A DNA stretch of 64,000 nucleotides from Aggregicoccus sp. 17bor-14 (GTDB lineage Bacteria; Myxococcota; Myxococcia; Myxococcales; Myxococcaceae). The position numbers and the translations under genes are program-made. Under the pieces are notes generated by a model. That model searched no databases and was not told where the DNA came from. It saw only the letters and a list, made by a program, of their open reading frames with translations. Location: contig NZ_VJZZ01000006.1 of assembly GCF_009659535.1 (NCBI RefSeq), positions 62,001 through 126,000 on the forward strand, given 5' to 3'. Below are positions 1 through 64,000 of this stretch, one piece after another; the first letter of the stretch is position 1, and every line of letters starts with the position of its first letter.

Positions 1-195
1 GTGCGGTGGCCTGGAGGCGGGCGGCTGCTCGGAGGCCTGCTGGGCGGCCCATAGGTTGAGAAGCGCGGCGAAATAGGCGAGGGAGGGCGCTGTTGCTGGC
101 GCAACCTGCGGCCCGGTGGGGCCTCTGAGCGAAAGCCAGTCCCCTCTGGCGTGGCGCAGGTGCGCTGCGCTCCCACACCTCCGAGTGAATCTCCT

Positions 196-2706
196 ATGTC
201 CCTGAAGAACCTGCCCCAGCGCCTCGAGCTCGGCATGGGCGGCGTGGCGGCGCGCTTCCACCGCCACCCCTTCCTCGCGCTCGCCATCGCGGCGCTGCTC
301 ACGGGCCTGGGGGTCTTCGGCGCGCGCCACCTCACCCTCAACGCGGACCTGGTGAGCCTGCTGCCGCGCTCCTTCGAGTCGGTGCAGGACATCGACAAGC
401 TGCGCCAGCGCTTCGGCGGCATGGGCTACGTGGTGGTGGTGGGGCAGGGCGCGGCGCCCGAGCAGCTGCAGCAGTTCGCGGAGGACCTGGCGCCCAGGCT
501 CGCGGCCCTGCCGGACGTGCGCTTCGTGGACTACAAGCGGGCGAGCGGCTTCTTCGCCGACCGCGCGCTCTACTACCTCGAGCCCGAGGACCTGAAGGCC
601 GTCGAGACGCGCATCGACGACCGCATCCACTACGAGCTGCTCGCGCGCAACCCGCTCTTCGTGCAGCTGGACGACGAGCCCGCGCCCCCGCTCGACTTCA
701 CCGACATCCAGCAGAAGTACGGCGGCAGCGCGCAGAGCCGGCTCAGCGGCAAGGGCGAGACCTACTACCTGGACCGCGAGAACAGGGTCATCGTGCTGCT
801 GGTGAAGCCGAAGGGGACCTCGGCGGACCTGGGCTACGCGAAGCAGGTGGTCACCAAGGTGGACGCGTTCCTGAAGGCGCAGGACCTGTCGAAGTACGGG
901 CCCGGCTTCAGCACTGCCATCACCGGCACCTACAAGAAGAAGGTGGACCAGCAGAAGGAGATCACCGGGGACCTGGCGCGCGCCTCGACCATCGCGTCGG
1001 TGCTGCTGCTGCTCTACCTCTGCTTCCACTTCCGCAGCGCGCTCGCGGTGCTCTTCACGCTGGTGCCGGTGGGTGCGGCGCTCGCGTGGACCTACGGCTT
1101 CGTGGGGGTGGCGTACGGGCAGGTGAACCTGCTCACGGGCTTCCTCGGCGCCATCCTCGGCGGGCTCGGGGTGGAGCACGGCATCCACCTGTACGGGCGC
1201 TACACGGCGCTGCGCACCGAGGGCATCCTCGCGGAGGACGCGACGCGCGAGGCCTTCCAGCACACCGGCTTCAGCGCGCTCATCAGCGCGATGGTGGCGG
1301 CGCTCACCTTCCTCAGCCTCGCCATCAGCGAGTTCAAGGCGTTCCGCGAGTTCGGCGTCATCGCCGCGGTGGGCATGGTCGTCGCGGTCGCCGCCTACGT
1401 GCTCATCCTGCCGGCGCTGCTGGGGCTCGCCGCGCGCGCAGGCTGGAAGCCGCGGGGAGGGCGCGGGCACGAGGGGGCGAATTCCGAGATCGCCCGCTGG
1501 CTGCCGCGCCTCTACCGCCCGGTGACGCTGGTGATGGGGCTGCTCGTGCTGGGGCTCGGGGTGGCGGCGGCCAAGGTGCGCTTCAACTACGACTTCAGCG
1601 CGCTGGACGACGTGAGCCTGGAGTCGGTGAAGCTCGACAAGAAGGTCGACCCCATCCTCGGCTACTCGCAGACGCCGGTCATCGTGCTCACCGACACGCC
1701 GAAGCAGGAGCGCGAGGTGGTGGCGCGGCTGCAGGAGCGCAAGCGCCAGCAGGGCAAGGACTCGGCCATCGACTTCGTGGCGGCGCTCGAGGACCTGGTG
1801 CCGCAGGGGCAGCAGGAGAAGCAGCAGATCCTCCAGCGCATCCGCGCGCAGCTGCAGAAGGTGGACCCGGCCACGCTGGACCCCGCGGCGCGCCGCAGCT
1901 ACGAGCAGGCGCTGCGCAGCACCGGGGCCGAGCCCTTCACGCGCGCGGACATCCCGGCGAGCGTTCGCCGCCAGTTCGAGGGCTCCGGGGGCGAGGCCTC
2001 CGGCTTCGTGCTGGTGTTCGCGCGGGTGAGCCTCTCGGACGGCGCGGGGGTGCAGAAGTTCGCCCACGAGGTGCGCGGGCTCGAGCTCTCGGACGGCAGC
2101 CGCATCTCGGCCGCCGGCGAGGCCTTCGTGCTCGCGGACATCCTGCACATGGTGACGAGCGAGGCGCCGGCGGTGCTGCTCGCTGCGCTGCTCAGCGTGC
2201 TGCTCGCGATGTGGCTGACCATGGGCCGGCTGCAGACGGCGCTCTTCTGCCTCATGCCCACGCTGCTCTCCATCCTCGCCCTGGTGGGGCTGATGGCGCT
2301 GCTGGACATGCCCTTCAACTACCTGAACATCGTGGTCATCCCGGTGCTCATCGGCACCACGGTGGACGCGGGCGTGCACCTGGTGAGCCGGCTGACGGAG
2401 GAGGACACCGGGGACTTCCCCGCGGTGTATGGCGAGACGGGGCGCGCCATCGTGGGCGGCCTGCTCACCAGCGCGGTGGGCTTCGGCGCGCTCATCCTCG
2501 CGCACCATCCGGGCCTCAACTCGGTGGGCGAGCTCGCCATCCTCGGCTTCGCGGTGAACCTGCTCATCATCCTGCTCGGCTTCCCCGCGTTCCTGCTGCT
2601 GATGCAGCGGCGCAAGAAGGGCCTCGCCCGCGTGGTGCCCATGGAGCACTGCCCCCGGGACGTGAAGCACGCGGGGGACGAGGGGCTCGCGGAGGGCGAG
2701 GGGTAG
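196..2706 (+). CDS. RND/MMPL-family exporter
   Basis: This 836-residue membrane protein resembles the RND/MMPL exporters, including hopanoid-associated ones, which move lipids or other hydrophobic molecules using the proton gradient. It shows the family's duplicated plan. A first membrane span lies near residues 25-45, a large periplasmic loop follows, and then there is a cluster of about five spans (VLLLLYLCFHF onwards). A second half repeats this, starting with a span before the KVRFNYDFSALD stretch. I chose the ATG at 196 because it sits directly before the charged N-terminus and first span; an in-frame GTG at 151 would add 15 unlikely residues. The tail after the last span is short and charged. 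The substrate cannot be read from the sequence. The gene stands alone and is followed by a strong hairpin. Confidence 0.8.
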   Translation: MSLKNLPQRLELGMGGVAARFHRHPFLALAIAALLTGLGVFGARHLTLNADLVSLLPRSFESVQDIDKLRQRFGGMGYVVVVGQGAAPEQLQQFAEDLAPRLAALPDVRFVDYKRASGFFADRALYYLEPEDLKAVETRIDDRIHYELLARNPLFVQLDDEPAPPLDFTDIQQKYGGSAQSRLSGKGETYYLDRENRVIVLLVKPKGTSADLGYAKQVVTKVDAFLKAQDLSKYGPGFSTAITGTYKKKVDQQKEITGDLARASTIASVLLLLYLCFHFRSALAVLFTLVPVGAALAWTYGFVGVAYGQVNLLTGFLGAILGGLGVEHGIHLYGRYTALRTEGILAEDATREAFQHTGFSALISAMVAALTFLSLAISEFKAFREFGVIAAVGMVVAVAAYVLILPALLGLAARAGWKPRGGRGHEGANSEIARWLPRLYRPVTLVMGLLVLGLGVAAAKVRFNYDFSALDDVSLESVKLDKKVDPILGYSQTPVIVLTDTPKQEREVVARLQERKRQQGKDSAIDFVAALEDLVPQGQQEKQQILQRIRAQLQKVDPATLDPAARRSYEQALRSTGAEPFTRADIPASVRRQFEGSGGEASGFVLVFARVSLSDGAGVQKFAHEVRGLELSDGSRISAAGEAFVLADILHMVTSEAPAVLLAALLSVLLAMWLTMGRLQTALFCLMPTLLSILALVGLMALLDMPFNYLNIVVIPVLIGTTVDAGVHLVSRLTEEDTGDFPAVYGETGRAIVGGLLTSAVGFGALILAHHPGLNSVGELAILGFAVNLLIILLGFPAFLLLMQRRKKGLARVVPMEHCPRDVKHAGDEGLAEGEG

Positions 2707-2709
2707 CGG

Positions 2710-2743
2710 TCCCCTCTCCCTCTGGGAGAGGGCCAGGGTGAGG
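2710..2743. repeat. REP-like palindrome between convergent genes
   Basis: A perfect 9-bp inverted repeat, CCCTCTCCC (2712-2720) and GGGAGAGGG (2724-2732), has a 3-base loop and is followed by the tail CCAGGGTGAGGG. This hairpin-plus-tail wording is familiar to me as a dispersed palindromic element in many high-GC genomes. It lies between the RND gene stop and the stop of the convergent minus-strand gene, so it may also end transcription in both directions. Confidence 0.6.
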
Positions 2744-2751
2744 GATGTCGA

Positions 2752-3216
2752 TCAAGTCCCCGCATCCGCGGGTGGGCGCCGCAGGTCGCTGAGGCGGATG
2801 TCTTCGTCCCGGCCGCTGCCGCCCGGCCGTCCATCCGCCCCGAGGGAGAGCACCTCGGGGCGCCCGTCGCGCAGCTCGTAGCGATAGGGATGGTTCCAGG
2901 GATCGAGCGGAATGCTCTCGATGGAGCCCTGCGCGACGAGGGCCTGAAGTCCTTCCGCAGTCGACGGGTAGCGGCCCTGCTTCGCGTAGGAGAGTTTCAG
3001 GGCACCGGCGATGTTGTGGATGTCGAGCTCCGCGCGGTCGACCTGCTCATAGTCGCGAAGTCCGAGGAAGACCGAGACGCCCAGACCGAGGATGAAGAGT
3101 CCGGTCAGCACGAGCAGCAGCCACGCACTCGCGACGAGCAGGACCTTCGAGAGGCGGCGAAGCGTGTGGCCGATGGGACGGCGGAGGTGCATGGCGCTCG
3201 TGTGTTCAAGCCGCAT
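2752..3216 (-). CDS. GspG-like type II pseudopilin-family protein
   Basis: The 154-residue protein has one hydrophobic segment at about residues 24-52. A globular domain follows that reads like the C-terminal half of the type II secretion major pseudopilin GspG: a YPSTAEGLQALV stretch, then IPLDPWNHPYRYEL, then an acidic loop (LGADGRPGG...DEDI) in the position of the family's calcium site. The classical prepilin cleavage motif (G-F-T-L-x-E) is absent, and a charged leader precedes the membrane segment instead. It may therefore be a membrane-anchored relative rather than a processed pilin. An alternative ATG lies at 3192. No other secretion genes are near. Confidence 0.65.
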   Translation of the reverse strand: MRLEHTSAMHLRRPIGHTLRRLSKVLLVASAWLLLVLTGLFILGLGVSVFLGLRDYEQVDRAELDIHNIAGALKLSYAKQGRYPSTAEGLQALVAQGSIESIPLDPWNHPYRYELRDGRPEVLSLGADGRPGGSGRDEDIRLSDLRRPPADAGT

Positions 3217-3386
3217 GCCGTGCGTCCCTGTCGAGTGCTTCGGTGAGCGCGCGCGGGACGCTGCGCCACCTTGTCATGGATCTCCGGGGGCTCCGTGACA
3301 TCGAGACGCAGCGTCTAGGCCGGGCTGTTCCTTCTCCGCTCTCAGGACGACGGAGCCGGGACTGCTGGTCCTATACTCCCCCGTGC

Positions 3387-4988
3387 ATGTCCAGGCTCGA
3401 GCTCGAATCACACCTGACGCCGGGACACCTCGCCGACCTCGGCAAGCCCTCGGGCGTCTTCCCCCATCCCGGCGGGGAGTGGGTCGCCCTCGCCTCAGAC
3501 TTCCCGCTCCTGTACTGGCCCGGGCGGGCCACCTACGAGGGTCACCGCCTGCGACACCGCATCAGCCTCTACGATGGTTCGCTGCGCGTGCGCGTCGCGG
3601 TCCTCGATACGGTGCGCTTCCCCATCAACGATGTGGCCTTCCATCCGACGCGGCCCATCCTTGCCATTGGGACGGGGCGTTACGACGGCGGCTACCTCTT
3701 CGAGGGGGAGCTGTTGCTATGGAACTGGGAGACGGGCGAGTGCTCCAACCTGCTCGCAGGGTCGCGCGAGGTGGTGCGGCTCCGCTTCGTCGATGGCGAG
3801 CGCCTGGCCGTCCTCCTTCGGCCCGTGCACGAGGAGGAGTTCGAGGGAGACGCCTTCGACACCTACCTGGGCACCGTCCTCACGGACCTGCGCAGCGCCG
3901 CCGCTGCCGGCTTCACAGGGCCCGACCCGCGCCTTGCCGGCCTCACCCCGCGACTGCCTGCGACGCTCGGCTTCGAGGCGCCCGCCCCGACGGCAGACCT
4001 CCAGCGCGCCGAGGCAGCGAGGGCCTTCTGCGCTTCACGAGGCCTGGAGGCGCGCACGCGGGTGTGGGACCTCTCCTGGACGCCCGAGGGGCGGCTCGCG
4101 GCCGTCCACGACGGCTGCCTCGCCGAGCTGTGGGAGGCGGGAGGAACGCGCCTGGAGTGCTTCACGGGCGCAGGGCACGGGGTGCAGCTCGCGCGCGTCT
4201 CTGACCACCTCGTCGTCCACGTCGTGCACCGCGCTACCGACCCTTTTGCCGCGCCCGACCGCTCGTCCCTGCACCGTCTGCAGGACCGGGAGCTGGTGCA
4301 CGTGCGCGACTTTCCGCACACCGTGGCCCTCGGAGCGGACGCGGCCGGACGCCTGCTGTGCCGGGACACAGGTGACCTCATGCGGCGCAGGCCCCGCGAG
4401 GACCTCGTCCTCGCGACCGACGGGACGGAGTTGCTGCGGGGGGACCTCGGCCACTACGACCTCTTCAACCACTTCGTGCGGCTCGACGGGGGAGAGGGCC
4501 TGTGCTTCCTGCGCGGCACACCACCGTCGTCCCACCAGGGCAAGCGCCTGTGTCGCATCGGCCGCGATGGGACGGTGCAGGCGCTCATGGCGTGGGACGG
4601 GCTGCCGCGCCACGCGATGAATGCCGCCGCGTGCTGGGGCCCCGCGGACTCCCTGCTGCGCGCCTTCCAGGTGTACGACCCGCGTCCGAGTGCCGCGACC
4701 TTCCGGCTCGAGCGTTGCGACCCAGTGACGGGGCAGGTGCTCTGGACGCGCGAGCTCGAGGCGCTCGTCACTGCGATGACGCCCGTAGGCACGCAGGGCC
4801 ACGTCGCCTATGCCCTGACGAGCGGGGACGTGGGGCTCGTAGATGCCGAGACTGGGGCGCTCGTATGGCAGGAGTCCGCCCGCATCAACGGCGTCGCGAC
4901 GGTGCTGCTGTCGCTGGCCGCACGCGGTGAGCAGCTCGCCGCTGGTGCCATCGACGGGCGTCTGCTGCTGTACCGGTACACGTCCTGA
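3387..4988 (+). CDS. WD40-like beta-propeller protein
   Basis: This 533-residue protein has no signal peptide. It contains several blade-like repeats, for example one running from VAFHPTRPILAIG to LLLWNWETGE near residues 85-125. A last one (DVGLVDAETGALVW ... GAIDGRLLLYRY) lies near the C-terminus. This suggests a WD40 or quinoprotein-like propeller used for protein contacts, with no visible enzyme motif. The ATG at 3387 is preferred over an in-frame ATG at 3243 because propeller-like sequence begins only after it. The middle (residues 170-230) is less regular. I do not recognise a named family. Confidence 0.55.
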   Translation: MSRLELESHLTPGHLADLGKPSGVFPHPGGEWVALASDFPLLYWPGRATYEGHRLRHRISLYDGSLRVRVAVLDTVRFPINDVAFHPTRPILAIGTGRYDGGYLFEGELLLWNWETGECSNLLAGSREVVRLRFVDGERLAVLLRPVHEEEFEGDAFDTYLGTVLTDLRSAAAAGFTGPDPRLAGLTPRLPATLGFEAPAPTADLQRAEAARAFCASRGLEARTRVWDLSWTPEGRLAAVHDGCLAELWEAGGTRLECFTGAGHGVQLARVSDHLVVHVVHRATDPFAAPDRSSLHRLQDRELVHVRDFPHTVALGADAAGRLLCRDTGDLMRRRPREDLVLATDGTELLRGDLGHYDLFNHFVRLDGGEGLCFLRGTPPSSHQGKRLCRIGRDGTVQALMAWDGLPRHAMNAAACWGPADSLLRAFQVYDPRPSAATFRLERCDPVTGQVLWTRELEALVTAMTPVGTQGHVAYALTSGDVGLVDAETGALVWQESARINGVATVLLSLAARGEQLAAGAIDGRLLLYRYTS

Positions 4989-5040
4989 GGAGGCCTCACT
5001 CACGGGGCGCGGAGGCGGCCGCTTCGGGCCCCCGCCGTGC

Positions 5041-5373
5041 TTAGGGCGCGAGGGGGACGCCGCCGTGCATGGCGTTCTCCGGGCGGATCTGCAGCACCTC
5101 GTACTGCGTCTCGTAGGTGTGCCCGTCGTGCGCGTAGCGCTCGGTGACGCGCGCTCGGGCCTCGTCGAGCGAGAGCGTGAGCTCCGGCTCCGGCGCCGGC
5201 AGGAGGGAGAGAGAGGAGTCCGCTCCGCGATAGGTCCCCGAGAGGAAGGGGACGAGCTGGGGCGTGGGGCACTCGCCCTGTCCACTGCAGCCGCCGGGAT
5301 CGCAGGCCTGGAGGACGCTCGCGCCGAGCGCTCCCAGCAACAGCCCCGCAAGCGCCGTGCGCAGCGCGCTCAT
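5041..5373 (-). CDS. small putative lipoprotein
   Basis: This 110-residue protein begins with a signal peptide ending in a lipobox-like VLQAC (Cys near residue 24), followed by a Cys/Gly-rich stretch. The rest carries no motif I recognise. Its start overlaps the stop of the upstream gene by 4 nt (ATGA), so the two are probably co-translated. A surface lipoprotein of unknown role is the most that can be said. Confidence 0.55.
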   Translation of the reverse strand: MSALRTALAGLLLGALGASVLQACDPGGCSGQGECPTPQLVPFLSGTYRGADSSLSLLPAPEPELTLSLDEARARVTERYAHDGHTYETQYEVLQIRPENAMHGGVPLAP

Positions 5374-5696
5374 GGCGCCCTCCGCATCAGGCGAGCGCGC
5401 GGCGTGGCCGGGTGCTCGGGGTCGTAGAGAGACGCGCTCGCGAACGCCTCGTTGGGCTCCATCCAGTCATTGGCCACCGAGAAGGCGAGGGTGCCCCCAT
5501 CCGTCGCCGGCAGGGGCTGCTCGACGCCGTCCACCCGGCTCGAGAGGGGCCGGAGCGTGAGCCGCTCGCCCTGAGACTCCAGGCAGGGAGCGGGGTCGCA
5601 GCAGTGCGCCTCGTGGGAGCGCAGCAGCAGTGCGCCCGCGGCAATAGCGGCGATGAAGAGTAGGGCCCTCGGGGCCAGGGGAACGAGCGGGGACAT
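5370..5696 (-). CDS. small exported or membrane-anchored protein
   Basis: The 108-residue product starts with an uncleaved-looking hydrophobic segment (LLFIAAIAAGALLL, about residues 11-27). An EAHCCDPAPC motif and a soluble domain of about 75 residues follow. The ATG at 5696 is chosen because the hydrophobic segment follows it directly; the frame is open further upstream, but that part reads as arginine-rich non-coding sequence. The gene overlaps the next small lipoprotein gene by 4 nt and forms a two-gene unit with it. Function is unknown. Confidence 0.5.
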   Translation of the reverse strand: MSPLVPLAPRALLFIAAIAAGALLLRSHEAHCCDPAPCLESQGERLTLRPLSSRVDGVEQPLPATDGGTLAFSVANDWMEPNEAFASASLYDPEHPATPRARLMRRAP

Positions 5697-5784
5697 GGCA
5701 CCTCGTCGTGCCCGGTCCGGCCGTCCGGGGCGTTGGGACGACACCCTACACCGATTGCCCGGCGCCGGTGATATCGCTGCGCGC

Positions 5785-6453
5785 ATGATCACCACGTTGC
5801 TCTGGGACCACGACGGCGTCCTCGTGGACACCGAGCACCTGTACTACCAGGCGACGCGCGAGGTGATGGCCACGGTCGGGGCCACGCTCACGGAGGCACT
5901 CTACCGTCAGCACTTCCTGGTGGAGTCGCGCGGCGCGTGGCACCTCGCCGAGGCGCGCGGCGTCGATGCCGCCGGAGTCGCACGGCTCAAGGCGCTGCGC
6001 GACGCGCGCTACGTCGAGCTGCTCTCGACGGGCGACCGGGTGATTCCCGGCGTGCGCGAGCTGCTCACCGCGCTGTCGCCGCGCTTTCGCATGGCCATCG
6101 TCACCAGCAGCCACCGCGCGCACTTCGACGTCCTCCACCGGGAGAGCGGCCTCCCGTCCTTCTTCTCCTTCGTGCTCACCCGCGAGGACTACGCCGAGTC
6201 GAAGCCGCACCCCGAGCCCTACCTCGCGGCGGTGGCCCGCTTCGGGGCGCGGCCCGAGGAGTGCCTCGTCATCGAGGACTCGCGGCGCGGCCTGCTCTCG
6301 GCCAGGGCGGCGGGCCTGCGCTGCTGGGTGCTGCCCTCGCCGCTCACCGCGCAATCGTCGTTCGACGAAGCAGACCGCCGCTTCTCCTCGCTCGCCGAGC
6401 TCTCGGCCGCGCTGACGAGCGAGGCGCAGGACGCGCCAGAAGTCAGGAGGTGA
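5785..6453 (+). CDS. HAD-superfamily phosphatase (subfamily IA)
   Basis: This 222-residue hydrolase has all four HAD motifs. Motif I is DHDGVLVD (residues 8-15), with D8 as the expected nucleophile and D10 as acid/base. Motif II is IVTSSHRAHF, the motif III lysine is in SKPHPEPYL, and motif IV is LVIEDSRRGL. The cap inserted after motif I and the overall length fit phosphoglycolate phosphatase or beta-phosphoglucomutase relatives. The substrate cannot be told from sequence. It is divergent from the small-protein pair and convergent with the hxs operon. Confidence 0.8.
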   Translation: MITTLLWDHDGVLVDTEHLYYQATREVMATVGATLTEALYRQHFLVESRGAWHLAEARGVDAAGVARLKALRDARYVELLSTGDRVIPGVRELLTALSPRFRMAIVTSSHRAHFDVLHRESGLPSFFSFVLTREDYAESKPHPEPYLAAVARFGARPEECLVIEDSRRGLLSARAAGLRCWVLPSPLTAQSSFDEADRRFSSLAELSAALTSEAQDAPEVRR

Positions 6454-6594
6454 CCGTAAGGTCAGGTGATGCCGAAGGCGAGCGGCGGCTTGCGAAGGCG
6501 AGTACCTGCTCCAGCTCGCGGACCTGCGCCTCCGCGAGGACGTCGGTGACCGAGGCCTTGAACGAGGGCAGGTACGGGACGCCAGACGCGGCTC

Positions 6595-7710
6595 CTATCC
6601 CGACGCTCCTCTGAAAATAGGCGCGATGTGAGCGCTTCGACGAAGCGTCGCCGAAGCGAATAGGCCGCCGCATTGCTCGCGCTCGGTGCAGGCCACACAG
6701 CTGGGAAGGTACTCGTTCTTCCAATCGGAGATGCTCTTGCGCGCATAGGCCCACAGCGATCGGTCGAGGACGCAGAGTGGGTGGTTGTAGATCGAGACTT
6801 GCAGCCGTCCCCTCACGAGCTCTTCAACTGCCGCCCGAAGCTGCGCCTGGTAATCCGCCGGATCGACCCAAAGCGCCTCGAGGTTGCCCCGGGCGAACCC
6901 CATCAACTCGAGCCCCATCAGCGCCACATGGTCCACGAAGGCAAGGTTGCGCGAGATGAAGCGCGCCAAGCGAGGTAGGCGATCGATTGTCTCTTTGTGC
7001 AGGACCACTCGGAGCTCGACCTTCACGCCGCATCGCTTGAGATTCATGATCCCGCGCAGGGTCTGCTCGAAGGCACCCCTCGCCTGAACGACGAAGTCAT
7101 GACCGGCCGGAAGGTCGCTGTAGAGCGGGATGCCGATCATGAGATCGGCACAGGCGACATTGGCGACCTGCTTCGCGAGGGAGAGGTAGTTAAAGAGGCG
7201 CCCGTTCGAGAGGACGTGAAGCGCCGTCGACGGTAGGTGCGACTTGCACGCGCGAAGCAACTCGATGAACCGGTCGCCGAGCAGTGCAGGCTCTCCGCCA
7301 CTCAGCCCGAGCTCGCGCGTCTCGGGGGCCATGAGTGGAATGGCTTGGAGCCAGACGTCCGCGAGGAAGCCGTCATTTGCTTCCTTCGGAGGTTGGCTGC
7401 ACATGACGCAGAAACTGTTGCAGCGCTCGGTGAGCAGCATCGAGTTGTGGGGTGATGCGCGGCGATAAAGGACGTTGAACTCGCCAGCGTACGGAACGAC
7501 GCGAACGACGTCGCCCTCCCTCAGGTAGCTCAGCTCCTCCGGCAGCGCGACGGAAGGTCCATCCGGCAGGCGCAACCGTTTTGCGTCTTCGCCTACGGTA
7601 GGGTCCTCCTCAATCAAAGCAGAGGTCGGCCCAGGACCATTGTGCGTGCTCGCGACGCGTAGCACCGCGGGCTCGCCTTCCCACTTCGCTACTCGAGCAT
7701 GGAGCCGCAT
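6595..7710 (-). CDS. hxsC: His-Xaa-Ser system radical SAM maturase HxsC
   Basis: This 371-residue radical SAM protein is the last gene of the hxs operon. The iron-sulphur motif is C97-x3-C101-x2-C104 (CNSFCVMC), followed by the SAM-binding GGEP at 137-140. A C-terminal cysteine group (CVACTEREQC) could bind a second cluster. About 95 residues precede the radical SAM core, as expected for HxsC. The ATG at 7710 overlaps the hxsB stop (TGATG); a GTG nine bases upstream is also possible. By family knowledge, HxsB and HxsC occur together with HxsA and HxsD and are predicted to modify HxsA. The actual reaction is unknown. Confidence 0.9.
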   Translation of the reverse strand: MRLHARVAKWEGEPAVLRVASTHNGPGPTSALIEEDPTVGEDAKRLRLPDGPSVALPEELSYLREGDVVRVVPYAGEFNVLYRRASPHNSMLLTERCNSFCVMCSQPPKEANDGFLADVWLQAIPLMAPETRELGLSGGEPALLGDRFIELLRACKSHLPSTALHVLSNGRLFNYLSLAKQVANVACADLMIGIPLYSDLPAGHDFVVQARGAFEQTLRGIMNLKRCGVKVELRVVLHKETIDRLPRLARFISRNLAFVDHVALMGLELMGFARGNLEALWVDPADYQAQLRAAVEELVRGRLQVSIYNHPLCVLDRSLWAYARKSISDWKNEYLPSCVACTEREQCGGLFASATLRRSAHIAPIFRGASG

Positions 7711-9176
7711 CAGACCCACCCTCGAAGCACATGGGCTGCGGCTGGATCGTCCTCGAGCAAGCCGATGAGGTGACGCACCACGCCCATCGTCTTCTGACAG
7801 TACGAGCTCGTTGGCTTGAAGCCGACGGAGTTACCTTGCGTCGCGTGGTGGTGCACTGGGTCCGCGCCGCAGTAAGGCTGCAATGCGCAGTCACTGCACA
7901 TCGGGACGCCTTCGGACATGGAATCGAGAAGAGGCTGAAGAAGGCGGTCGCTCGTCATCACCGTTTCGAACTCGTCGATGCCGAGTGTCCCGAGGCGGAA
8001 CGTCTGGTCGCCCATCTCGGCGAGCATGCGCGACTCATCCGAAGCGTAGATGGCACCGTCGTAGTTGAAGACGAGGGCGCTGATGCCGATGCCCGCCGGC
8101 GATTGAAGGTCGACGTAGCCGGTGGGCCAAGGCGTCAGGATCTTGCGCAGAATCAGGGATGCGAACTCCTCTCGAAACGGAACCCCGCGGAGGTTCAGAT
8201 CGATGATGTGGGAGAGCGCGGTCTTGTAGAAGTCGAGCCAGGCCGCCATTTGATAGCGGGACGCCTGACCGGTCTTCACGGCGAAGCCATAGGGACTGAT
8301 GGAGCGAAGGAAGATCGAGTCGAAGCCCTGGGCTACGTACTCGTCGACGATTTCCTTGGGACGCTCGAAGCTCGCCTCCGTGGTGGTCATCAGTGCCGAG
8401 ACCCGGTCCTTGCCAAGTGCAGCGCGCGCGCGGCGAATTCCATCGACCGCGAGCGCGTAGCTGTCCTTGCCCTTCTTCGGTCGATTGAAGTTGTGCAGCG
8501 ACTCGGGTCCGTCGAGCGAAGTCGAGATGAGGATGTGGTGGTCCGCGCAAAAGCGAAGATGCTCTTCCGAGAGCGGCGCCAGGTTGGTGGCGATCACGAA
8601 CTCGACGGCACGACGCTCCTGTAGGTTCCTCTCTTCGACCCGCGCCACGATGTGCTTCACGATCTCGAAGTTCAGCAGGGACTCTCCTCCCTGAAACTCG
8701 ACCTTGAGGCTGGGAGAGGGGCTCTTGAACATGAAGTCGACCGCTGCCTTGGCGGTCTCGACGGTCATGTCGAACTCGTGCTTGCTCTCGGACTGGCGGG
8801 ACACCTGGCAATAGCGGCAAGAGTGCTCGCACCGCAGAGTGGTGACGAACATGAACAGGCTTGTGAACTGCGAGAGAAACGCCTGTTTGGTCCGGTACTT
8901 CAGTGCCAGAAGGTCCAGCGCCACCGCAGAGTCCGCGTCGACCACGAAGTGCGATGCCTTGAGCTCGGCATAGGCGGCCGAGTTCATGGGCAACTCGTGC
9001 CGCACAAGCGCATGGACCGTTTCCCTCGGAAGGACGAGGTGCTCGCCCACCAGATTGGTCACGATGTAGCGGCTGTCATCGAGCGCTAGAAAGCGAAGAG
9101 GAAGCAGGCTGTACCGATTGCCACTTCGAGCGTTGAAGTGGCTCCGCGGCCGAAATGCGGCTTTGAGGCCTGACAT
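7710..9176 (-). CDS. hxsB: His-Xaa-Ser system radical SAM maturase HxsB
   Basis: This 488-residue radical SAM enzyme carries C116-x3-C120-x2-C123 (CEHSCRYC) and an FQGGESLL motif in the GGE position. A SPASM-like cysteine-rich tail (MCSDCALQPYC...YC) would bind auxiliary iron-sulphur clusters, as in peptide-modifying maturases. The N-terminal 100 residues may form a peptide-recognition domain, but I see no clear RRE signature. The ATG at 9176 lies 7 bases after the hxsD stop with a GAGG ribosome site upstream. The gene is coupled to hxsC by a one-base overlap. The likely substrate is the His-x-Ser region of HxsA. Confidence 0.9.
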   Translation of the reverse strand: MSGLKAAFRPRSHFNARSGNRYSLLPLRFLALDDSRYIVTNLVGEHLVLPRETVHALVRHELPMNSAAYAELKASHFVVDADSAVALDLLALKYRTKQAFLSQFTSLFMFVTTLRCEHSCRYCQVSRQSESKHEFDMTVETAKAAVDFMFKSPSPSLKVEFQGGESLLNFEIVKHIVARVEERNLQERRAVEFVIATNLAPLSEEHLRFCADHHILISTSLDGPESLHNFNRPKKGKDSYALAVDGIRRARAALGKDRVSALMTTTEASFERPKEIVDEYVAQGFDSIFLRSISPYGFAVKTGQASRYQMAAWLDFYKTALSHIIDLNLRGVPFREEFASLILRKILTPWPTGYVDLQSPAGIGISALVFNYDGAIYASDESRMLAEMGDQTFRLGTLGIDEFETVMTSDRLLQPLLDSMSEGVPMCSDCALQPYCGADPVHHHATQGNSVGFKPTSSYCQKTMGVVRHLIGLLEDDPAAAHVLRGWV

Positions 9177-9183
9177 GCTCGAA

Positions 9184-9549
9184 CTACCTCGCCCGCGGGT
9201 CGGGCTTGCCGATGCCGAGCGGGTCCTCACGAAAGTCGCCCGACTCCCCGACGGGGTCGAGCAGGGCGGTCTTCGAAAAAGCCTGAGCGAGGATGAGGTT
9301 GCGAACGGCCTCGGTCTCTTTCGCGACGACTTCGCGAAGCTCCTGGTCGAGCACCTCGGTGCGGAAGGCCACTACCAGGTCATCCAGTGAGCCCGGCTGC
9401 TTCAGCGTGAGGGTGACGTAGACCTCGTCTCCACTCCCCAATTCGATTTGCGAGACGCACTGAGCACTGAGTCGATAGGCGGCCTTCTTCACCGCTTCGA
9501 GTCGATAAACGCGCCGGTCAAACTCAACTGTTGCAACTGCGTTCGTCAC
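9184..9549 (-). CDS. hxsD: His-Xaa-Ser system protein HxsD
   Basis: This 121-residue soluble protein starts at a GTG that overlaps the hxsA stop by 4 nt (GTGA). Its first half (VEFDRRVYRLEAVKKAAYRL, about residues 8-27) and its position between hxsA and hxsB match HxsD, the small conserved fourth member of the system. Its role is not established. A partner that presents HxsA to the radical SAM enzymes is plausible but is inference. The last 20 residues are proline/arginine-rich and may be disordered. Confidence 0.85.
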   Translation of the reverse strand: MTNAVATVEFDRRVYRLEAVKKAAYRLSAQCVSQIELGSGDEVYVTLTLKQPGSLDDLVVAFRTEVLDQELREVVAKETEAVRNLILAQAFSKTALLDPVGESGDFREDPLGIGKPDPRAR

Positions 9550-10079
9550 AGCGGGACCTCGATGACCATCTCCTTCACGTCAGACTTCAGAACCCGCTCG
9601 ACCAGTTTGTCCTTGGTAGTGATGATGAGCGTGTTCTCCGTCTTGGTCACCGTGCCGCGATAGACCTTCCCGTTGTTCAGGGTGACTCGGTAGATGGTGT
9701 CCTGATTCGTCGCGCTCGGCGCAGGAGCTCGCGCCGGCGGTGTGTAGGCGGGCTGGGGGGTATAGGTAGGAGGCGACGGCGGGTAGTAGGAGCCGCCACC
9801 ACTGCTCGAGTAGTGCGACGAGTGCGAGCGATGCGAAGAGTGTGAGCGGTGTCCTCCGATGACGAGGTCCTCGCTGCCTTGCTGCATCACCAGTTGCTCG
9901 AGAAGTGTGGCGCCGGGGCTCGCGTCATCCGTGCGCTGCCGCGCCCGAGTGATGATCGGCTCGATGGGAGTGCCGGCCGCCGCGGTGCCCTGGAAAAGCA
10001 GGGATGCAGCAGCGACAGCAGGCCCTCGAAGGCCACTCGCCAGGAGTCCCAGCTTCAAAAACGGCTTCCGCTCGCTCAT
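9546..10079 (-). CDS. hxsA: His-Xaa-Ser repeat protein HxsA (predicted precursor)
   Basis: This 177-residue protein is the predicted substrate of the system. Residues 1-36 look like a signal peptide: a basic start, then a hydrophobic Ala/Leu stretch ending AAAG. Residues 77-91 read HRSHSSHRSHSSHYS, five consecutive His-x-Ser triplets, matching the pattern that defines HxsA. A Gly/Tyr/Pro-rich linker follows (residues 94-122). A compact beta-rich domain (RVTLNNGKVYRGTV to the end) closes the protein. The ATG at 10079 has a GGAGGGG ribosome site four bases upstream. It is the first gene of a four-gene, tightly overlapping operon. That the repeat becomes a modified product is predicted for the family; what it becomes is unknown. 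Confidence 0.92.
   Translation of the reverse strand: MSERKPFLKLGLLASGLRGPAVAAASLLFQGTAAAGTPIEPIITRARQRTDDASPGATLLEQLVMQQGSEDLVIGGHRSHSSHRSHSSHYSSSGGGSYYPPSPPTYTPQPAYTPPARAPAPSATNQDTIYRVTLNNGKVYRGTVTKTENTLIITTKDKLVERVLKSDVKEMVIEVPL
9807..9851 (-). repeat. five in-frame His-x-Ser codon triplets
   Basis: These 45 bases encode HRS-HSS-HRS-HSS-HYS inside hxsA. The histidine spacing of exactly three residues and the alternation of HRS and HSS are the family hallmark and the most likely site of modification. Confidence 0.9.
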
Positions 10080-10083
10080 CTGT

Positions 10084-10098
10084 CCCCTCCGTCGGAGG
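10084..10098 (-). promoter_or_regulatory. hairpin over the hxsA ribosome binding site
   Basis: The hxsA ribosome site GGAGGGG (10084-10090) can pair with CCTCC just upstream in the mRNA (plus-strand GGAGG at 10094-10098), giving a 5-bp stem with a 3-base loop. If it forms, the ribosome site is partly hidden. The stem is short, so this is only suggestive. Confidence 0.35.
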
Positions 10099-10104
10099 CG
10101 GCAA

Positions 10105-10110
10105 ATTATA
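10105..10110 (-). promoter_or_regulatory. hxs operon -10 box (TATAAT)
   Basis: A perfect TATAAT lies in an unusually AT-rich patch about 26 bases before the hxsA ATG. The best -35 candidate 16 bases upstream (TTTGCG) is weak, so an activator may be needed. Confidence 0.6.
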
Positions 10111-10374
10111 CTTAATTGGGAAATGCCGCAAAGGTGCCACTGCGATTGAGCGAGGTCAAAGCTTGCTGGACGCCGCGCGCGTCGCGAATTGAGGGCGTCG
10201 CCAGCCTCCGAGCGGGAGGGCGCGAGAGATTCGCCTAGGCGCTGCCTTCCGCCCGCATGCCTAACGCAATCCTGGGGCGCGGTACCTGCTGCGCTATGGC
10301 TCTCCGTGCACTCTCGCAACGCGCGCCGTGGCCTCCACCCAGCCCCCCCTTGCGCCCCGCCCCGACCTGGGGCA

Positions 10375-10396
10375 GTGTTGCAGTCATGCGCAACAC
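10375..10396. promoter_or_regulatory. palindromic operator candidate upstream of the GntR gene
   Basis: Arms GTGTTGC (10375-10381) and GCAACAC (10390-10396) form a perfect 7-bp inverted repeat with 8 bases between them, ending 18 bases before the GTG start of the YtrA-type regulator. GntR-family regulators often bind such sites to control their own operon. The rest of the 10111-10414 gap holds no gene that I can support. Confidence 0.5.
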
Positions 10397-10414
10397 CGCC
10401 ACACGGGAGGCTCG

Positions 10415-10828
10415 GTGCTGATCAGCCTCGACCCGCGCGACGCGCGACCGCTCTACCTCCAGATCGTGGACGAGGTGCGGCGTGCGCTCGTGGTGGGGAC
10501 GCTGCGGGCGGAGGACCCGCTCCCCTCGGTGCGCGAGCTCGCGGCGCAGCTGGTGGTGAACCCGCGCACGGTGAGCCAGGCCTACGGGGAGCTGGAGCGC
10601 GAGGGCGTCGTCTACGTGCGCCGCGGGCAGGGCACCTTCGTGTCCCCGGACGCGCAGCCGGACCGCAAGGAGCGCCGGGCGCTCGCGCGCGAGGTGGCGC
10701 TGCGGGCGCTGCGCGAGGCGTGGCGCAGCGGCTTGAGTCTGGAGGAGCTGGTGAAGAGCCTGCGCGAGGTGGCAGCAGAGGAGGGCGAGCCCCCGGCCGC
10801 CGAGGCAAAGCGGGGAGGCGAGCGATGA
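10415..10828 (+). CDS. GntR-family transcriptional regulator, YtrA type
   Basis: This 137-residue regulator has a winged helix at about residues 12-80 (PLYLQIVDEVRRALVVGTL, PLPSVRELAAQL, NPRTVSQAYGELEREGVV). A short charged helix follows instead of a large ligand domain. That layout is the YtrA subfamily, whose genes usually lead ABC transporter operons they repress. The GTG at 10415 is chosen because GGGAGG sits five bases upstream; longer starts add proline-rich residues that do not look coded. The stop overlaps the ATG of the ATPase gene by 4 nt, so regulator and transporter are co-expressed. Confidence 0.85.
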   Translation: MLISLDPRDARPLYLQIVDEVRRALVVGTLRAEDPLPSVRELAAQLVVNPRTVSQAYGELEREGVVYVRRGQGTFVSPDAQPDRKERRALAREVALRALREAWRSGLSLEELVKSLREVAAEEGEPPAAEAKRGGER

Positions 10829-11730
10829 GCGACGTGACGGACGCAGTGACCACGCACGGCCTGTCCAAGCGCTACGGGGCCGAGACGGCGCTCGAGGGCG
10901 TGGAGCTGCGCGTCCCCGAGGGCGCGGTGTACGTGCTCGTCGGCGTGAACGGCGCGGGCAAGAGCACCACGCTCAAGGTGCTGATGAACCTGGAGCGCCC
11001 GGACGCGGGGCACGCGCGGGTGCTCGGCCTGGACACGGCGCTGCAGGGGCCGCAGGTGCGCGCGCAGGTGGGCTACGTGCCGGAGCACCACGCGCAGGCC
11101 TACGGCTGGATGACCTGCTCGAGGCTGCTGCAGCACGCGGCGGCCTACTACCCCGCGTGGGAGCCCGCGTACGCGGAGCGCCTGAGCGAGGCCTTCGGCC
11201 TGAAGCTGCAGCGCAAGGTGAGCGCGCTCTCCAAGGGCGAGACGCGCCGGCTGCAGCTGGTGCTGGCGCTCGCGCACCGGCCGCGCGTGCTGCTGCTGGA
11301 CGAGCCCACCGACGGCCTGGACCCGGTGGTGCGCAAGCGCACGCTCGCGCTGCTGGCCGAGCACCTCGCCGACACGCCGACCACGGTGCTCGTCTCCACG
11401 CACCACCTGCACGAGGTGGAGAGCCTCGCGGACCACATGGGCGTGCTGCGCGACGGGAGGCTCGTCGTGCAGCAGTCGCGAGACGAGCTGCAGCGCACGG
11501 TGCGCCGCTACCGCGTGGAGGTGCCGGAGCGCTGGGAGCTGCCGGAGGGCCTGCAGGCCGGCGGGCTGCGGCGCTCGAGCGCGGGCCGCGAGCTGCAGTG
11601 CACGCTGGTGGGCGAGGAGCGCGCGCTGACCGAGCGGCTCGCGAGCGCGGGAGCGCGCGTGCGCGAGGTGACGCCCCTCTCGCTCGAGGACGCCGCGCTC
11701 GCCTTCTTCCCCGAGGAGACCTCGCGATGA
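10825..11730 (+). CDS. ABC transporter ATP-binding protein
   Basis: The 301-residue ATPase has Walker A GVNGAGKST (near residues 41-49), a signature-like ALSKGETRRLQL, Walker B VLLLDEPTDGLDP and a switch histidine in VSTHHLHE. The roughly 90 residues after the ATPase core are typical of ATPases that pair with exporters of lipids, peptides or antibiotics. It overlaps the GntR gene before it and the membrane gene after it by 4 nt each, so the three form one unit. The substrate is unknown. Confidence 0.88.
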   Translation: MSDVTDAVTTHGLSKRYGAETALEGVELRVPEGAVYVLVGVNGAGKSTTLKVLMNLERPDAGHARVLGLDTALQGPQVRAQVGYVPEHHAQAYGWMTCSRLLQHAAAYYPAWEPAYAERLSEAFGLKLQRKVSALSKGETRRLQLVLALAHRPRVLLLDEPTDGLDPVVRKRTLALLAEHLADTPTTVLVSTHHLHEVESLADHMGVLRDGRLVVQQSRDELQRTVRRYRVEVPERWELPEGLQAGGLRRSSAGRELQCTLVGEERALTERLASAGARVREVTPLSLEDAALAFFPEETSR

Positions 11731-12656
11731 TGTCCACGACCCTCTCCACCCCTGCCTCCTCCGCGGCGGTGCACGCCGCGCCGGGCGCACGCGCCGTGCT
11801 GCGCGAGCAGGTACGCGCGGTGGCGCTCGTGCTGCGGGCGCCCGCGCTGGTGGCCGCCGCGCTGCTCGCGCTCGCGACAGTGCTCAGCGTGGCGCAGCTG
11901 CGCGGGGGCGCGGGGCCCCTCGGCTTCCACCCCGAGCTCTCGATGGTGCCGGGCATGGTGGGGCTGCTGCTGCCCCTCTTCGTCTGGCGCGGAGAGCCGC
12001 GCTTCGGGCCCGCCTTCCTCTGGACGCTCCCGGTGGACCGGCGCCAGCACGCGCTGGCCAAGGTGCTCGCCGGGTGGGTGTGGCTGATGGCGGCCGTGGC
12101 GCTGCTCTTCCTCTGGCTGCTCGCGCTCACGCTGTTCTCGGGAGGCAACCTCCTCTCGGAGGAGACGCTGCGCCTCTTGCCGGGTGCCATCGCAGGAGGG
12201 AGGGACGTGGACCCGGCGGCGCTGGGGAGCGTGCAGTGGACGCCCAGCCCGCTGCTGTGGCTCGTCCCCTTCACCGCGGCGAGCGGCGCCTACCTCGTCG
12301 CGAGCGCGCTGATGCTGGGGCTGCGCCACCCGCTGCGCTGGCTCGCCGGAGCGGTGCTCGCGGTCTTCCTCCTGCTCTCCATCGGCCAGGCGGTGCGGGC
12401 CGGGTGGCTCGCGGACGGCGTGGAGCGCGGGCTGCAGACTTTCGCCGTCGGCCGCTATGGCCTGGACACGCTGTTCACCGCCCGGACCGAGTCGCTCCAC
12501 ACCGAGGTGACCCTCACCACCGGCGAGACGCTGGGCGTGTGGCGGGCGCCGCCAGACCTGGGCCTGTGGGCCCGCGCCACCCTGCTGTGGCTGGGGGCGG
12601 GCCTCGCCCTCCTCTGGGCCGCAGCGTCTCGACACCGGGAGCGACGCAGGGCCTGA
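11727..12656 (+). CDS. ABC transporter membrane protein
   Basis: This 309-residue protein has about six hydrophobic spans, with a first clear one at residues 38-57. It has a large loop in the middle (residues 145-180) and a final span just before an Arg-rich end. It starts at ATGATG overlapping the ATPase stop, so either ATG could be used. No permease motif is diagnostic; the call rests on topology and position directly after the ATPase. Confidence 0.7.
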   Translation: MMSTTLSTPASSAAVHAAPGARAVLREQVRAVALVLRAPALVAAALLALATVLSVAQLRGGAGPLGFHPELSMVPGMVGLLLPLFVWRGEPRFGPAFLWTLPVDRRQHALAKVLAGWVWLMAAVALLFLWLLALTLFSGGNLLSEETLRLLPGAIAGGRDVDPAALGSVQWTPSPLLWLVPFTAASGAYLVASALMLGLRHPLRWLAGAVLAVFLLLSIGQAVRAGWLADGVERGLQTFAVGRYGLDTLFTARTESLHTEVTLTTGETLGVWRAPPDLGLWARATLLWLGAGLALLWAAASRHRERRRA

Positions 12657-12768
12657 GCCCCTCGCAGTAGTGCAGCGCCTGCCTCCTCACCTCGCCGTCC
12701 TCCTTCGCTGAGGACGGTGACGCCACCGCCTTGCCCAACGCCGAAGCGCCTCTCACCCGGAGCGTCCG

Positions 12769-13680
12769 ATGGAACTGCAGATCCGCAACCTCTCGAAGAC
12801 CTACGCGAATGGGGTGCACGCCCTGAAGGACGTCACGCTCACCATCCCGGCGGGGATGTACGGGCTGCTGGGCCCCAACGGCGCGGGCAAGAGCACGCTG
12901 ATGCGCACGCTCGCCACGCTGCAGGAGCCGGACGCAGGCACGGTGCGGCTCGGAGAGATCGACGTGCTGCGCGAGAAGGACCGGGTGCGCGCCTCGCTCG
13001 GCTACCTGCCGCAGGAGTTCGGCGTGTACCCGAAGGAGAGCGCGGAGCGGCTGCTCGAGCACTTCGCCATCCTCAAGGGGCTCACGGACAAGCGCGTGCG
13101 CCGCGAGACGGTGGACGCGCTGCTGCACCAGGTGAACCTGCACGCGGTGCGCAAGGAGCGGCTGGGGGGCTACTCGGGCGGGATGCGGCAGCGCTTCGGC
13201 GTGGCGGTGGCGCTGCTCGGCGACCCGCGCCTCATCATCGTGGACGAGCCCACAGCGGGCCTGGACCCCGCCGAGCGCGTGCGCTTCCTCAACCTGCTCA
13301 GCGGGCTCGGCGAGAAGAGCGTGGTCATCCTCTCCACGCACATCGTGGAGGACGTGGCGGAGCTGTGCAGCCGCATGGCGATCATCAACCGCGGGGAGAT
13401 CCTCCTGGAGGCAGAGCCCCTGCGCGCGGTGGAGGCGCTGCGCGGGCGCATCTGGCGCCGCACCGTCGCGCGCAGCGAGCTGGAGGCGCTCGAGCGCGCG
13501 CACGCCGTCATCTCCACGAAGCTGCTCGCGGGACGCACGGTGGTGCGCGTCTACGCCGAGAGCGCGCCGGCGCCCGGCTTCGAGCCCGTGGAGCCGGGGC
13601 TCGAGGACGTCTACTTCAGCACCATGGCGGGGCACTCCGCCGCGCGCGCGGCGCAGCCCGCGTTCGAGGTGGCGTCATGA
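12769..13680 (+). CDS. ABC transporter ATP-binding protein (second module)
   Basis: This 303-residue ATPase has Walker A GPNGAGKST (residues 36-44), signature GGYSGGMRQRFGVAVAL, Walker B LIIVDEPTAGLDP and switch STHIVED. The wording resembles ATPases paired with permease-peptidase fusions, and the next gene, overlapping by 4 nt, is exactly that. A 112-base gap separates it from the first ABC module, so it may have its own promoter as well as read-through from the GntR-led operon. Confidence 0.88.
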   Translation: MELQIRNLSKTYANGVHALKDVTLTIPAGMYGLLGPNGAGKSTLMRTLATLQEPDAGTVRLGEIDVLREKDRVRASLGYLPQEFGVYPKESAERLLEHFAILKGLTDKRVRRETVDALLHQVNLHAVRKERLGGYSGGMRQRFGVAVALLGDPRLIIVDEPTAGLDPAERVRFLNLLSGLGEKSVVILSTHIVEDVAELCSRMAIINRGEILLEAEPLRAVEALRGRIWRRTVARSELEALERAHAVISTKLLAGRTVVRVYAESAPAPGFEPVEPGLEDVYFSTMAGHSAARAAQPAFEVAS

Positions 13681-16600
13681 GCCTGCGCGAGGTGGTGCGC
13701 TACGAGCTCTCCCTGCAGGCGCGCCGCGTCTTTCCGTGGCTGTGCTTCGTGGCGCTGGCGGGCATCAGCTACCAGGCCTCGGTGGAGGCGCAGTTCGAGC
13801 AGGCACGCGACGGGGGCTTCTTCTTCAACGCGCCCATCGCCATCGCCCTCACCACCCTCATCGCCAGCCTGCTGGGGCTGCTGGTGAGCGCGCAGCTCTC
13901 GGGCGATGCGGCCGCGCGCGACGTGCAGCTGCGCATGCACCCGCTCGTCTTCACCACGCCGGTGGGCAAGGGGACCTACCTCGGGGGCCGCTTCCTCGGC
14001 GCCTTCCTCCTCAACGCGCTCATCCTGCTCGCCGTGCCGCTGGGCCTGCTGCTCGCCACGCTCGCGCCGGGCCTGGAGCCCGAGGGCTTCGGACCCTTCC
14101 GGCCCGCGGCCTACCTGGGCGCGTACTTCTTCCTCGCGCTGCCCAACGCCTTCCTCGCGGTGGCGCTCGGCTTCACCCTCGCGGCGCTGAGCCGGCGCGC
14201 GGTGGCGAGCTACCTGGCTGGGGTGCTCATCTTCGTCGCGATGATGGTGAGCGTCGCGGTCGTGGCGCACAAGCTCGGCCACTGGGCGCTGGGAAAGCTG
14301 CTGGACCCGCTCGGCTTCGGCGTGCTGAGCGAGCTGTCCAAGGCGTGGACGAGCGGCGAGAAGAACACGCGCCTCATTGCGCTCGAGGGCTCGCTGCTCG
14401 CCAACCGCCTCCTGTGGATGGGCGTCTCGCTCGGCCTGCTCGCGCTCACGCACTGGCGCTTCCGCTTTGCGCACCCGCTCACGGCGCCGCGCCGCTGGGG
14501 GCGCCGGGCGCGCGCAACCTCCGAGCTGCAGGGAGCCGCCGCGCCCATCGCCGTCCCCCGCGTGCAGGGCCGCTTCGGCGCCGCGGCCCGCGCACGCCAG
14601 GTGGCGGCAGTGGCGGGGCACTCCTTCCGCGCGCTGGTGACGGGCGGGGGCGCGTATGCCCTGGTCGGCCTCCCGCTGCTGGTGGTGCTCCTCGCCCCGG
14701 AGGTGGTGAACCACATGGGTATTCCGCTGCTGCCCACCACGGAGCAGATGCTCGCCTTCCTCGGCACCTCCGGGGATCTGTTCTGGCTGCTCATCCCGCT
14801 CTTCACCCTCTGGTGCGCCGGTGAGCTGGTGTGGCGCGAGCGGGAGGCGGGGCTGAGCGAGATGTCCGACGCGACGCCGGTGCCCGACGGGGTCCCCTTC
14901 CTGGGCAAGCTCGGAGGGTTCGCGCTCGTGCTCGTCGCGCTGCACGCGCTGCTGCTCGCGGCGTGCCTCCTCGTGCAGGTGAGCGCGGGCTACACCCACT
15001 TCGAGCCCGGGCTGTACCTGCGCGGTCTCTTCGGGCTGCAGCTCGCCGACCGGCTCCTCTTCGCCCTGCTCGCGCTCTGCGTGCACGTGCTGGTGGACTC
15101 GAAGTACCTGGGCCACCTGCTGGGGGTGCTCGCGCACGGCCTGCGCACCTTCGGCGCGTCGATGGGGCTCGAGCACCACCTGCTCGTCTACGGCGCGAAC
15201 CCCGGCTGGACCTACTCGGACATGAGCGGCTTCGGGCCCTCGGTGGGGCCGTGGCTGTGGTTCACGCTCTACTGGGCGGCGTGGGCGCTGCTGCTCGCCG
15301 TGGCGGCGCGGCTCCTGTGGGTGCGCGGCAGGGAGGGGGCGCGGCTGCGGCAGGCGCGCTGGCGCTTCGGCCGTCCCGTCGCCGCGACGGCCGTCCTCGC
15401 CATGGCGCTCATCCTCGGCGTGGGGGGCTTCATCCTCTACAACACGAACGTGCTGAACACCTTTCGCACGTCCGCAGGAGCGCGGGCGCAGCGCGCGGAG
15501 TACGAGCGGCGCTACGCGCAGTACGCGGACCTGCTGCAGCCGCAGCTCACCGGCACGCAGCTGCGCGTCGAGCTGTATCCGCAGCGCCGCGAGGCGGTGG
15601 TGCGCGGCACCTACCAGCTCGTCAACCGCGGCACGGCGCCCATCGAGACCCTCCACCTGGAGCCCGCGCCGGACGTGGAGACGGCGGTGCGCTTCGACAG
15701 GCCCGCCACGGTGCAGGTCTCGGACGAGGCGCTCGGCCATCGCATCTACGCGCTCGCCGAGCCGCTGCAGCCCGGAGACACCCTGCCGCTGCACTTCGAG
15801 GTGCGCTACGCCCCGCGCGGCTTTCCGAACGACGGGCCGGATGCCGCCGTGACCGCGAACGGCACCTACTTCGTGCAGCAGCAGCTGCTGCCTGCGCTCG
15901 GCTACCAGCGGCGCCGTGAGCTCAGCAACGCCGGCGACCGCCGCAAGTACGGCCTCGTCCCGCGCCCTGCCGTACGCGCCCTCGACGACAGCGACGAGGG
16001 GGCGCGCGCGGGAGGCGGTCCGCGCATCGCCTTCGAGGCCGTGGTGGGCACGGAAGAGGGCCAGGTGGCGCTCGCGCCGGGCGTCCTGCGCCGCACGTGG
16101 AGCGAAGGGGGCCGGCGCTACTTCCACTACGTGGCGGACGCGCCCATCGACAACGACTACGCCTTCTACTCGGCCCACTACGCGGTGGCGGAGGGGCGCT
16201 GGAAGGACGTCGCCCTCCAGGTCTTCCATCACCCCGGCCACACCCACAACGTGGCGCGCACGCTGAAGAGCATGGAGGCCTCGCTCGACTACCTCTCGAG
16301 CCAGTTCGGCCCCTACCCGCACCGCGCGCTGCGCTTCATCGAGCACCCGGGCTCCGGGCTGAGCCTGCACGGGGGGCCGATGAACATCTCGTACCTCGAG
16401 GGCTTCTCGCTGCTCAACCCGGAGCAGGACCCGCGCGGCATCGACTTCCCGTTCGCCGTGGCGGCGCACGAGGTGTCGCACCAGTGGTTCTGCGGCCAGG
16501 TGGCCCCGGCCTGGGTGGAGGGCGCGCCGCTGATGTGCGAGAGCCTCGCCTGGTACGCCGCGCTCTCGGTGGTGGAGAAGACCCACGGTACGGCCCACAT

Positions 16601-17276
16601 GGAGCGGGTGATGGACCTGATGCGCGAGGCGTACCTCTCCCCGCGCACCCGCGCCGGCCCGCCGCTGCTCAAGGCCGTCGACTGGTTCCTCGCGTACCGC
16701 AAGGGCCCCTTCGCCATGTATGCGCTGCGCGAGTACGTGGGCGAGGCGCGCGTGAACGCGGCGCTGCGGCGGATGGTGGAGCGCTACGGCGCAGGCCTTC
16801 CGCCCCTGCCCACCTCGCGCGACCTCTACCGCGAGCTGCAGGCCGTCACCCCCGAGGCGCAGCGTGGCCTGCTGCACGACCTCTTCGAGGAGAACACCTA
16901 CTGGTCGCTGGAGACGAAGCGCGCCGCGGCGGAGCCTGCCGGAGACGGCACCTGGTGGGTGACGCTCGACGTGCTCGCACGCAAGGAGGTGGTGGACACC
17001 GAGGGCCGAGCGACCGAGGTCCCGATGGATGACCTCGTGGAGGTGGGCGTGTACGCGGCCGGCAAGGACGGCGAGCAGGGGGAGCCGCTCTCCCTCGAGC
17101 GGCACCACGTGCACTCTGGCGCGCAGCAGCTGCGCGTGCGGGTGAAGGGCGAGCCCGCCCGCGCCGGCATCGACCCGCGCCACCTCCTCATCGACGTGAA
17201 GCCGGACGACAACGTCGAGGAGGTGGCGCCCCAGAAGCTGGCGCTCAGTCCGCCGCAGCCCGGGTCTGGCGGCTGA
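13677..17276 (+). CDS. ABC permease fused to an M1-family zinc aminopeptidase
   Basis: This 1199-residue fusion has two permease blocks in the first half, with spans near residues 15-35, 55-75, 100-125, 145-190, 245-260, then 320-345, 365-385, 420-445, 460-490 and 525-550. A further span (VAATAVLAMALILGVGGFIL) at about residues 565-585 leads to a periplasmic domain. That domain has the M1 gluzincin site HEVSH at 931-935 followed by Glu955, one residue further than the usual x18 spacing, and an HGGPMNI stretch in the GAMEN-like position. It probably cleaves peptides at the outer face of the membrane, coupled to the ATPase encoded just upstream. The 3' end overlaps the convergent gene by 32 bases. 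Confidence 0.85.
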   Translation: MSLREVVRYELSLQARRVFPWLCFVALAGISYQASVEAQFEQARDGGFFFNAPIAIALTTLIASLLGLLVSAQLSGDAAARDVQLRMHPLVFTTPVGKGTYLGGRFLGAFLLNALILLAVPLGLLLATLAPGLEPEGFGPFRPAAYLGAYFFLALPNAFLAVALGFTLAALSRRAVASYLAGVLIFVAMMVSVAVVAHKLGHWALGKLLDPLGFGVLSELSKAWTSGEKNTRLIALEGSLLANRLLWMGVSLGLLALTHWRFRFAHPLTAPRRWGRRARATSELQGAAAPIAVPRVQGRFGAAARARQVAAVAGHSFRALVTGGGAYALVGLPLLVVLLAPEVVNHMGIPLLPTTEQMLAFLGTSGDLFWLLIPLFTLWCAGELVWREREAGLSEMSDATPVPDGVPFLGKLGGFALVLVALHALLLAACLLVQVSAGYTHFEPGLYLRGLFGLQLADRLLFALLALCVHVLVDSKYLGHLLGVLAHGLRTFGASMGLEHHLLVYGANPGWTYSDMSGFGPSVGPWLWFTLYWAAWALLLAVAARLLWVRGREGARLRQARWRFGRPVAATAVLAMALILGVGGFILYNTNVLNTFRTSAGARAQRAEYERRYAQYADLLQPQLTGTQLRVELYPQRREAVVRGTYQLVNRGTAPIETLHLEPAPDVETAVRFDRPATVQVSDEALGHRIYALAEPLQPGDTLPLHFEVRYAPRGFPNDGPDAAVTANGTYFVQQQLLPALGYQRRRELSNAGDRRKYGLVPRPAVRALDDSDEGARAGGGPRIAFEAVVGTEEGQVALAPGVLRRTWSEGGRRYFHYVADAPIDNDYAFYSAHYAVAEGRWKDVALQVFHHPGHTHNVARTLKSMEASLDYLSSQFGPYPHRALRFIEHPGSGLSLHGGPMNISYLEGFSLLNPEQDPRGIDFPFAVAAHEVSHQWFCGQVAPAWVEGAPLMCESLAWYAALSVVEKTHGTAHMERVMDLMREAYLSPRTRAGPPLLKAVDWFLAYRKGPFAMYALREYVGEARVNAALRRMVERYGAGLPPLPTSRDLYRELQAVTPEAQRGLLHDLFEENTYWSLETKRAAAEPAGDGTWWVTLDVLARKEVVDTEGRATEVPMDDLVEVGVYAAGKDGEQGEPLSLERHHVHSGAQQLRVRVKGEPARAGIDPRHLLIDVKPDDNVEEVAPQKLALSPPQPGSGG

Positions 17277-18273
17277 TGAAGTTCGTCTCCCACGTCTTCC
17301 CGTGGTCCGCCGAGAAGGCCTGCTCGCTCAGGACGGTGTCGGGGCCGGTGGCCTTCACCGAGATGCGCACCCAGACCGGCCGCCCCTCGAGCTCCTCCTG
17401 GTCGTAGAGCGCGGCCTGGCCTCCCTTCACCTCGCCGACGAGCGGGGGCAGGGCCAGGCCGCCCTGGGTGTGGGCGAACCACAGGTGCCACTGCCCCGAG
17501 CTCGGCTGGAAGAGCCGGATGCCCATGAGCTCGAGGTGGCCCCGGGGGCCGTCACCCACGATGTGGACGATGTTTCCCTGCCCGCCCCAGATGGGCTGGA
17601 TGTCGGTGGTGGCGTCGTACTGCGCCCAGTCCTTCTTCCCGGACAGCGGCTGCATCAGCCGCGAGATGCGCGTCTTCCACCTCGCGTTCTCGAAGTCGAA
17701 CGCGCGCGCCGCCTTGGGCGCGGGAGGTGCCGTCAGCGGCGGCTCGGTGCTGCGGGTGAGCGTGGCCTGGAAGGCGACGTGCCACGTGCGGCCGCCGTCG
17801 TCGGAGTAGGACTCCTCGTAGCGGTGCGAGTCCGGCTGGATGCCGGACCACAGGCTGCGCACGAGGATGCTGCGGCCCTCGAAGGTGTCGGTGGAGTACA
17901 GCTCGCCCTGGCCGTCCTTGAACCCGCCCGCGGCAGAGGCGGTGAGCATGGCGCTCTTGCTGCTCGCGAAGGTCTGGGTCCACTGCTTCGTCTGGGGATC
18001 GAAGAGGAACAGGGTGAGCCCCTGCCAGCGGCCGCTGGGGCCGTCGGCCTGGATCTCCTCGACGTGTGCCCCGTCCCAGACGCGGCGCATCGACTTCGTG
18101 CCCGTCAGCTCGACCACCTCCGAGCCCGCATCGAAGGGGTGGAGCGTGCGGCGGATGTGGGTCTTCCACACGCCGTCCGCGAAGTCGAAGTCCGAGGACT
18201 TCGAGGCGGCCCCGGCAGGCGCCGAGAGTAGGACCGCGATCGCGACGATGAACCCGATGCCCCCGTTTCGCAC
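17245..18273 (-). CDS. secreted protein with two repeated domains, unknown function
   Basis: This 342-residue protein starts at GTG with an AGGAGGAG ribosome site and a signal peptide ending near AGAAS. The mature part contains one domain twice. FDFADGVWKTHIRR (about residue 29) and FDFENARWKTRISR (about residue 192) begin two blocks of roughly 150 residues, each with matching W..T/S, Q..W and LYD/STD..EGR elements. I read it as an internally duplicated lipocalin-like or DUF1579-like protein, but do not recognise the family with certainty. No catalytic motif is visible. Confidence 0.55.
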   Translation of the reverse strand: MRNGGIGFIVAIAVLLSAPAGAASKSSDFDFADGVWKTHIRRTLHPFDAGSEVVELTGTKSMRRVWDGAHVEEIQADGPSGRWQGLTLFLFDPQTKQWTQTFASSKSAMLTASAAGGFKDGQGELYSTDTFEGRSILVRSLWSGIQPDSHRYEESYSDDGGRTWHVAFQATLTRSTEPPLTAPPAPKAARAFDFENARWKTRISRLMQPLSGKKDWAQYDATTDIQPIWGGQGNIVHIVGDGPRGHLELMGIRLFQPSSGQWHLWFAHTQGGLALPPLVGEVKGGQAALYDQEELEGRPVWVRISVKATGPDTVLSEQAFSADHGKTWETNFISRQTRAAAD

Positions 18274-18388
18274 GGCTCACTCCTCCTGCCGCGCGAGTGC
18301 TCCTGCGCGACAGGAGGGAGATAGCGTGGAGCCCGGGGCCGCAACGGGGCCACTTGGCACGAACCCCACCGGGCCACTTCGGCAGGGC

Positions 18389-18817
18389 TCAGGGCGCGCT
18401 CGGCGGGCCCGGCACCTGCGCCGCGCGGGAGACCGCGAAGCTGTCCTCGAGCATCAGGAAGTCGGTGACCAGCCCGCCGGAGACGGTGAGCACCATGGCG
18501 TAGTGCTGGTCGACGGACCCGCCGGTGGCCTTCAGGCTCGAGGCCAGCTCGCCGAGGATGATGGCGCGGTTGCCGCTCACGAAGATGTCGTGGACCTCGA
18601 AGCGCTTCGGCGCGAGGAGCTCCCTCATGCCGGCGATGAAGCGCACCACCGCGCTGCGGCCGCTCGCACGGCCGATCCATGGCAGCGCGCCCACGTCGCC
18701 GGGGATGTGGAAGTCCACGTCCGGGCTGAACAGCGCGGCGATGGCCTCGGGCTCGGCCCCGGACCCCAGCCGGGCGAGGAACTCCTGTGCAATGCGTCGG
18801 GTCTCGTCTTGGCTCAT
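18389..18817 (-). CDS. SnoaL/NTF2-like protein
   Basis: This 142-residue protein reads as a SnoaL-like NTF2 fold. It has an N-terminal helix (RRIAQEFLARLGSG), then ALFSPDVDFHIPGD, a GRASGRSAVVRFIAGM helix and a FEVHDIFVSGNRAII strand pair. Such proteins are isomerases, dehydratases or ligand binders. The ATG at 18817 follows a GGGAG site. It lies 35 bases downstream of the SDR gene on the same strand, and the two are probably co-transcribed as a small oxidoreductase unit. Confidence 0.75.
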   Translation of the reverse strand: MSQDETRRIAQEFLARLGSGAEPEAIAALFSPDVDFHIPGDVGALPWIGRASGRSAVVRFIAGMRELLAPKRFEVHDIFVSGNRAIILGELASSLKATGGSVDQHYAMVLTVSGGLVTDFLMLEDSFAVSRAAQVPGPPSAP

Positions 18818-18852
18818 GTGCGTCTCCCGGAAAGAGGGCTGAGGGCAGCGGC

Positions 18853-19617
18853 TCACACCTGTGCGATGCCGCCGTCGACGAATAGCTCCGCGCCGTTGAC
18901 GAAGCTGCTGTCGTCGGAGGCCAGGAAGACGGCCGCCTTGGCGATCTCGTCGGGGTCGGCCACGCGTCCGAGCGGCACCTGGCTCGCCAGGGCGGCGTAG
19001 AGCTGCTGCGACTGCTCGGCCTCCGGGGCGAGGCCGTCCACGCCCGGGGTGCGCGTGGGGCCGGGGCTCAGCGTGTTGACCCGGATGCGCCGGTCCTTGA
19101 GGTCGAGGATCCAGTTGCGGGCGAAGGCGCGCACGGCCGCCTTCGACGCCGCGTACACGCTGAAGGCGGGCGTCCCGCTGGAGCCTGCGGTCGAGCCGGT
19201 GAGGATGACCGACGCCCCGTCGCGCAGCAGCGGCAGCGCCTTCTGCACCGTGAACAGCGTGCCCTTCACGTTCGTCGCGAAGGTCTTGTCGAAGTGCGCC
19301 TCGGTGATGGCGCCGAGCGGCATGAACTCACCCCCGCCTGCATTCGCGAAGAGGATGTCGATGGGCCCGTGGCGCTTCTGCACCGCGTCGTAGAGGCGGT
19401 CGAGGTCCTCCAGCCTGGCCACGTCCCCGCGCACGCCGCTCGCGCTGGGCCCGAGCTCCTTGAGCGCTGCATCGAGCGCGTCCTGGCGCCGGCCCATGAG
19501 GACCACCTTGGCGCCCTCCATCGTGAAGCGCCGCGCGGTGGCGAGCCCGATACCCGTGGTGCCGCCCGTCACGACTGCGACCTTTCCCTGAAGCTTGCTG
19601 CCCTGCTGCGTTGCCAT
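18853..19617 (-). CDS. short-chain dehydrogenase/reductase
   Basis: This 254-residue classical SDR has the cofactor motif TGGTTGIG (residues 17-24) and NAGGG in the NAG position. It has a Ser in ILTGSTAGS, active-site YAASK, and the C-terminal SFVNGAELFVDGG typical of the family. An Arg pair (GRR) after the second strand suggests NADPH preference. It is divergently transcribed from the LysR gene across a 129-base gap holding the LysR palindrome, so it is the likely regulated target. Confidence 0.87.
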   Translation of the reverse strand: MATQQGSKLQGKVAVVTGGTTGIGLATARRFTMEGAKVVLMGRRQDALDAALKELGPSASGVRGDVARLEDLDRLYDAVQKRHGPIDILFANAGGGEFMPLGAITEAHFDKTFATNVKGTLFTVQKALPLLRDGASVILTGSTAGSSGTPAFSVYAASKAAVRAFARNWILDLKDRRIRVNTLSPGPTRTPGVDGLAPEAEQSQQLYAALASQVPLGRVADPDEIAKAAVFLASDDSSFVNGAELFVDGGIAQV

Positions 19618-19675
19618 GGTGTTTCTCCGGTGGGTGGCGGCGAGGTGCTCGCCGCTGCCCGATGGATGTACGGCT

Positions 19676-19736
19676 GGAACGCTGGAGGCGAAACGTGGTG
19701 TGAATGGGACCCAGCGTTCCGGATTTGGAACGCTGG
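19676..19736. promoter_or_regulatory. LysR operator: perfect palindrome plus a third half-site
   Basis: The sequence GGAACGCTGG occurs at 19676-19685 (plus), 19711-19720 (minus) and 19727-19736 (plus). The last two form a perfect 10-bp palindrome with a 6-base spacer in the gap between the divergent SDR and LysR genes. The final half-site runs into the GGAGG ribosome site of the LysR gene (19735-19739), so binding there would also block LysR translation or transcription. Confidence 0.7.
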
Positions 19737-19746
19737 AGGCACGCGC

Positions 19747-20667
19747 ATGCGGGACCTGAACGACCTGCTCTTCTTCACCGAGGTGGTGGCCCACGGAGGC
19801 TTCGCCGCCGCGGGGCGGGCGCTGCGCGAGCCCAAGAGCAAGCTGAGCCGGCGCGTGGCCTCGCTCGAGGCGCGGCTGGGAGTGCGGCTCATCGAGCGCT
19901 CGTCGCGGCGCTTCCAGGTGACGGAGGTGGGCCGCGCCTTCTACGCGCAGTGCCGGGTCGCGATGGCGGAGGTCGAGCGCGCCGAGGCGCTGGTGCAGGA
20001 GACGCAGGGCGAGCCCCACGGGCTCGTGCGCTTCTCGTCTCCCCTCGGGCTGATGGAGCCGCTCGCGCCGCTCATCGCGGGCTTCCTCTCGCGCCACCCG
20101 CGCGTGCGCCTGCACGTGGTGGCCACCAACCGGCGCGTGGACCTCATCGACGAGCGCATCGACGTGGCGCTGCGCGTACGCGCCGAGCTGGACAGCGATG
20201 CCGCCCTCACGCTGCGCACGCTGGGCACGAGCCGCCGCATCCTCGTCGCGAGCCCCGCCTTCGTGAACGCGCGCGAGCCGCTGAGCGAGGTGGAGCAGCT
20301 CGCGGCGCTGCCCACGCTGAGCGCGACGGAGCAGCAGGGCACCGACCGTTGGGCGCTCGTGGGCCCCACGGGGCAGCAGCGCGTCCTCGAGCACGAGCCG
20401 CTCCTGGCCTGCGGCGACTTCGGGGCGCTGCGCGATGCGGCGGTGGCCGGCGCGGGCGTCGCGCTGCTGCCGGACCACGCCTGCGCGGCGGCGCTGAAGG
20501 CCGGGCAGCTGGTGCGCGTGCTGCACCCGTGGCACGCAGTCGACGGCATCGTGCACGTGGTGTTCACCACCCGCCGGGGCCTGCCGCCGCCCGTGCGCGC
20601 GTGGATCGATCACCTCGCCGCGCACTTCGGCGAGACGCAGGTGCTGAGCCCCGCGCTGCCCACCTGA
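19747..20667 (+). CDS. LysR-family transcriptional regulator
   Basis: This 306-residue regulator has the normal family length. The winged helix covers residues 1-60 (DLLFFTEVVAHGGFAAAGRA ... LSRRVASLEARLGVRLIERS), and an effector-binding domain begins near residue 90. It resembles the large subgroup that controls neighbouring oxidoreductases. The ATG at 19747 is set by GGAGG seven bases upstream. It probably controls the divergent SDR and SnoaL-like genes and itself. Confidence 0.88.
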   Translation: MRDLNDLLFFTEVVAHGGFAAAGRALREPKSKLSRRVASLEARLGVRLIERSSRRFQVTEVGRAFYAQCRVAMAEVERAEALVQETQGEPHGLVRFSSPLGLMEPLAPLIAGFLSRHPRVRLHVVATNRRVDLIDERIDVALRVRAELDSDAALTLRTLGTSRRILVASPAFVNAREPLSEVEQLAALPTLSATEQQGTDRWALVGPTGQQRVLEHEPLLACGDFGALRDAAVAGAGVALLPDHACAAALKAGQLVRVLHPWHAVDGIVHVVFTTRRGLPPPVRAWIDHLAAHFGETQVLSPALPT

Positions 20668-20761
20668 CCGGGATGGCCCCGGGGGGACGCGCAGGGTAGG
20701 GTGCACAGCGCTCGCGCGGGCGCACCCGGGCCGGGGCTCGCGACGGGACAGGGGCGTTCGC

Positions 20762-21892
20762 ATGTCCATCCGGCGGCTGGGGTGTGCACTGGCGGTGCTC
20801 GGGCTCGCAGGCTGCGCCTCGCCCGGGCGCGAGCTGCGGCTCACGGACTGCACGAAGCCCCAGCCCTACTGCGCGCCGCCGCAGGCGGGCACGCCGCACG
20901 CGGAGCTCACGTACCTGGGCGCGGGAGGAAGCGTCGTGCGCTTCGGCGGCGAGGCGGTGATGTTCGCGCCCTCGTACACGAACCCGGACCTGCCCACGAT
21001 CGCCCTGGGCGCGAACATCGTGCCCGACGTGCCCAAGGTGGACGCGTGCCTCGCGGCGCTGCCCCGCGGCACCCTGGACGGGGTGCGCCTCGTGCTCGTG
21101 GGCCACTCGCACTACGACCACCTGCTGGACGTGGAGCCCGTGGTGCGCGGGCACCTGCGCGGCGCCACCGTGCTGGGCACCCCCACGGCGGGCAAGCTGC
21201 TCACGCACGCGCGGCGGGCGGGCGTCGCGTTCGTGGACATGAGCGCGCACCTCGGAGCGCCCGGGGACGCGTACGTGGCGCCGGGCGGGAGGGTGCGCGT
21301 GCTCGCGCTCGCGAGCGACCACGCGCCGCACGCGCTGGGCCTCAAGCTGCTGTCCACCGGCATCGGCACGAAGCCGAACCTCGAGAACCCCACCAGCGCC
21401 ATGTGGGACTGGATCGAGGGCGAGGCCTACGCGTACGTCGTGGACTTCCTCGGCGAGGGCGGGCGCGTGGCCTTCCGGGTCTTCTACCAGGACGCGGCGA
21501 GCAGCCCCGGCATGGCGCGCATGCCGCCCGGGCTGCTGGCCGAGCACTGGGTGGACCTCGCCATCACCAGCGTGGGGGGCTACGAGCAGGTGTCCGGCGG
21601 CCGCTACCCGGAGACCGTCCTGTGCGACACGCGCCCGCGCTTCGTGATGCTCGGTCACTGGGAGGACTTCTTCGGCAACGGCTGCCTCCCCGAGGATGGA
21701 CCGCAGCAACCCCTGCGCACGCTGGGCCGCGAGGGACTGCACGACTTCATCGGCCGGGTGAACCGCAGCGCGCCCGCCGGCGCGGACTGGCTGCTACCCG
21801 AGATGCGCACGCGGGTCTTCCTCCCGGCGGCGGAGTACTGGGAGCCGGGCGAGCCGCGCAGCGCGTGCCGCGACCTGCCGGCCGCGCCCTGA
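20762..21892 (+). CDS. metallo-beta-lactamase-fold lipoprotein hydrolase
   Basis: This 376-residue protein has a lipoprotein signal ending in VLGLAGC (Cys near residue 19), so it is probably anchored in the cell envelope. The metal motif HSHYDHLLD gives the H-x-H-x-D-H of the MBL fold, near residues 119-127. Later histidines (SDHAPHA, and MLGHWEDF near residue 300) could complete the two-metal site. The substrate is not evident. The gene is convergent with the long minus-strand lipoprotein gene. Confidence 0.78.
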   Translation: MSIRRLGCALAVLGLAGCASPGRELRLTDCTKPQPYCAPPQAGTPHAELTYLGAGGSVVRFGGEAVMFAPSYTNPDLPTIALGANIVPDVPKVDACLAALPRGTLDGVRLVLVGHSHYDHLLDVEPVVRGHLRGATVLGTPTAGKLLTHARRAGVAFVDMSAHLGAPGDAYVAPGGRVRVLALASDHAPHALGLKLLSTGIGTKPNLENPTSAMWDWIEGEAYAYVVDFLGEGGRVAFRVFYQDAASSPGMARMPPGLLAEHWVDLAITSVGGYEQVSGGRYPETVLCDTRPRFVMLGHWEDFFGNGCLPEDGPQQPLRTLGREGLHDFIGRVNRSAPAGADWLLPEMRTRVFLPAAEYWEPGEPRSACRDLPAAP

Positions 21893-21957
21893 GCCGCTGC
21901 TGATCGACGTCTCGGCGGGCCCCGGCAGCTGCGGCCCGGGCCCCGGTCTTCAGGCTC

Positions 21958-23949
21958 TCAGCGAAGCGCGCGACGGCGGCGGGAGCGCAGTGCAGGGACG
22001 GTGAGGGCCGCGAGCGCTGCGGCCAGCTCGCCACCGCTTGCCGCGCAGCCGTGGGTACTTGGAGTGAAGGGCGGGGGCGTGGCTCCCGCGTCCACCGGAC
22101 TCACCGGGCCGGCGTCCGGCGTGCTCGTTCCGGCATCGGTCGAACCGACGGCGCCTGCGTCAGGCGGCGTGTGCGCCCCAGCATCGGCAGGATCCACTGT
22201 GCCCGCGTCGGACGTGCCTGCATCCTCGGGATCAAGGGTGCCTGCATCGTCATCGCCAGTCTCGGATCCAGCATCGGCATCGCCCGCATCCGGCGAGCCG
22301 GCATCCACAGGATCGATGGTGCCCTCATCGCCATCGTCGGTCCCGGCGCCCGCATCGACGTCGCCCGCATCGGGCGAGCCGGCATCGGTGGGTTCGACCG
22401 TGCCCGCGTCGGACGTGCCTGCATCCTCGGGATCGACGGCGCCGGCATCCTGTACGCCAGCATCCTCGGTCCCCGCATCGGGCGAGCCGGCGTCGATGTC
22501 ATGTGCGTCATCGAGCGGATAGGGGGCCGACCACAGCTCCATCCCGGTGACACCGTCGCTCGCGGGGAAGAGGAGCTGGTCGCCCAGCCGTGCGACGTTG
22601 AACCAGCCGTCGTAGATGGAGTCCGCGGGACCCTCGGCGATGTCCGTCACGGGATGTCCCACGGTGCCGCCAGGGTCGACTGCCCACAGCTCCCATCCCA
22701 ACTCCGGGGTCTTCGCGGTGAAGAGGAGCTGGTCCTGCTCGGGGATGAAGTTGATGAAGTCGTCGACGTCGTAGGCGGGGACGACGCTGAAGTCCTCTCC
22801 ATTGGCGGGCGACACCTGGTGCGTTTCGCCATCCCTGTCGACGACCCAGATCTCCATATTCGCGAAATAGCCCGTCCGCTTGGCAGTGAGGACCGCGCGC
22901 TCGCCCCACGCCCGGGGGCGATAGATCTGGGAAGCCTGATCCTCCCCCCAGCTCGTGGCGATGCGCGTCCCAGTCTGGGTCCCGTCACTCACCCAGAGGG
23001 CGCGCTCCCCTTCGGCGGTGTCACCCAGAAAGAAGAAGCCCGTCGGCGTAATCGCCATGCCCATGTCATGCGGCCCGCTTCCGCTCGTGCGCATCGGCTG
23101 GAACACGGCCGTCGTCTCCGGTGTGCCTTGGGTGGACCACAGCGAGGTGACTCCGCCACTCATGGACGCGAAGAAGTAGTAGGTAGAGCCGAAGGTGCCT
23201 CCTGGCTGCCACTGGACACCGGGGCCGCTCTCGGCCACCAGGGTTGTTCCCTCAGGCGTGCCGTCGGTACGCCAGAGCTCTTCCGGCGTCAGCCAGCCGA
23301 AGCGCCGGTGGATGTACCGCATGGCGCCCTTCGGCTCGATCCAGGTGACGAGCGACAGAGCTCCCCCTGCCCTGAAGTTCGTCAGACGGATGGCCTTCGT
23401 ATCTCCTGGGGCGATTCGCCAGACCTCCTGGAGGCTCCGGTCGGCAGGTCCACTGATGATGTAGACGCCATCGGCCGCACAGACGAGGACGCTGGGCTGC
23501 AGGCCCTCCACCGGTTCAACGGTGCGGCGCGTCCCCTGCACCGTTCCGTCCGTGTCCCAGACCTCCGGGCCCGCGGCCTGCTGCGCGATGAAATAGACGC
23601 GGCCCTCGAGAGGGCACAGGGAGTCCGGATTGCTGCCCTCGGCGCCAGGCCAGATGTCTGCGAGCTGGAAGGTGCCCAGCGTGGATCCATCGGTGCGCCA
23701 CAGCTCTCGGCCCGTCACACCGTCGTTCGCGGCGAACACAGCGGCGTCCCCGAGCTTCGTGAGGTGATAGATGCCGCCGTTCCTCGGCCCTCCGCCTTCG
23801 ACCTCGGGCCAGATGTTCGCGACCTGCCTCGCACGGTGCAGCGCGGACGCGCGCGTCTGGAGCTCCTGCTGCGGCGCTTCGGGCGCCGTGCGCTGGCACG
23901 CTGCAAGAAGGCACAGCGCGAGCAGCGCACGGGTTCGGACGGGGGGCAT
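21958..23949 (-). CDS. ELWRTDG-repeat lipoprotein with MYXO-CTERM-like tail
   Basis: This 663-residue surface protein begins with a lipobox (ALCLLAAC, Cys near 18). About six repeats follow, built around variants of ELWRTDGT (ELWRTDGSTLGTF, EVWDTDGTVQGT, ELWRTDGTPEGT, LWSTQGTPETT, LWVSDGTQTGT), which suggests a beta-propeller. From about residue 500 comes a long Asp-Ala-Gly-rich linker (repeated DAG, often SPDAG or TSDAG). It ends with HGCAASGG, a weakly hydrophobic stretch and RSRRRR, the layout of the myxobacterial MYXO-CTERM sorting signal. The ATG at 23949 is the start next to the signal peptide. Confidence 0.75.
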   Translation of the reverse strand: MPPVRTRALLALCLLAACQRTAPEAPQQELQTRASALHRARQVANIWPEVEGGGPRNGGIYHLTKLGDAAVFAANDGVTGRELWRTDGSTLGTFQLADIWPGAEGSNPDSLCPLEGRVYFIAQQAAGPEVWDTDGTVQGTRRTVEPVEGLQPSVLVCAADGVYIISGPADRSLQEVWRIAPGDTKAIRLTNFRAGGALSLVTWIEPKGAMRYIHRRFGWLTPEELWRTDGTPEGTTLVAESGPGVQWQPGGTFGSTYYFFASMSGGVTSLWSTQGTPETTAVFQPMRTSGSGPHDMGMAITPTGFFFLGDTAEGERALWVSDGTQTGTRIATSWGEDQASQIYRPRAWGERAVLTAKRTGYFANMEIWVVDRDGETHQVSPANGEDFSVVPAYDVDDFINFIPEQDQLLFTAKTPELGWELWAVDPGGTVGHPVTDIAEGPADSIYDGWFNVARLGDQLLFPASDGVTGMELWSAPYPLDDAHDIDAGSPDAGTEDAGVQDAGAVDPEDAGTSDAGTVEPTDAGSPDAGDVDAGAGTDDGDEGTIDPVDAGSPDAGDADAGSETGDDDAGTLDPEDAGTSDAGTVDPADAGAHTPPDAGAVGSTDAGTSTPDAGPVSPVDAGATPPPFTPSTHGCAASGGELAAALAALTVPALRSRRRRALR

Positions 23950-24023
23950 GAAGGCTCCGGTAGGAGAAGCGTAAGAAGGTGCGTCGCTGCGGCCCTGCAT
24001 GGGGACCGCGCGCTCGGTGCGGC

Positions 24024-24254
24024 TCAGCCCGCGAGCAGCGTCTGCTGCACGCCCGCGTTGAAGCGCGCGTCGAACTTCTGCTGATCCATGGCCGCGAGCA
24101 CGACGATGTCGACGAGCGCGAGCAGGGCAGGGATGAAGGTCCAGAAGAAGAGGAGGTAGAGCACCCCCGCCAGTGTCCGGCCCAAGTAGAACTTGTGGAT
24201 CCCGAATCCGCCGAGGAAGAAGGCCAGAATGATGGCGGTGCCCTTGGTCTTCAT
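24024..24254 (-). CDS. TM2-domain membrane protein
   Basis: This 76-residue protein is almost entirely a TM2 domain. It has a first span (AIILAFFLGGFGIHKFYLG) with the conserved G-x-H-K/R-F-Y-L-G turn, then a second span containing the typical acidic residue (ALVDIVVL), and a short soluble tail. TM2 proteins are small inner-membrane proteins of unknown role. The gene is monocistronic. Confidence 0.85.
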   Translation of the reverse strand: MKTKGTAIILAFFLGGFGIHKFYLGRTLAGVLYLLFFWTFIPALLALVDIVVLAAMDQQKFDARFNAGVQQTLLAG

Positions 24255-24324
24255 TGCGCGTCGCTCCTGGAAAAGCAGGAGAAGACTGTAGGGCCCATCC
24301 TCTCCGGGAAACAAGGTGCAGCGC

Positions 24325-25083
24325 TCAGAGTGAGGCGGGCGTGCCGGGGACGAGGTAGCGCACGCGCGCGTCGCCGGCGAAGGCCTCGCGCACCTGGGCC
24401 TCGGTGGAGAGGGGCTCGAAGGTGGCGAAGTGCATGGGGACCACCACCGACGGCTTGAAGTACTTGCGCAGCGCGAGCGCCGCGGTGCGCGGGTCCATCC
24501 CGTAGGGGCCGCCGCCCACGTTGAGCAGCACCACGTCCGGGTGGAGCAGCTCCTGCACCAGGGCCATGTCCCCGAAGAGCCAGGTGTCGCCCGTGTGGTA
24601 GAGCGAGTGTCCGTCTGGCAGGACGAGCACGTAGCCCAGGGGCCGGCCATCCGGCTCGCACGAGTGCATGGCCGGCACCGGGTGCACGGTGACGTCGCCG
24701 ATGCGCAGTGAGCCGCCCACGTTGACGGTGAGCTGCTGGGGCTCGGGCACCTTGAGCCAGCGCAGCGTCTCGCCCGTGCCCACCACCGGCGCGCCCGTGA
24801 GGCGCGCGAGCGCGTGCACGTCCTGCGCGTGGTCTCCGTGCGAGTGCGTGAGGAGGATGGCCGCGGGAGGCTCCTTCGCCACGCGCCCGAGGTCGCGCCA
24901 CGCCTCGGGCGCGCGCGGGTTCTCCTTCAGCCACGGGTCGATGAGCAGGCGCGTGCCGCCGGGCGACACCACCTCGAAGGCGGCGTGGCCCAGCCAGGTG
25001 ACGCGGAAGTGCTGCGGGGCGGGGGCGCTGGCGGCGGGCGCGGCGCCCAGCAGGGCCGCGAGCAGCGGCAGGGTGATGAGCAC
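24325..25083 (-). CDS. exported metal-dependent hydrolase, MBL fold (UPF0173-like)
   Basis: This 252-residue protein has the metal-site motif HSHGDHAQD near residues 80-88. It also has further ligands in AMHSCEPDG, HTGDTWLF and VVVPMHFATFEP, in the order seen in UPF0173/YtnP-like MBL-fold hydrolases. The GTG at 25083 gives a clean signal peptide (LITLPLLAALLGAAPAASA). An ATG at 25125 would add 14 unrelated residues before it. It probably acts in the periplasm on an unknown ester or lactone. Confidence 0.75.
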   Translation of the reverse strand: MLITLPLLAALLGAAPAASAPAPQHFRVTWLGHAAFEVVSPGGTRLLIDPWLKENPRAPEAWRDLGRVAKEPPAAILLTHSHGDHAQDVHALARLTGAPVVGTGETLRWLKVPEPQQLTVNVGGSLRIGDVTVHPVPAMHSCEPDGRPLGYVLVLPDGHSLYHTGDTWLFGDMALVQELLHPDVVLLNVGGGPYGMDPRTAALALRKYFKPSVVVPMHFATFEPLSTEAQVREAFAGDARVRYLVPGTPASL

Positions 25084-25167
25084 GGGAGTCTCTCTCGTTC
25101 CGGAGCCGCGGCACGGCGGGGGCATCCCGCCGGCGGGTCACTCGCGGCGAGCGTCGCCCGGGCGGGT

Positions 25168-26001
25168 CTACGCGCGCTTGGGCGAAGTTGACGTGCCGCG
25201 CACTGCGCGCGCGTAGGCGCCCGGGCTCACGCCCACGATGCGCACGAAGTGCCGGTGCAGCTGGCTCTGGTCGTAGAGGCCCACGTCCAGCGCCGCGCGC
25301 GCTGCGCTCACGCCGCACGCGAGCAGCTCGCGCGCCCGCGCCACGCGCAGGTGCGTGAGGTAGGCGTGCGGCGTCAGCCCGAACTCGCGGCGGAAGGTGC
25401 GCAGCAGGTGGAAGCGCCCGAGGCCCGCCGCCGTGGCCAGCGCCTCCAGGCTCGCGCCTTGCTCCACCGAGGCGTGCAGCACGTCGCGAGCGCGCAGCGC
25501 CGCCCTGCGCGCACGCATCGGGCCTTCGTCCGCTATGGCCCCGCCGAGCAGTTGCGCGAGCAGCTCCGTCAGCAGCGACTGCAGGGCGAGCGTGTCCGCA
25601 CCGGGATCGCGCAGCGCCGTGTGCAGCGCGTGGCCCAGCCGCTCCATCCGGCCCTGCCCGTCCGTCACGGGCCGCAGCGGCGGCGGCGCGACGAGGCCGA
25701 GCTCGCGCGCCGCCCTCTGCACGAGCGGCACGTCGAGGGAGAGCGACTGGCACGTCACCGGCGCGTGCACGCGCAGGTCGCGGTGCACCTCGCCCGGCTC
25801 CTTCAGCTTCAGCCGCCCGGGGGAGAGCGTCCACGCCCTGCCGCGGTACCAGAAGTCGAAGGCACCGGCCTCGACCACCGCCACGCCGTAGCGGGTGGAG
25901 ACGCCGGACCACAGGCGCGTGTCGCGCGTCACGCGCACCACCTCCACACCCGGCAGCCGCGGGGGCAGGAGCTGCGGGGCCGGGGGCTCGGGGGGCCTCA
26001 C
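25168..26001 (-). CDS. AraC-family transcriptional regulator
   Basis: This 277-residue protein has an N-terminal cupin-like sensing domain (residues 20-105, with GAFDFWYRGRAWTL and LKEPGEVHRD). The C-terminal AraC double helix-turn-helix lies at about residues 175-270 (LEALATAAGLGRFHLLRTFRRE and LDVGLYDQSQLHRHFVRIVG). It is divergent from the YezG-like gene, and the 136-base gap holds a duplicated palindromic 13-mer that could be its site. The effector is unknown. Confidence 0.85.
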   Translation of the reverse strand: MRPPEPPAPQLLPPRLPGVEVVRVTRDTRLWSGVSTRYGVAVVEAGAFDFWYRGRAWTLSPGRLKLKEPGEVHRDLRVHAPVTCQSLSLDVPLVQRAARELGLVAPPPLRPVTDGQGRMERLGHALHTALRDPGADTLALQSLLTELLAQLLGGAIADEGPMRARRAALRARDVLHASVEQGASLEALATAAGLGRFHLLRTFRREFGLTPHAYLTHLRVARARELLACGVSAARAALDVGLYDQSQLHRHFVRIVGVSPGAYARAVRGTSTSPKRA

Positions 26002-26025
26002 GGGCTGGAGGATGCCGCATGCGGG

Positions 26026-26102
26026 CGCTGTGGCACAGAGGCCCTCCGTGTCGCCGGCGTGCCCGGGTCACGCAATCGACGTGGGTCCCCGCTGTGGCAC
26101 AG
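26026..26102. promoter_or_regulatory. duplicated 13-mer with palindromic core
   Basis: CGCTGTGGCACAG occurs twice in direct orientation, at 26026-26038 and 26090-26102. Each copy contains the palindrome CTGTG-G-CACAG. They lie 64 bases apart between the AraC gene start and the start of the downstream plus-strand gene. Paired sites of this kind suit a looping or tandem-binding regulator. Confidence 0.45.
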
Positions 26103-26137
26103 TGCCGAAGCCGCACCCAGCCGTGCAGGAGGTCGAG

Positions 26138-26488
26138 ATGTCCCTCGTGGAGCTCCAGCAGCGATTCATCCGTGAAGTGCTCGCGGGCGTGGACGGCGCC
26201 TGGGACCGCATCGAGGTCCACTTCGAGTACTACGTCTGGAAGGGCGACGTCCTGCGCCAGTCCACCTCCGTCTCCTTCCTCGATGGCAAGGAGTCCGACG
26301 TCGACCTGTCGTTCGACGCCTTCGAGCTGATGTGCGAGCTGCGCAACGCCAAGCCCGAGGGACAGGCGGAGCACTGGACCTCGATGGACTTCCGCATCGA
26401 CAGCACGGGCAAGTTCACGTTCGACCACGGCTACGGCGTGCCGCCGATGGCCGCGAGGACCATCGAGGCCCAGGACGCGCGCAGCTGA
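26138..26488 (+). CDS. YezG/DUF600-like immunity-type protein
   Basis: This 116-residue protein has an N-terminal helix (LVELQQRFIREVLAGV). A beta-sheet with IEVHFEYYVWKGDV and an acidic end (MDFRIDSTGKFTFDHGYG) follow, resembling the YezG/DUF600 family, in which some members neutralise contact-dependent toxins. The ATG at 26138 follows CAGGAGG. It is 11 bases upstream of a SUKH-family gene, and both families commonly act as immunity proteins. No toxin gene is visible nearby. The family call is moderate only. Confidence 0.5.
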   Translation: MSLVELQQRFIREVLAGVDGAWDRIEVHFEYYVWKGDVLRQSTSVSFLDGKESDVDLSFDAFELMCELRNAKPEGQAEHWTSMDFRIDSTGKFTFDHGYGVPPMAARTIEAQDARS

Positions 26489-26499
26489 CGGGAGCACGG

Positions 26500-27120
26500 A
26501 TGCCCAGCGATGACGTGCAGGACACGTGGCGGGAGATCGAGTCGGTGCTGCTCGGCGCAGGCCCAGCACAGCTGTTCGCGCTCAACCCGCCGGCCGCAGA
26601 GGCCGGGCTCGCGGCGCTCGAGCGGGAGCTCGGCACGGCGCTGCCCGCCCCACTGAAGGCGCTGCTGCGCATCCACGACGGGCAGCAGGACACGGCCGCC
26701 TGCGGCGTGTTCTTCGGTCTCACGTTCCTCTCGGTGCAGGGCATCGGCCTGCACTGGCGCAACTGGCGCTCGCTCGCCGAAGAGGGAATGGACGACGCCC
26801 TCGCCGGGTCGATGACGTCCCGGCCGCCGGGGATGATCAAGCCGGTGTACTTCAACGCGAGGTGGCTCCCGTTCACGGACGACGCAGGGGGCAATCACCT
26901 CGGCGTCGACGGCGATCCGGACACCCACGGCACCGCGGGCCAGGTCATCGCCTTCGGGCGTGACGAGGACGAGAAGCGGCTCCTCGGGAGCTCGGTGGAC
27001 GACTTCCTGCGGCGCTTCCTGGCGCAGCTGCGGAGCGTCCGGTGGTCGCTCGCCAAGGGGTACTGGAGCTTCGAGGACCCCGCGCACCGCAAGAGCTACC
27101 CGCTCTGGGGCGCGTTGTAG
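26500..27120 (+). CDS. SMI1/KNR4 (SUKH) family protein
   Basis: This 206-residue protein fits the SUKH fold: LERELGTALPAPLKALLRIHDGQ near residues 39-61. A long loop leads to RWLPFTDDAGGNHLGVD and then GQVIAFGRDED with a final helix (SVDDFLRRFLAQL). Bacterial SUKH proteins are often immunity factors for polymorphic toxins, though some have household roles. A GGAG site precedes the ATG. It follows the YezG-like gene closely, and its 3' end overlaps a broken MFS gene on the other strand by 25 bases. Confidence 0.8.
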   Translation: MPSDDVQDTWREIESVLLGAGPAQLFALNPPAAEAGLAALERELGTALPAPLKALLRIHDGQQDTAACGVFFGLTFLSVQGIGLHWRNWRSLAEEGMDDALAGSMTSRPPGMIKPVYFNARWLPFTDDAGGNHLGVDGDPDTHGTAGQVIAFGRDEDEKRLLGSSVDDFLRRFLAQLRSVRWSLAKGYWSFEDPAHRKSYPLWGAL

Positions 27121-27440
27121 CGCCGCGCGAGCAGCGAGAGCGCGGCGGCGAGCAGCGGCACGGCTGCGCTGAGCAGCAGCACCCCGCGCGGCAGCCCCTG
27201 CGAGAGCAGCACGCCCGCGAGTCCGCTGCCCACGCCCATGCCCAGGGCGAAGGCCGCGTAGTAGAGCGAGAAGCCCTCCACCTGCTGGCGCTCGGGCAGG
27301 GTGCGCTGCAGCAGGAAGGTGGCATCGCCGCGCGGTCCAGCGCCTGCCCGCGGAAGGGCGCGCCCGCTGCCGCGCCGATGCCGTACGCCATCGCCAGGAA
27401 GGCGCCGTCCGCGTAGCGCCCCGTCGCATAGCAGCGCCAC
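27096..27440 (-). pseudogene. remnant of an MFS transporter, frameshifted and 5'-truncated
   Basis: The last part of the frame (FLLQRTLPERQQVEGFSLYY and two hydrophobic spans ending LLARRYNAPQSG) reads as the C-terminal spans of a major facilitator transporter. Upstream the protein-like sequence switches frame: RYADGAFLAMAYGIGAAAG is found in another minus frame at about 27345-27430. A frameshift near 27340 therefore splits the gene. Nothing MFS-like is visible upstream of about 27440, so the N-terminal half is missing. A sequencing error could explain the frameshift but not the truncation. Confidence 0.65.
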
Positions 27441-27486
27441 GGGGCGGTGCGCGGAGCTCTCCGGGGAGGCGCCCTCGAGACGGGCA

Positions 27487-27921
27487 TCACCCTGCGACGC
27501 GGCCCAGTGCGCGGGCGCCGTGGCCGCGCAGCAGCGCCGCGCCGAGGAGGACGCCGAAGAGAGCGGCGCTGCCGTGCACGCAGAGGGCGTAGAGGAGCGG
27601 GGTGCCCGCCTTCACGACCGTCAGCGCATCCACCACGGGCATCACGATCGTGGCGAGCACGAAGATGCCCGCCGCGAGCCGCTGCCGCGTGAAGACCAGC
27701 CCGAAGAGGGCCAGCGCGATGCCGAGGTCCCTCCCCGCCTTGACGCTCAGCCAGGGCAGGGCGTCGGCTCCCGTGGACGGAATCCCGAAGCCCTGACCGG
27801 CGCTCACCGGATGGAGGGTGGTGTTGACGCTGAGGAACAGCATGAAGCCACCCAGCAGCAGCGTCAGCAGGGCGGTGGGCGAGGTGAGCTTCCAGGACAA
27901 GGCGGAGCGGTTCGTCTCCAT
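27487..27921 (-). CDS. DUF4267-like small membrane protein
   Basis: This 144-residue protein has four hydrophobic spans at about residues 17-32, 66-80, 83-100 and 112-130. Between the first two is a loop with GQGFGIPSTGADALPWLSVK, followed by AGRDLGIALALFGL, resembling the DUF4267 family. No enzymatic residues stand out. The ATG at 27921 is used; upstream frame is not protein-like. It is divergent from an AraC regulator gene across 145 bases, the classic layout for a regulator and its target. Confidence 0.65.
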   Translation of the reverse strand: METNRSALSWKLTSPTALLTLLLGGFMLFLSVNTTLHPVSAGQGFGIPSTGADALPWLSVKAGRDLGIALALFGLVFTRQRLAAGIFVLATIVMPVVDALTVVKAGTPLLYALCVHGSAALFGVLLGAALLRGHGARALGRVAG

Positions 27922-28066
27922 GGGGCCTCCGAGCGCGGGGTGTCGCGCTGAACGAGATGGAATGTGACCTTCGTGGGCTCGGATGACCATTCGTGTCCGG
28001 CTCAATCATTTGCTCGAAACGCTCAATGCCCAGGCGCGGCGGGCGGGCCGTTGCTAGCGTGGGGAC

Positions 28067-28996
28067 ATGGATGGCGCCCCCACTCCCGACCTCCTCGGCC
28101 AGCTCCTCGAGCGCACCCGGCTGCGAGGGCAGCTCTACTGCCGCACCGTGGCGCGTGCGCCCTGGGGGCTGCGCTTCCCGCCCACGGCCGTGGCCACCCT
28201 GCACCTCGTCACCGCGGGACGCGGGTGCCTGGTGCAGGGGCGGGAGGTCATCGCGCTGGGGACCGGAGACGTCGTGCTGCTGCCCCGGGGAGAGGGGCAT
28301 GCCGTGGCCGACTCTCCGCGCACCCCGAAGCTGCCCCTGGAGCAGTGGCTGGCCGAGCGCGGTGACGCGCCCGTGCACGCGCTGGGCGGCAGCGGTGCGG
28401 AGTCGCGCTTCCTCTGCGGCCACTTCGCCTTCGAGGAGCCCGGGGTGCACCCGGTGATGCGCCTGCTGCCCGAGCGCGTGCACCTGCGCGGGGACTCCGA
28501 GGCGGTGCGCGCCATGGGGCCCACGGTGGCGCTGCTGGAGCAGGAGTACGAGCGCGCCGAGCGCGGCGCGACGGTGGTCGCGTCCCGGCTGCTCGACGTG
28601 CTGCTGGTGCAGGTGCTGCGCGCGTGGGCGGACGCGCAGCCGGTGGGCGGGGCGGGGTGGCTGGGGGCGCTCGGGGACCGGAGCCTCGCGAGCGCGTTGG
28701 GCTGGATGCACGCCGAGCCCGGGCGGGACTGGAGCGTGGAGGAGCTGGCGCGCCGCTCGGGGACCTCCCGGGCCACGCTCGCGCGGCGCTTCGCGGCCGA
28801 GCTCGGGATGGCGCCGCACGCGTACCTCACGCAGCTGCGCATGCAGGAGGCCGCCGCGCACCTGCGTCGGGGGGACGAAGGGCTCGCGGCAGTCGCGGCG
28901 CGCGTGGGCTACGACTCCGAGTTCGCATTCAACCGCGCGTTCCGCCGGCACATGGGCATGCCTCCCGGCGCATTCCGGCGAAGCACGAGGTCCTGA
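28067..28996 (+). CDS. AraC-family regulator with cupin sensor
   Basis: This 309-residue regulator has an N-terminal cupin domain (residues 1-180, with ALGTGDVVLLPRGEGHAV). The C-terminal AraC helix-turn-helix pair lies at about residues 225-305 (WSVEELARRSGTSRATLARRF and AAVAARVGYDSEFAFNRAFR). This is the layout of the cupin_6-type AraC group, which often controls a neighbouring transporter or oxidoreductase. The nearest candidate target is the divergent DUF4267-like gene. Confidence 0.85.
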   Translation: MDGAPTPDLLGQLLERTRLRGQLYCRTVARAPWGLRFPPTAVATLHLVTAGRGCLVQGREVIALGTGDVVLLPRGEGHAVADSPRTPKLPLEQWLAERGDAPVHALGGSGAESRFLCGHFAFEEPGVHPVMRLLPERVHLRGDSEAVRAMGPTVALLEQEYERAERGATVVASRLLDVLLVQVLRAWADAQPVGGAGWLGALGDRSLASALGWMHAEPGRDWSVEELARRSGTSRATLARRFAAELGMAPHAYLTQLRMQEAAAHLRRGDEGLAAVAARVGYDSEFAFNRAFRRHMGMPPGAFRRSTRS

Positions 28997-29047
28997 GCTA
29001 CCAAGGGCGCGCTCGCGGCCGCTCGAGCCCGTGGGGCTGGGGCGGTG

Positions 29048-29080
29048 GCGCGCAGCTGCAACCCGGTTGCAGCTGCGCGC
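29048..29080. terminator. bidirectional terminator hairpin
   Basis: A perfect 15-bp inverted repeat (GCGCGCAGCTGCAAC at 29048-29062 with its complement at 29066-29080) with a 3-base loop lies between the stops of two convergent genes. There is no T tract, but a stem of this length and position strongly suggests a two-way terminator. Confidence 0.8.
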
Positions 29081-29086
29081 GGGGCC

Positions 29087-29722
29087 TCACTTCTTGCCGC
29101 TGCTCGCCATGTGCGCCTTCGCCTTGTGGCGGCCGAGCAGCGTGTAGGCGCGCTCGCGGTGCTCGGTGAGCTTGGGGGCCGTCGCCTCGAGCATCTTCAC
29201 CAGCTCCGCGTTGCTCTTGAACTGCTCCATCGCCGCGGCGACCTTGGAGATGTCCATGTCGTGGTCCTCGACCATGTCCGCGACGTAGGCGTACTGGAAG
29301 CTCGGGCCCTGCAGCGCCTGAAGCTTCGCCTTGCTCGCCTTCTCGGCCTCCATCACCGCCTTCTCGGTGTCGTTGGCCGCGCTCGGCTCGTCCTCGGAGA
29401 GCGTGACGCCCTTCTTCTGGGCGTAGGCCTTCAGCTGCTGGTCGAGCGCCTGGTGGTCGGTGACCATCATCTGCCCATACTGCTTCACGTCGCTGTCGGT
29501 CGCCTTCTGCTGGGCGAGCTGGCCCAGCTCGACCTCCATCTTGTTCGCCTGGTGCAGGCGCTGCAGCAGGCCGCTCTCGTCCTGGCCGATGAGCTGCTTC
29601 GCGGTGGTGAGGGCGTCGGTGCCTGCGCTGGCGGTGCCTGCGTCCGCGCTGCTCTGCGCGAGCCCGGGGCCGCCCACCAGCAGTGCGCCTGCGACCAGCC
29701 AGCTTCCGATGTGCTTTCTCAT
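29087..29722 (-). CDS. DUF4142 periplasmic protein
   Basis: This 211-residue exported protein has a signal peptide ending near GLAQS. A helical DUF4142 domain follows (LLQRLHQANKMEVELGQLAQ, QYGQMMVTDHQALDQQLKAY, FQYAYVADMVEDHDMDISK). The histidines in TDHQ and EDHD recall the metal-binding sites of ferritin-like bundles, and the family is often linked to stress. A Lys-rich tail ends the protein. The role is unproven. Confidence 0.85.
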   Translation of the reverse strand: MRKHIGSWLVAGALLVGGPGLAQSSADAGTASAGTDALTTAKQLIGQDESGLLQRLHQANKMEVELGQLAQQKATDSDVKQYGQMMVTDHQALDQQLKAYAQKKGVTLSEDEPSAANDTEKAVMEAEKASKAKLQALQGPSFQYAYVADMVEDHDMDISKVAAAMEQFKSNAELVKMLEATAPKLTEHRERAYTLLGRHKAKAHMASSGKK

Positions 29723-29896
29723 GCGGGGTCTCCTCTTCGAGGGGCGCGCGCTCGGCCTCCGGCCCGGTGAGGTGTCACGCGCCTGCGGGAAAGTTGGGGG
29801 CTGCGCCGGGGAGCCGCATCGGCCGAAGGGGCACGGGAGGCTCGACCGGCGGCAGTCCGAGGAGGCGCGCGCCCGGGGCCTGCGTGCGGCCGGGCA

Positions 29897-30373
29897 CTAC
29901 TTCGTGGAGGCGGGCTTCTCGGCCTTCGTGCTGCTGGAGTGCGACGGGCTCTGCTCCGGCGCCAGCATGCGGGCCATGTTGGTGCTGCCCTCCACGCGGT
30001 AGCTCGCGCGCACCTCCTGGCCCTCGCGGAAGTCGTTGTTCAGCGTCTGCTCGGCCGTGTGGCCCTTCTTCACGTCCCTGAAGTGCGTGTCCTTCCCCAC
30101 CTTGAGCGCGACGGCGCCGTCGTGGCCCTGCACGGTGACCGTGTCACCCTTGATGGAGGTGATCTTCCCCATGACGTGGTGCTCGTTGTGCTCGTTGGCG
30201 GCGTGGTGCTCGTGACCTTCGGCGCGCTCCTGCTCCTTCGTCTCCGAGGCCTCGTGCTTCTGCTTGTGCTGCGTCGTGCTCGTGCTCGAGGTCGTGCTCT
30301 GCGCGAGCGCGGTCCCCACGCCCGCCGTCCCGAGAAGCAGTCCTGCGGTCACTCCCATGAACATGGTTCGCAT
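29897..30373 (-). CDS. small secreted His/Glu-rich protein
   Basis: This 158-residue protein has a signal peptide ending ALAQS. A low-complexity segment (residues 26-66) rich in Lys, Glu and His follows (HEHHAANEHNEHH). Then comes a small beta domain (MGKITSIKGDTVTVQGHDG ... LKVGKDTHFRDV) like DUF5666-type or S1/OB-like strands, and a Ser/Lys tail. The His cluster could bind metal. A gene on the same strand 174 bases further down encodes the DUF4142 protein; a shared envelope-stress role is possible but unproven. Confidence 0.55.
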   Translation of the reverse strand: MRTMFMGVTAGLLLGTAGVGTALAQSTTSSTSTTQHKQKHEASETKEQERAEGHEHHAANEHNEHHVMGKITSIKGDTVTVQGHDGAVALKVGKDTHFRDVKKGHTAEQTLNNDFREGQEVRASYRVEGSTNMARMLAPEQSPSHSSSTKAEKPASTK

Positions 30374-30692
30374 GCGTGCTCTCCTTCTGCTCGTGTCACC
30401 CGCATGCCCTTGCTTCGCGCGTGCCGGACCCTCGCGCGCGCGGGCCACACCCGGCATCGCGCCGGTTTACGCGCGGGCGGCGCCTGCTCCCACGCCGGGC
30501 GGACGGGCCCCGGCCGAGACGGGGCACATTGTCCGCGGGGCGCGGTGCCCCACCCGGCTGCAGGGGCCGGCCCGCACGCCCCCGGACCGTGCCGGGGCGC
30601 CCAGGGCAGGTGCCCCGCCTGCACGTTGGTGCATTGCTGCGCTCTGGCCGAGTACAGAAGTCCACCTCCGGGTTTTCGCGGAGGACGACGCA
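30374..30692. other. gap between divergent exported-protein genes
   Basis: This 319-base gap probably holds promoters for both flanking genes. The only structure I see is an inverted repeat GGGGCAC (30521-30527) / GTGCCCC (30545-30551) with a 17-base spacer and a further TGCCCC copy at 30611-30616. I see no gene in it. Confidence 0.4.
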
Positions 30693-31592
30693 ATGAAGAC
30701 GATGCTCACGAGTGGGCTGGTGGCAGCGCTCCTCGGTGCCGGGGCTGCGCATGCAGGGACCCCGGCGTCCGAGCAGACGCAGGGCAACACGAAGGCGGGG
30801 GCGACCCCGCCTCCCTGCCTCGAGCCGCAGAGCTCGGCAGGGACGGGCACCGCGGGCAGTCAAGGCACGGCCACGGGCGGGGCCGGCACGGCCGGCACGC
30901 AGGAGAGCCCGCCTCCCGCGCCGCCTCCTCCGCCCGCGGGGAGCGCGCAGGGCGAGGTGACGCCGCCGAGCACGCCGGCGCCGGGCACCGGCGGCGCGGG
31001 CGTGGAGACCTCCACGTCCACCGTGACGTACCACGTCGAGCGGAAGTCCCCCGTGCCGCAGCTGATGGTGACGCTCGGCGGTGGCCTGGACGGCTACACC
31101 AGCCGGCTCGCGCCGGAGATCAGCCCCGGCCCGGCCGCGGCAGCGACCGTGGCCTTCCAGCCCTTGCCCTTCCTGGGCCTCGAGGCGGGCTACAGCGGCT
31201 CGCTCAACGAGCTCCGCAACCCGCGGCCGGGGGAGGTGCACAACGGCGCGGACATCGTGCGCAACGGCGGACACGCGGACCTCACCCTCGGCGTGCCCAC
31301 GCCCGTGCAGCCCTACCTGCTCGGGGGCATCGGCTTCAGCCACTACAACGTCCGCGCCACCAGCGCGCGCTTCCACGACGACACGGTGGGCGACGTGCCC
31401 GTGGGCCTCGGCGTTCGCACCACCGCGGGCAGGTTCAGCGCCGACCTGCGCGGCACCTACAACTTCCTCTTCAGCCAGGAGTTCGCGCGCGGCGTGTCCA
31501 CCGGCCTGCCCGAGGGCACCAGCGAGGCGGACCTGACCAGCGCGGAGACGGGCCGCTACCTCGCCAGCCTCACGCTCGGCGTGGGCTTCTAG
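30693..31592 (+). CDS. outer-membrane beta-barrel protein with Pro/Gly-rich linker
   Basis: This 299-residue protein has a signal peptide ending AHAGT. A disordered Gly/Thr/Pro-rich segment (about residues 25-105) follows. Then comes a barrel of about 190 residues with alternating strands (LMVTLGGGLDGYTSR, LEAGYSGSLNEL, GRFSADLRGTYNFLF) and a terminal aromatic (YLASLTLGVGF), as outer-membrane proteins require. The ATG at 30693 follows GGAGG. It looks like an OmpA-type eight-strand barrel. Its stop overlaps the convergent MFS gene by 4 bases. Confidence 0.75.
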   Translation: MKTMLTSGLVAALLGAGAAHAGTPASEQTQGNTKAGATPPPCLEPQSSAGTGTAGSQGTATGGAGTAGTQESPPPAPPPPPAGSAQGEVTPPSTPAPGTGGAGVETSTSTVTYHVERKSPVPQLMVTLGGGLDGYTSRLAPEISPGPAAAATVAFQPLPFLGLEAGYSGSLNELRNPRPGEVHNGADIVRNGGHADLTLGVPTPVQPYLLGGIGFSHYNVRATSARFHDDTVGDVPVGLGVRTTAGRFSADLRGTYNFLFSQEFARGVSTGLPEGTSEADLTSAETGRYLASLTLGVGF

Positions 31593-32791
31593 CGGCCCGG
31601 GGGCCAGGCGCGCGGCAGCAGCAGCGCGAGCCCGAGCGCCGCGGCACCGGCGAGCCCGGCCGCCGCGGCGAAGGCCCCGCCGCTGCCCAGGCGCGTCCAC
31701 TGCCCGCCGAAGAGCAGCCCCGCGCCCAGCGCCGTGACGCCCGCGAGCCCGTTGTAGAGGCCGAAGGCACGGCCCCGCGCCTCGGCCGGCACCAGCGCCG
31801 TGAGCAGGCTCTTCTCCGCGCCCTCCGCGAGCGCGTGGTACAGCCCGTACACCGCCATCACCGCGAGCGTGGCGCCCACGCCGCGCACCGCCGCGAGCGC
31901 GAGGTAGCTCAGGGCGTAGAGGGTCCAGCCCGCCACCACGAGCCGCGCGGGCCCCAGCCGGTCCGCGAGCCGCCCCGCCGGGTAGGAGACGGCGGCCTTC
32001 ACCACGTGCAAGAGCAGCCACGCGAGCGGCAGGAGCGTGGCGGGCGCCCCTTCCTCGCTCAGCTTGAGCAGGAGGAAGGCGTCCGTCGCGTTCGCGAGGC
32101 CGAAGAGCGCCACCGGCCCGAGGAACCAGCCGAGGCGCCGCGGCACGGGCACCGCGGGCGTGCCGGAGGGCGCCGCGGGCGCGCGCTCGGGCTCGCGCGC
32201 GAGGCCGATCGCGAGCACCCCCAGCGCCCCGGGCACCGCCGAGAGGAGGAAGATGCGCTCCACCTGCAGCCCCAGCGCGAGCAGGCCCATCGCGGCGAGC
32301 GCGCCCAGCGCCGCGCCCGCGTGGTCCATGCCGCGGTGGAAGCCGAAGGCGCGCCCGCGAAGCGGCGCAGGGACGGCGTGGGCGATGAGCGCGTCGCGGG
32401 GGCTGGAGCGCACGCCCTTGCCCACGCGGTCCAGCGAGCGGATGAGCAGCGGCTGCCAGGGCGCGGTGACGAAGGCCATCAGCGGGCGCGCGAGCGACGA
32501 AGCGCCGTAGCCGGCGAGCACCAGCGGCTTGAGGCGCCGGCTGCGGTCCGCCCACTTCCCGGACTGGTACTTGAGCACCGCGGCCACCAGGTCCGCGAGC
32601 CCCTCCATCGCCCCGAGCAGCAGGGGCGCCGCGCCGGGCAGGCGCAGCGCGAGGAAGGCGGGCAGCAGCGGGAAGATCATCTCGCTGCTCAGGTCGGTGA
32701 GCAGGCTCACCAGTCCGAGCACCACCACCGTGCGCGGCAGCCGCCCGCGCGCTCCCGCCTCGCTGTCCACGTGCACCCGTCGTCCCCTCAC
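31589..32791 (-). CDS. MFS transporter
   Basis: This 400-residue carrier has about twelve hydrophobic spans, the first beginning near residue 21. Typical MFS features appear: KWADRSRRLKPLV after the second span and a second-half copy, RLADRLGPARLVVAG. The wording LTDLSSEMIFPLLPAFL and RSLDRVGKGVRSSPRDALIA recalls the subgroup of drug or organic-solute exporters. It starts at GTG, only 4 bases after the stop of the lipoprotein gene, so the two are one operon. Confidence 0.85.
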   Translation of the reverse strand: MRGRRVHVDSEAGARGRLPRTVVVLGLVSLLTDLSSEMIFPLLPAFLALRLPGAAPLLLGAMEGLADLVAAVLKYQSGKWADRSRRLKPLVLAGYGASSLARPLMAFVTAPWQPLLIRSLDRVGKGVRSSPRDALIAHAVPAPLRGRAFGFHRGMDHAGAALGALAAMGLLALGLQVERIFLLSAVPGALGVLAIGLAREPERAPAAPSGTPAVPVPRRLGWFLGPVALFGLANATDAFLLLKLSEEGAPATLLPLAWLLLHVVKAAVSYPAGRLADRLGPARLVVAGWTLYALSYLALAAVRGVGATLAVMAVYGLYHALAEGAEKSLLTALVPAEARGRAFGLYNGLAGVTALGAGLLFGGQWTRLGSGGAFAAAAGLAGAAALGLALLLPRAWPPGR

Positions 32792-32795
32792 CCGC

Positions 32796-33494
32796 TCACG
32801 GCTCCGACAGCGCCGCGCGCAGCTGCTCGAAGAGCTGCTGGCCGCACTGCTGCGCCGCGGCGTCGTAGAGCAGCTGGGTGGCGTGCGTACGCGACTCGAT
32901 GCGCACGGGCGGGAGCTGCACCGACTTCACCTCGCAGCGGGCGTTCCACACGGTGCGCCCCTCGGGAGTCTTCAGCCGCGCCTCGCCCTCCAGGCCCTTG
33001 AGCGCGATCCGCAGGGGCTGCCCGCCGAGCGCGGTGCGGATCTCCCCGAGTCCCGCTTCGAGCACCAGTGTCGCGCCCGTGCAGGGCTGAGCCCCGGTGC
33101 ACGCGGGAGGGGCCGGCTGCGCGAGATGCTGCGCGACCATCCGGCGCAGCAGGCTCGCGGCGAGCACGTTGGCCGGGTCGAACAGCGGTCCCTTCTCGGG
33201 CGGCGCCGCCGGGCGGTACCAGTCCTCTGCTTCCGCCGCGGGCAGCTCGGAGGAGCGCACGAAGTCGCCTGCCGTGATGGCCGCCGCAGTGAACGACTCG
33301 AGCATCGTCTCCATCGAAGCTCCCCGGGGGAGCAGGATGTCCATCCGGCCCGGCTTCTCCTTCAGGAGCGTGTACCCGATGGCCGGGGCGCCGGAGAGCT
33401 GGCGCGCATCCTCCGGGCTCAGGTGCGTGCGGCACCCGGGCGCGGCGGCGAGCGCGATCAGGAGGAGGACCGTCGAGACGCGGGAGAGGGCCAT
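32796..33494 (-). CDS. lipoprotein of unknown function
   Basis: This 232-residue lipoprotein has a signal peptide ending in AAAPGC (Cys near 21). The mature domain contains no motif I recognise. It has two pairs of cysteines (PPACTGAQPC and NARCEVK...QQCGQQ) that could form disulphides. The N-terminal wording (GYTLLKEKPGRMDILLPR) and size resemble ABC-type transport auxiliary lipoproteins only loosely. It lies immediately upstream of the MFS gene. Confidence 0.5.
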   Translation of the reverse strand: MALSRVSTVLLLIALAAAPGCRTHLSPEDARQLSGAPAIGYTLLKEKPGRMDILLPRGASMETMLESFTAAAITAGDFVRSSELPAAEAEDWYRPAAPPEKGPLFDPANVLAASLLRRMVAQHLAQPAPPACTGAQPCTGATLVLEAGLGEIRTALGGQPLRIALKGLEGEARLKTPEGRTVWNARCEVKSVQLPPVRIESRTHATQLLYDAAAQQCGQQLFEQLRAALSEP

Positions 33495-33680
33495 GGGCGC
33501 ACTCTCGCAAAGCTCCGGCCGCGGCGTCGATCCGGGCCGAGCGCCGGAGCGCGGTGCGCGCGGAGGGGGACACCACGAAGGTTCCGCGCGGCACCCGCAC
33601 GAGGCCCCGGCCACGCCCGCCCGGAGCGCACCCGGCAGCCGGCCTGTCCAGGGGGGTAGGTGCCCGGCGCACCCCTGAAC

Positions 33681-33704
33681 TTCGAGTGTCCGGTAGGACA
33701 CGAA
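33681..33704. promoter_or_regulatory. palindrome upstream of the PhnD-like gene
   Basis: GTGTCC (33686-33691) and GGACAC (33696-33701) form a perfect 6-bp inverted repeat with a 4-base spacer, extended by TTC/GAA on the outside. It lies at the edge of an AT-rich patch about 75 bases before the PhnD-like gene start, so an operator is likely. The gap 33495-33779 contains no gene. Confidence 0.4.
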
Positions 33705-33779
33705 TAGTTCACTTCGGCTACAGTCGCCGTCCTCCCGGGGTCGCAGGGCGCACGGGGGAGAAACCAGGTCACTCAGCTC

Positions 33780-34589
33780 ATGTCGACGCAGCCGGAAGCA
33801 GTGCGGATGGTGCTCCCCTCGGGGCTGGGGGCCGCGGTGCTCGCGGAGCATGCGCCGCGCGTGGAGTCGGTGCTCAGCCGCGCCCTCGGGCAGCCGCTGA
33901 CGGTGGCGGTGGCCCCCACCTACGAGGCGCTCGCGGCGGACATGCAGGCGGGCCGCGCGCAGGTGGCGTGGGCGCCGCCCTTCGTGTGCGCGCGGCTGGA
34001 GGCCGCCGGGGCGCGGGTGCTGCTGCGGGGCCTGCGGCGCGGCACGGCGAGCTACCGGGCGGCGCTGGTGTGCAAGGTGGGCGCGCCGGTGACGCTGGGC
34101 ACCCTGCAGGGCACCACCGTGGCCTGGACGGACCGCGACTCCGCCGGCGGCTACCTCCTGCCGGTGGCCTTCCTCAAGGGCCAGGGCCTGGAGCCGGGGA
34201 AGCTCTTCGCGCAGCAGCTCTTCGCCGGCTCGTACGCGGCGGCGGTGGACGCGGTGCTCGAGGGCCGCGCGCAGGTGGCGAGCATCTTCGCTCCGCCCGC
34301 GAGCGTGCAGGGGGCGGACTTCCGCACCTGGCTGCGCGACGTGGCGCCGGGGCGCGAGGAGCAGCTCGCGCTGGTGGCCTACACCGACGAGTCCCCCAAC
34401 GACGGCGTGGTGGTGCACGCCTCGCTCCCCGCGCAGACGGTGGAGGCGCTGGAGCGCGCGCTGCGGGAGCTCGGGGGCACGCCCACCGGCGAGCGGCTCC
34501 TCAAGGAGCTGTTCCGCGCGGACGGCTTCGAGCCCGCGCCCCGCAACGCCTACCGCGCCCTCTACCGGCTGGCGCTCGCGAGCCTGTAG
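33780..34589 (+). CDS. PhnD-like substrate-binding protein without signal peptide
   Basis: This 269-residue protein reads as a PhnD/SsuA-type periplasmic binding fold: VRMVLPSGLG, EALAADMQAGRAQVAWAPPF, GTTVAWTDRDSAGGYLLPV and FAGSYAAAVDAVLEGRAQVAS. Phosphonate or phosphate-analogue binders look like this. There is no export signal and no upstream start to provide one, so it may act as a cytoplasmic sensor. No ABC transporter genes accompany it. Confidence 0.7.
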   Translation: MSTQPEAVRMVLPSGLGAAVLAEHAPRVESVLSRALGQPLTVAVAPTYEALAADMQAGRAQVAWAPPFVCARLEAAGARVLLRGLRRGTASYRAALVCKVGAPVTLGTLQGTTVAWTDRDSAGGYLLPVAFLKGQGLEPGKLFAQQLFAGSYAAAVDAVLEGRAQVASIFAPPASVQGADFRTWLRDVAPGREEQLALVAYTDESPNDGVVVHASLPAQTVEALERALRELGGTPTGERLLKELFRADGFEPAPRNAYRALYRLALASL

Positions 34590-34614
34590 CGCTGCGCCCG
34601 CGCGCGGGCGCTAC
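34586..34614. terminator. palindrome spanning two convergent stop codons
   Basis: The centre GCGCCCGCGCGCGGGCGC (34594-34611) is an 18-base perfect palindrome. Outer arms GTAGCGC (34586-34592) and GCGCTAC (34608-34614) include both stop codons. It could act as a bidirectional terminator, although GC-rich palindromes arise by chance here. Confidence 0.5.
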
Positions 34615-36101
34615 CAGACGCCCGCGCCCACCTCGAGCACGTAGGTGAGCCGGTCGATGTCCTGGAAGCCGTAGTTCTTCAGGCCGAAGCGCACGCCCCA
34701 GAAGGGGGTGAGCACGCTGAGGAAGCGCAGGGGCGAGCGCGAGAGGTTCACGCGCAGCTTCACGCCGGTCTCGAGCACGAAGGAGGTGCGGCTGGTGCGC
34801 TGTCCGTCCAGCTCCTCGCGGTCCCGCTCCACGCCCGCGGCGAAGTAGGTGTCGAACCAGCGCGACGCCGAGGGCGTGTACATCAGCATCCAGCCGAAGT
34901 CGCGAAAGGCGTGGTCCTTCAGGTACACGCGGTGCACCAGGTAGCCGCCCGCGATGGGGGCCTCCACGTTCCGCACGAGCAGCAGCGGCACGACGAGCGA
35001 CGCGCCCAGCGCGCCGTCCGAGTAGAGCGAGAGCGAGAGCGAGCGCAGCGACTGGCCCTCCTCGAGCCACTCCGCGACCTCGTCCAGGGAGCTGGCCTCC
35101 TGCACCACCGGCCAGTCGGGCACGTCCTTGTCCTTCAGGAAGGGATAGAGGCCGCGCACGCTGCGGGCGCGCTCGGCCGGGGGCAGGGGCCGCAGCGCGT
35201 ACCGGGGCATGGGCGCGTCCCCCACGCGCCGCGCGAGCGCGGCGCGCAGCGGGCTGTCCTCGGGCAGGGGAGGGAAGAGCCGGTCCTCGGGGCGGCGCAC
35301 CTTGGACATCCACGCCTGGTAGCCGCCGCTGAAGAGCAGGCCGCTGCGCGTGGCGTCGCGCACGCCCCAGGCGTCGTTGAGGTGCTGGCTCACGTCGTAG
35401 CCGGGCGTGTAGTAGCCGTCGCTGTTCTTGTCCGTGGCGAGCGCGTGCTTGCCCTCCTCCACCAGCAGGTGCATCGGCAGGCGCGTCTCGTCGGTGGTGT
35501 CGCTGATGTTCCAGAACCAGAAGAGGCCGTGCGCCTTCGCGCTCACCCGGGTGATGGCGACCACCCACTCGGGCGTGCTGCAGCGCATGCCGGTGAGCTC
35601 GTGGAAGGCGTCTCCCTGCGTGGAGAGCACCACCGCCTTGAACTCGGCCCCCTCCACGTCGTGCTCGTGCGCGCCCACGCCCTGCTCGGTGGGGAAGTAG
35701 GCGTAGAAGTGGAGCCGGAAGCTCACCACGTCGCGCAGGTCCACCTGCGTCTGGGCCGGGTCCGCGTTGCGCTGCAGGTGCGCGCCCTCCCTCAGGGTGA
35801 GCTCGCCGAACTGGTAGTAGACGACGGGCGTCGTGCCCGGGGGCTCGAAGGGCAGCGCGATCGGAAGCTGGAGCTCGCCGCCCTCCTCCGCGCGCAGCCC
35901 GGGCTCGTCCGGGGAGAACCAGTAGACGGGGGCGGCGTAGGCCGCGAGGCGCGAGAGCGGGAGCACCGTCTGCGCGCCGTGCCAGATGACGCCGCGCACG
36001 GCGCTCAGCCGGCAGGGCGCAGCCTGCGCGGCCCGCGCCTCGCCACCCCACGCCGGCTGCGACGCCAGCACTGCCAGCACCAACCCCAGGGCTCGGCCCA
36101 T
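34611..36101 (-). CDS. secreted Vps62-like/outer-membrane protein, unknown function
   Basis: This 496-residue protein has a signal peptide ending near AWGGE. The first half contains VSFRLHFYAYFP and VGAHEHDVEGAEFKAVV, reminiscent of the Vps62-like H-E-x-D-x-E motif. The last third (LETGVKLRVNL, LSVLTPFWGVRFGLK, LTYVLEVGAGVW) alternates like membrane strands and ends in an aromatic. The ATG at 36101 has a near-perfect AGGAGGTGA ribosome site. A two-part secreted or outer-membrane protein is likely; no function is known to me. Confidence 0.55.
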   Translation of the reverse strand: MGRALGLVLAVLASQPAWGGEARAAQAAPCRLSAVRGVIWHGAQTVLPLSRLAAYAAPVYWFSPDEPGLRAEEGGELQLPIALPFEPPGTTPVVYYQFGELTLREGAHLQRNADPAQTQVDLRDVVSFRLHFYAYFPTEQGVGAHEHDVEGAEFKAVVLSTQGDAFHELTGMRCSTPEWVVAITRVSAKAHGLFWFWNISDTTDETRLPMHLLVEEGKHALATDKNSDGYYTPGYDVSQHLNDAWGVRDATRSGLLFSGGYQAWMSKVRRPEDRLFPPLPEDSPLRAALARRVGDAPMPRYALRPLPPAERARSVRGLYPFLKDKDVPDWPVVQEASSLDEVAEWLEEGQSLRSLSLSLYSDGALGASLVVPLLLVRNVEAPIAGGYLVHRVYLKDHAFRDFGWMLMYTPSASRWFDTYFAAGVERDREELDGQRTSRTSFVLETGVKLRVNLSRSPLRFLSVLTPFWGVRFGLKNYGFQDIDRLTYVLEVGAGVW

Positions 36102-36234
36102 GTCACCTCCTGGGAGGCAACATCGGGCGCCCGGGCCCCATCGCCAGCCGACCCTTCCGGACGAGGCCACGCGCCGCCTCCGGAGAAACCCCGAGGGGCC
36201 CGCGTGTCCCCGCCCGGCAGGGGAGCGGGCGCGC

Positions 36235-37281
36235 TCAGAAGCGCAGCGCGCTGGTGAGAGAGAGCTCCAGGTGGCTCGTGCGCGGCCCCTCCGGGTGCAG
36301 CCCCTGGCGCCACAGCGCCTCGAGCGTGAAGCCGGGCGCCCCGGGCACCGGCACCCAGTCCACGCCGCCGCCGAAGCTCAGCGCCAGCTCCGTCACCTCC
36401 CGCGACTGCTGGCTCCCGTTGACGACGAACTGCGCGTCCTCGCTCAGCAGGTGCAGCGCCGCCCCCGCGCTGAGCAGGGGCCGCAGCGCGCCGCCCGGGT
36501 TGCCCAGCCAGTAGCGCGCGCGCAGGCCCACGTCCGCGCTCGCCTGGGTGAGGTCCTCGTCCAGCTCCCCGTAGTGGTCCACGAAGTGGTCGAGCTGGCC
36601 GAGCGAGGCCTCGGGGCCCAGCGCGAGGCGCTCGGTCAGTGGCACCAGCAGGTGCAGCCGCACGCGCGAGCCGACCATCGTGCGCTGGTACTCGTCCGGG
36701 TCCAGCAGCAGCCCCAGCCCGAGCCCCAGCTCCACCCGGTCGCGCCGCGCGAAGGGCGCGCTGCCGTCGGAGCCGTAGCTGAGCCGCAGCGCCGCGGGCG
36801 CGCCTGCGCCGGGGCCGTGCAGCGCGGGCCAGCGCTCCGAGCGAGACCCCACCACCACCCCCACGCCGGCGCCCAGGACCGCGCCGACCAGTGCTCCTGC
36901 GCCGGTGAAGAACGGCATGGGCGTGGCGCTGCCGGACTCGCGCAGCCCGTTGGCGAGGATACCGACGAAGGTGGTGAAGCTGGCACTCGCCCAGCCCAGC
37001 GTCGTGCCTCCCCAGAGCGCGCCGGCGAGCGCTCCATTCCGGTGCGCCTCCAGCGCCTGCACCTGCACGAGGGGCACCTCGCGCACCGCTCCGCCCTCGA
37101 GCTGCAGGCGCAGCACCCCGGGCGGGGCCTCCTGCGCGCGCCCGCGCAGCACCTGCGCGCCTGCGTCCGCGTGCAGCCGGGCGCGCACCTCGCTGCCCGG
37201 CTCGAGCTTCACCTCATGCACCGGCGCGTCCTGCTGCGCCAGCGCGAGCACGCCCGCCACCACGAGTCCCAGCATCGCCAT
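36235..37281 (-). CDS. outer-membrane beta-barrel protein
   Basis: This 348-residue exported protein has a short signal peptide (MAMLGLVVAGVLALAQ). A small beta domain (residues 20-75, GSEVRARLHADAGAQVLRG) comes next, then a Gly/Ala-rich hydrophobic stretch (FFTGAGALVGAVLGAGVGVVVG). Amphipathic strands follow and the protein ends ALRF. The last two-thirds look like a barrel (LGLGLGLLLDPDEY, RVRLHLLVPLTERL, GVDWVPVPGAPGFTLE). It is divergent from the acyltransferase gene. No specific family is recognised. Confidence 0.65.
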   Translation of the reverse strand: MAMLGLVVAGVLALAQQDAPVHEVKLEPGSEVRARLHADAGAQVLRGRAQEAPPGVLRLQLEGGAVREVPLVQVQALEAHRNGALAGALWGGTTLGWASASFTTFVGILANGLRESGSATPMPFFTGAGALVGAVLGAGVGVVVGSRSERWPALHGPGAGAPAALRLSYGSDGSAPFARRDRVELGLGLGLLLDPDEYQRTMVGSRVRLHLLVPLTERLALGPEASLGQLDHFVDHYGELDEDLTQASADVGLRARYWLGNPGGALRPLLSAGAALHLLSEDAQFVVNGSQQSREVTELALSFGGGVDWVPVPGAPGFTLEALWRQGLHPEGPRTSHLELSLTSALRF

Positions 37282-37438
37282 CTCTTGCTCTCGGTCTCGG
37301 CCCTGGCCCGGACATAGCGAACTTCCGCGCGCGCCCGCGACGCCCGCGTCCGGCTCGCGCCGCGCCCGGTCCGTCCCACGACATTGCGCAGGACGCGCGC
37401 CGGGGAAGGGCAGAGCTTGGGCGGCAGAGGAGGTCCTC

Positions 37439-38605
37439 ATGACCGCACACACCGCCGACACCCGCCGCCCCGACCTGGACTGGCTCCGGGTGTTCTGCAT
37501 CGCCGTGCTGCTCGCCTACCACGTGGGCATGTTCTTCGTGACGTGGGACTGGCACCTGAAGAACCCGCAGCTGCTGCCCGTGCTCGAGCCGGTGATGGAC
37601 GTGCTGCACGTGGTGCGCATGCCGCTGCTGATGCTCGTGTCGGGCGCGGGCACCGCGTTCGCGCTGCGGCGCCGCTCGCTGGGCGCCTTCGCGCGCGACC
37701 GGGTGAAGCGGCTCGGGGTGCCGGTGCTCTTCGGCATCCTCGCGGTGGTGCCGCCGCAGATCTACGTGGAGCGCGTCTACAAGGGGCAGTTCCACGGCTC
37801 CTTCCTCGCCTTCTGGCCCTCGGTGCTGCGCGGCCAGGCCTACCCCGCGGGCAACACCAGCTGGCACCACCTCTGGTTCGTCGCCTACCTGCTCACCTAC
37901 TGCCTGCTCGCGCTGCCCCTCTTCGCGTGGCTGGGCCGCGCCGCGGGCCGGGCCGCCCTCGCGCGGCTCGAGCGCGGGCTCGCGCGCCCCGGGGCCCTGC
38001 TGCTGCTCTTCCTGCCGCTCGCGGCGCTGCGCATCGCCCTGCGCCGCTACCCGGAGACACACGCGCTCTTCGACGACCCGAAGCTGTGGTCGAGCTACGG
38101 CTATCTCTTCCTCGTGGGCCACCTGCTCGGGCGCATGCCGGGCCTCTTCGACCGGCTCGCCGCCCAGCGCCACCTGCACCTCGGCGCCTTCGCACTGCTG
38201 CTCGCGGCGCTGCTTCCGGAGGCGGAGTTTCCCTTCCCCTTCGAGCACCTGGCGACCTGGGCCATGGCCTGGAGCGGGATGCTCGCGGCGCTGGGCTACG
38301 CGCGCCACCACGTGCGCACCGCGCGCCCGTGGCTGCAGCACGCGCAGGGGCTCGCGTACCCCTTCTACATCTGGCACCAGACGGTCATCCTCGTGCTCGC
38401 GTACGGCCTGCTGCGCTGGAGCCCCGCGCTGGGCCCCTGGGCGCGCTTCGCGCTGCTGCTCGCCGCGTCGGGGGGCGTGAGCTGGGCGCTGAGCGAGGCG
38501 GTGGCGCGCGTGCCGCTGCTGCGGCCCCTCTTCGGCCTCGGGCCCGCGCGCCGTCGCCCCCGGCCGCTCGCAGAGCCGCTGCCCGCGCCCGCGCCGTCCG
38601 CGTAG
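37439..38605 (+). CDS. acyltransferase-3 family membrane protein
   Basis: This 388-residue protein resembles the acyltransferase-3 family, which O-acylates sugars, lipids or peptides at the membrane. It starts RRPDLDWLRVFCIAVLLAYH (conserved D-W/L-R plus His near residue 29) and has about ten spans. A conserved WHHLWFV near residue 143 and a C-terminal FYIWHQTVIL complete the match. The ATG follows AGAGGAGG. It leads a five-gene run: a LytS-type kinase gene begins 10 bases after its stop. Confidence 0.85.
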   Translation: MTAHTADTRRPDLDWLRVFCIAVLLAYHVGMFFVTWDWHLKNPQLLPVLEPVMDVLHVVRMPLLMLVSGAGTAFALRRRSLGAFARDRVKRLGVPVLFGILAVVPPQIYVERVYKGQFHGSFLAFWPSVLRGQAYPAGNTSWHHLWFVAYLLTYCLLALPLFAWLGRAAGRAALARLERGLARPGALLLLFLPLAALRIALRRYPETHALFDDPKLWSSYGYLFLVGHLLGRMPGLFDRLAAQRHLHLGAFALLLAALLPEAEFPFPFEHLATWAMAWSGMLAALGYARHHVRTARPWLQHAQGLAYPFYIWHQTVILVLAYGLLRWSPALGPWARFALLLAASGGVSWALSEAVARVPLLRPLFGLGPARRRPRPLAEPLPAPAPSA

Positions 38606-38615
38606 AGTGCGGGCC

Positions 38616-39734
38616 ATGGCCTCCTCCGCTCCCTCCTGGCGCTGGCCGGCGCTGCGGCTCCGCACGGCGCTCGCCCTGCTGGGCGCCGTCCTGCTGGTGG
38701 GCCTCTGGATGGCGACCACGGTCCACCTCGCGATGCGCGCGGAGGGCAGCACGGAGCCCTGGAGCCGCCCGCTGGTGTGGGAGCTGACCGGGACCCTCGC
38801 GTTCTGGGCGAGCTGCTGGCTGCCCACCGCGGCGGTGCTCAACGCGCCCGCGCCCGCGGGCCGCTGGGGCCGCTTCCTGGGCATCCACCTCGCCAGCTTC
38901 CTCGCCTTCACCGTCCTCAAGAACGCGCTGATGGTGCCGCCGCGCTTCGCCATCTACCGCTGGCTGGGCTGGGGCGAGTACGGCTACCACGCGCTGCCGG
39001 TGCACCTGGGCATGGAGATGATGAAGGACGCGGTGGCGTACGTGCTGTGGGCCGGCGCGTGCCGGGGCGTGTGGGTGTGGCGCGAGCGCCAGGGGCTCGC
39101 GCTGCGCCAGGCGCAGCTCGCCGCGGAGCTGAAGGAGGCGCGGCTGCAGGCGCTCACCGGGCAGCTGGACCCGCACTTCCTCTTCAACGCGCTCAACACC
39201 GTCTCCTCGCTCATGTACGAGGACCTCGCGCGCACCGACCGCCTGCTCGCGGACCTGGGCCAGGTGCTGCGCGCGGGCTTCGACGCGCGCCGCGCCACGT
39301 GGAGCCTCGCGGAGGAGCGCGCCCACACCGAGCGCTACCTCGCGCTGCTGCACGCCCGCTTCGGCGAGCGGCTACAGGTGGCGTGGGAGGTGGCCCCGGG
39401 GCTCGAGGCGCAGGGCGTGCCGCGCTTCTCCCTGCAGCTGCTCGCGGAGAACGCGGTGAAGCACAACCAGGACCGCGCGGAAGCGCTCACGCTGCGGCTC
39501 GCGGCGTGGCGCGACGAGCGCGAGAACGGCGCGCTGCTGCTGCAGGTGGAGGACGACGGGCGCGGCTTCGGCGCGCCCAGCCCCGAGCGGGGCGCGGGGC
39601 TGGGCCTGCGCCACCTGGAGGAGGTGCTGCGCCTGCTGTACGGGGCGGGCGCGCGCGTGGAGCGGGGCGCGGGCGCGCACGGGGGCGCGCAGGTGCGGCT
39701 GGTGCTTCCGGTCCTTCCGGAGGAGGCGGCGTGA
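38616..39734 (+). CDS. LytS/YehU-type sensor histidine kinase
   Basis: This 372-residue kinase has four hydrophobic spans (residues 16-36, 56-76, 88-106 and 135-152) and a short coiled linker. The His-kinase motif QLDPHFLFNALNTVSSL follows with phospho-acceptor H187. An ATPase domain has N (LAENAVKHN) and G (EDDGRGFG, GLGLRHL) boxes. It partners the LytTR regulator overlapping it by 4 nt. It could sense a membrane state linked to the acyltransferase upstream, but that is inference. Confidence 0.88.
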   Translation: MASSAPSWRWPALRLRTALALLGAVLLVGLWMATTVHLAMRAEGSTEPWSRPLVWELTGTLAFWASCWLPTAAVLNAPAPAGRWGRFLGIHLASFLAFTVLKNALMVPPRFAIYRWLGWGEYGYHALPVHLGMEMMKDAVAYVLWAGACRGVWVWRERQGLALRQAQLAAELKEARLQALTGQLDPHFLFNALNTVSSLMYEDLARTDRLLADLGQVLRAGFDARRATWSLAEERAHTERYLALLHARFGERLQVAWEVAPGLEAQGVPRFSLQLLAENAVKHNQDRAEALTLRLAAWRDERENGALLLQVEDDGRGFGAPSPERGAGLGLRHLEEVLRLLYGAGARVERGAGAHGGAQVRLVLPVLPEEAA

Positions 39735-40486
39735 GCGGCCCCTTTCGCGTGCTGGTGGTGGACGACGAGGCGCCGGCGCGCGCGAAGGTGAAGCGCCTGC
39801 TCGCGCAGGACCCGCGCTTCGCCCTCGCGGGCGAGGCGGCGGACGGCCACGCGGCGCTGCGCCTGCTGCAGGACGAGGCCTCGCGGCCGGACCTGCTGCT
39901 GCTGGACGTGCAGATGCCGGGCCTCACGGGCTTCGAGGTGCTCGAGGCCCTGGGCGAGGCCGCGCCCGCAGTCGTCTTCTCCACCGCGTACGACCAGTAC
40001 GCCCTGAGCGCCTTCGAGGCGGCGGCGCTGGACTACCTGCTCAAGCCCTACGACGCCGAGCGCTTCCGTCGCGCGCTGGACCGCGCCCACGTGCAGCTCG
40101 CGGCGGGCCGGGTCGAGGCGCCGGGCGCGCTCTTGCAGGCGGTGCAGCCGCGGCTCGAGCGGCTCATCGTGCGCCAGGGCGAGGGCTGGGTGCCCTTGCG
40201 CCTGGACGCGGTGACGCGGCTCACCGCCGAGGACAAGTACGTGCGCCTGCACGCGGGTGGCCGCGAGCACCTCGTGCGCCAGACGCTCAAGGCGCTGGAG
40301 GCGCGCCTGGACCCCGGGCGCTTCGTGCGCGTGCACCGCAGCGAGCTCGTCGCGCTCGAGGCGGTGGCGCGGCTCGAGCCCTGGACGCACGGCGACGGGC
40401 TCCTGGTGATGCAGGATGGCAGCACCGTCGTCCTCAGCCGCACCCACCGCGATGCCTTCCTCGCCCGCTGGGGCGTGGAGGGCTGA
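39731..40486 (+). CDS. LytTR-family response regulator
   Basis: This 251-residue regulator has a receiver domain (residues 5-120) with DDE at 11-13, phospho-acceptor D59 (LLLDVQMPG) and KPYD. A LytTR DNA-binding domain begins near residue 150 (LTAEDKYVRLHAGG, FVRVHRSELVAL). The GTG overlaps the kinase stop (GTGA). LytTR regulators usually bind paired direct repeats; none is obvious in the immediate upstream sequence. Confidence 0.9.
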   Translation: MSGPFRVLVVDDEAPARAKVKRLLAQDPRFALAGEAADGHAALRLLQDEASRPDLLLLDVQMPGLTGFEVLEALGEAAPAVVFSTAYDQYALSAFEAAALDYLLKPYDAERFRRALDRAHVQLAAGRVEAPGALLQAVQPRLERLIVRQGEGWVPLRLDAVTRLTAEDKYVRLHAGGREHLVRQTLKALEARLDPGRFVRVHRSELVALEAVARLEPWTHGDGLLVMQDGSTVVLSRTHRDAFLARWGVEG

Positions 40487-40503
40487 GCTGAAGGAGCACG
40501 CCC

Positions 40504-41361
40504 ATGACGGACCCCCGGAAGTCTGGCCCGGACAACACCGCCCTCCGCACGGCGCTGTGGCGCGCGCTGCACGTGCTCGCGGACCCGCCGCCGCACGTGT
40601 TCGAGGACACGGTGGGCCTCGCGCTCGCGGCCCCGGAGGAGGGCTGGCAGCAGCGCCCGGACATGGGCGCGTTCACGCGGCCCTTCCGCGCCTCCATCGT
40701 GGCCCGCGCGCGCTTCGTCGAGGACCTCGTCGAGGCGCAGGTCGCGCGCGGCGTCGCGCAGTACGTGCTGCTGGGCGCGGGGCTGGACACCTTTGCCCAG
40801 CGCCGCCCGGAGCTCGGTGCGCGCCTGCGCGTGTTCGAGGTGGACGCGCCGGGGACGCAGGCGTGGAAGCGGCGGCAGCTCGTCGAGCGGGGCCTCGCGG
40901 TCCCCTCCTTCCTGCGCTTCGTGCCGGTGGACTTCGAGCGCGGTGAGTCGTGGCGGGGGCAGCTCGCCATGGCGGGCTTCGACGCCGCGCAGCCCGCCGT
41001 CGTCGCGTCCACCGGCGTGAGCATGTACCTCACGCGCGAGGCGATCGTGGCCACGCTGCGCGACGCCGCAGCGCTCGCCCCGGGCTCCACGCTGGTGATG
41101 TCCTTCATGCTGCCCCTCGAGCGCGCCGAGCCCGCGCTGCGCCCGGGCATCGAGGCCGCGGCGCGGGGAGCCCGCGCGAGCGGCACTCCGTGGCTGAGCT
41201 TCTTCGAGCCCGAGCAGCTGCTCGCCCTGGCGCGCGAGGCGGGCTTTCGCGACGTGGCGCACGTGTCCGCGGACGCGCTCACCGAGCGCTACTTCGCGGG
41301 CCGCACGGACGGCCTGCGCCTGCCCAGCCACTCCGAGGAGCTGCTGGTCGCGACGGCGTAG
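40504..41361 (+). CDS. SAM-dependent methyltransferase, TIGR00027/LCMT-like
   Basis: This 285-residue enzyme has the leucine-carboxyl-methyltransferase-like layout. RARFVEDLVEAQVARGVAQYVLLGAGLDTFAQR (residues 69-101) holds the SAM-binding G-A-G-L-D-T. VFEVDAPGTQAWKR supplies the acidic ribose contact, and STGVSMYLTREA follows. The substrate could be a small metabolite or a protein carboxylate. A GGAG site sits 9 bases upstream. It lies 17 bases after the LytTR regulator and probably belongs to that operon. Confidence 0.85.
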   Translation: MTDPRKSGPDNTALRTALWRALHVLADPPPHVFEDTVGLALAAPEEGWQQRPDMGAFTRPFRASIVARARFVEDLVEAQVARGVAQYVLLGAGLDTFAQRRPELGARLRVFEVDAPGTQAWKRRQLVERGLAVPSFLRFVPVDFERGESWRGQLAMAGFDAAQPAVVASTGVSMYLTREAIVATLRDAAALAPGSTLVMSFMLPLERAEPALRPGIEAAARGARASGTPWLSFFEPEQLLALAREAGFRDVAHVSADALTERYFAGRTDGLRLPSHSEELLVATA

Positions 41362-41504
41362 GGGGCCCGCGCGGCGCCGAGCCCGGACGACGAGAGGCCG
41401 GCAGAGGGCTCGCCGGCCTCCTGCTCGCCGCGCGCGCGCCCGCGTCCCATCTTCCCGGCAGGTGGGCCCCTGCGCACGCGGGGGCCCGGGCGCGGGAGGC
41501 AGCC

Positions 41505-41861
41505 ATGCGCGGAGCACTGGCCGGAGGTCTGGGCGGCATCGGGCTGGGACTCACCTGGGTGGGGCTCGCGGGAATCCTGGGGCGCTTCGCCATCCCGCTG
41601 GGCTTCGTCGTGCTCGCGTGCGCCCTGGCGTCCGCGGGCCTGGCCTTCAGCGAGTCCCACTACCGCCTGCACGCGCCCTGGGGCTTCGCCACCCTGCTCG
41701 GCATCCTCGGGCTCACGGCGTTCGCGTGGGGTCCCGCCTGGTACGCGACCCTGCTGCTGCTCTTCGCCGCGGGCTACGCGAGCCTCGGCGTCCTCGTGCA
41801 CCTGCAGCGCCACGGCCGGCCCCACCTGCCGCACTTCGGACGCGCGCGCGTCCGGACGTAG
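41505..41861 (+). CDS. small integral membrane protein
   Basis: This 118-residue protein has four hydrophobic spans at about residues 4-24, 28-48, 57-74 and 76-94, with a basic C-terminal tail. The ATG follows GGGAGG. No family is recognised. It lies downstream of the methyltransferase on the same strand, but a 143-base gap makes co-transcription uncertain. Confidence 0.55.
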   Translation: MRGALAGGLGGIGLGLTWVGLAGILGRFAIPLGFVVLACALASAGLAFSESHYRLHAPWGFATLLGILGLTAFAWGPAWYATLLLLFAAGYASLGVLVHLQRHGRPHLPHFGRARVRT

Positions 41862-41869
41862 GCCGGCGC

Positions 41870-44665
41870 TCAGCGCACGCGCACCCGGTAGGCGCTGCGG
41901 TCCGTCCACGCGGACTCGGTGATGCCCGAGACGAGCAGCACGTGGGGCTGCGTATCGCAGGGGGTGAAGCTCCCGTCGCCGTTCTGCGGGCAGAGCTGCC
42001 CGTCCGAGCGCAACACCGTGGACTGCACCGCCGGCCCGGAGAGGTACTCCACCTGGTAGGTCTGGCCGGGCGTCACCGCGAAGCGGAAGGCGTCCGTGTC
42101 CAGCGCCGTCTCGAGGGTGCCCGAGAGCTCGGCGCCCACCTGCGCGTCCGTGGCAGTGGTGACCGTGTCGCCGTGGTCGTCCGGCCCCAGGTCCTCCAGC
42201 AGCACGGTGTAGCGGCCGGTGCTGCGCACGCGCACCACGACCGTGCCCGCGGTGGGCACGTCGATGTAGGTCAGCCCGGGGTCGCCCGGCGCGGGCACCT
42301 GGCGCGCGCCCGCGGGCAGCCAGAGCTGCAGGGGCTGCGTGTCGCCCGGCTCGGGCGTGTAGCGGATGCGGTACGCGCCTGCCGCCGTGCCCTCGAAGCG
42401 GAACAGGTCCCAGTCGTACAGGTAGTCGCTGCGCCCGGATACGGGGACGCCCGGGACCAGGGGCGTGGCGGTGTCGCGCGTGTCCCCGTGGTCATCCAGC
42501 CCGCTGTCCTCGGCCACCAGCGTGTAGTGCTGCCTCCCGGAGGTGCGCACGGTCAGGAAGTACGTGCCGGCCTCGGGGGCGACCCACTGCTGGGTCGGGC
42601 CCGCGTTCATATAGAGGCGGCTGCCGTCCGAGCGGGCGAGGTCGAAGGTGCAGCTGCCATCGTCCGCGGTGCAGCGGAGGGTCACGATGCGCCCCCGCTC
42701 GAGCGTGAGCGCGAAGACGTCCACGTCACCCGGCGTGTCGATCCAGCTGTCCACGACGGTGTCGAGCGCGAGGGGCGTGGCGGAGGCGGGCAAGTTCCCA
42801 TGTTCGTCCTTGCCGAGGTCCTCGAGGCCGAGGCTGTAGGTGCCCCCCTGCTGCCTGTTCAGGGGCCGCACGTGCAGGAAGTAGGTGCCCGCGGCGCCGC
42901 CGCCCAGGAGGGCGGGCCCGGACGTCCACGTGACCAGGTTGCCCTCCATGTCGCGCACCTCGATGAAGAGCCCGTCGGGCAGGTCCGACTGGGGGCTCAC
43001 CCGGACGATCTGCTCGGCGGGCAGCGCGAGCGAGAACACGTCCACGTCCCAGCCCCACTCGAGGCGCCCTGTCGCGCTCGCCCCCACGGAGACCGGGGTC
43101 GCCTGCGCGGGCGCATCGCCGTGGTCGTCCACGGCCTCGACGAGCCGGCAGGTGTAGGGGACCTGCGGCCCGCTGAACGAGTAGCTCTGTAGCTTCACGT
43201 AGGTGCGCTGCGTGGCGGACGCCTCGAACAGGGTCTCGCTGTGCGGCGCCTGCTGCACGACGAGCCCCAGCCGCTGCCCGCTCGCGCTCCAGAAGTCGGG
43301 CGCGGGCACCGGGCCGTTCGCGGCGCTGAAGTCGCAGGTGAGGCGGTAGACGCGGTCCCGGACCGCCTCGAAGGCGAAGGCGTCCTCGTCGCCCTCGTAG
43401 CTCAGGCTCCCGCTCACGGGCGTGCCGTCGGTGGCGATCGGCTGTGCGTCCTCGAAGGACCCTCCCTGCGGGTCGATGCCTAGGTCCGTCAGCGTGAGCG
43501 AGTAGCGGGTCCCGGCGGAGCCGCTCACGGTGAGCGTGTAGCGACCGGTGCTCTCGGCGGTGAAGCGCCCCGGCAGCGCGGCCGTGACGGGCCTCCCGTC
43601 CGGGTCCTTCAGCGCGAGCGCGCAGCGGTCCGAGCCATACGCGCTGCAGGTGACCTTCAGCTCGTAGAGGTGGGTGGCCTCGAGCGTGGCGGAGAACACG
43701 TCCAGGTCCTCCGGGAGCGAGATGGTCCCGGACGCGCTTCCCGGCACCGCGAGCGCGGTGGCCGTGTCCACCGTGTCCCCGTGGTCGTCCGTGCCGGAGA
43801 GCAGCGTGCACTGGTAGGCGCCGGTGGCGCCGTCCGGGAGCCACGAGCTGATGCTGTAGTACAGCGCCCCGGCGAACGAGGGCGTGAACTGGACCGTCAG
43901 CGAGGTCTGCCCCACGGCCACGGCGTTGGCGGCAGGCTGGCCCTCGAGGCCATAGAAGGCGAGCGCCCAGTTGCCGGTCGCGCCGGGCAGCTCGCAGCGC
44001 AGCTGGTAGGTGCGGCCCGCCACGGACGCCGTCGTGAAGACGTCCCGGTCGCCCACGCGCTCGAGCGTGCCGGAGAAGGGCAGGGGCGAGGGGTCGCGAT
44101 GGCCGGCGCCCGCCGCGAAGTCGCTGACGTCATCGGGGCCGAGGTCCTCGAACCAGTACCGGAACGTGCCCGTGTCCGAGAGCTCCTTGCCGGTGAAGGC
44201 GAGGTAGTAGGTGCCGTTCGCGGTGGGTTGGTAGAGGGCGTCGACGGTCTCCCCCGGCCCCGCGCTGAGCCCGCCGAACGAGTGGAACTGGGAGTCGAAG
44301 AGGCGCACCACGCAGGAGGGGAGCGTGAGCGGCTCGCAGCCGATGGCGTACGTGTGGCCCGCCACCGCGGTGAACGCGTAGTAGCGCACCGGGGCATAGG
44401 TGCCGCCCCGCGCGAGCGAGTCCACGTGCCGCTCCGGCGAAGACGCGAGCAGGGTGGCCTCCTGCTGCATGCGCGCGTCCTCGTTGCCCCGCGGCGTGGC
44501 GCACGAGTAGCCGTCGCAGAGGCACGCCGCGCTCTCGCCCTGGGGCGTGCACACGCCGGGCGCGGGGCACACGGTGGTCTCACAGGGATCGACGCCGCCG
44601 CACGCGCCGAGCAGCGAGAGCAACAGGCCTGCGGCGAGCAGGGCGTGCGGACGGTTCAGGAGCAT
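41870..44665 (-). CDS. lipoprotein with tandem pre-peptidase C-terminal (PPC)-like repeats
   Basis: This 931-residue surface lipoprotein has a lipobox (LLSLLGAC, Cys near 22) and an EGF-like Cys-rich stretch (CETTVCPAPGVCTPQGE ... CLCDGYSC). About seven beta-sandwich repeats of 100-115 residues follow. Each is marked by EDLG.DDHGDT or a variant and an element such as DVDVFSATLE or DEDAFAFEA that matches the PPC domain core (D-x-D-x-F). Such arrays bind polymers or calcium outside the cell, but no catalytic domain accompanies them here. It is monocistronic. Confidence 0.75.
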   Translation of the reverse strand: MLLNRPHALLAAGLLLSLLGACGGVDPCETTVCPAPGVCTPQGESAACLCDGYSCATPRGNEDARMQQEATLLASSPERHVDSLARGGTYAPVRYYAFTAVAGHTYAIGCEPLTLPSCVVRLFDSQFHSFGGLSAGPGETVDALYQPTANGTYYLAFTGKELSDTGTFRYWFEDLGPDDVSDFAAGAGHRDPSPLPFSGTLERVGDRDVFTTASVAGRTYQLRCELPGATGNWALAFYGLEGQPAANAVAVGQTSLTVQFTPSFAGALYYSISSWLPDGATGAYQCTLLSGTDDHGDTVDTATALAVPGSASGTISLPEDLDVFSATLEATHLYELKVTCSAYGSDRCALALKDPDGRPVTAALPGRFTAESTGRYTLTVSGSAGTRYSLTLTDLGIDPQGGSFEDAQPIATDGTPVSGSLSYEGDEDAFAFEAVRDRVYRLTCDFSAANGPVPAPDFWSASGQRLGLVVQQAPHSETLFEASATQRTYVKLQSYSFSGPQVPYTCRLVEAVDDHGDAPAQATPVSVGASATGRLEWGWDVDVFSLALPAEQIVRVSPQSDLPDGLFIEVRDMEGNLVTWTSGPALLGGGAAGTYFLHVRPLNRQQGGTYSLGLEDLGKDEHGNLPASATPLALDTVVDSWIDTPGDVDVFALTLERGRIVTLRCTADDGSCTFDLARSDGSRLYMNAGPTQQWVAPEAGTYFLTVRTSGRQHYTLVAEDSGLDDHGDTRDTATPLVPGVPVSGRSDYLYDWDLFRFEGTAAGAYRIRYTPEPGDTQPLQLWLPAGARQVPAPGDPGLTYIDVPTAGTVVVRVRSTGRYTVLLEDLGPDDHGDTVTTATDAQVGAELSGTLETALDTDAFRFAVTPGQTYQVEYLSGPAVQSTVLRSDGQLCPQNGDGSFTPCDTQPHVLLVSGITESAWTDRSAYRVRVR

Positions 44666-44740
44666 GCGGGGGGAGCCTCGGGGGCGGGGGCGGGGTGCGC
44701 AGACTAATCTGCTCTGCCCTGCCTTTGCCAGCCTGGGCCC

Positions 44741-45334
44741 CTACGCGCCCCCGGCGGCCTCCGCGCGCGCCTGGGCGGGGCGGGTGGCCTCCACGAAGCG
44801 CACCAGCCCCTCCAGCTGCCGGTCGTTGAGCGTGCTCTGCCAGCGCGCCTCGCGCAGCCTCTTGTAGGCCTCGGTCGCATCCCACCCCTGGGCGACGAGG
44901 ATGGCGAGCCCCATCAGCGGCCCGCGCCCCACGCCGTGCTCGCAGTGCGCGTACACCTGGCCGCCTGCCGCGAGCCGCGGCAGCGCCCACGCGACACCTT
45001 GTTGCAACTGGGTGACGGAGGGCGCGTAGCGGTCCGGGGCGGGCAGGTGCAGCAGCTCGATGCCCAGCGCGCGCAGCGCCTGCGCGTCGTCCGAGCGCTC
45101 CTGACGCACGTCGATGACGTGCGTCACGCCCAGCGCCTTGAGCTGCGGGTAGGCCGCGCGCGGCACGTGCCCGCCCACCAGCAGCTGCGGCGTGACGCGG
45201 CTCACGTTGAGCGGGCGGCCCGGCAGCTTGGTCGTCCACTCGATGACGCGCGCCACCGAGCGCAGCACCTGCTTGCGCACCCAGCCGCGCACGCCCGGCA
45301 CGCGGTGCACGTCGCGGAGCAGCGAGACACTCAT
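44741..45334 (-). CDS. dual-specificity/PTP-type phosphatase, possible PI-phosphate phosphatase
   Basis: This 197-residue enzyme has the CX5R signature HCEHGVGRGP with Cys131 and Arg137. Asp101 (LHLPAPDRYAP) is in the general-acid position. It is the last gene of an operon for inositol-lipid synthesis. In bacteria that make phosphatidylinositol through phosphatidylinositol phosphate, a dedicated phosphatase is required, and PTP-type enzymes are known to act on phospholipid phosphates. Its position therefore suggests that role. A general tyrosine phosphatase is the alternative. Confidence 0.75.
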   Translation of the reverse strand: MSVSLLRDVHRVPGVRGWVRKQVLRSVARVIEWTTKLPGRPLNVSRVTPQLLVGGHVPRAAYPQLKALGVTHVIDVRQERSDDAQALRALGIELLHLPAPDRYAPSVTQLQQGVAWALPRLAAGGQVYAHCEHGVGRGPLMGLAILVAQGWDATEAYKRLREARWQSTLNDRQLEGLVRFVEATRPAQARAEAAGGA

Positions 45335-45383
45335 TTCCCATCCCCTCGTTTCCCGGGCAGCTCGCCGCGGGTTTGGCCAGGTC

Positions 45384-46430
45384 CTACTCCTCCAGCGTGA
45401 CCTCGAGCAGCCCGCTCACGGGCGGCGCCCCCGCGCGCTCGAGCACGGCGCGGTGGGTGTACGTGACGGGGCTGCCCACGAGGGGGCGCACGAGCGCGCC
45501 CATCAGCCCGAGGTCCTCCACGGGCGCGCTGCGGTAGACGAACCCCGTGCTGCGCAGGCGCCAGGGCGTGGCGGCCGCGTCGCCGAACTCCGCCGTCCAG
45601 CGCGTGGCGGCGCGCGTCCCCTCGCGCCGCAGCGCGAAGCGGGTGAGCGCCTGCGCGCCGCTGCCGTCCGACCAGAAGTACACCGGGCCGTAGCCGCCGT
45701 CCTGCGCCTCGCGCCCCACGAGCAGGGGGTGGGGCGCCGTGCCCGGCGCGCGGAAGCGCACCCACGCCTGCGCCAGCTTCGCCGGCGGGAAGGTGGAGTG
45801 GCTGTGGTCCACGTAGCCGCTGCCCGCGAGCCGCTCCTCGGGCAGCCCCTTGCGCGCGAGCCGCACCTGCACCGGGCTCCAGGGCAGCAGCACCTCGGCG
45901 CGGTAGCGCGCCGCGCCCTGCGAGAGCGTGGCGCCCGGCGGGGTGAAGGGGTGGAAGCCTTGCGCGAAGGTGAGCTCCAGGGTGCCGTCGCCGAAGGCCA
46001 TGCGCACCGCGGGGTGCTCGCCCTCGGTGGCGCTGCAGGGGCCCACCCGCAGCGCGCGCGCCGCGGCGTCGTAGCCCCACTGCCCCTTGCTCACGCGCTC
46101 GCTCGGCGTCCACGCCGGCTGCGCGCTCGCCGCACCGCCGCGCACCACCAGCGCGCGGCACACGCCGTGGTGGCTGCCCGGCCCCAGGTGGGTGAAGGAC
46201 AGCTGCGTCCAGACGTAGGTGCCGTCCTGCAGGTCGGCAAGGAAGGTGAAGCTCTCGCCGTAGTTGTCGCTCGGAACGGGCTGCGGCTCGAGGAGGCCGG
46301 GGCTCGCCGGTGCGGCCGGAGCTGCGGGCGCCCCAGACGCGTCCGCCGCGGCGAGCGCCGCGGCGGGCAGGAGCATCAGCAGCGCGAGCAGCCGCAGGGA
46401 GGCCGGCCGCGGGGCGCCGCTAGGCGGCAT
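45384..46430 (-). CDS. CrtC/AttH-like lipocalin-type protein
   Basis: This 348-residue exported protein has a signal peptide ending near ALAAAD. A two-domain beta structure of the CrtC/AttH/Svf1 type follows, with SGYVDHSHSTFPP in the place of the family's conserved GYxDHN motif. The family includes hydratases and lipid-binding proteins. It overlaps the phosphatidyltransferase gene before it by 11 bases, so a role in handling an inositol lipid is plausible but unproven. Confidence 0.55.
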   Translation of the reverse strand: MPPSGAPRPASLRLLALLMLLPAAALAAADASGAPAAPAAPASPGLLEPQPVPSDNYGESFTFLADLQDGTYVWTQLSFTHLGPGSHHGVCRALVVRGGAASAQPAWTPSERVSKGQWGYDAAARALRVGPCSATEGEHPAVRMAFGDGTLELTFAQGFHPFTPPGATLSQGAARYRAEVLLPWSPVQVRLARKGLPEERLAGSGYVDHSHSTFPPAKLAQAWVRFRAPGTAPHPLLVGREAQDGGYGPVYFWSDGSGAQALTRFALRREGTRAATRWTAEFGDAAATPWRLRSTGFVYRSAPVEDLGLMGALVRPLVGSPVTYTHRAVLERAGAPPVSGLLEVTLEE

Positions 46431-47670
46431 GGGGGCGCGGCAGCAGCGGGTCGTCGTCGCCCTCGGAGCTGTCGCCGAAGACGTAGTCGCGCTGCAGGGG
46501 GAAGTTCCACGCGAGGTACACCGCGGCGCGCGCGAGCCACCAGGCGAGCTGGTAGTGCAGCTGCGGGTGCAGCACGAGCAGCGCCACGCCGCCCGCGTTG
46601 AGCAGCATGCTCACCGTGCTCACCAGCGCGTAGCGCGCCAGCTGCGGGGCCACCGCGCCCTCGCTGCGGAAGGTGATGACGCGGTTGAAGGTGTAGTTCA
46701 CCACCGCGCCCACCACGCAGCCCAGCGCCGTGGCGAAGGTCACGTTGAACTTCGCCAGCTCCACCAGCGCCGTCATCGCGCCGTTGTCCACCGCGGTGGC
46801 GAGCGCGGCCGCGACCACGCTGAGCGTGAGCAGCGCGCCGCTCGAGCGGCGGCGCGCCTTGGGGGGCGGGGCGAGCGCGCGGATGAGGTCGCGCAGGCGC
46901 GTCATCGCGGTGATGTTGCTGCCCACCGCCACCACGCTCAGGCCCACCACCGCGAGCCAGTGCATGGGGCGCGGGTTGTTGGGGAAGGCGAGCGCCTCGA
47001 GGATGGGCGCGAGCGCCACGCCGCCGCCCAGGAAGAGCACGCGCTCGAGCCGCTGCATCGCGCCGCCGCGCAGCGGGATGCCCAGGCCCTCGCCGCGCGC
47101 GCGCACGTAGGGCACCAGGCTGGTGCCCATGAACGCGGCGAGCACGGGCAAGAGCACCCAGGTGTCGCGGTAGTACCAGCCCAGGCCGATGAGGATGGCG
47201 CTGTCCGCGTAGCGGTCCAGCACGCTGTCCAGCGCGGCGCCCGCGGGGCTCGCCGTCTTGCGCACGCGCGCGATGCGCCCGTCCATCACGTCCAGGATGC
47301 CCGCGCCCAGGAAGAGCCAGCCGCCCAGCGCGAAGCGCCCGGCCGCCACCGCCACGCCGCTCGCCGCGGACAGCAGCGTGGCGAGCATGGTGATCGCGTT
47401 GGCGGGGATGCCGCTGCGCAGGATGAGCGACCACACGGGCCGGATGACCCAGAAGAAGTAGTGGCGCAGGAAGAAGCCCACCAGCACGGTCGCGCCGCGG
47501 CTGACGGTCTCCTTGTCCTCGGGGATGCCCTTGAAGAGGCAGCGCACGCTGAAGGCGAGCAGCCCGACGATGAAGTAGGCCGAGGCGAGGATGGCCGGCG
47601 CCAGCGCGGTCCAGATGCGCGCCGAGCGGCTGAGGTCGCCCGTCAACCAGGAGTACAGGGTGTCAATCAT
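46420..47670 (-). CDS. CDP-alcohol phosphatidyltransferase fused to a GtrA domain
   Basis: This 416-residue membrane enzyme has the complete CDP-alcohol phosphatidyltransferase signature at residues 127-152 (D127, D130-G131, A134-R135, G144, D148, D152). After about residue 280 a GtrA-like four-span domain follows (FNVTFATALGCVVGAVVNYT), normally a polyprenyl-phosphate-sugar translocase. Its place behind inositol-3-phosphate synthase suggests it joins CDP-diacylglycerol to inositol phosphate, giving phosphatidylinositol phosphate. Phosphatidylglycerophosphate synthase is the alternative. It overlaps both neighbours. Confidence 0.78.
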   Translation of the reverse strand: MIDTLYSWLTGDLSRSARIWTALAPAILASAYFIVGLLAFSVRCLFKGIPEDKETVSRGATVLVGFFLRHYFFWVIRPVWSLILRSGIPANAITMLATLLSAASGVAVAAGRFALGGWLFLGAGILDVMDGRIARVRKTASPAGAALDSVLDRYADSAILIGLGWYYRDTWVLLPVLAAFMGTSLVPYVRARGEGLGIPLRGGAMQRLERVLFLGGGVALAPILEALAFPNNPRPMHWLAVVGLSVVAVGSNITAMTRLRDLIRALAPPPKARRRSSGALLTLSVVAAALATAVDNGAMTALVELAKFNVTFATALGCVVGAVVNYTFNRVITFRSEGAVAPQLARYALVSTVSMLLNAGGVALLVLHPQLHYQLAWWLARAAVYLAWNFPLQRDYVFGDSSEGDDDPLLPRPHAA

Positions 47671-48598
47671 GGGTCTCTCCTTCGGTTGCCAGGGCGCCCA
47701 CTTCGGCAACCCCCCGGCCCTTGAGCAGGGCGGCCAGTGCGTCCACCGCCGTGCAGGCGAGGAGCGCAGCGGCCACTCCCCCCACCACGTCCAGAATGTA
47801 GTGATGCTGCAGATAGACGGCGCTGAACCCGATGAGGCCCGCAAACAGGGCTGCAGGGATGCGCCAGCGCTTGCCCAGGTGCCAGACCTGCCAGAGGGCC
47901 ACCGTGGGGTAGGCCGTATGCAAGCTCGGCATGGCGCCGAACACGTTGGGATTGCGCGAGTAGAAGCCCTTGAAGAAGCCCACGCCGATGAGGGCGTCGA
48001 AGCGGGCGGCGCCCGCGGCGCTCCCCGCCACGCTCAGGTCCGCGGGGCCCGGGCCGTGCATCATCACGTACCAGGGCGGGGCGGCGGGGTAGAGCACGTA
48101 GGTGATGCAGCCGATGAGGTTCACGGCGAAGAAGGTCCACGCCATGCGCTCGAAGCGCGCGTCGCGGCGCCAGAACAGCACCACCAGCAGGGCGAAGAAC
48201 TCGAAGAGGTAGGTGGCGTAGCCGAGCCCGCAGAGCACGTCGAGCGCCACGTGGGTGTGGCTCGCGAACCACTCGGCGAGGTTCACGCCGAACAGCGCCT
48301 TCTCGTGCGCCACCAGGTCCCCGGTGTGCACCGCGGGGCGCAGGTGGATCCACAGGCGCTGGTTGTCCAGCAGGGTGCCGGTGAGCCAGAGCGCGATGCC
48401 GCCCTTGAGGAAGCGGCGCGCGCCCGGGCCCGCCCAGGCGAGCACGCCGAGCAGCGCGTCCGCGAAGAGGTGCTCGGGGCGGAAGAGCCCCGTGGCGAGC
48501 ACCAGCGCGAGGTGCGCTGCGGCGAGCGCCGTGGCGAGCCACGGCAGCAGGGCCGGCGCGCTGGCGCTCCGGGACGCCTCCCCCGCGGGGTTCTTCAT
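47663..48598 (-). CDS. Aur1-like PAP2 enzyme, probable inositol phosphorylceramide synthase
   Basis: This 311-residue membrane protein has the PAP2 catalytic residues in Aur1 form: FGAMPSLHTAYP (H227) and VYLQHHYILDVVGG (H266, D270). It also has the YPAAPPWY element (170-177) that fungal IPC synthases share. Six spans surround these. The family transfers the phosphoinositol head of phosphatidylinositol to ceramide. An upstream GTG at 48631 is possible. It overlaps the phosphatidyltransferase gene by 8 bases. Confidence 0.7.
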   Translation of the reverse strand: MKNPAGEASRSASAPALLPWLATALAAAHLALVLATGLFRPEHLFADALLGVLAWAGPGARRFLKGGIALWLTGTLLDNQRLWIHLRPAVHTGDLVAHEKALFGVNLAEWFASHTHVALDVLCGLGYATYLFEFFALLVVLFWRRDARFERMAWTFFAVNLIGCITYVLYPAAPPWYVMMHGPGPADLSVAGSAAGAARFDALIGVGFFKGFYSRNPNVFGAMPSLHTAYPTVALWQVWHLGKRWRIPAALFAGLIGFSAVYLQHHYILDVVGGVAAALLACTAVDALAALLKGRGVAEVGALATEGETHD

Positions 48599-48674
48599 CG
48601 GCTCGCTCGAAGAACGCACGGGGGAGGTCACGGAGGCACCAGGCGCGGCGGGTGAGTCGTTGCGGGGGCTGCGA

Positions 48675-50012
<1,338 letters not shown>

Positions 50013-50414
50013 GTCTGCTTCTCCTGCGGGGCGCCTCACGGCCTCCCGCTGTGCGACGTCAGCCGCGTTGGTCTGTGCCGGCCCCACATACTCCCGAGCG
50101 CGGATAGTCTCGATTGCGGACTATCTACATCGAACCGCGTCCGGTCACAACCGTTTGTGCGGGGGTCTACACTTTCTTCTTGCCGGGTGCGAATTCACTG
50201 CGGTGCAAGGGGAGGCGGACGGCACTCGCCCCTCCGGCGCGGGCGAATACCTCAATGCTCCGCCCCAGAAAAGTGTCACCCACCCCGCAGCAGCCCGGTA
50301 AGGCAAGGTGCGCAGGGTGGGCGGGATACTGGCGGCCCTAAGCGGGGCTGCTTGCTCGAGCAGGCGAGGGAGCGTGCCCCGGGCGTACGGGGCACCCCTC
50401 AGCCGGTGCGTCGC
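50013..50414. promoter_or_regulatory. promoter region of the inositol-lipid operon
   Basis: This gap has an AT-rich centre with a perfect inverted repeat, GATAGTC (50103-50109) / GACTATC (50119-50125), about 95 bases before the ino1 start. It is a likely regulator site or part of a promoter. I see no gene in the gap. Confidence 0.5.
50374..50395 (-). terminator. hairpin after the PNPOx-like gene
   Basis: GTGCCCCG (50374-50381) and CGGGGCAC (50388-50395) form a perfect 8-bp stem with a 6-base loop, 20 bases beyond the minus-strand stop at 50415. There is no T tract, so termination is likely but not certain. Confidence 0.5.
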
Positions 50415-50948
50415 TCAGTGGGGCGCGGACGTCGTGCCGTCCTCGTGGAAGGTGAGCTTCTCGTTGTCGCCGGGGTCGGCCGGGCGCCCGGTGACGCTCG
50501 CCTTCACGAAGCCGGCGAGCTGCACCATGCGGCTGCTGGGCGTGTCCCAGTACTCGGCCTTCTCCACCCGCACGCGCAGGAGCGAGAGCTCCGGGTCCTC
50601 GAGCCCCTCGGGGAACCAGGCCTTGAGGGCGGGGGTCCACAGCTTCTCCATCTTCTCGCGGTCCTTCACCATGCTGCAGCGGCCCGAGAGGCTCACGTAC
50701 TGGTCGCGCTTGGGCTCCGCGTAGGAGAGGTTCACGTGGTGGTCGTGCTCCAGCTCGTCCACCTTGTGCGAGTGCTGGCGGGTGAAGAACCAGAGCTCGC
50801 CCTCGAAGGCGTGCAGCTCGTGCGTCCACATGGGGCGGCTGCGCAGGGCGCCGTCCTCCTCCACGGTGGTCATCATCGCGACCTTGATGTCCTCGATGAG
50901 CTCTCCCAGGTGCTGCACCGCATCCGTGCCGGACCGCTTCTTCGCCAT
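50415..50948 (-). CDS. pyridoxamine 5'-phosphate oxidase-fold (general stress) protein
   Basis: This 177-residue protein has the split-barrel flavin-binding fold of the general-stress PNPOx-like group: IKVAMMTTVEEDGALRSRPM, ELWFFTRQHSHKVDELEHD, VNLSYAEPKRDQYVSLSG. The C-terminal MVQLAGFVKASVTG is also typical. The family binds FMN or F420 and includes stress proteins. The ATG follows AAGGAGAAG. It is not linked to the inositol operon. Confidence 0.85.
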   Translation of the reverse strand: MAKKRSGTDAVQHLGELIEDIKVAMMTTVEEDGALRSRPMWTHELHAFEGELWFFTRQHSHKVDELEHDHHVNLSYAEPKRDQYVSLSGRCSMVKDREKMEKLWTPALKAWFPEGLEDPELSLLRVRVEKAEYWDTPSSRMVQLAGFVKASVTGRPADPGDNEKLTFHEDGTTSAPH

Positions 50949-51266
50949 GGCGCCTTCTCCTTTGCGAGCCTGAGCTGCGAGCGTGGACGGGCGCACGGCG
51001 GGCGCCCGCGAAAAGACAGAGACCCCGCTCAGCTTGGCCACGTCCGGCGAGGGGCGCAGGGCGGAGGCTCCGCCCGGCCGCCTGCCCCGCGCGCGGGCGC
51101 GGCGCCCCTGCCGCGAGGCCATGACGGGGCCGTGACGCGGCGCCGACCGGACGCTGACCCGGGCCGCCTGCCTGCTGTGCGATAGTCGGGCCCGTCCGTG
51201 ACGCGCTCCGCTCTCGCCGCCGTGCCCCCTCGCCGTGCCGTGCCCTGCCGGCAGGGGAGCGCCTAG
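50949..51266. other. gap before the histidine kinase gene
   Basis: This gap is bounded by divergent genes. Just before the kinase start is a perfect 14-base palindrome, CCCTGCCGGCAGGG (51243-51256), which covers the likely ribosome site. Promoters for both genes probably lie here; I see no gene. Confidence 0.35.
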
Positions 51267-53192
51267 ATGCTGCGCCGGCTGATGCCCACGCTGCTGCTGC
51301 TGGGCCTGGGCTTCCTCGCGCTCGCGTGGGGGCTCGCGAGCCTGCAGCGCATCTTCCTGCAGGAGGCGGAGGACGCGCGCGCCCAGCTCGCGGGGCGCCG
51401 CAGCACGCTCGAGCAGTACGCGCGCGAGGTGCTCGCGCGCACGCTGCAGGCGCGCATGGAGGCGAGCCTCCCCGAGCTGGAGGCCGCGCTCGTGGACCCG
51501 CTGCTGCCGGCGGACCACCTCTTCGTCGCGCGCGGAGGACGCCAGTACCTGCCCCGGCTCGTGCGCGCGAGCCCGGGTGCCGAGGGCGCCGCGCGCGAGG
51601 CCCACGCCCAGCTCTCCAGCGCGCTCGCGGGCAGAACGCCCCTGCCCGCCGCGGGAAGCGCGCTCGCGCTGCGCCTCGCGCCGCTCGCCGCCGCGCTCTC
51701 TACGTCCGATGCAGCGCCGGGCCCTGCGCAGGGCGCGGGCGCACCGCCGCCCCGGAGCGCTCCGGGGCTCTCGGCGGTGGCGTCCAGCGCCGGTGCTGCG
51801 GCCGGCCTGGCAAACCCCGAGCCGCTGCTCCTCGCGCTCGGACAGGCGCGCGTGGAGCACCCGCTGCCGGTGCCGCAGGAGCTCGCGCTCGCCCTGCTCG
51901 TCGCCGAGCGGCTGCAGCGCGGCGCGCTCACGCCCGCGCCGGTGCGCGCGCTGGTGCGCGAGGGCTACGGCGAGGGCCCCGAGCGCCTCCCCGGGCTGCA
52001 GCGCGAGCTCTTGCGGATGCGCGGGCGGCTGGGGGAGGGGGACTTCGCCTTCCTGCGCGAGCGCATCGCGCGCCTCAGCTACGCGCTGCAGGTCCCCGCG
52101 GACGACTTCATGGCGCGCGCGTACGAGCAGGGTGCGGGCGCGCTCGTGCTGCCCGAGTCGCTCGGCTCGCCCACGCTGGTGGGCGAGCGCTGGTACCTCG
52201 AGCCGCTCGAGAGCGGCGCGGTGCGCGGGCTCGCCGTGGACCCGGCGCGGCTGCTCGAGGCGCTCGCGCGCGAGCTCCAGGAGAAGGGGCTCGCGGGCAA
52301 GGACGCGCGGGTGAGCCTGGAGCCGGGCGGCGCGGTGCAGCCGCTCTCGCGCCTCGCGGTGCAGGTGCAGCTGCCCGAGTGGGCGGCGGCCGAGGCGGAC
52401 ATCGCCCAGCGCTACGGCCTGAAGACGGGGCTGGTGGCGGCGTGCGCGGCGCTGGCCGCGGCCATCGTGGTGCTCGCCGGCGTGGCGCAGCACCGCAAGT
52501 ACCGCTTCGTGGAGCTCAAGAGCGACTTCGTGGCCACGGTGAGCCACGAGCTGCGCACGCCCCTCGCCTCCATCCGGCTGCTCGCCGAGAGCCTGGAGCG
52601 GCGCGCGGGGAGCGTGCCCGAGGCGCGCGACTACCCGCAGCGCATCGTGCAGGCGGCGGACGGGCTGCACTTCCTCGTGGAGAACATCCTCTCCTTCAAC
52701 CGCATCGACAAGGGACGCTGGAGCCCGCGCCCCGCGCGCGTGCGGCTCGAGGAGTTGCTCGGGCCCGTGCGCGAGGAGCTGCACGCGCAGGCGCCCGGCG
52801 CAGAGCTGCAGGTAGAGGGCGGGGACGTGGCGCTGCAGGTGGACCCGCAGCTCGCGCGCCTGCTCCTGAGCAACCTCGCGCGCAACGCGTGCACCTACAA
52901 CCGCCGCAGCCCCGTGCGCCTGCGCCTCGCCGCGAGCCTGCAGGGCGCGCGCGTGCTCGTGGAGGTGCAGGACAACGGCCTGGGCATCCCCGAGGGCGAG
53001 TGGGAGCGCGTGTTCCAGGACTTCTACCGGCTCGAGCGCCCGGAGCACGAGGTGCACGGCAGTGGCCTCGGGCTCGCGCTGTGCCGCAAGATCATGCAGG
53101 TGCACGGAGGCCACATCCGCGTGCACGCCTCCAGCCCCGAGGGCACCACCTTCCTGCTCAGCTTCCCCGCTCCTTCCCACGAGCTCGCATGA
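51267..53192 (+). CDS. sensor histidine kinase
   Basis: This 641-residue kinase has a first span at residues 8-26, a long periplasmic sensor of about 360 residues and a second span at about residues 391-411. The HisKA H box follows (SHELRTP, H427), then the ATPase domain with N (NLARNACTYN), G1 (DNGLGIP) and G2 (GSGLGLAL) boxes. The sensor is Ala/Arg-rich and does not match a family I recognise. The partner regulator overlaps by 4 nt. Confidence 0.9.
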   Translation: MLRRLMPTLLLLGLGFLALAWGLASLQRIFLQEAEDARAQLAGRRSTLEQYAREVLARTLQARMEASLPELEAALVDPLLPADHLFVARGGRQYLPRLVRASPGAEGAAREAHAQLSSALAGRTPLPAAGSALALRLAPLAAALSTSDAAPGPAQGAGAPPPRSAPGLSAVASSAGAAAGLANPEPLLLALGQARVEHPLPVPQELALALLVAERLQRGALTPAPVRALVREGYGEGPERLPGLQRELLRMRGRLGEGDFAFLRERIARLSYALQVPADDFMARAYEQGAGALVLPESLGSPTLVGERWYLEPLESGAVRGLAVDPARLLEALARELQEKGLAGKDARVSLEPGGAVQPLSRLAVQVQLPEWAAAEADIAQRYGLKTGLVAACAALAAAIVVLAGVAQHRKYRFVELKSDFVATVSHELRTPLASIRLLAESLERRAGSVPEARDYPQRIVQAADGLHFLVENILSFNRIDKGRWSPRPARVRLEELLGPVREELHAQAPGAELQVEGGDVALQVDPQLARLLLSNLARNACTYNRRSPVRLRLAASLQGARVLVEVQDNGLGIPEGEWERVFQDFYRLERPEHEVHGSGLGLALCRKIMQVHGGHIRVHASSPEGTTFLLSFPAPSHELA

Positions 53193-53899
53193 CCACCGCC
53201 CGCCCCTCCATCCTGATCGTCGAGGACGACCCGCACCTGCGCACCGGCCTGCGCGACAACCTGCAGGACGAGGGCTACGAGGTGGCGCTCGCGGCCAACG
53301 CGCGCGAGGCCGAGTCCCAGCTCGCCCAGCGCACTTTCGATCTGCTCATCCTGGACGTGATGATGCCGGGCGAGGACGGCTACAGCCTGTGCCGGCGCCT
53401 GCGCGCAGGGGGGCTCACCAGCATGGTGCTGATGCTCACCGCGCGCACGCTGGAGGACGACCTGGTGCGCGGCTTCGAGGCGGGCGCGCAGGACTACCTG
53501 GGCAAGCCCTACCGGCTGCGCGAGCTGCTCGCGCGCGTGGCGGCGCTGGTGCGGCGCACGGGCGCGGCCGCGCCACAGGTGATGGCCTTCGGCGGCTTCA
53601 CGCTGGACCTCGGGCGCCGCAGCCTGAGCCGCGGCGCCGAGGAGATCGAGCTCACCCGCACGGAGTTCGACCTGCTCGTGTACCTGCTGCGCCACCGCGA
53701 CCGCGCCCTCACGCGCGACGCCATCCTGGATGCGGTGTGGGGCACCGACGTGGTCGTGGACCCGCGCACCGTGGACAACTTCGTCAGCAGCCTGAAGAAG
53801 AAGCTCGCCTGGACGAGCGCGAGCCCCTGGGCCATCCACACGCTGCGCGGCGTGGGCTACCGGATGGAGCTCGAGCCGCGCGCCATGACCGAACGATGA
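53189..53899 (+). CDS. OmpR-family response regulator
   Basis: This 236-residue regulator has a receiver domain with EDD at 12-14, D56 as phospho-acceptor (LLILDVMMPG) and KPYRLREL. A winged-helix domain (residues 130-225) contains LTRTEFDLLVYLLRH and VDNFVSSLKKKL and ends in the usual VRGVGYR-like sequence (LRGVGYRM). It is the partner of the upstream kinase. The signal and targets are unknown. Confidence 0.92.
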   Translation: MTTARPSILIVEDDPHLRTGLRDNLQDEGYEVALAANAREAESQLAQRTFDLLILDVMMPGEDGYSLCRRLRAGGLTSMVLMLTARTLEDDLVRGFEAGAQDYLGKPYRLRELLARVAALVRRTGAAAPQVMAFGGFTLDLGRRSLSRGAEEIELTRTEFDLLVYLLRHRDRALTRDAILDAVWGTDVVVDPRTVDNFVSSLKKKLAWTSASPWAIHTLRGVGYRMELEPRAMTER

Positions 53900-54041
53900 C
53901 GAAGAGATGGCCGGGCCTCCGCACCCGCCCCGCGTGCCTTCCGTAGCTTGGCAGGTGCGTGGACAGCGGCGCCTCCGGGACTCCCACGCAGGCCGCAACC
54001 AAGCGGCCGCCCGGGGCGCCCACGAGGACGGGAGGCAGCGG

Positions 54042-54773
54042 ATGTTCCAGTCGGTCATCGAAACCCAGGGCATGCGGCACGGGCGCTTCGGCACGGGCGC
54101 CTTCATCTCCTTCGCGGTGCACGCGGGGCTGCTCGCCGGCGTGCTGTGGCTCACGGCGCCTCGCCCGGAGGTGGAGGTTCAGGGGCCCAAGGACCTGGTC
54201 ATCCACCTCGGTCCCAAGGCGCCGATGGTCGCCAAGGGCTACCGCGACCCCGCTCCCGCGGCCACCGTGCGCCCCAAGCCCCGCGCGGACCGCATCCCGC
54301 GCCACGCGCCCACCGCGCGTCCGCCGGAGGCCACGCCCACCGACACGCCCCCGTCGCCGCCCGCCGCGGACGAGGTGCCTGCTCGGGAGGGCGTGCTGGG
54401 GGGCGACCCGCGCGGCAGCATCACGAGCTCCCTGACGAACATCCCCTTCGTCCCGAGCAGCGAAGGGCAGCCCACGGGCGAGGACGTGCTCGTCTTCGGC
54501 AGCGGGATGACCAAGCCCCGCATGGTCTCCGGCCCCGCGCTCGAGTACACGCGCGAGGCGCTGGAGGCGCACGTGGAGGGCACGCTGATCGTGCGCTGCA
54601 CCATCACCCGCGAGGGTGAGACGGAGGCCTGCAAGGTGCTCAAGGGGCTGCCGCACCTGAGCGAGGCCGTGCGCAGCGCGCTCGAGGCGCGCCGCTACAC
54701 GCCGGTGACCTTCCAGGGCCGCCCGGTGAGCGTCTCCTACGTCTTCAACGTGCAGCTGAAGCTGCCGCAGTAG
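54042..54773 (+). CDS. TonB-like energy transducer
   Basis: This 243-residue protein has one N-terminal span (residues 20-38). A Pro-rich periplasmic stretch (residues 65-115, PPSPPAADEV) and a C-terminal TonB domain follow (LEAHVEGTLIVRCTITREGE, SEAVRSALEARRYTPVTFQGRPVSVSYVFNV). TonB proteins pass inner-membrane energy to outer-membrane receptors. No ExbB/ExbD genes are adjacent, so it must share a complex encoded elsewhere. The ATG at 54042 follows GGGAGG. Confidence 0.82.
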   Translation: MFQSVIETQGMRHGRFGTGAFISFAVHAGLLAGVLWLTAPRPEVEVQGPKDLVIHLGPKAPMVAKGYRDPAPAATVRPKPRADRIPRHAPTARPPEATPTDTPPSPPAADEVPAREGVLGGDPRGSITSSLTNIPFVPSSEGQPTGEDVLVFGSGMTKPRMVSGPALEYTREALEAHVEGTLIVRCTITREGETEACKVLKGLPHLSEAVRSALEARRYTPVTFQGRPVSVSYVFNVQLKLPQ

Positions 54774-54788
54774 TGGCCCGCGGGCAGC

Positions 54789-54815
54789 CCCGGGTCCCGG
54801 CCTCCGGGACCCGGG
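54789..54815. terminator. bidirectional terminator hairpin
   Basis: CCCGGGTCCCGG (54789-54800) and its exact complement (54804-54815) make a 12-bp stem with a 3-base loop, between the stop of the TonB-like gene and the convergent lipoprotein gene. Confidence 0.75.
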
Positions 54816-54827
54816 CAGCGGGGCGCG

Positions 54828-55373
54828 CTAGCGGACGAGCGCCGTGATGGTGACGGTGGTGTCCACGTCCGAGGACTCGAAGTACGCGAGCCGCAGCTCC
54901 TTGAAGCCCGCGGAGGTCGGCGTCACGTCCACGCGCGTGGTGCAGGACTGGCCCGGGGCGAGCGCGCGGTTGGCGCAGCCGTCCTCGCTCACGGTGAGGT
55001 CGCCCACGTTGCCCAGGGTGCGCCGCTGCAGCGGGCCGGTGGGCTGGGTGCCCACGTTGGTCACGGTGAAGACCTGGAAGGGGGCGGGGTTCACGCTGGT
55101 GCGGTCGTACACGCCGAAGTCGATGCCCGGCGGCGTGATGGCGAGGAAGGGCTGGTCCGGGCCCTGGCCGCAGAAGCCGTCGGTGCACACCAGGCGGCCG
55201 CAGCACAGCCCGTCCTCGCAGCTGTTGGCGGACTTGATGCAGCAGTCGTCGCCCTCGCAGGCGCACAGCTGGGTCTCGTCGCAGTAGGCCTGCAGCGCGG
55301 GGGTGAAGCTGCAGGCGCCTGCGCCCAGCCCCAGGGCCAGGCCGATGAGCAGCGCAACGAAGGGGCCCCTCAC
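54828..55373 (-). CDS. Cys-rich lipoprotein with ASH/HYDIN-like domain
   Basis: This 181-residue protein starts at GTG overlapping the upstream stop by 4 nt and has a lipobox (LGAGAC, Cys near 20). A Cys-rich segment follows (residues 30-75, many CC and CxC). Then comes an ASH/HYDIN-like beta-sandwich (ITPPGIDFGVYDRTSVNPAP, VFTVTNVGTQPTG), as in choice-of-anchor secreted proteins. It is co-transcribed with the membrane protein upstream. Function is unknown. Confidence 0.65.
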   Translation of the reverse strand: MRGPFVALLIGLALGLGAGACSFTPALQAYCDETQLCACEGDDCCIKSANSCEDGLCCGRLVCTDGFCGQGPDQPFLAITPPGIDFGVYDRTSVNPAPFQVFTVTNVGTQPTGPLQRRTLGNVGDLTVSEDGCANRALAPGQSCTTRVDVTPTSAGFKELRLAYFESSDVDTTVTITALVR

Positions 55374-56185
55374 GGCAGCACCCCCGAGACCACGATGCCC
55401 GAGGGCCCGACGCTCACTCCCGACAGCAGGTTCTTCGGCGTGTTCGACTCCTGCACCTTGTAGAGCACCACCGAGCCCACGATGGCGGTGAGGCCGGCGC
55501 CCACCAGGATGCCGCCCCACAGCTGCTGCTTGTGGCCCGCGTCGCGGATCTTGAAGGCGTCCAGCGGCGTGGCCGGGCCGTCCGGGAAGCCCGCCTCGAT
55601 GAAGTCGCGCTTCTGGGTGGCGTTGATCAGCAGCAGCGTGCCGCCGGCCGACAGGCCGATGCCCACGCCCAGCGGCGCGAGCGCCCACACGCGCGAGGAG
55701 GTGGGCCGGTCCAGCCGCGTCTCCAGCCGCAGCGCGAGCTGGTCGGCGAGCCGGGGCGCGAGCCGGACGATGGCCTGCTGCAGCTCGGGCAGCCCGAAGC
55801 CGGTGACGAACTCGTCCGCGAGCGCCGTGCCGTCCTTCACCGAGAGCACCTGGATGCGCGCCGCGTAGCCGGCCTCCCCGCGCGACACCTCGCCCGTGAG
55901 CACCCCCGAGACGCCCAGCGCCTCGCCGTACTGCGCGAGGCAGGACTTGCTGTGCCAGTCGCACTCGAAGAGCTTGCGCCAGCGCTCCTCGGGCAGCGTG
56001 TGCTGCATGCTCGCCGCGCTCTGCACCTTCACGCCCTGACGCGCGAGCTGCCGGTCGAGGTGGTCGGTGATGCCGGCGGCGACGTCCGGGGGCACCCCCG
56101 CGGCCGCGAGGCCCGGGGAGGCCAGGTTGGGTTGCTTCGCGGGCGCAGCCGCGAGCAGGGACACGACGAGGAGACTGGAGAGCAC
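55370..56185 (-). CDS. exported protein with C-terminal membrane spans
   Basis: This 271-residue protein has a signal peptide (MLSSLLVVSLLAAAPAK). A domain of about 140 residues follows that reads like the TolB-N/LpoB-like fold (VPPDVAAGITDHLDRQLARQ ... LGVSGVLTGEVSRGE), then two spans at residues 168-188 and 222-242. The span pair leaves a short C-terminal tail. The first domain may act in envelope assembly, but this is inferred. It is the first gene of a two-gene operon with the Cys-rich lipoprotein. Confidence 0.55.
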   Translation of the reverse strand: MLSSLLVVSLLAAAPAKQPNLASPGLAAAGVPPDVAAGITDHLDRQLARQGVKVQSAASMQHTLPEERWRKLFECDWHSKSCLAQYGEALGVSGVLTGEVSRGEAGYAARIQVLSVKDGTALADEFVTGFGLPELQQAIVRLAPRLADQLALRLETRLDRPTSSRVWALAPLGVGIGLSAGGTLLLINATQKRDFIEAGFPDGPATPLDAFKIRDAGHKQQLWGGILVGAGLTAIVGSVVLYKVQESNTPKNLLSGVSVGPSGIVVSGVLP

Positions 56186-56272
56186 GGGGCTGACTCCACG
56201 GAAGGTGGGGAGGCGAGCTCCGACTCTAGTCAGCCCTCCGCGCCCGGCGAAAGCCGTTCCCGCCCGGGAGTG

Positions 56273-57082
56273 TCAGCGCGAAGGACGGTAGAGCGCCGCC
56301 ACCCGGGCCGCGAGGAAGCGGCGCGGCAGGAGCCGGGGGGCCGCCGCGAGCGCCTGGTTGAGCAGCCCGGGCACCACCAGCGCCCGGCGCGAGACGAGCG
56401 CCGCCACCGCCCGCTCCGCGCAGGCGGGCGCCTCCATCACCCCCACCTGTCCGGCCTTGAACTTCGCATCCAGGCCGCTCAGCTCGAGCAGCTCGGTGGC
56501 GATGCCGCCGGGGGCGAACACCGTGACGCTCACCCCGTGCGCGCGCAGCTCCTCGCCCAGGCTGAGGCCGTAGCTGGTGACGAAGGCCTTCGAGGCGCCG
56601 TAGGCCGCCTGGTAGGGCAGGGGCATCAGGCCCCCGACGCTGGAGACCATCAGCAGGGCGCCCGGCTCGCGGGCCTGCACCATGTGGCGCGCGGCGCGCG
56701 AGGCCAGGTCCACCATGCCCAGCACGTTGGTGCGCACCAGCGCCTCCAGCTGCGCGGGCTCCTGCGCGAGCGCCTCGCCGTAGAAGGTGACGCCCGCGTT
56801 GAGCACCACGGCGCTCAGGGTGCGCCCCTCCGCCGTCGCCTGCGCGAGCACGCGCTCGGCGGCGCCCCCTTCCGCGAGGTCCGCCGCCACCGCGAGCGCC
56901 TGCACCCCGCAGTCCCTCTGCAGCTCGGCGGCGAGCGCGTCCAGGCGCTCGCGCCGGCGCGCCACCAGCACCAGGTTCGCCCGGTGCACGCGCGCGAGCA
57001 CCCGCGCCATCTCCAGCCCCAGCCCCGAGGAGGCACCGGTGACGAGGACCCAGCGGGAGGCGAGCGCGAGTGGCTTGGACAT
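56273..57082 (-). CDS. short-chain dehydrogenase/reductase
   Basis: This 269-residue SDR has TGASSGLG at residues 15-22, NAGVT, the catalytic Ser in LMVSSVGG and YGASK. The C-terminal extension (VPGLLNQALAAAPRLLPRR) is hydrophobic-basic and typical of the DltE/retinol-dehydrogenase-like group acting on lipids. It lies 10 bases after pdxA, so it probably belongs to the ppiC-surA-pdxA operon, though its substrate is unknown. Confidence 0.87.
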   Translation of the reverse strand: MSKPLALASRWVLVTGASSGLGLEMARVLARVHRANLVLVARRRERLDALAAELQRDCGVQALAVAADLAEGGAAERVLAQATAEGRTLSAVVLNAGVTFYGEALAQEPAQLEALVRTNVLGMVDLASRAARHMVQAREPGALLMVSSVGGLMPLPYQAAYGASKAFVTSYGLSLGEELRAHGVSVTVFAPGGIATELLELSGLDAKFKAGQVGVMEAPACAERAVAALVSRRALVVPGLLNQALAAAPRLLPRRFLAARVAALYRPSR

Positions 57083-57092
57083 GCCCACCCCT

Positions 57093-58103
57093 CTACCTCA
57101 AACGCGCGAGCTCCGCCGCCTTGAGCAGGGCCTCGGCCATGGGCAGGCAGCTCGCCTCGCCCTTGCCCGCGATGGCGTACGCGGTGCCGTGGTCGGGGCT
57201 GGTGCGCGGCACCGGCAGCCCCAGGGTCACGTTCACGGTGTGCACGAAGTCCAGGGCCTTGGCCGGGATGAGCGCCTGGTCGTGGTACATGGCGAGCACC
57301 GCGTCGTAGGGGAAGGGGCGGCCCTTCCCGTCCCCGAAGTGGGCGAAGAGCCCGTCCGCCGGCAGCGGCCCGTGCGCATCGATGCGCTCGCCCCGCGCGC
57401 GCGCCACCGCCGGGGCGATGACCTCCACCTCCTCGCGGCCCAGCAGCCCCCCCTCGCCCGCGTGCGGGTTCAGCCCGAGCACCGCGATGCGCGGGCGCCG
57501 CCCGAGGCGCGGCCGGAAGGAGGCGTGCAGCAGGCGCAGCTGGGCGAGCAGCCCCTCCGCGCTCAGCAGCGAGGGCAGCTGCGCGATGGGCACGTGGTTG
57601 GTGGCGAGCGCCACGCGCAGCCGCGGCCCGTCCATCAGCATCAGCACCTCGCGCCCGAAGGCCTCGGCGAGGACCTCGGTGTGCCCCATGAAGGGGATGC
57701 CCGCGCGGCTGATCTGCTCCTTGCTCACGGGCGCCGTGCACAGCGCGTCCACGTGGCCCGCGCGCGCCGCGTCGATCGCCGCGCGCACGTAGGCGTACTG
57801 CGCGCGGCCTCCCTCCAGGCTGGGGCGCCCGGGGCGGCGCGCCGGCGCGGGCAGCCGGCTCACCTCGATGCACAGGGGGCCCTGGGGGCGGGCGCCGAGC
57901 GCGGCCGCGCGCGGGTAGGCGCCCAGCGGGGCGAGGCGCGCGAGCGTGGGGCCGTCCCCGAACACCACCGGGACGAGCGCGCGGCGCACGCGGGGCAGCG
58001 CGAGCGCCGCGGCCGTGACCTCGGGCCCGATGCCCGAGGGGTCTCCGAGCGAGATGCCGACGACGGGGCGCTCGCTGCGCTGCGCGCGGCGCGGGGCGGG
58101 CAC
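57093..58103 (-). CDS. pdxA: 4-hydroxythreonine-4-phosphate dehydrogenase
   Basis: This 336-residue enzyme catalyses the NAD-dependent oxidation step of pyridoxal phosphate synthesis. It shows GISLGDPSGIGPEV near the N-terminus. The three metal-site histidines are in GHTEVLAEA, ATNHVPIA and AMYHDQALIP, and the TSPDHGTAY motif lies near the end. The GTG at 58103 lies 2 bases after the surA stop. Adjacency of surA and pdxA is also seen in enterobacteria. Confidence 0.92.
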   Translation of the reverse strand: MPAPRRAQRSERPVVGISLGDPSGIGPEVTAAALALPRVRRALVPVVFGDGPTLARLAPLGAYPRAAALGARPQGPLCIEVSRLPAPARRPGRPSLEGGRAQYAYVRAAIDAARAGHVDALCTAPVSKEQISRAGIPFMGHTEVLAEAFGREVLMLMDGPRLRVALATNHVPIAQLPSLLSAEGLLAQLRLLHASFRPRLGRRPRIAVLGLNPHAGEGGLLGREEVEVIAPAVARARGERIDAHGPLPADGLFAHFGDGKGRPFPYDAVLAMYHDQALIPAKALDFVHTVNVTLGLPVPRTSPDHGTAYAIAGKGEASCLPMAEALLKAAELARLR

Positions 58104-58105
58104 GG

Positions 58106-59092
58106 CTAGAGCTTCACCTGCACCACGGCCTTCTGCCGCAGCTCCTGGACGTACTGCTCCACGAACTTCTCGGTCTTCTCGCGGCGCAGCTTCTCGGCGA
58201 GCTGCTCCTTCACGTCCTCGAACTTGGGCACGTCGATGGCGCGGCGCTCCTCCACCTTGATGACGTGCCAGCCGAAGTCGGTGCGCACCGGGTCGCTCAC
58301 CTCGCCCTCCTTGAGGCCGAAGGCGACGCGGTCGAAGGCGGGCACCATCTGGCCGCGGCGGAAGAAGCCGAGGTCGCCGCCGTCCGCGGCGCTGGGGCCC
58401 TCGCTGCGCGCGCGCGCGAGCGCCTCGAAGTCCATGCCCGGCCGGCGCGCCTCGGCGGCGATGGCCAGCGCGCGCTTGTGCGCGGCCTCCACCTGCTCGG
58501 GGGAGGCGTTCTTGGGCACCTGCACGAGGATGTGGCGGCAGTGGACCTCGGCGTCGCCGCGCTCGTTGCGGGTGTACTGGGCGTACTCGCTGCGCAGGTC
58601 CGCCTCGCTGAGCTTGATGCGCGGCTGCACCTTGAGCTGCACCAGCTTCATGCGCGACATCTGGCCGCTGAGCATCTCGCGGTACTCCTGCATGCTCAGG
58701 CCCTCGGAGCGGATGCGCTCCTCGAGCTCCTCGCGGCTCTTGAGGTTGTTCTGCTGGAGCACGTCGTCGATGGCCTGGTCCAGCTCCTTGTCGGTGGTGG
58801 AGAGGCCCATCTCCTTGACCTCCTTCTCCATCAGCTTCTCGCCGATGAGCTGGTCGGTCACGCGCTTGAGCAGCTTCTGGCGCTCCTCGCCGCGCTTCTT
58901 GGGGTCGCGCACGGCGCCCAGCTTCTCGAGCTCGGGGCCGGCGCGCAGCTCCACCTCGGAGAGCGTGATGATGTCCTGGTTCACCACGGCGGCCACCCGG
59001 TCCACGACCTCGGCGCCTGCGGGCCCCGCGCCCAGCAGCAGCGCGAGCGCCGCGCCCAGTGCCATCGTCCTCTGCTTCGTCATCCGCTCCAT
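58106..59092 (-). CDS. surA: SurA-like periplasmic peptidyl-prolyl isomerase
   Basis: This 328-residue chaperone has a signal peptide ending AGAEV. A SurA N-terminal domain (VVDRVAAVVNQDIITLSEVEL, residues 28-165) is followed by one parvulin domain (CRHILVQV ... DLGFFRRGQMVPAFDRVAFGL ... GWHVIKVEER), where enterobacterial SurA has two. It assists folding of outer-membrane proteins. The ATG at 59092 has GAGGAAGG upstream. It sits between the PpiC lipoprotein gene and pdxA. Confidence 0.88.
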   Translation of the reverse strand: MERMTKQRTMALGAALALLLGAGPAGAEVVDRVAAVVNQDIITLSEVELRAGPELEKLGAVRDPKKRGEERQKLLKRVTDQLIGEKLMEKEVKEMGLSTTDKELDQAIDDVLQQNNLKSREELEERIRSEGLSMQEYREMLSGQMSRMKLVQLKVQPRIKLSEADLRSEYAQYTRNERGDAEVHCRHILVQVPKNASPEQVEAAHKRALAIAAEARRPGMDFEALARARSEGPSAADGGDLGFFRRGQMVPAFDRVAFGLKEGEVSDPVRTDFGWHVIKVEERRAIDVPKFEDVKEQLAEKLRREKTEKFVEQYVQELRQKAVVQVKL

Positions 59093-59157
59093 CGCCTTCC
59101 TCGTGTGCGCCCTGGGGGCCCTCTCTGGAGGAGCCGGGCTCGCCCGGGCGCAGTGTG

Positions 59158-60162
59158 TCACGGCCCGCCCGGCTCGGGGCTGGCCACCTTCGCACCGTTC
59201 GCGCGCACCTTGAGCGCCTGCAGCACCGGCTCGTTCACCCAGACCTGGGCGCGCGCCTTGAGGCCCTTGAGGTAGTCCTCCTGGGCCTGCAGCCGCTTGT
59301 CCTCGAGCAGGCGCGCCTCCACCTGGGGGCGGACCTCTGCCAGCTCGCGGTGGCGCGCAGGGCGGCGCTCGAGGACGCGGAAGAGGTGGTAGCCGTAGTC
59401 GGTGCTCACCACGTCGGAGACCTCGCCCACGCGCAGCCGGAAGGCCACCTCCTCGAACTCCGGCGGCATCTGCCCGCGCGCGAAGAAGCCCAGGTCCCCG
59501 CCCACCTTCGCGTCCGGGCTGAGGGAGTAGCGGCGCGCGAGGTCCGCGAACTTCTTGCCGCTCTTGAGCTCCTTCTGCAGCCTTCGCGCCTCGTCCAGGC
59601 CCTTCACCACCAGCTGCGCGGCGCGCACCTGCTCGGGCTCGTTGAAGTCCGCCTCGTGCGCGGCCCAGTACGCGCGCAGCTCCTCCTCGGTCACGGCGAC
59701 GCGCGGGTACACGTGCTCGGCGTAGAGCTTCTCGATGGTGAGGCTCGCGGCCGTCTCGGCCTTGAGGTCCGCCATGGACTTCTGCCCCTGGCTCAGCGCC
59801 TCGCTGAAGTTGCCCTCGGGGTAGTCGCTGGAGAGCCGCAGCACGCCGCGGTCCACCTCGGCCGCGCTCACCGTCACGTTGTTCTGCCGCGCCGCCTGCA
59901 GGAGCAGCAGCTGGTTCACCCGGGTGTCCAGCAGCGCGCGCTTGAAGGGCTCCACCTCCTGCGGGGTGAGCTCGGGCGCCACCTCGTTGGAGAGCTCGCG
60001 CTCGAAGTCCGCGCGCGCCACCGCCTCGCCGTTCACCGTGGCGACGGTGTTCGCGTCCGGCGACTCCTGGGCCGCCTTGCGGCAGCCGCCCAGCAGCGCG
60101 AGCGCGCCGAGCAGCGCGGCGGCGAGGGGGAGGAGCGGGCGGCGGGAGGGGACCGGGGACAT
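59158..60162 (-). CDS. PpiC-type peptidyl-prolyl isomerase lipoprotein
   Basis: This 334-residue protein has a lipobox ending at Cys27 (LALLGGC). A PrsA/SurA-like N-terminal helical region (TVATVNGEAVARADFERE) and a parvulin domain follow (RAAQLVVKGLDEARRLQKEL ... DLGFFARGQMPPEFEEVAF ... YGYHLFRVLERR). It is a membrane-anchored folding factor. It is the first gene of the four-gene envelope-folding operon. Confidence 0.87.
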   Translation of the reverse strand: MSPVPSRRPLLPLAAALLGALALLGGCRKAAQESPDANTVATVNGEAVARADFERELSNEVAPELTPQEVEPFKRALLDTRVNQLLLLQAARQNNVTVSAAEVDRGVLRLSSDYPEGNFSEALSQGQKSMADLKAETAASLTIEKLYAEHVYPRVAVTEEELRAYWAAHEADFNEPEQVRAAQLVVKGLDEARRLQKELKSGKKFADLARRYSLSPDAKVGGDLGFFARGQMPPEFEEVAFRLRVGEVSDVVSTDYGYHLFRVLERRPARHRELAEVRPQVEARLLEDKRLQAQEDYLKGLKARAQVWVNEPVLQALKVRANGAKVASPEPGGP

Positions 60163-60424
60163 GCGGGAACTCCGGGGGACGGCAGAGACGATGGAACGGG
60201 AGACGGAGCCCGATCATACCCGGGTAACACGCAGGCCCTGACAGGGCAACCGAGCGCCCGGCCGAGCTGCGGCGGACGGCCGGCGCCGGCCCACGCCCGG
60301 CTCCTGGCCCCCAGGGGACTCCACGCCCGCCCGCCTGCTCCGGGTGTCCACTTCCCGGGGGGGGGTCCTGACCGGCAGGGCGGTTGCAGGCACACAGCGC
60401 AACGACACCTCTGGAGGCCCTTGG

Positions 60425-60769
60425 ATGCAGCAGCAGCCCTCACCCGCGGAAGACAGCGACCTGGACCATGTCAGTGTTTTGCCCACAGACACCCTCTTCT
60501 ATGCCCTGCAGGTGATGCAGGCCCACGGCCGGCGGCTGCTGCCGGTGCTGGACGCGCAGGGGGAGCTGGTCGGCCTGTTGACCGAGGCGCACCTGCTGGG
60601 CGCCTGGCGCGCGGATCCGCTGCTGCCCGTCTCCGAGGTGATGGCGCCCCACCCGGCGCCGCGCGCCCCGTGGCTGCCGGGCGAGGGGCCCGAGACCCGC
60701 GTCGTGACGGCCGCGCAGGCGCTCGAGGCGAGCGGCGTGGGCGAGGAGGGGGAGCGCTGGAGCCACTAG
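60425..60769 (+). CDS. single CBS-domain protein
   Basis: This 114-residue protein has part of a CBS pair: VSVLPTDTLFYALQVMQAHGRRLLPVLDAQGELVGLLTEAHLLGAW (residues 17-62), then a less regular tail with VSEVMAPHP. CBS domains bind adenosyl ligands. The protein is short for a CBS pair, so the second domain may be degenerate. Confidence 0.65.
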   Translation: MQQQPSPAEDSDLDHVSVLPTDTLFYALQVMQAHGRRLLPVLDAQGELVGLLTEAHLLGAWRADPLLPVSEVMAPHPAPRAPWLPGEGPETRVVTAAQALEASGVGEEGERWSH

Positions 60770-60790
60770 GCGCCCCGGCGCGCGTGTACA

Positions 60791-61168
60791 GTGCGCGCCC
60801 CCGTGGCCCCTCCCTGGACCGTCTACATGCTGCGCTGCCGCGACGGCTCGCTCTACACCGGCGCGACCGTGGACCTCGAGCGCCGGGTGGCCACGCACCA
60901 GGCGGGCCGCGGCGCCGCGTACACGCGCTCGCGCCTGCCGGTGGCGCTCGTGTGGAGCGAGCCCGCGCAGGACCGCAGCGCGGCGCTGCGGCGCGAGGCG
61001 GCCCTCAAGCGCCTCACCCGGACGCAGAAGCTCGCGCTCGTGCAGGCCGTGGCGCCGCGTGCGCCTCGCTCGCGCCCGGCGCCGCGGAAGCCTGCCGCCC
61101 GGAAGCGCCCGTCCCCGGTGGGGAAGCCGTCGTCGCGGACCGCGAAGCGCGGCCGCCGCAGCTTCTGA
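60791..61168 (+). CDS. GIY-YIG nuclease-domain protein
   Basis: This 125-residue protein starts at GTG. The nuclease-like core covers residues 9-85, with VYMLRCRDGSLYTG in the GIY-YIG position, LERRVATHQAGRGAAYTRSR and the conserved Glu in RREAALKRLTR. The UPF0213/YhbQ group has this size. The last 40 residues are an Arg/Lys/Pro-rich tail, likely nucleic-acid binding. Activity is not established for the group. Confidence 0.82.
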   Translation: MRAPVAPPWTVYMLRCRDGSLYTGATVDLERRVATHQAGRGAAYTRSRLPVALVWSEPAQDRSAALRREAALKRLTRTQKLALVQAVAPRAPRSRPAPRKPAARKRPSPVGKPSSRTAKRGRRSF

Positions 61169-61286
61169 TGATGCTGGAGAAGTGCACACATGCGGAAGGC
61201 AGGCCTTGCCGCGAAGCCGAGGCCTCCCCACTGTGCGCGCCTGTCGTCGTCCTCTGGTCGCAGACCTCTGGAAGGAGCCGTATCCC

Positions 61287-61754
61287 ATGAGCCTCGGAGT
61301 CCACTTCGCCCTCCAACCCGCGCAGCTGCAGGCGCTCCGCGCCGCGGAAGGGGAGGACGAGGTGATGGGGCGGGTGCGCGAGCTCGAGGAGACCTGGGAC
61401 GAGGCGAGCCTCTACGAGAGCCACAAGGCGTGGGACCCGCTGCAGCGGATGCTCTCGGACGGCGGCGTGCTGGAGCTCGCGATGCTCGGCGGACGCAGGC
61501 TGCTGCCGGGCGGCCGTGGCTACTCCGTGGTGCTGGTGCTGCCGGACGACGTGCGCTCGGTGGCGGCGGGGCTGCAGGCCCTCACGCCGGAGTGGTTCGC
61601 GCAGCGCTTCCGCGACCTCGCCGCCACGGGCTACGTGAGCGCCGGGGACGACGTGGAGGGCCGCTGGCTGTGGAGCCACCTGTGCGGCCTGCGCGACTTC
61701 TTCACCCGCGCGGCCGAGAACCACCGCGCGGTGCTCTTCACCGTAGATGCGTAG
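61287..61754 (+). CDS. DUF1877 family protein
   Basis: This 155-residue protein fits DUF1877. An N-terminal MSLGVHFALQPAQLQALRAA is followed by ESHKAWDPLQRMLSDGG, the region corresponding to the family's conserved D-K-x-W/H-x-L. A strand-rich core (YSVVLVLPDDVRSVAAGLQAL) and a helical end follow. The ATG has GAAGGAG upstream. Function is unknown. Confidence 0.75.
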   Translation: MSLGVHFALQPAQLQALRAAEGEDEVMGRVRELEETWDEASLYESHKAWDPLQRMLSDGGVLELAMLGGRRLLPGGRGYSVVLVLPDDVRSVAAGLQALTPEWFAQRFRDLAATGYVSAGDDVEGRWLWSHLCGLRDFFTRAAENHRAVLFTVDA

Positions 61755-61776
61755 ATGCGCAGTTGCCTAGGCGCGC

Positions 61777-62121
61777 CTAGACCGGCGGGCGGGTGACGTC
61801 GGCGCGCGCCGGGGGCAGGCCGCTGCCTGCGCCAGGGGTCGCCGGAGGGGGCAGGGCGTTGCGCTTCTTGCGCCCGCGCGCCCCCAGCACCAGGCCGAGG
61901 ACGAGGCCCACGCCGGCGCCCACGCCCGCGCCGATGAGCTCCGCGTGCTGCAGGTCGTGCGCGACCTGGCGCACCACGGCGGGCAGGTCACACTGGGTGG
62001 TCGTGGCGTAGGGGCTGGTGGTGTTCCACTCCAGGTACTTCGGAGCCATCCAGCCGGCGATGAAGCCGCCCAGCAGTGCGCCGGCGAGCATCAGGGTGAT
62101 GACGGTGCGGAGCAGGGACAT
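61777..62121 (-). CDS. small membrane protein
   Basis: This 114-residue protein has an N-terminal hydrophobic segment (residues 7-25) and a second Gly/Ala/Leu-rich span (IGAGVGAGVGLVLGLVLG, residues 63-80). An RGRKKR basic stop and a Pro-rich tail follow. No family is recognised. It is divergent from another small membrane-protein gene, and the gap holds a GC-rich hairpin (62179-62196). Confidence 0.5.
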   Translation of the reverse strand: MSLLRTVITLMLAGALLGGFIAGWMAPKYLEWNTTSPYATTTQCDLPAVVRQVAHDLQHAELIGAGVGAGVGLVLGLVLGARGRKKRNALPPPATPGAGSGLPPARADVTRPPV

Positions 62122-62217
62122 GGCGCATGCCTCGTGAGCAGGGAGGGAGACTGGGGCCTGGCTTAGCCCAGCACGCCCGGGCGGCAAAGGCCGCCCTACC
62201 CATGCTATGGCCACGGT

Positions 62218-62493
62218 GTGCCGCTCCTGCCACTCGCCACCCTGTTCGCGCTCGCCGCGCTCGTCTGCGCCTTCTTCCTCGTCCGCCACGCCTTCGCGCG
62301 CAGCGTGGGCACCGGGATGCTGGTGCTGCTGCTGCCCGCCTACGTGCTCGTGTACGCGTTCAGCCAGTTCGAGCACCGGCGCAAGGGGCTGATCGTGGCG
62401 GGCTTCGTGGCCTGCAGCGTGCTCGCGGCGCTGCTGCTGGGCGTGGGGCTCGCGGCGCTGCAGCCCGCGCTCCCGCCTCCTCCGCGCTTCTAG
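62218..62493 (+). CDS. small membrane protein
   Basis: This 91-residue protein starts at GTG and has three hydrophobic spans (residues 3-21, 33-48, 58-82) with a proline-rich end. There is no recognisable family. It overlaps the queE stop by 4 bases in convergent orientation. The call rests only on hydropathy and codon-like composition. Confidence 0.45.
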   Translation: MPLLPLATLFALAALVCAFFLVRHAFARSVGTGMLVLLLPAYVLVYAFSQFEHRRKGLIVAGFVACSVLAALLLGVGLAALQPALPPPPRF

Positions 62494-63182
62494 ACCCCGC
62501 GCGCGACCGGGTCCCAGACGTACTTGTGCAGCTGCAGCTGGAAGCGCACCGGGAGCCGGTCCGCGATGATCCACTCGGCGAGCTCGCGCGGGTGCAGCTT
62601 CTCGAACACGGTGGAGAAGAGCAGCCCGTAGGGCTTCTTCAGCAGGCCGTGCTCCTCGATGAGCCGGCGGCTCCAGTCGTAGTCCTCGCGGCTGCCGATG
62701 ACGAGCTTGAGCTCGTCGTTGCCGTTCATGCTGGTGAGGTTGCGCAGGTCGTTGCGGTCGCACTCGCCCGAGGACGGCGTCTTCATGTCCACGATCTTGT
62801 GGACCGCCGGGGGCACGAGCCGCACGTCGATGGCGCCCGAGGTCTCCAGCAGCACGGTGAGCCCCTCGGCGAGCAGCGCCTCCATCAGCGGGTAGACGCC
62901 CGGCTGCAGCAGGGGCTCGCCGCCGGTCACCTCCACCAGGGGCGCGTTCATCCCGCGCACCTCCTGCACCACGTCCGCGATGCTGCGCCGCTGCCCGCCG
63001 TGGAAGGCGAACTCGCTGTCGCAGTAGCTGCAGCGCAGGTGGCAGCCGGTGAGCCGCACGAAGGCGCACAGCAGCCCCGCGTGCGAGCTCTCGCCCTGCA
63101 CCGAGAGGTAGGTCTCCTTCACCACCACCGAGTCGGCGGAGGGGAGGCGGCGGGGCTCGATATGGGGGCGCGCGGCGGGCAT
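62490..63182 (-). CDS. queE: 7-carboxy-7-deazaguanine synthase QueE
   Basis: This 230-residue radical SAM enzyme of queuosine biosynthesis converts carboxytetrahydropterin to carboxydeazaguanine. It has the compact family length, ETYLSVQGESSHAG at the start, C47-x3-C51-x2-C54 (CHLRCSYC) and VTGGEPLLQP. The C-terminal FQLQLHKYVWDP is typical. The ATG at 63182 is the first start after the preceding stop. No other queuosine genes are in the window. Confidence 0.92.
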   Translation of the reverse strand: MPAARPHIEPRRLPSADSVVVKETYLSVQGESSHAGLLCAFVRLTGCHLRCSYCDSEFAFHGGQRRSIADVVQEVRGMNAPLVEVTGGEPLLQPGVYPLMEALLAEGLTVLLETSGAIDVRLVPPAVHKIVDMKTPSSGECDRNDLRNLTSMNGNDELKLVIGSREDYDWSRRLIEEHGLLKKPYGLLFSTVFEKLHPRELAEWIIADRLPVRFQLQLHKYVWDPVARGV

Positions 63183-63246
63183 GGGAGGGAGGCCTTTAAC
63201 CGCACGCGGGGCGCGCTGCGCAAGCGCTACCCGCCCCTCCGCAGGG

Positions 63247-63999
63247 CTAGCGGGGAGCCTGCCCCTTGCGCGCGAGGTAGTCGTCGATGAGGCGGCGCGC
63301 GATGGAGAGCGGCGGGGGCAGGGGCGGCATCGCGTCCGCGCGGAACCACGCGGCTTCCGCGATCTCCTTCGGGTCCAGCTGCAGCGCGCCGCCCGCGTAC
63401 TGCGCGGTGAAGCCCACCATCAGCGAGCGCCCGAAGGGCCAGGGCTGGCTGCCGAAGTAGCGCACCTCGCGCAGCTCCACGCCCACCTCCTCGCGCACCT
63501 CGCGCACCACCGTCTCCTCGAGCGACTCGCCCGGCTCCACGAAGCCCGCGAGCAGGCTGAACCACTTGCCGGGGAAGTTCGCCCCGCGCGCGAGCAGCAC
63601 CTCGTCCCCGCGCTCGATGAGCACGATCACCGCGGGGCTGATGCGCGGGTAGAAGACCGCGTGGCAGGCGGGGCAGCGGCGCGCCCGCTCGCCCTCGGCG
63701 AGCTGCGTGGGGGTGGCGCAGCGCCCGCAGTAGCGGTGCATCACGTCCCACTCGCTGATGGCGATGGCGCGCCCCACCATGCCGAAGCGCGCCTCGTCCA
63801 CCGTGCCGTAGAGCGTGCGCGCGGGCGCGAGCCGCAGCGGCGCGGGCAGCTCCACCCCTGCGCGCAGCGGCGCGGTGAAGCAGGCCTGCTCGCCCAGCAT
63901 GCCGAGGAAGTGCAGGGGGCCGTCCGCGAGGGGCTGCACCTGCGCGAAGGCGGGCAGCTGCGGCGCCGCGCCCTCGGCCTGCGCCACCACCACCTCCAT
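63247..63999 (-). CDS. nudC: NAD(+)/NADH pyrophosphatase NudC
   Basis: This 250-residue Nudix hydrolase cleaves NAD(H) and can remove NAD caps from RNA. A zinc ribbon has C91, C94, C109 and C112. The Nudix box lies at residues 152-174 (GFVEPGESLEETVVREVREE), followed by the family's diagnostic SQPWPF at 184-189. The ATG is at the window's right edge, so a longer N-terminus outside the window is possible. Confidence 0.9.
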   Translation of the reverse strand: MEVVVAQAEGAAPQLPAFAQVQPLADGPLHFLGMLGEQACFTAPLRAGVELPAPLRLAPARTLYGTVDEARFGMVGRAIAISEWDVMHRYCGRCATPTQLAEGERARRCPACHAVFYPRISPAVIVLIERGDEVLLARGANFPGKWFSLLAGFVEPGESLEETVVREVREEVGVELREVRYFGSQPWPFGRSLMVGFTAQYAGGALQLDPKEIAEAAWFRADAMPPLPPPLSIARRLIDDYLARKGQAPR

Positions 64000-64000
64000 G

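Follow-up and report, generated by a model that had tools for sequence, protein, structure and literature searches.

The four genes hxsA, hxsD, hxsB and hxsC lie in this order on the minus strand (6595-10079) of the window, the stretch of 64,000 nucleotides from Aggregicoccus sp. 17bor-14 that was analysed here (Table 1). Neighbouring genes either overlap or are separated by a 7-base gap: the TGA of hxsA overlaps the GTG of hxsD, and with ATG 7710 as the start of hxsC, taken here in place of GTG 7719, this ATG shares one base with the TGA of hxsB; a relative begins with 'MLQLHAR'. The start of hxsA is ATG 10079, with GGAGGGG ahead of it at 10084-10090. A preliminary description of this DNA had placed all four genes at 6595-10110 in one overlapping operon; the location and the tight coupling are borne out, but the upstream end was set slightly too generously. 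The genome (6.9 Mb in 38 contigs) holds a single hxsB copy, and a search of the operon site for tRNAs, Rfam RNAs and promoter-like sites found none. A peptide-like remnant, SGVPYLPSFKASVTDVLAEAQVRELEQVLAFASRR, directly follows hxsC on the minus strand (6443-6600); it may represent a gene's truncated tail and has no relative among the other 75 family genomes.

Table 1. Features of the hxs locus (positions in the window)
Feature	Position	Strand	Remarks
hxsA	9546..10079	-	177 aa substrate protein; TIGR03979 60 bits, under cut-off
HxS core, HxsA residues 77-91, HRSHSSHRSHSSHYS = (HxS)5	9807..9851	-	
HxsA C-terminal Sm-like five-strand beta domain, residues 125-177	9549..9707	-	predicted model
hxsD	9184..9549	-	121 aa; profile match
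hxsB	7710..9176	-	radical SAM maturase of 488 aa with a single auxiliary cluster site (four C-terminal Cys)
hxsC	6595..7710	-	radical SAM maturase of ~371 aa with a single auxiliary cluster site (four C-terminal Cys)
Low-G+C segment, taken as acquired island	6501..10100		G+C step

Measured against the curated cut-offs of NCBIfam, HxsB matches TIGR03978 with 612 bits (cut-off 370), HxsC matches TIGR03977 with 390 bits (267.9) and HxsD matches TIGR03976 with 61.1 bits (50). HxsA reaches 60.0 bits against TIGR03979, aligned over profile positions 29-132 of 190, and stays under the cut-off of 121.65 bits because its C-terminal domain differs; its scores against HxsA2 (NF038296, 30.8 bits, cut-off 48) and HxsA3 (NF038309, 26.7 bits, cut-off 65) are lower still. 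On its sequence the protein is filed as an HxsA-type substrate and not as a TIGR03979 equivalog. A His-Xaa-Ser repeat protein is encoded in the same operon as the maturases, as membership of the Hxs system implies. In the operon's proteins Pfam recognises the radical SAM domain, a related 4Fe-4S domain and nothing else. The earlier assignment to the Hxs family is thus right by the NCBIfam scores, and the comparison of all four proteins with the family models that it proposed came out positive for HxsB, HxsC and HxsD and fell short for HxsA. The operon class itself is not undescribed, being known from NCBI models, from papers and from 410 PLSDB plasmid records with an HxsB relative, 317 of them from Klebsiella. 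The system was named earlier from sequence, its identification being credited to Haft and Basu in PMC9062424, and published lists of genes include it for Pseudomonas aeruginosa ST277 (genome) and for Vibrio parahaemolyticus (island). The family is widespread, and no characterised product or reaction was found in the openly available literature that was searched. What is new in this known but chemically unsolved system is the substrate architecture with its predicted Sm-like tail. The operon was also considered as a defence system and this was rejected, since PADLOC gave weak viperin (radical SAM) matches and nothing more.

The radical SAM CxxxCxxC motif is formed by C116/C120/C123 in HxsB and by C100/C104/C107 in HxsC (numbered from GTG 7719). 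Both enzymes carry four extra C-terminal cysteines, C427/C430/C436/C460 in HxsB and C316/C341/C344/C350 in HxsC (same numbering). The motifs and the presence of extra cysteines had been noticed at the outset, and the seven cysteines of each enzyme are invariant across 45 HxsB and 41 HxsC sequences. By this measure HxsB and HxsC look functional. The SPASM domain, with two auxiliary clusters, is characterised by the seven-Cys motif CX9-15GX4C-CX2CX5CX3C-C. The C-terminal region of HxsB does not fit this motif: it has cysteines only as CX2CX5C and one later residue, which points to one auxiliary cluster site and no full SPASM domain. The best matches of HxsB outside the Hxs system are thioether/ranthipeptide maturases and their kin (PapB 109 bits, nif11 90 bits) and not the cyclophane formers YhhB (69 bits, cut-off 445), GrrM/OscB (50 bits, cut-off 310) and FxsB (45 bits, cut-off 370); all of these scores are far under the cut-offs of the respective families.

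HxsD contains the conserved sequence (E/D)VLDxxLR...ETxxxRNLI(L)xxAFS and is predicted to adopt a beta-alpha-beta-beta-alpha-alpha fold (mean pLDDT 84 in the folded part). A search of the PDB found no sequence relative. Attempts to assign it to a known fold or to an RRE of the PqqD-like winged-helix kind were given up, since structure searches turned up nothing closer than generic ferredoxin-like arrangements (highest Z 8.7, 73 residues).

HxsA is composed of an N-terminal region resembling an export signal, the HxS core, a linker rich in Ser, Pro and Tyr, and a C-terminal beta domain. The five HxS triplets noticed at the outset are found in tandem at residues 77-91, and in 200,000 shufflings of HxsA not even three tandem HxS triplets ever arose. 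In 24 HxsA proteins Ser follows at +2 for 155 of the 165 sampled His residues, and the residue at +1 varies widely (Ser, Arg, Tyr, Ala, Gln and others). His residues lacking another His at +3 were counted apart, since there the three-residue period no longer forces a Ser at +2; the rule is still kept in 29 of these 36 cases, with exceptions in His-x-Asn/Thr units and in His residues outside the core.

It is proposed that HxsB and HxsC would modify the HxS core in the cytosol and that the small HxsD would serve them as an accessory protein, which is the most confident of the three steps put forward here. The nature of the modification is more tentative. The PapB, nif11-type and SCIFF maturases, which form thioethers where they have been characterised, are among the closest relatives of HxsB outside the Hxs system. 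Thioethers need Cys in the substrate. Unlike the substrates of those enzymes, the HxsA of the window has no Cys, and nearly all of the HxsA proteins compared are Cys-free, which argues against thioethers. The triceptide-type arrangement of an aromatic residue at i and an acceptor at i+2 is present as His-x-Ser in five of the five units of HxsA. Three-residue cyclophane formers (FxsB/MscB, HaaB, YhhB, GrrM/OscB) are likewise radical SAM enzymes that act on an aromatic-x-acceptor pair at i/i+2, and they include Phe-Ser and His-Ala pairs, like the His-x-Ser spacing of HxsA. MscB joins Phe C4 to Ser C-beta at i/i+2, and HaaB and YhhB join His C2 to the C-beta of Ala or Arg at the same spacing (PMC11002830). 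The strict His(i)-Ser(i+2) rule, the lack of Cys and these known Phe-Ser and His-Ala cross-links suggest, by analogy, a series of three-residue cyclophanes between His and Ser as the best guess at the chemistry. Each triplet may thus receive a Cys-free cross-link, most likely from the His ring to Ser C-beta (i, i+2), giving up to five cyclophanes; this step is held plausible, at somewhat less than an even chance. Against it, the nearest outside relatives of HxsB include thioether formers, and HxsB scores far under the cyclophane cut-offs and has one auxiliary cluster site. The operon also differs from the cyclophane systems in having two maturases and HxsD. The HxS rule, the Cys-free substrate and the i/i+2 chemistry turn a vague 'modified peptide' into a mass test with an expected change of -2 Da per triplet.

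Two other uses of the core compete with the cyclophane proposal. The maturases could oxidise or otherwise change Ser (formylglycine-type, as do anaerobic sulfatase maturases) or His singly, with no cross-link, to give a modified surface protein. HxsB does score 68 bits against the anaerobic sulfatase maturase model (E 7e-19), every triplet offers a Ser, and two enzymes could carry out two different steps, but His(i) and Ser(i+2) keep their distance right up to the ends of the arrays, which suggests joint use of the two residues, and this reading is rated as rather unlikely. The HxS stretch could also be mainly a metal-binding His array whose coordination is tuned by the maturases. It is His-rich, probably flexible and probably exported, with a Ser/Pro-rich linker, and a RiPP with His-to-butyrine cross-links is reported to bind copper, according to the title of PMC10206099. 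Metal binding alone does not explain the strict Ser at +2, however, and no metal transporter, sensor or metal-resistance gene is recognised directly beside the operon, so that such an array is judged improbable.

The folded beta domain that had been supposed to follow the repeat is supported by an AlphaFold2 model in which residues 131-177 have a pLDDT of about 77-92 per block, the model being built from a single sequence with a mean pLDDT of 62.7 overall. Residues 125-177 are predicted to form a five-strand Sm-like barrel. Structurally this model comes closest to Hfq and to Sm/SH3-like barrels of extracytoplasmic proteins. Kustd1711 leads with its C-terminal domain (Z 8.8, rmsd 1.5 over 52 residues), and Hfq (Z 7.7; Foldseek E 2.7e-3) and small YgdR-type proteins (Z 7.4-7.6) are also matched. 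A Pfam search with the domain gave no match, and its sequence matches are weak and to Leptospira proteins. No other copy was found in 193 Myxococcota genomes searched, nor elsewhere in the genome of Aggregicoccus sp. 17bor-14.

A domain after the core is not peculiar to this HxsA, as the plasmid and Myxococcota types carry one too. PG_binding_1 follows the core in HxsA of Klebsiella, Aeromonas, Roseomonas, Hymenobacter and Adhaeribacter, and the predicted Sm-like end of the window protein, which stays under the TIGR03979 cut-off, takes its place in a system that is otherwise the same in having HxsB, HxsC and HxsD over their cut-offs and a repeat protein in a tight operon. A PEGA-like domain follows the core in other Myxococcaceae loci and in Polyangium; its matches to PF08308 are weak, the best cases lying just under the gathering score. 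These PEGA-type Myxococcota loci (13 of the same family and Polyangium) share the A-D-B-C order, the core and a beta-type domain after it with the window, and differ in the kind of C-terminal domain and in a conserved fifth gene beside hxsA. The short HxsA2-type systems (Pseudomonas, Paraburkholderia, Nostoc, a Leptospira plasmid and a Leptospira phage) have the maturases and the core in common with the window, but their core lies at or near the C-terminus with no folded domain behind it: HxsA of Pseudomonas, Paraburkholderia, Acidiphilium and Nostoc stops 2-3 residues after the core (2-5 among short HxsA proteins in general), and one from Leptospira ends 15 residues past it. On the evidence of the model, it is the Sm-like kind of domain that is new for Hxs substrates. 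The HxsA gene of a Calothrix plasmid (L057, 5830-6558) lies after hxsC and encodes a further type of C-terminal domain, which has no Pfam match and by eye resembles copper amine oxidase N-terminal domains.

The occurrence of one core with unrelated envelope-type domains suggests an envelope location for the modified region, with these domains retaining it there. In the proposed sequence of events HxsA would be exported by its N-terminal signal-like region, and its C-terminal domain would keep it attached or folded in the envelope with the modified core displayed and not released, a step considered reasonably probable. Display had already been proposed for this protein, and the idea is strengthened by the PG_binding_1 and PEGA-like types, though as a trait of the family and not of this copy. 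The opposite reading is that cleavage of HxsA sets the HxS core free, to act as a bacteriocin or another small natural product. A radical SAM enzyme with a short repeat substrate is typical of RiPPs, and the short HxsA proteins have only 85-106 aa and carry their core at the C-terminus; these proteins, from Pseudomonas and others, have no anchor behind the core, and display therefore cannot be universal. Long HxsA types nevertheless carry envelope-type domains after the core, and by eye no protease or dedicated immunity gene lies directly beside the operon. Release is accordingly given little weight here, and the interchangeable C-terminal domains (PG_binding_1, PEGA-like and the predicted Sm-like) favour envelope display over a released peptide. 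That the modified region is anchored and not released is the second testable claim, and it comes from these domains. The boldest generalisation, that Hxs makes no released peptide but a string of His-Ser cyclophanes on an envelope protein whose interchangeable domains decide where it is held, is doubtful; if true, the product would be a surface-displayed poly-cyclophane protein.

The operon stands out from its surroundings by a G+C content of 0.61-0.64 (6501..10100) against about 0.67-0.78 on both sides, a step of about 0.72 to 0.62. Two relatives share the gene order next to the operon, at 86% and 76% identity over 7 kb, as far as 10342, just upstream of hxsA; a GntR-ABC cassette begins there, and relatives that lack hxs have it too. 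A search at E 1e-40 did not find the neighbouring HAD gene in any of the 57 other family genomes, so that the empty site is bounded on one side only. HxsC occurs in 16 of 195 Myxococcota genomes, Aggregicoccus sp. 17bor-14 included. A tree of HxsB unites all 14 rows of PEGA-type Myxococcota (support 100/100), which are 55-59% identical to the HxsB of the window; the window copy groups instead with a Planctomycetaceae MAG (support 98/93, 67% identity). Constraining the window copy to group with six of the PEGA rows was rejected for HxsB (p-AU 0.002, somewhat generous since the group was picked after the first tree was seen) but not for HxsC (p-AU 0.185), whose tree places the window copy as the HxsB tree does. 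From the G+C step and the HxsB tree, together with the HxsC placement and the synteny break, the hxs operon was probably acquired separately from the other Myxococcota copies. The contigs of the Planctomycetaceae MAG, the nearest relative by HxsB, begin inside hxsB, and a search of its whole genome for HxsA gave nothing convincing. It has two similar hxsBC copies (L079 and L080; G195:C348, C349), and in both a contig end interrupts hxsB at the same point, the pattern expected of an assembly repeat.

The low G+C, the single copy and the remnant adjoining hxsC (6443-6600) would also suit an insertion that came in recently, is silent or decaying and does nothing for the host, but the four frames are open and coupled and every conserved cluster Cys is kept, and such decay is thought very unlikely. 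The joint explanation preferred here, a complete, intact and probably acquired Hxs system whose modified core would be displayed via HxsA, is put at about an even chance as a whole; its biological role may lie in metal binding, surface adhesion or redox. A viral origin was rejected, as a search of viral_contigs with six peptide patterns found no relative; among phages, Leptospira provides the one clear Hxs locus, next to a single contig that is divergent and unannotated.

The fifth gene that adjoins hxsA in 13 PEGA-type Myxococcota loci has no Pfam match, and the Aggregicoccus sp. 17bor-14 genome contains no match to it. It occurs as a short form of 285 aa or a long form of 785-788 aa with DnaJ-like CxxCxGxG repeats, for example at L023 3102-5468 (where its end overlaps that of hxsA at 5465), L019 7024-7881 and L036 2741-5098 (minus strand). 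Further upstream, several of these loci encode a BrxC/BrxD-type ATPase (PF10923) and a DEAD-box helicase (PF00270/PF00271), as at L023 52-3202 and L032 6153-8322, as well as a protein that is TerB-like by eye; PF10923 has no match in the Aggregicoccus sp. 17bor-14 genome. Downstream of hxsC, a thermonuclease-family gene is present in the Methylobacter and Nostoc plasmid loci (L058, 5651-6367; L067, 6024-6560), and a 'mobilome CxxCx(11)CxxC' protein follows hxsC in the Leptospira plasmid and Leptospira phage loci (L063, 6653-7261; L066, 6687-7253).
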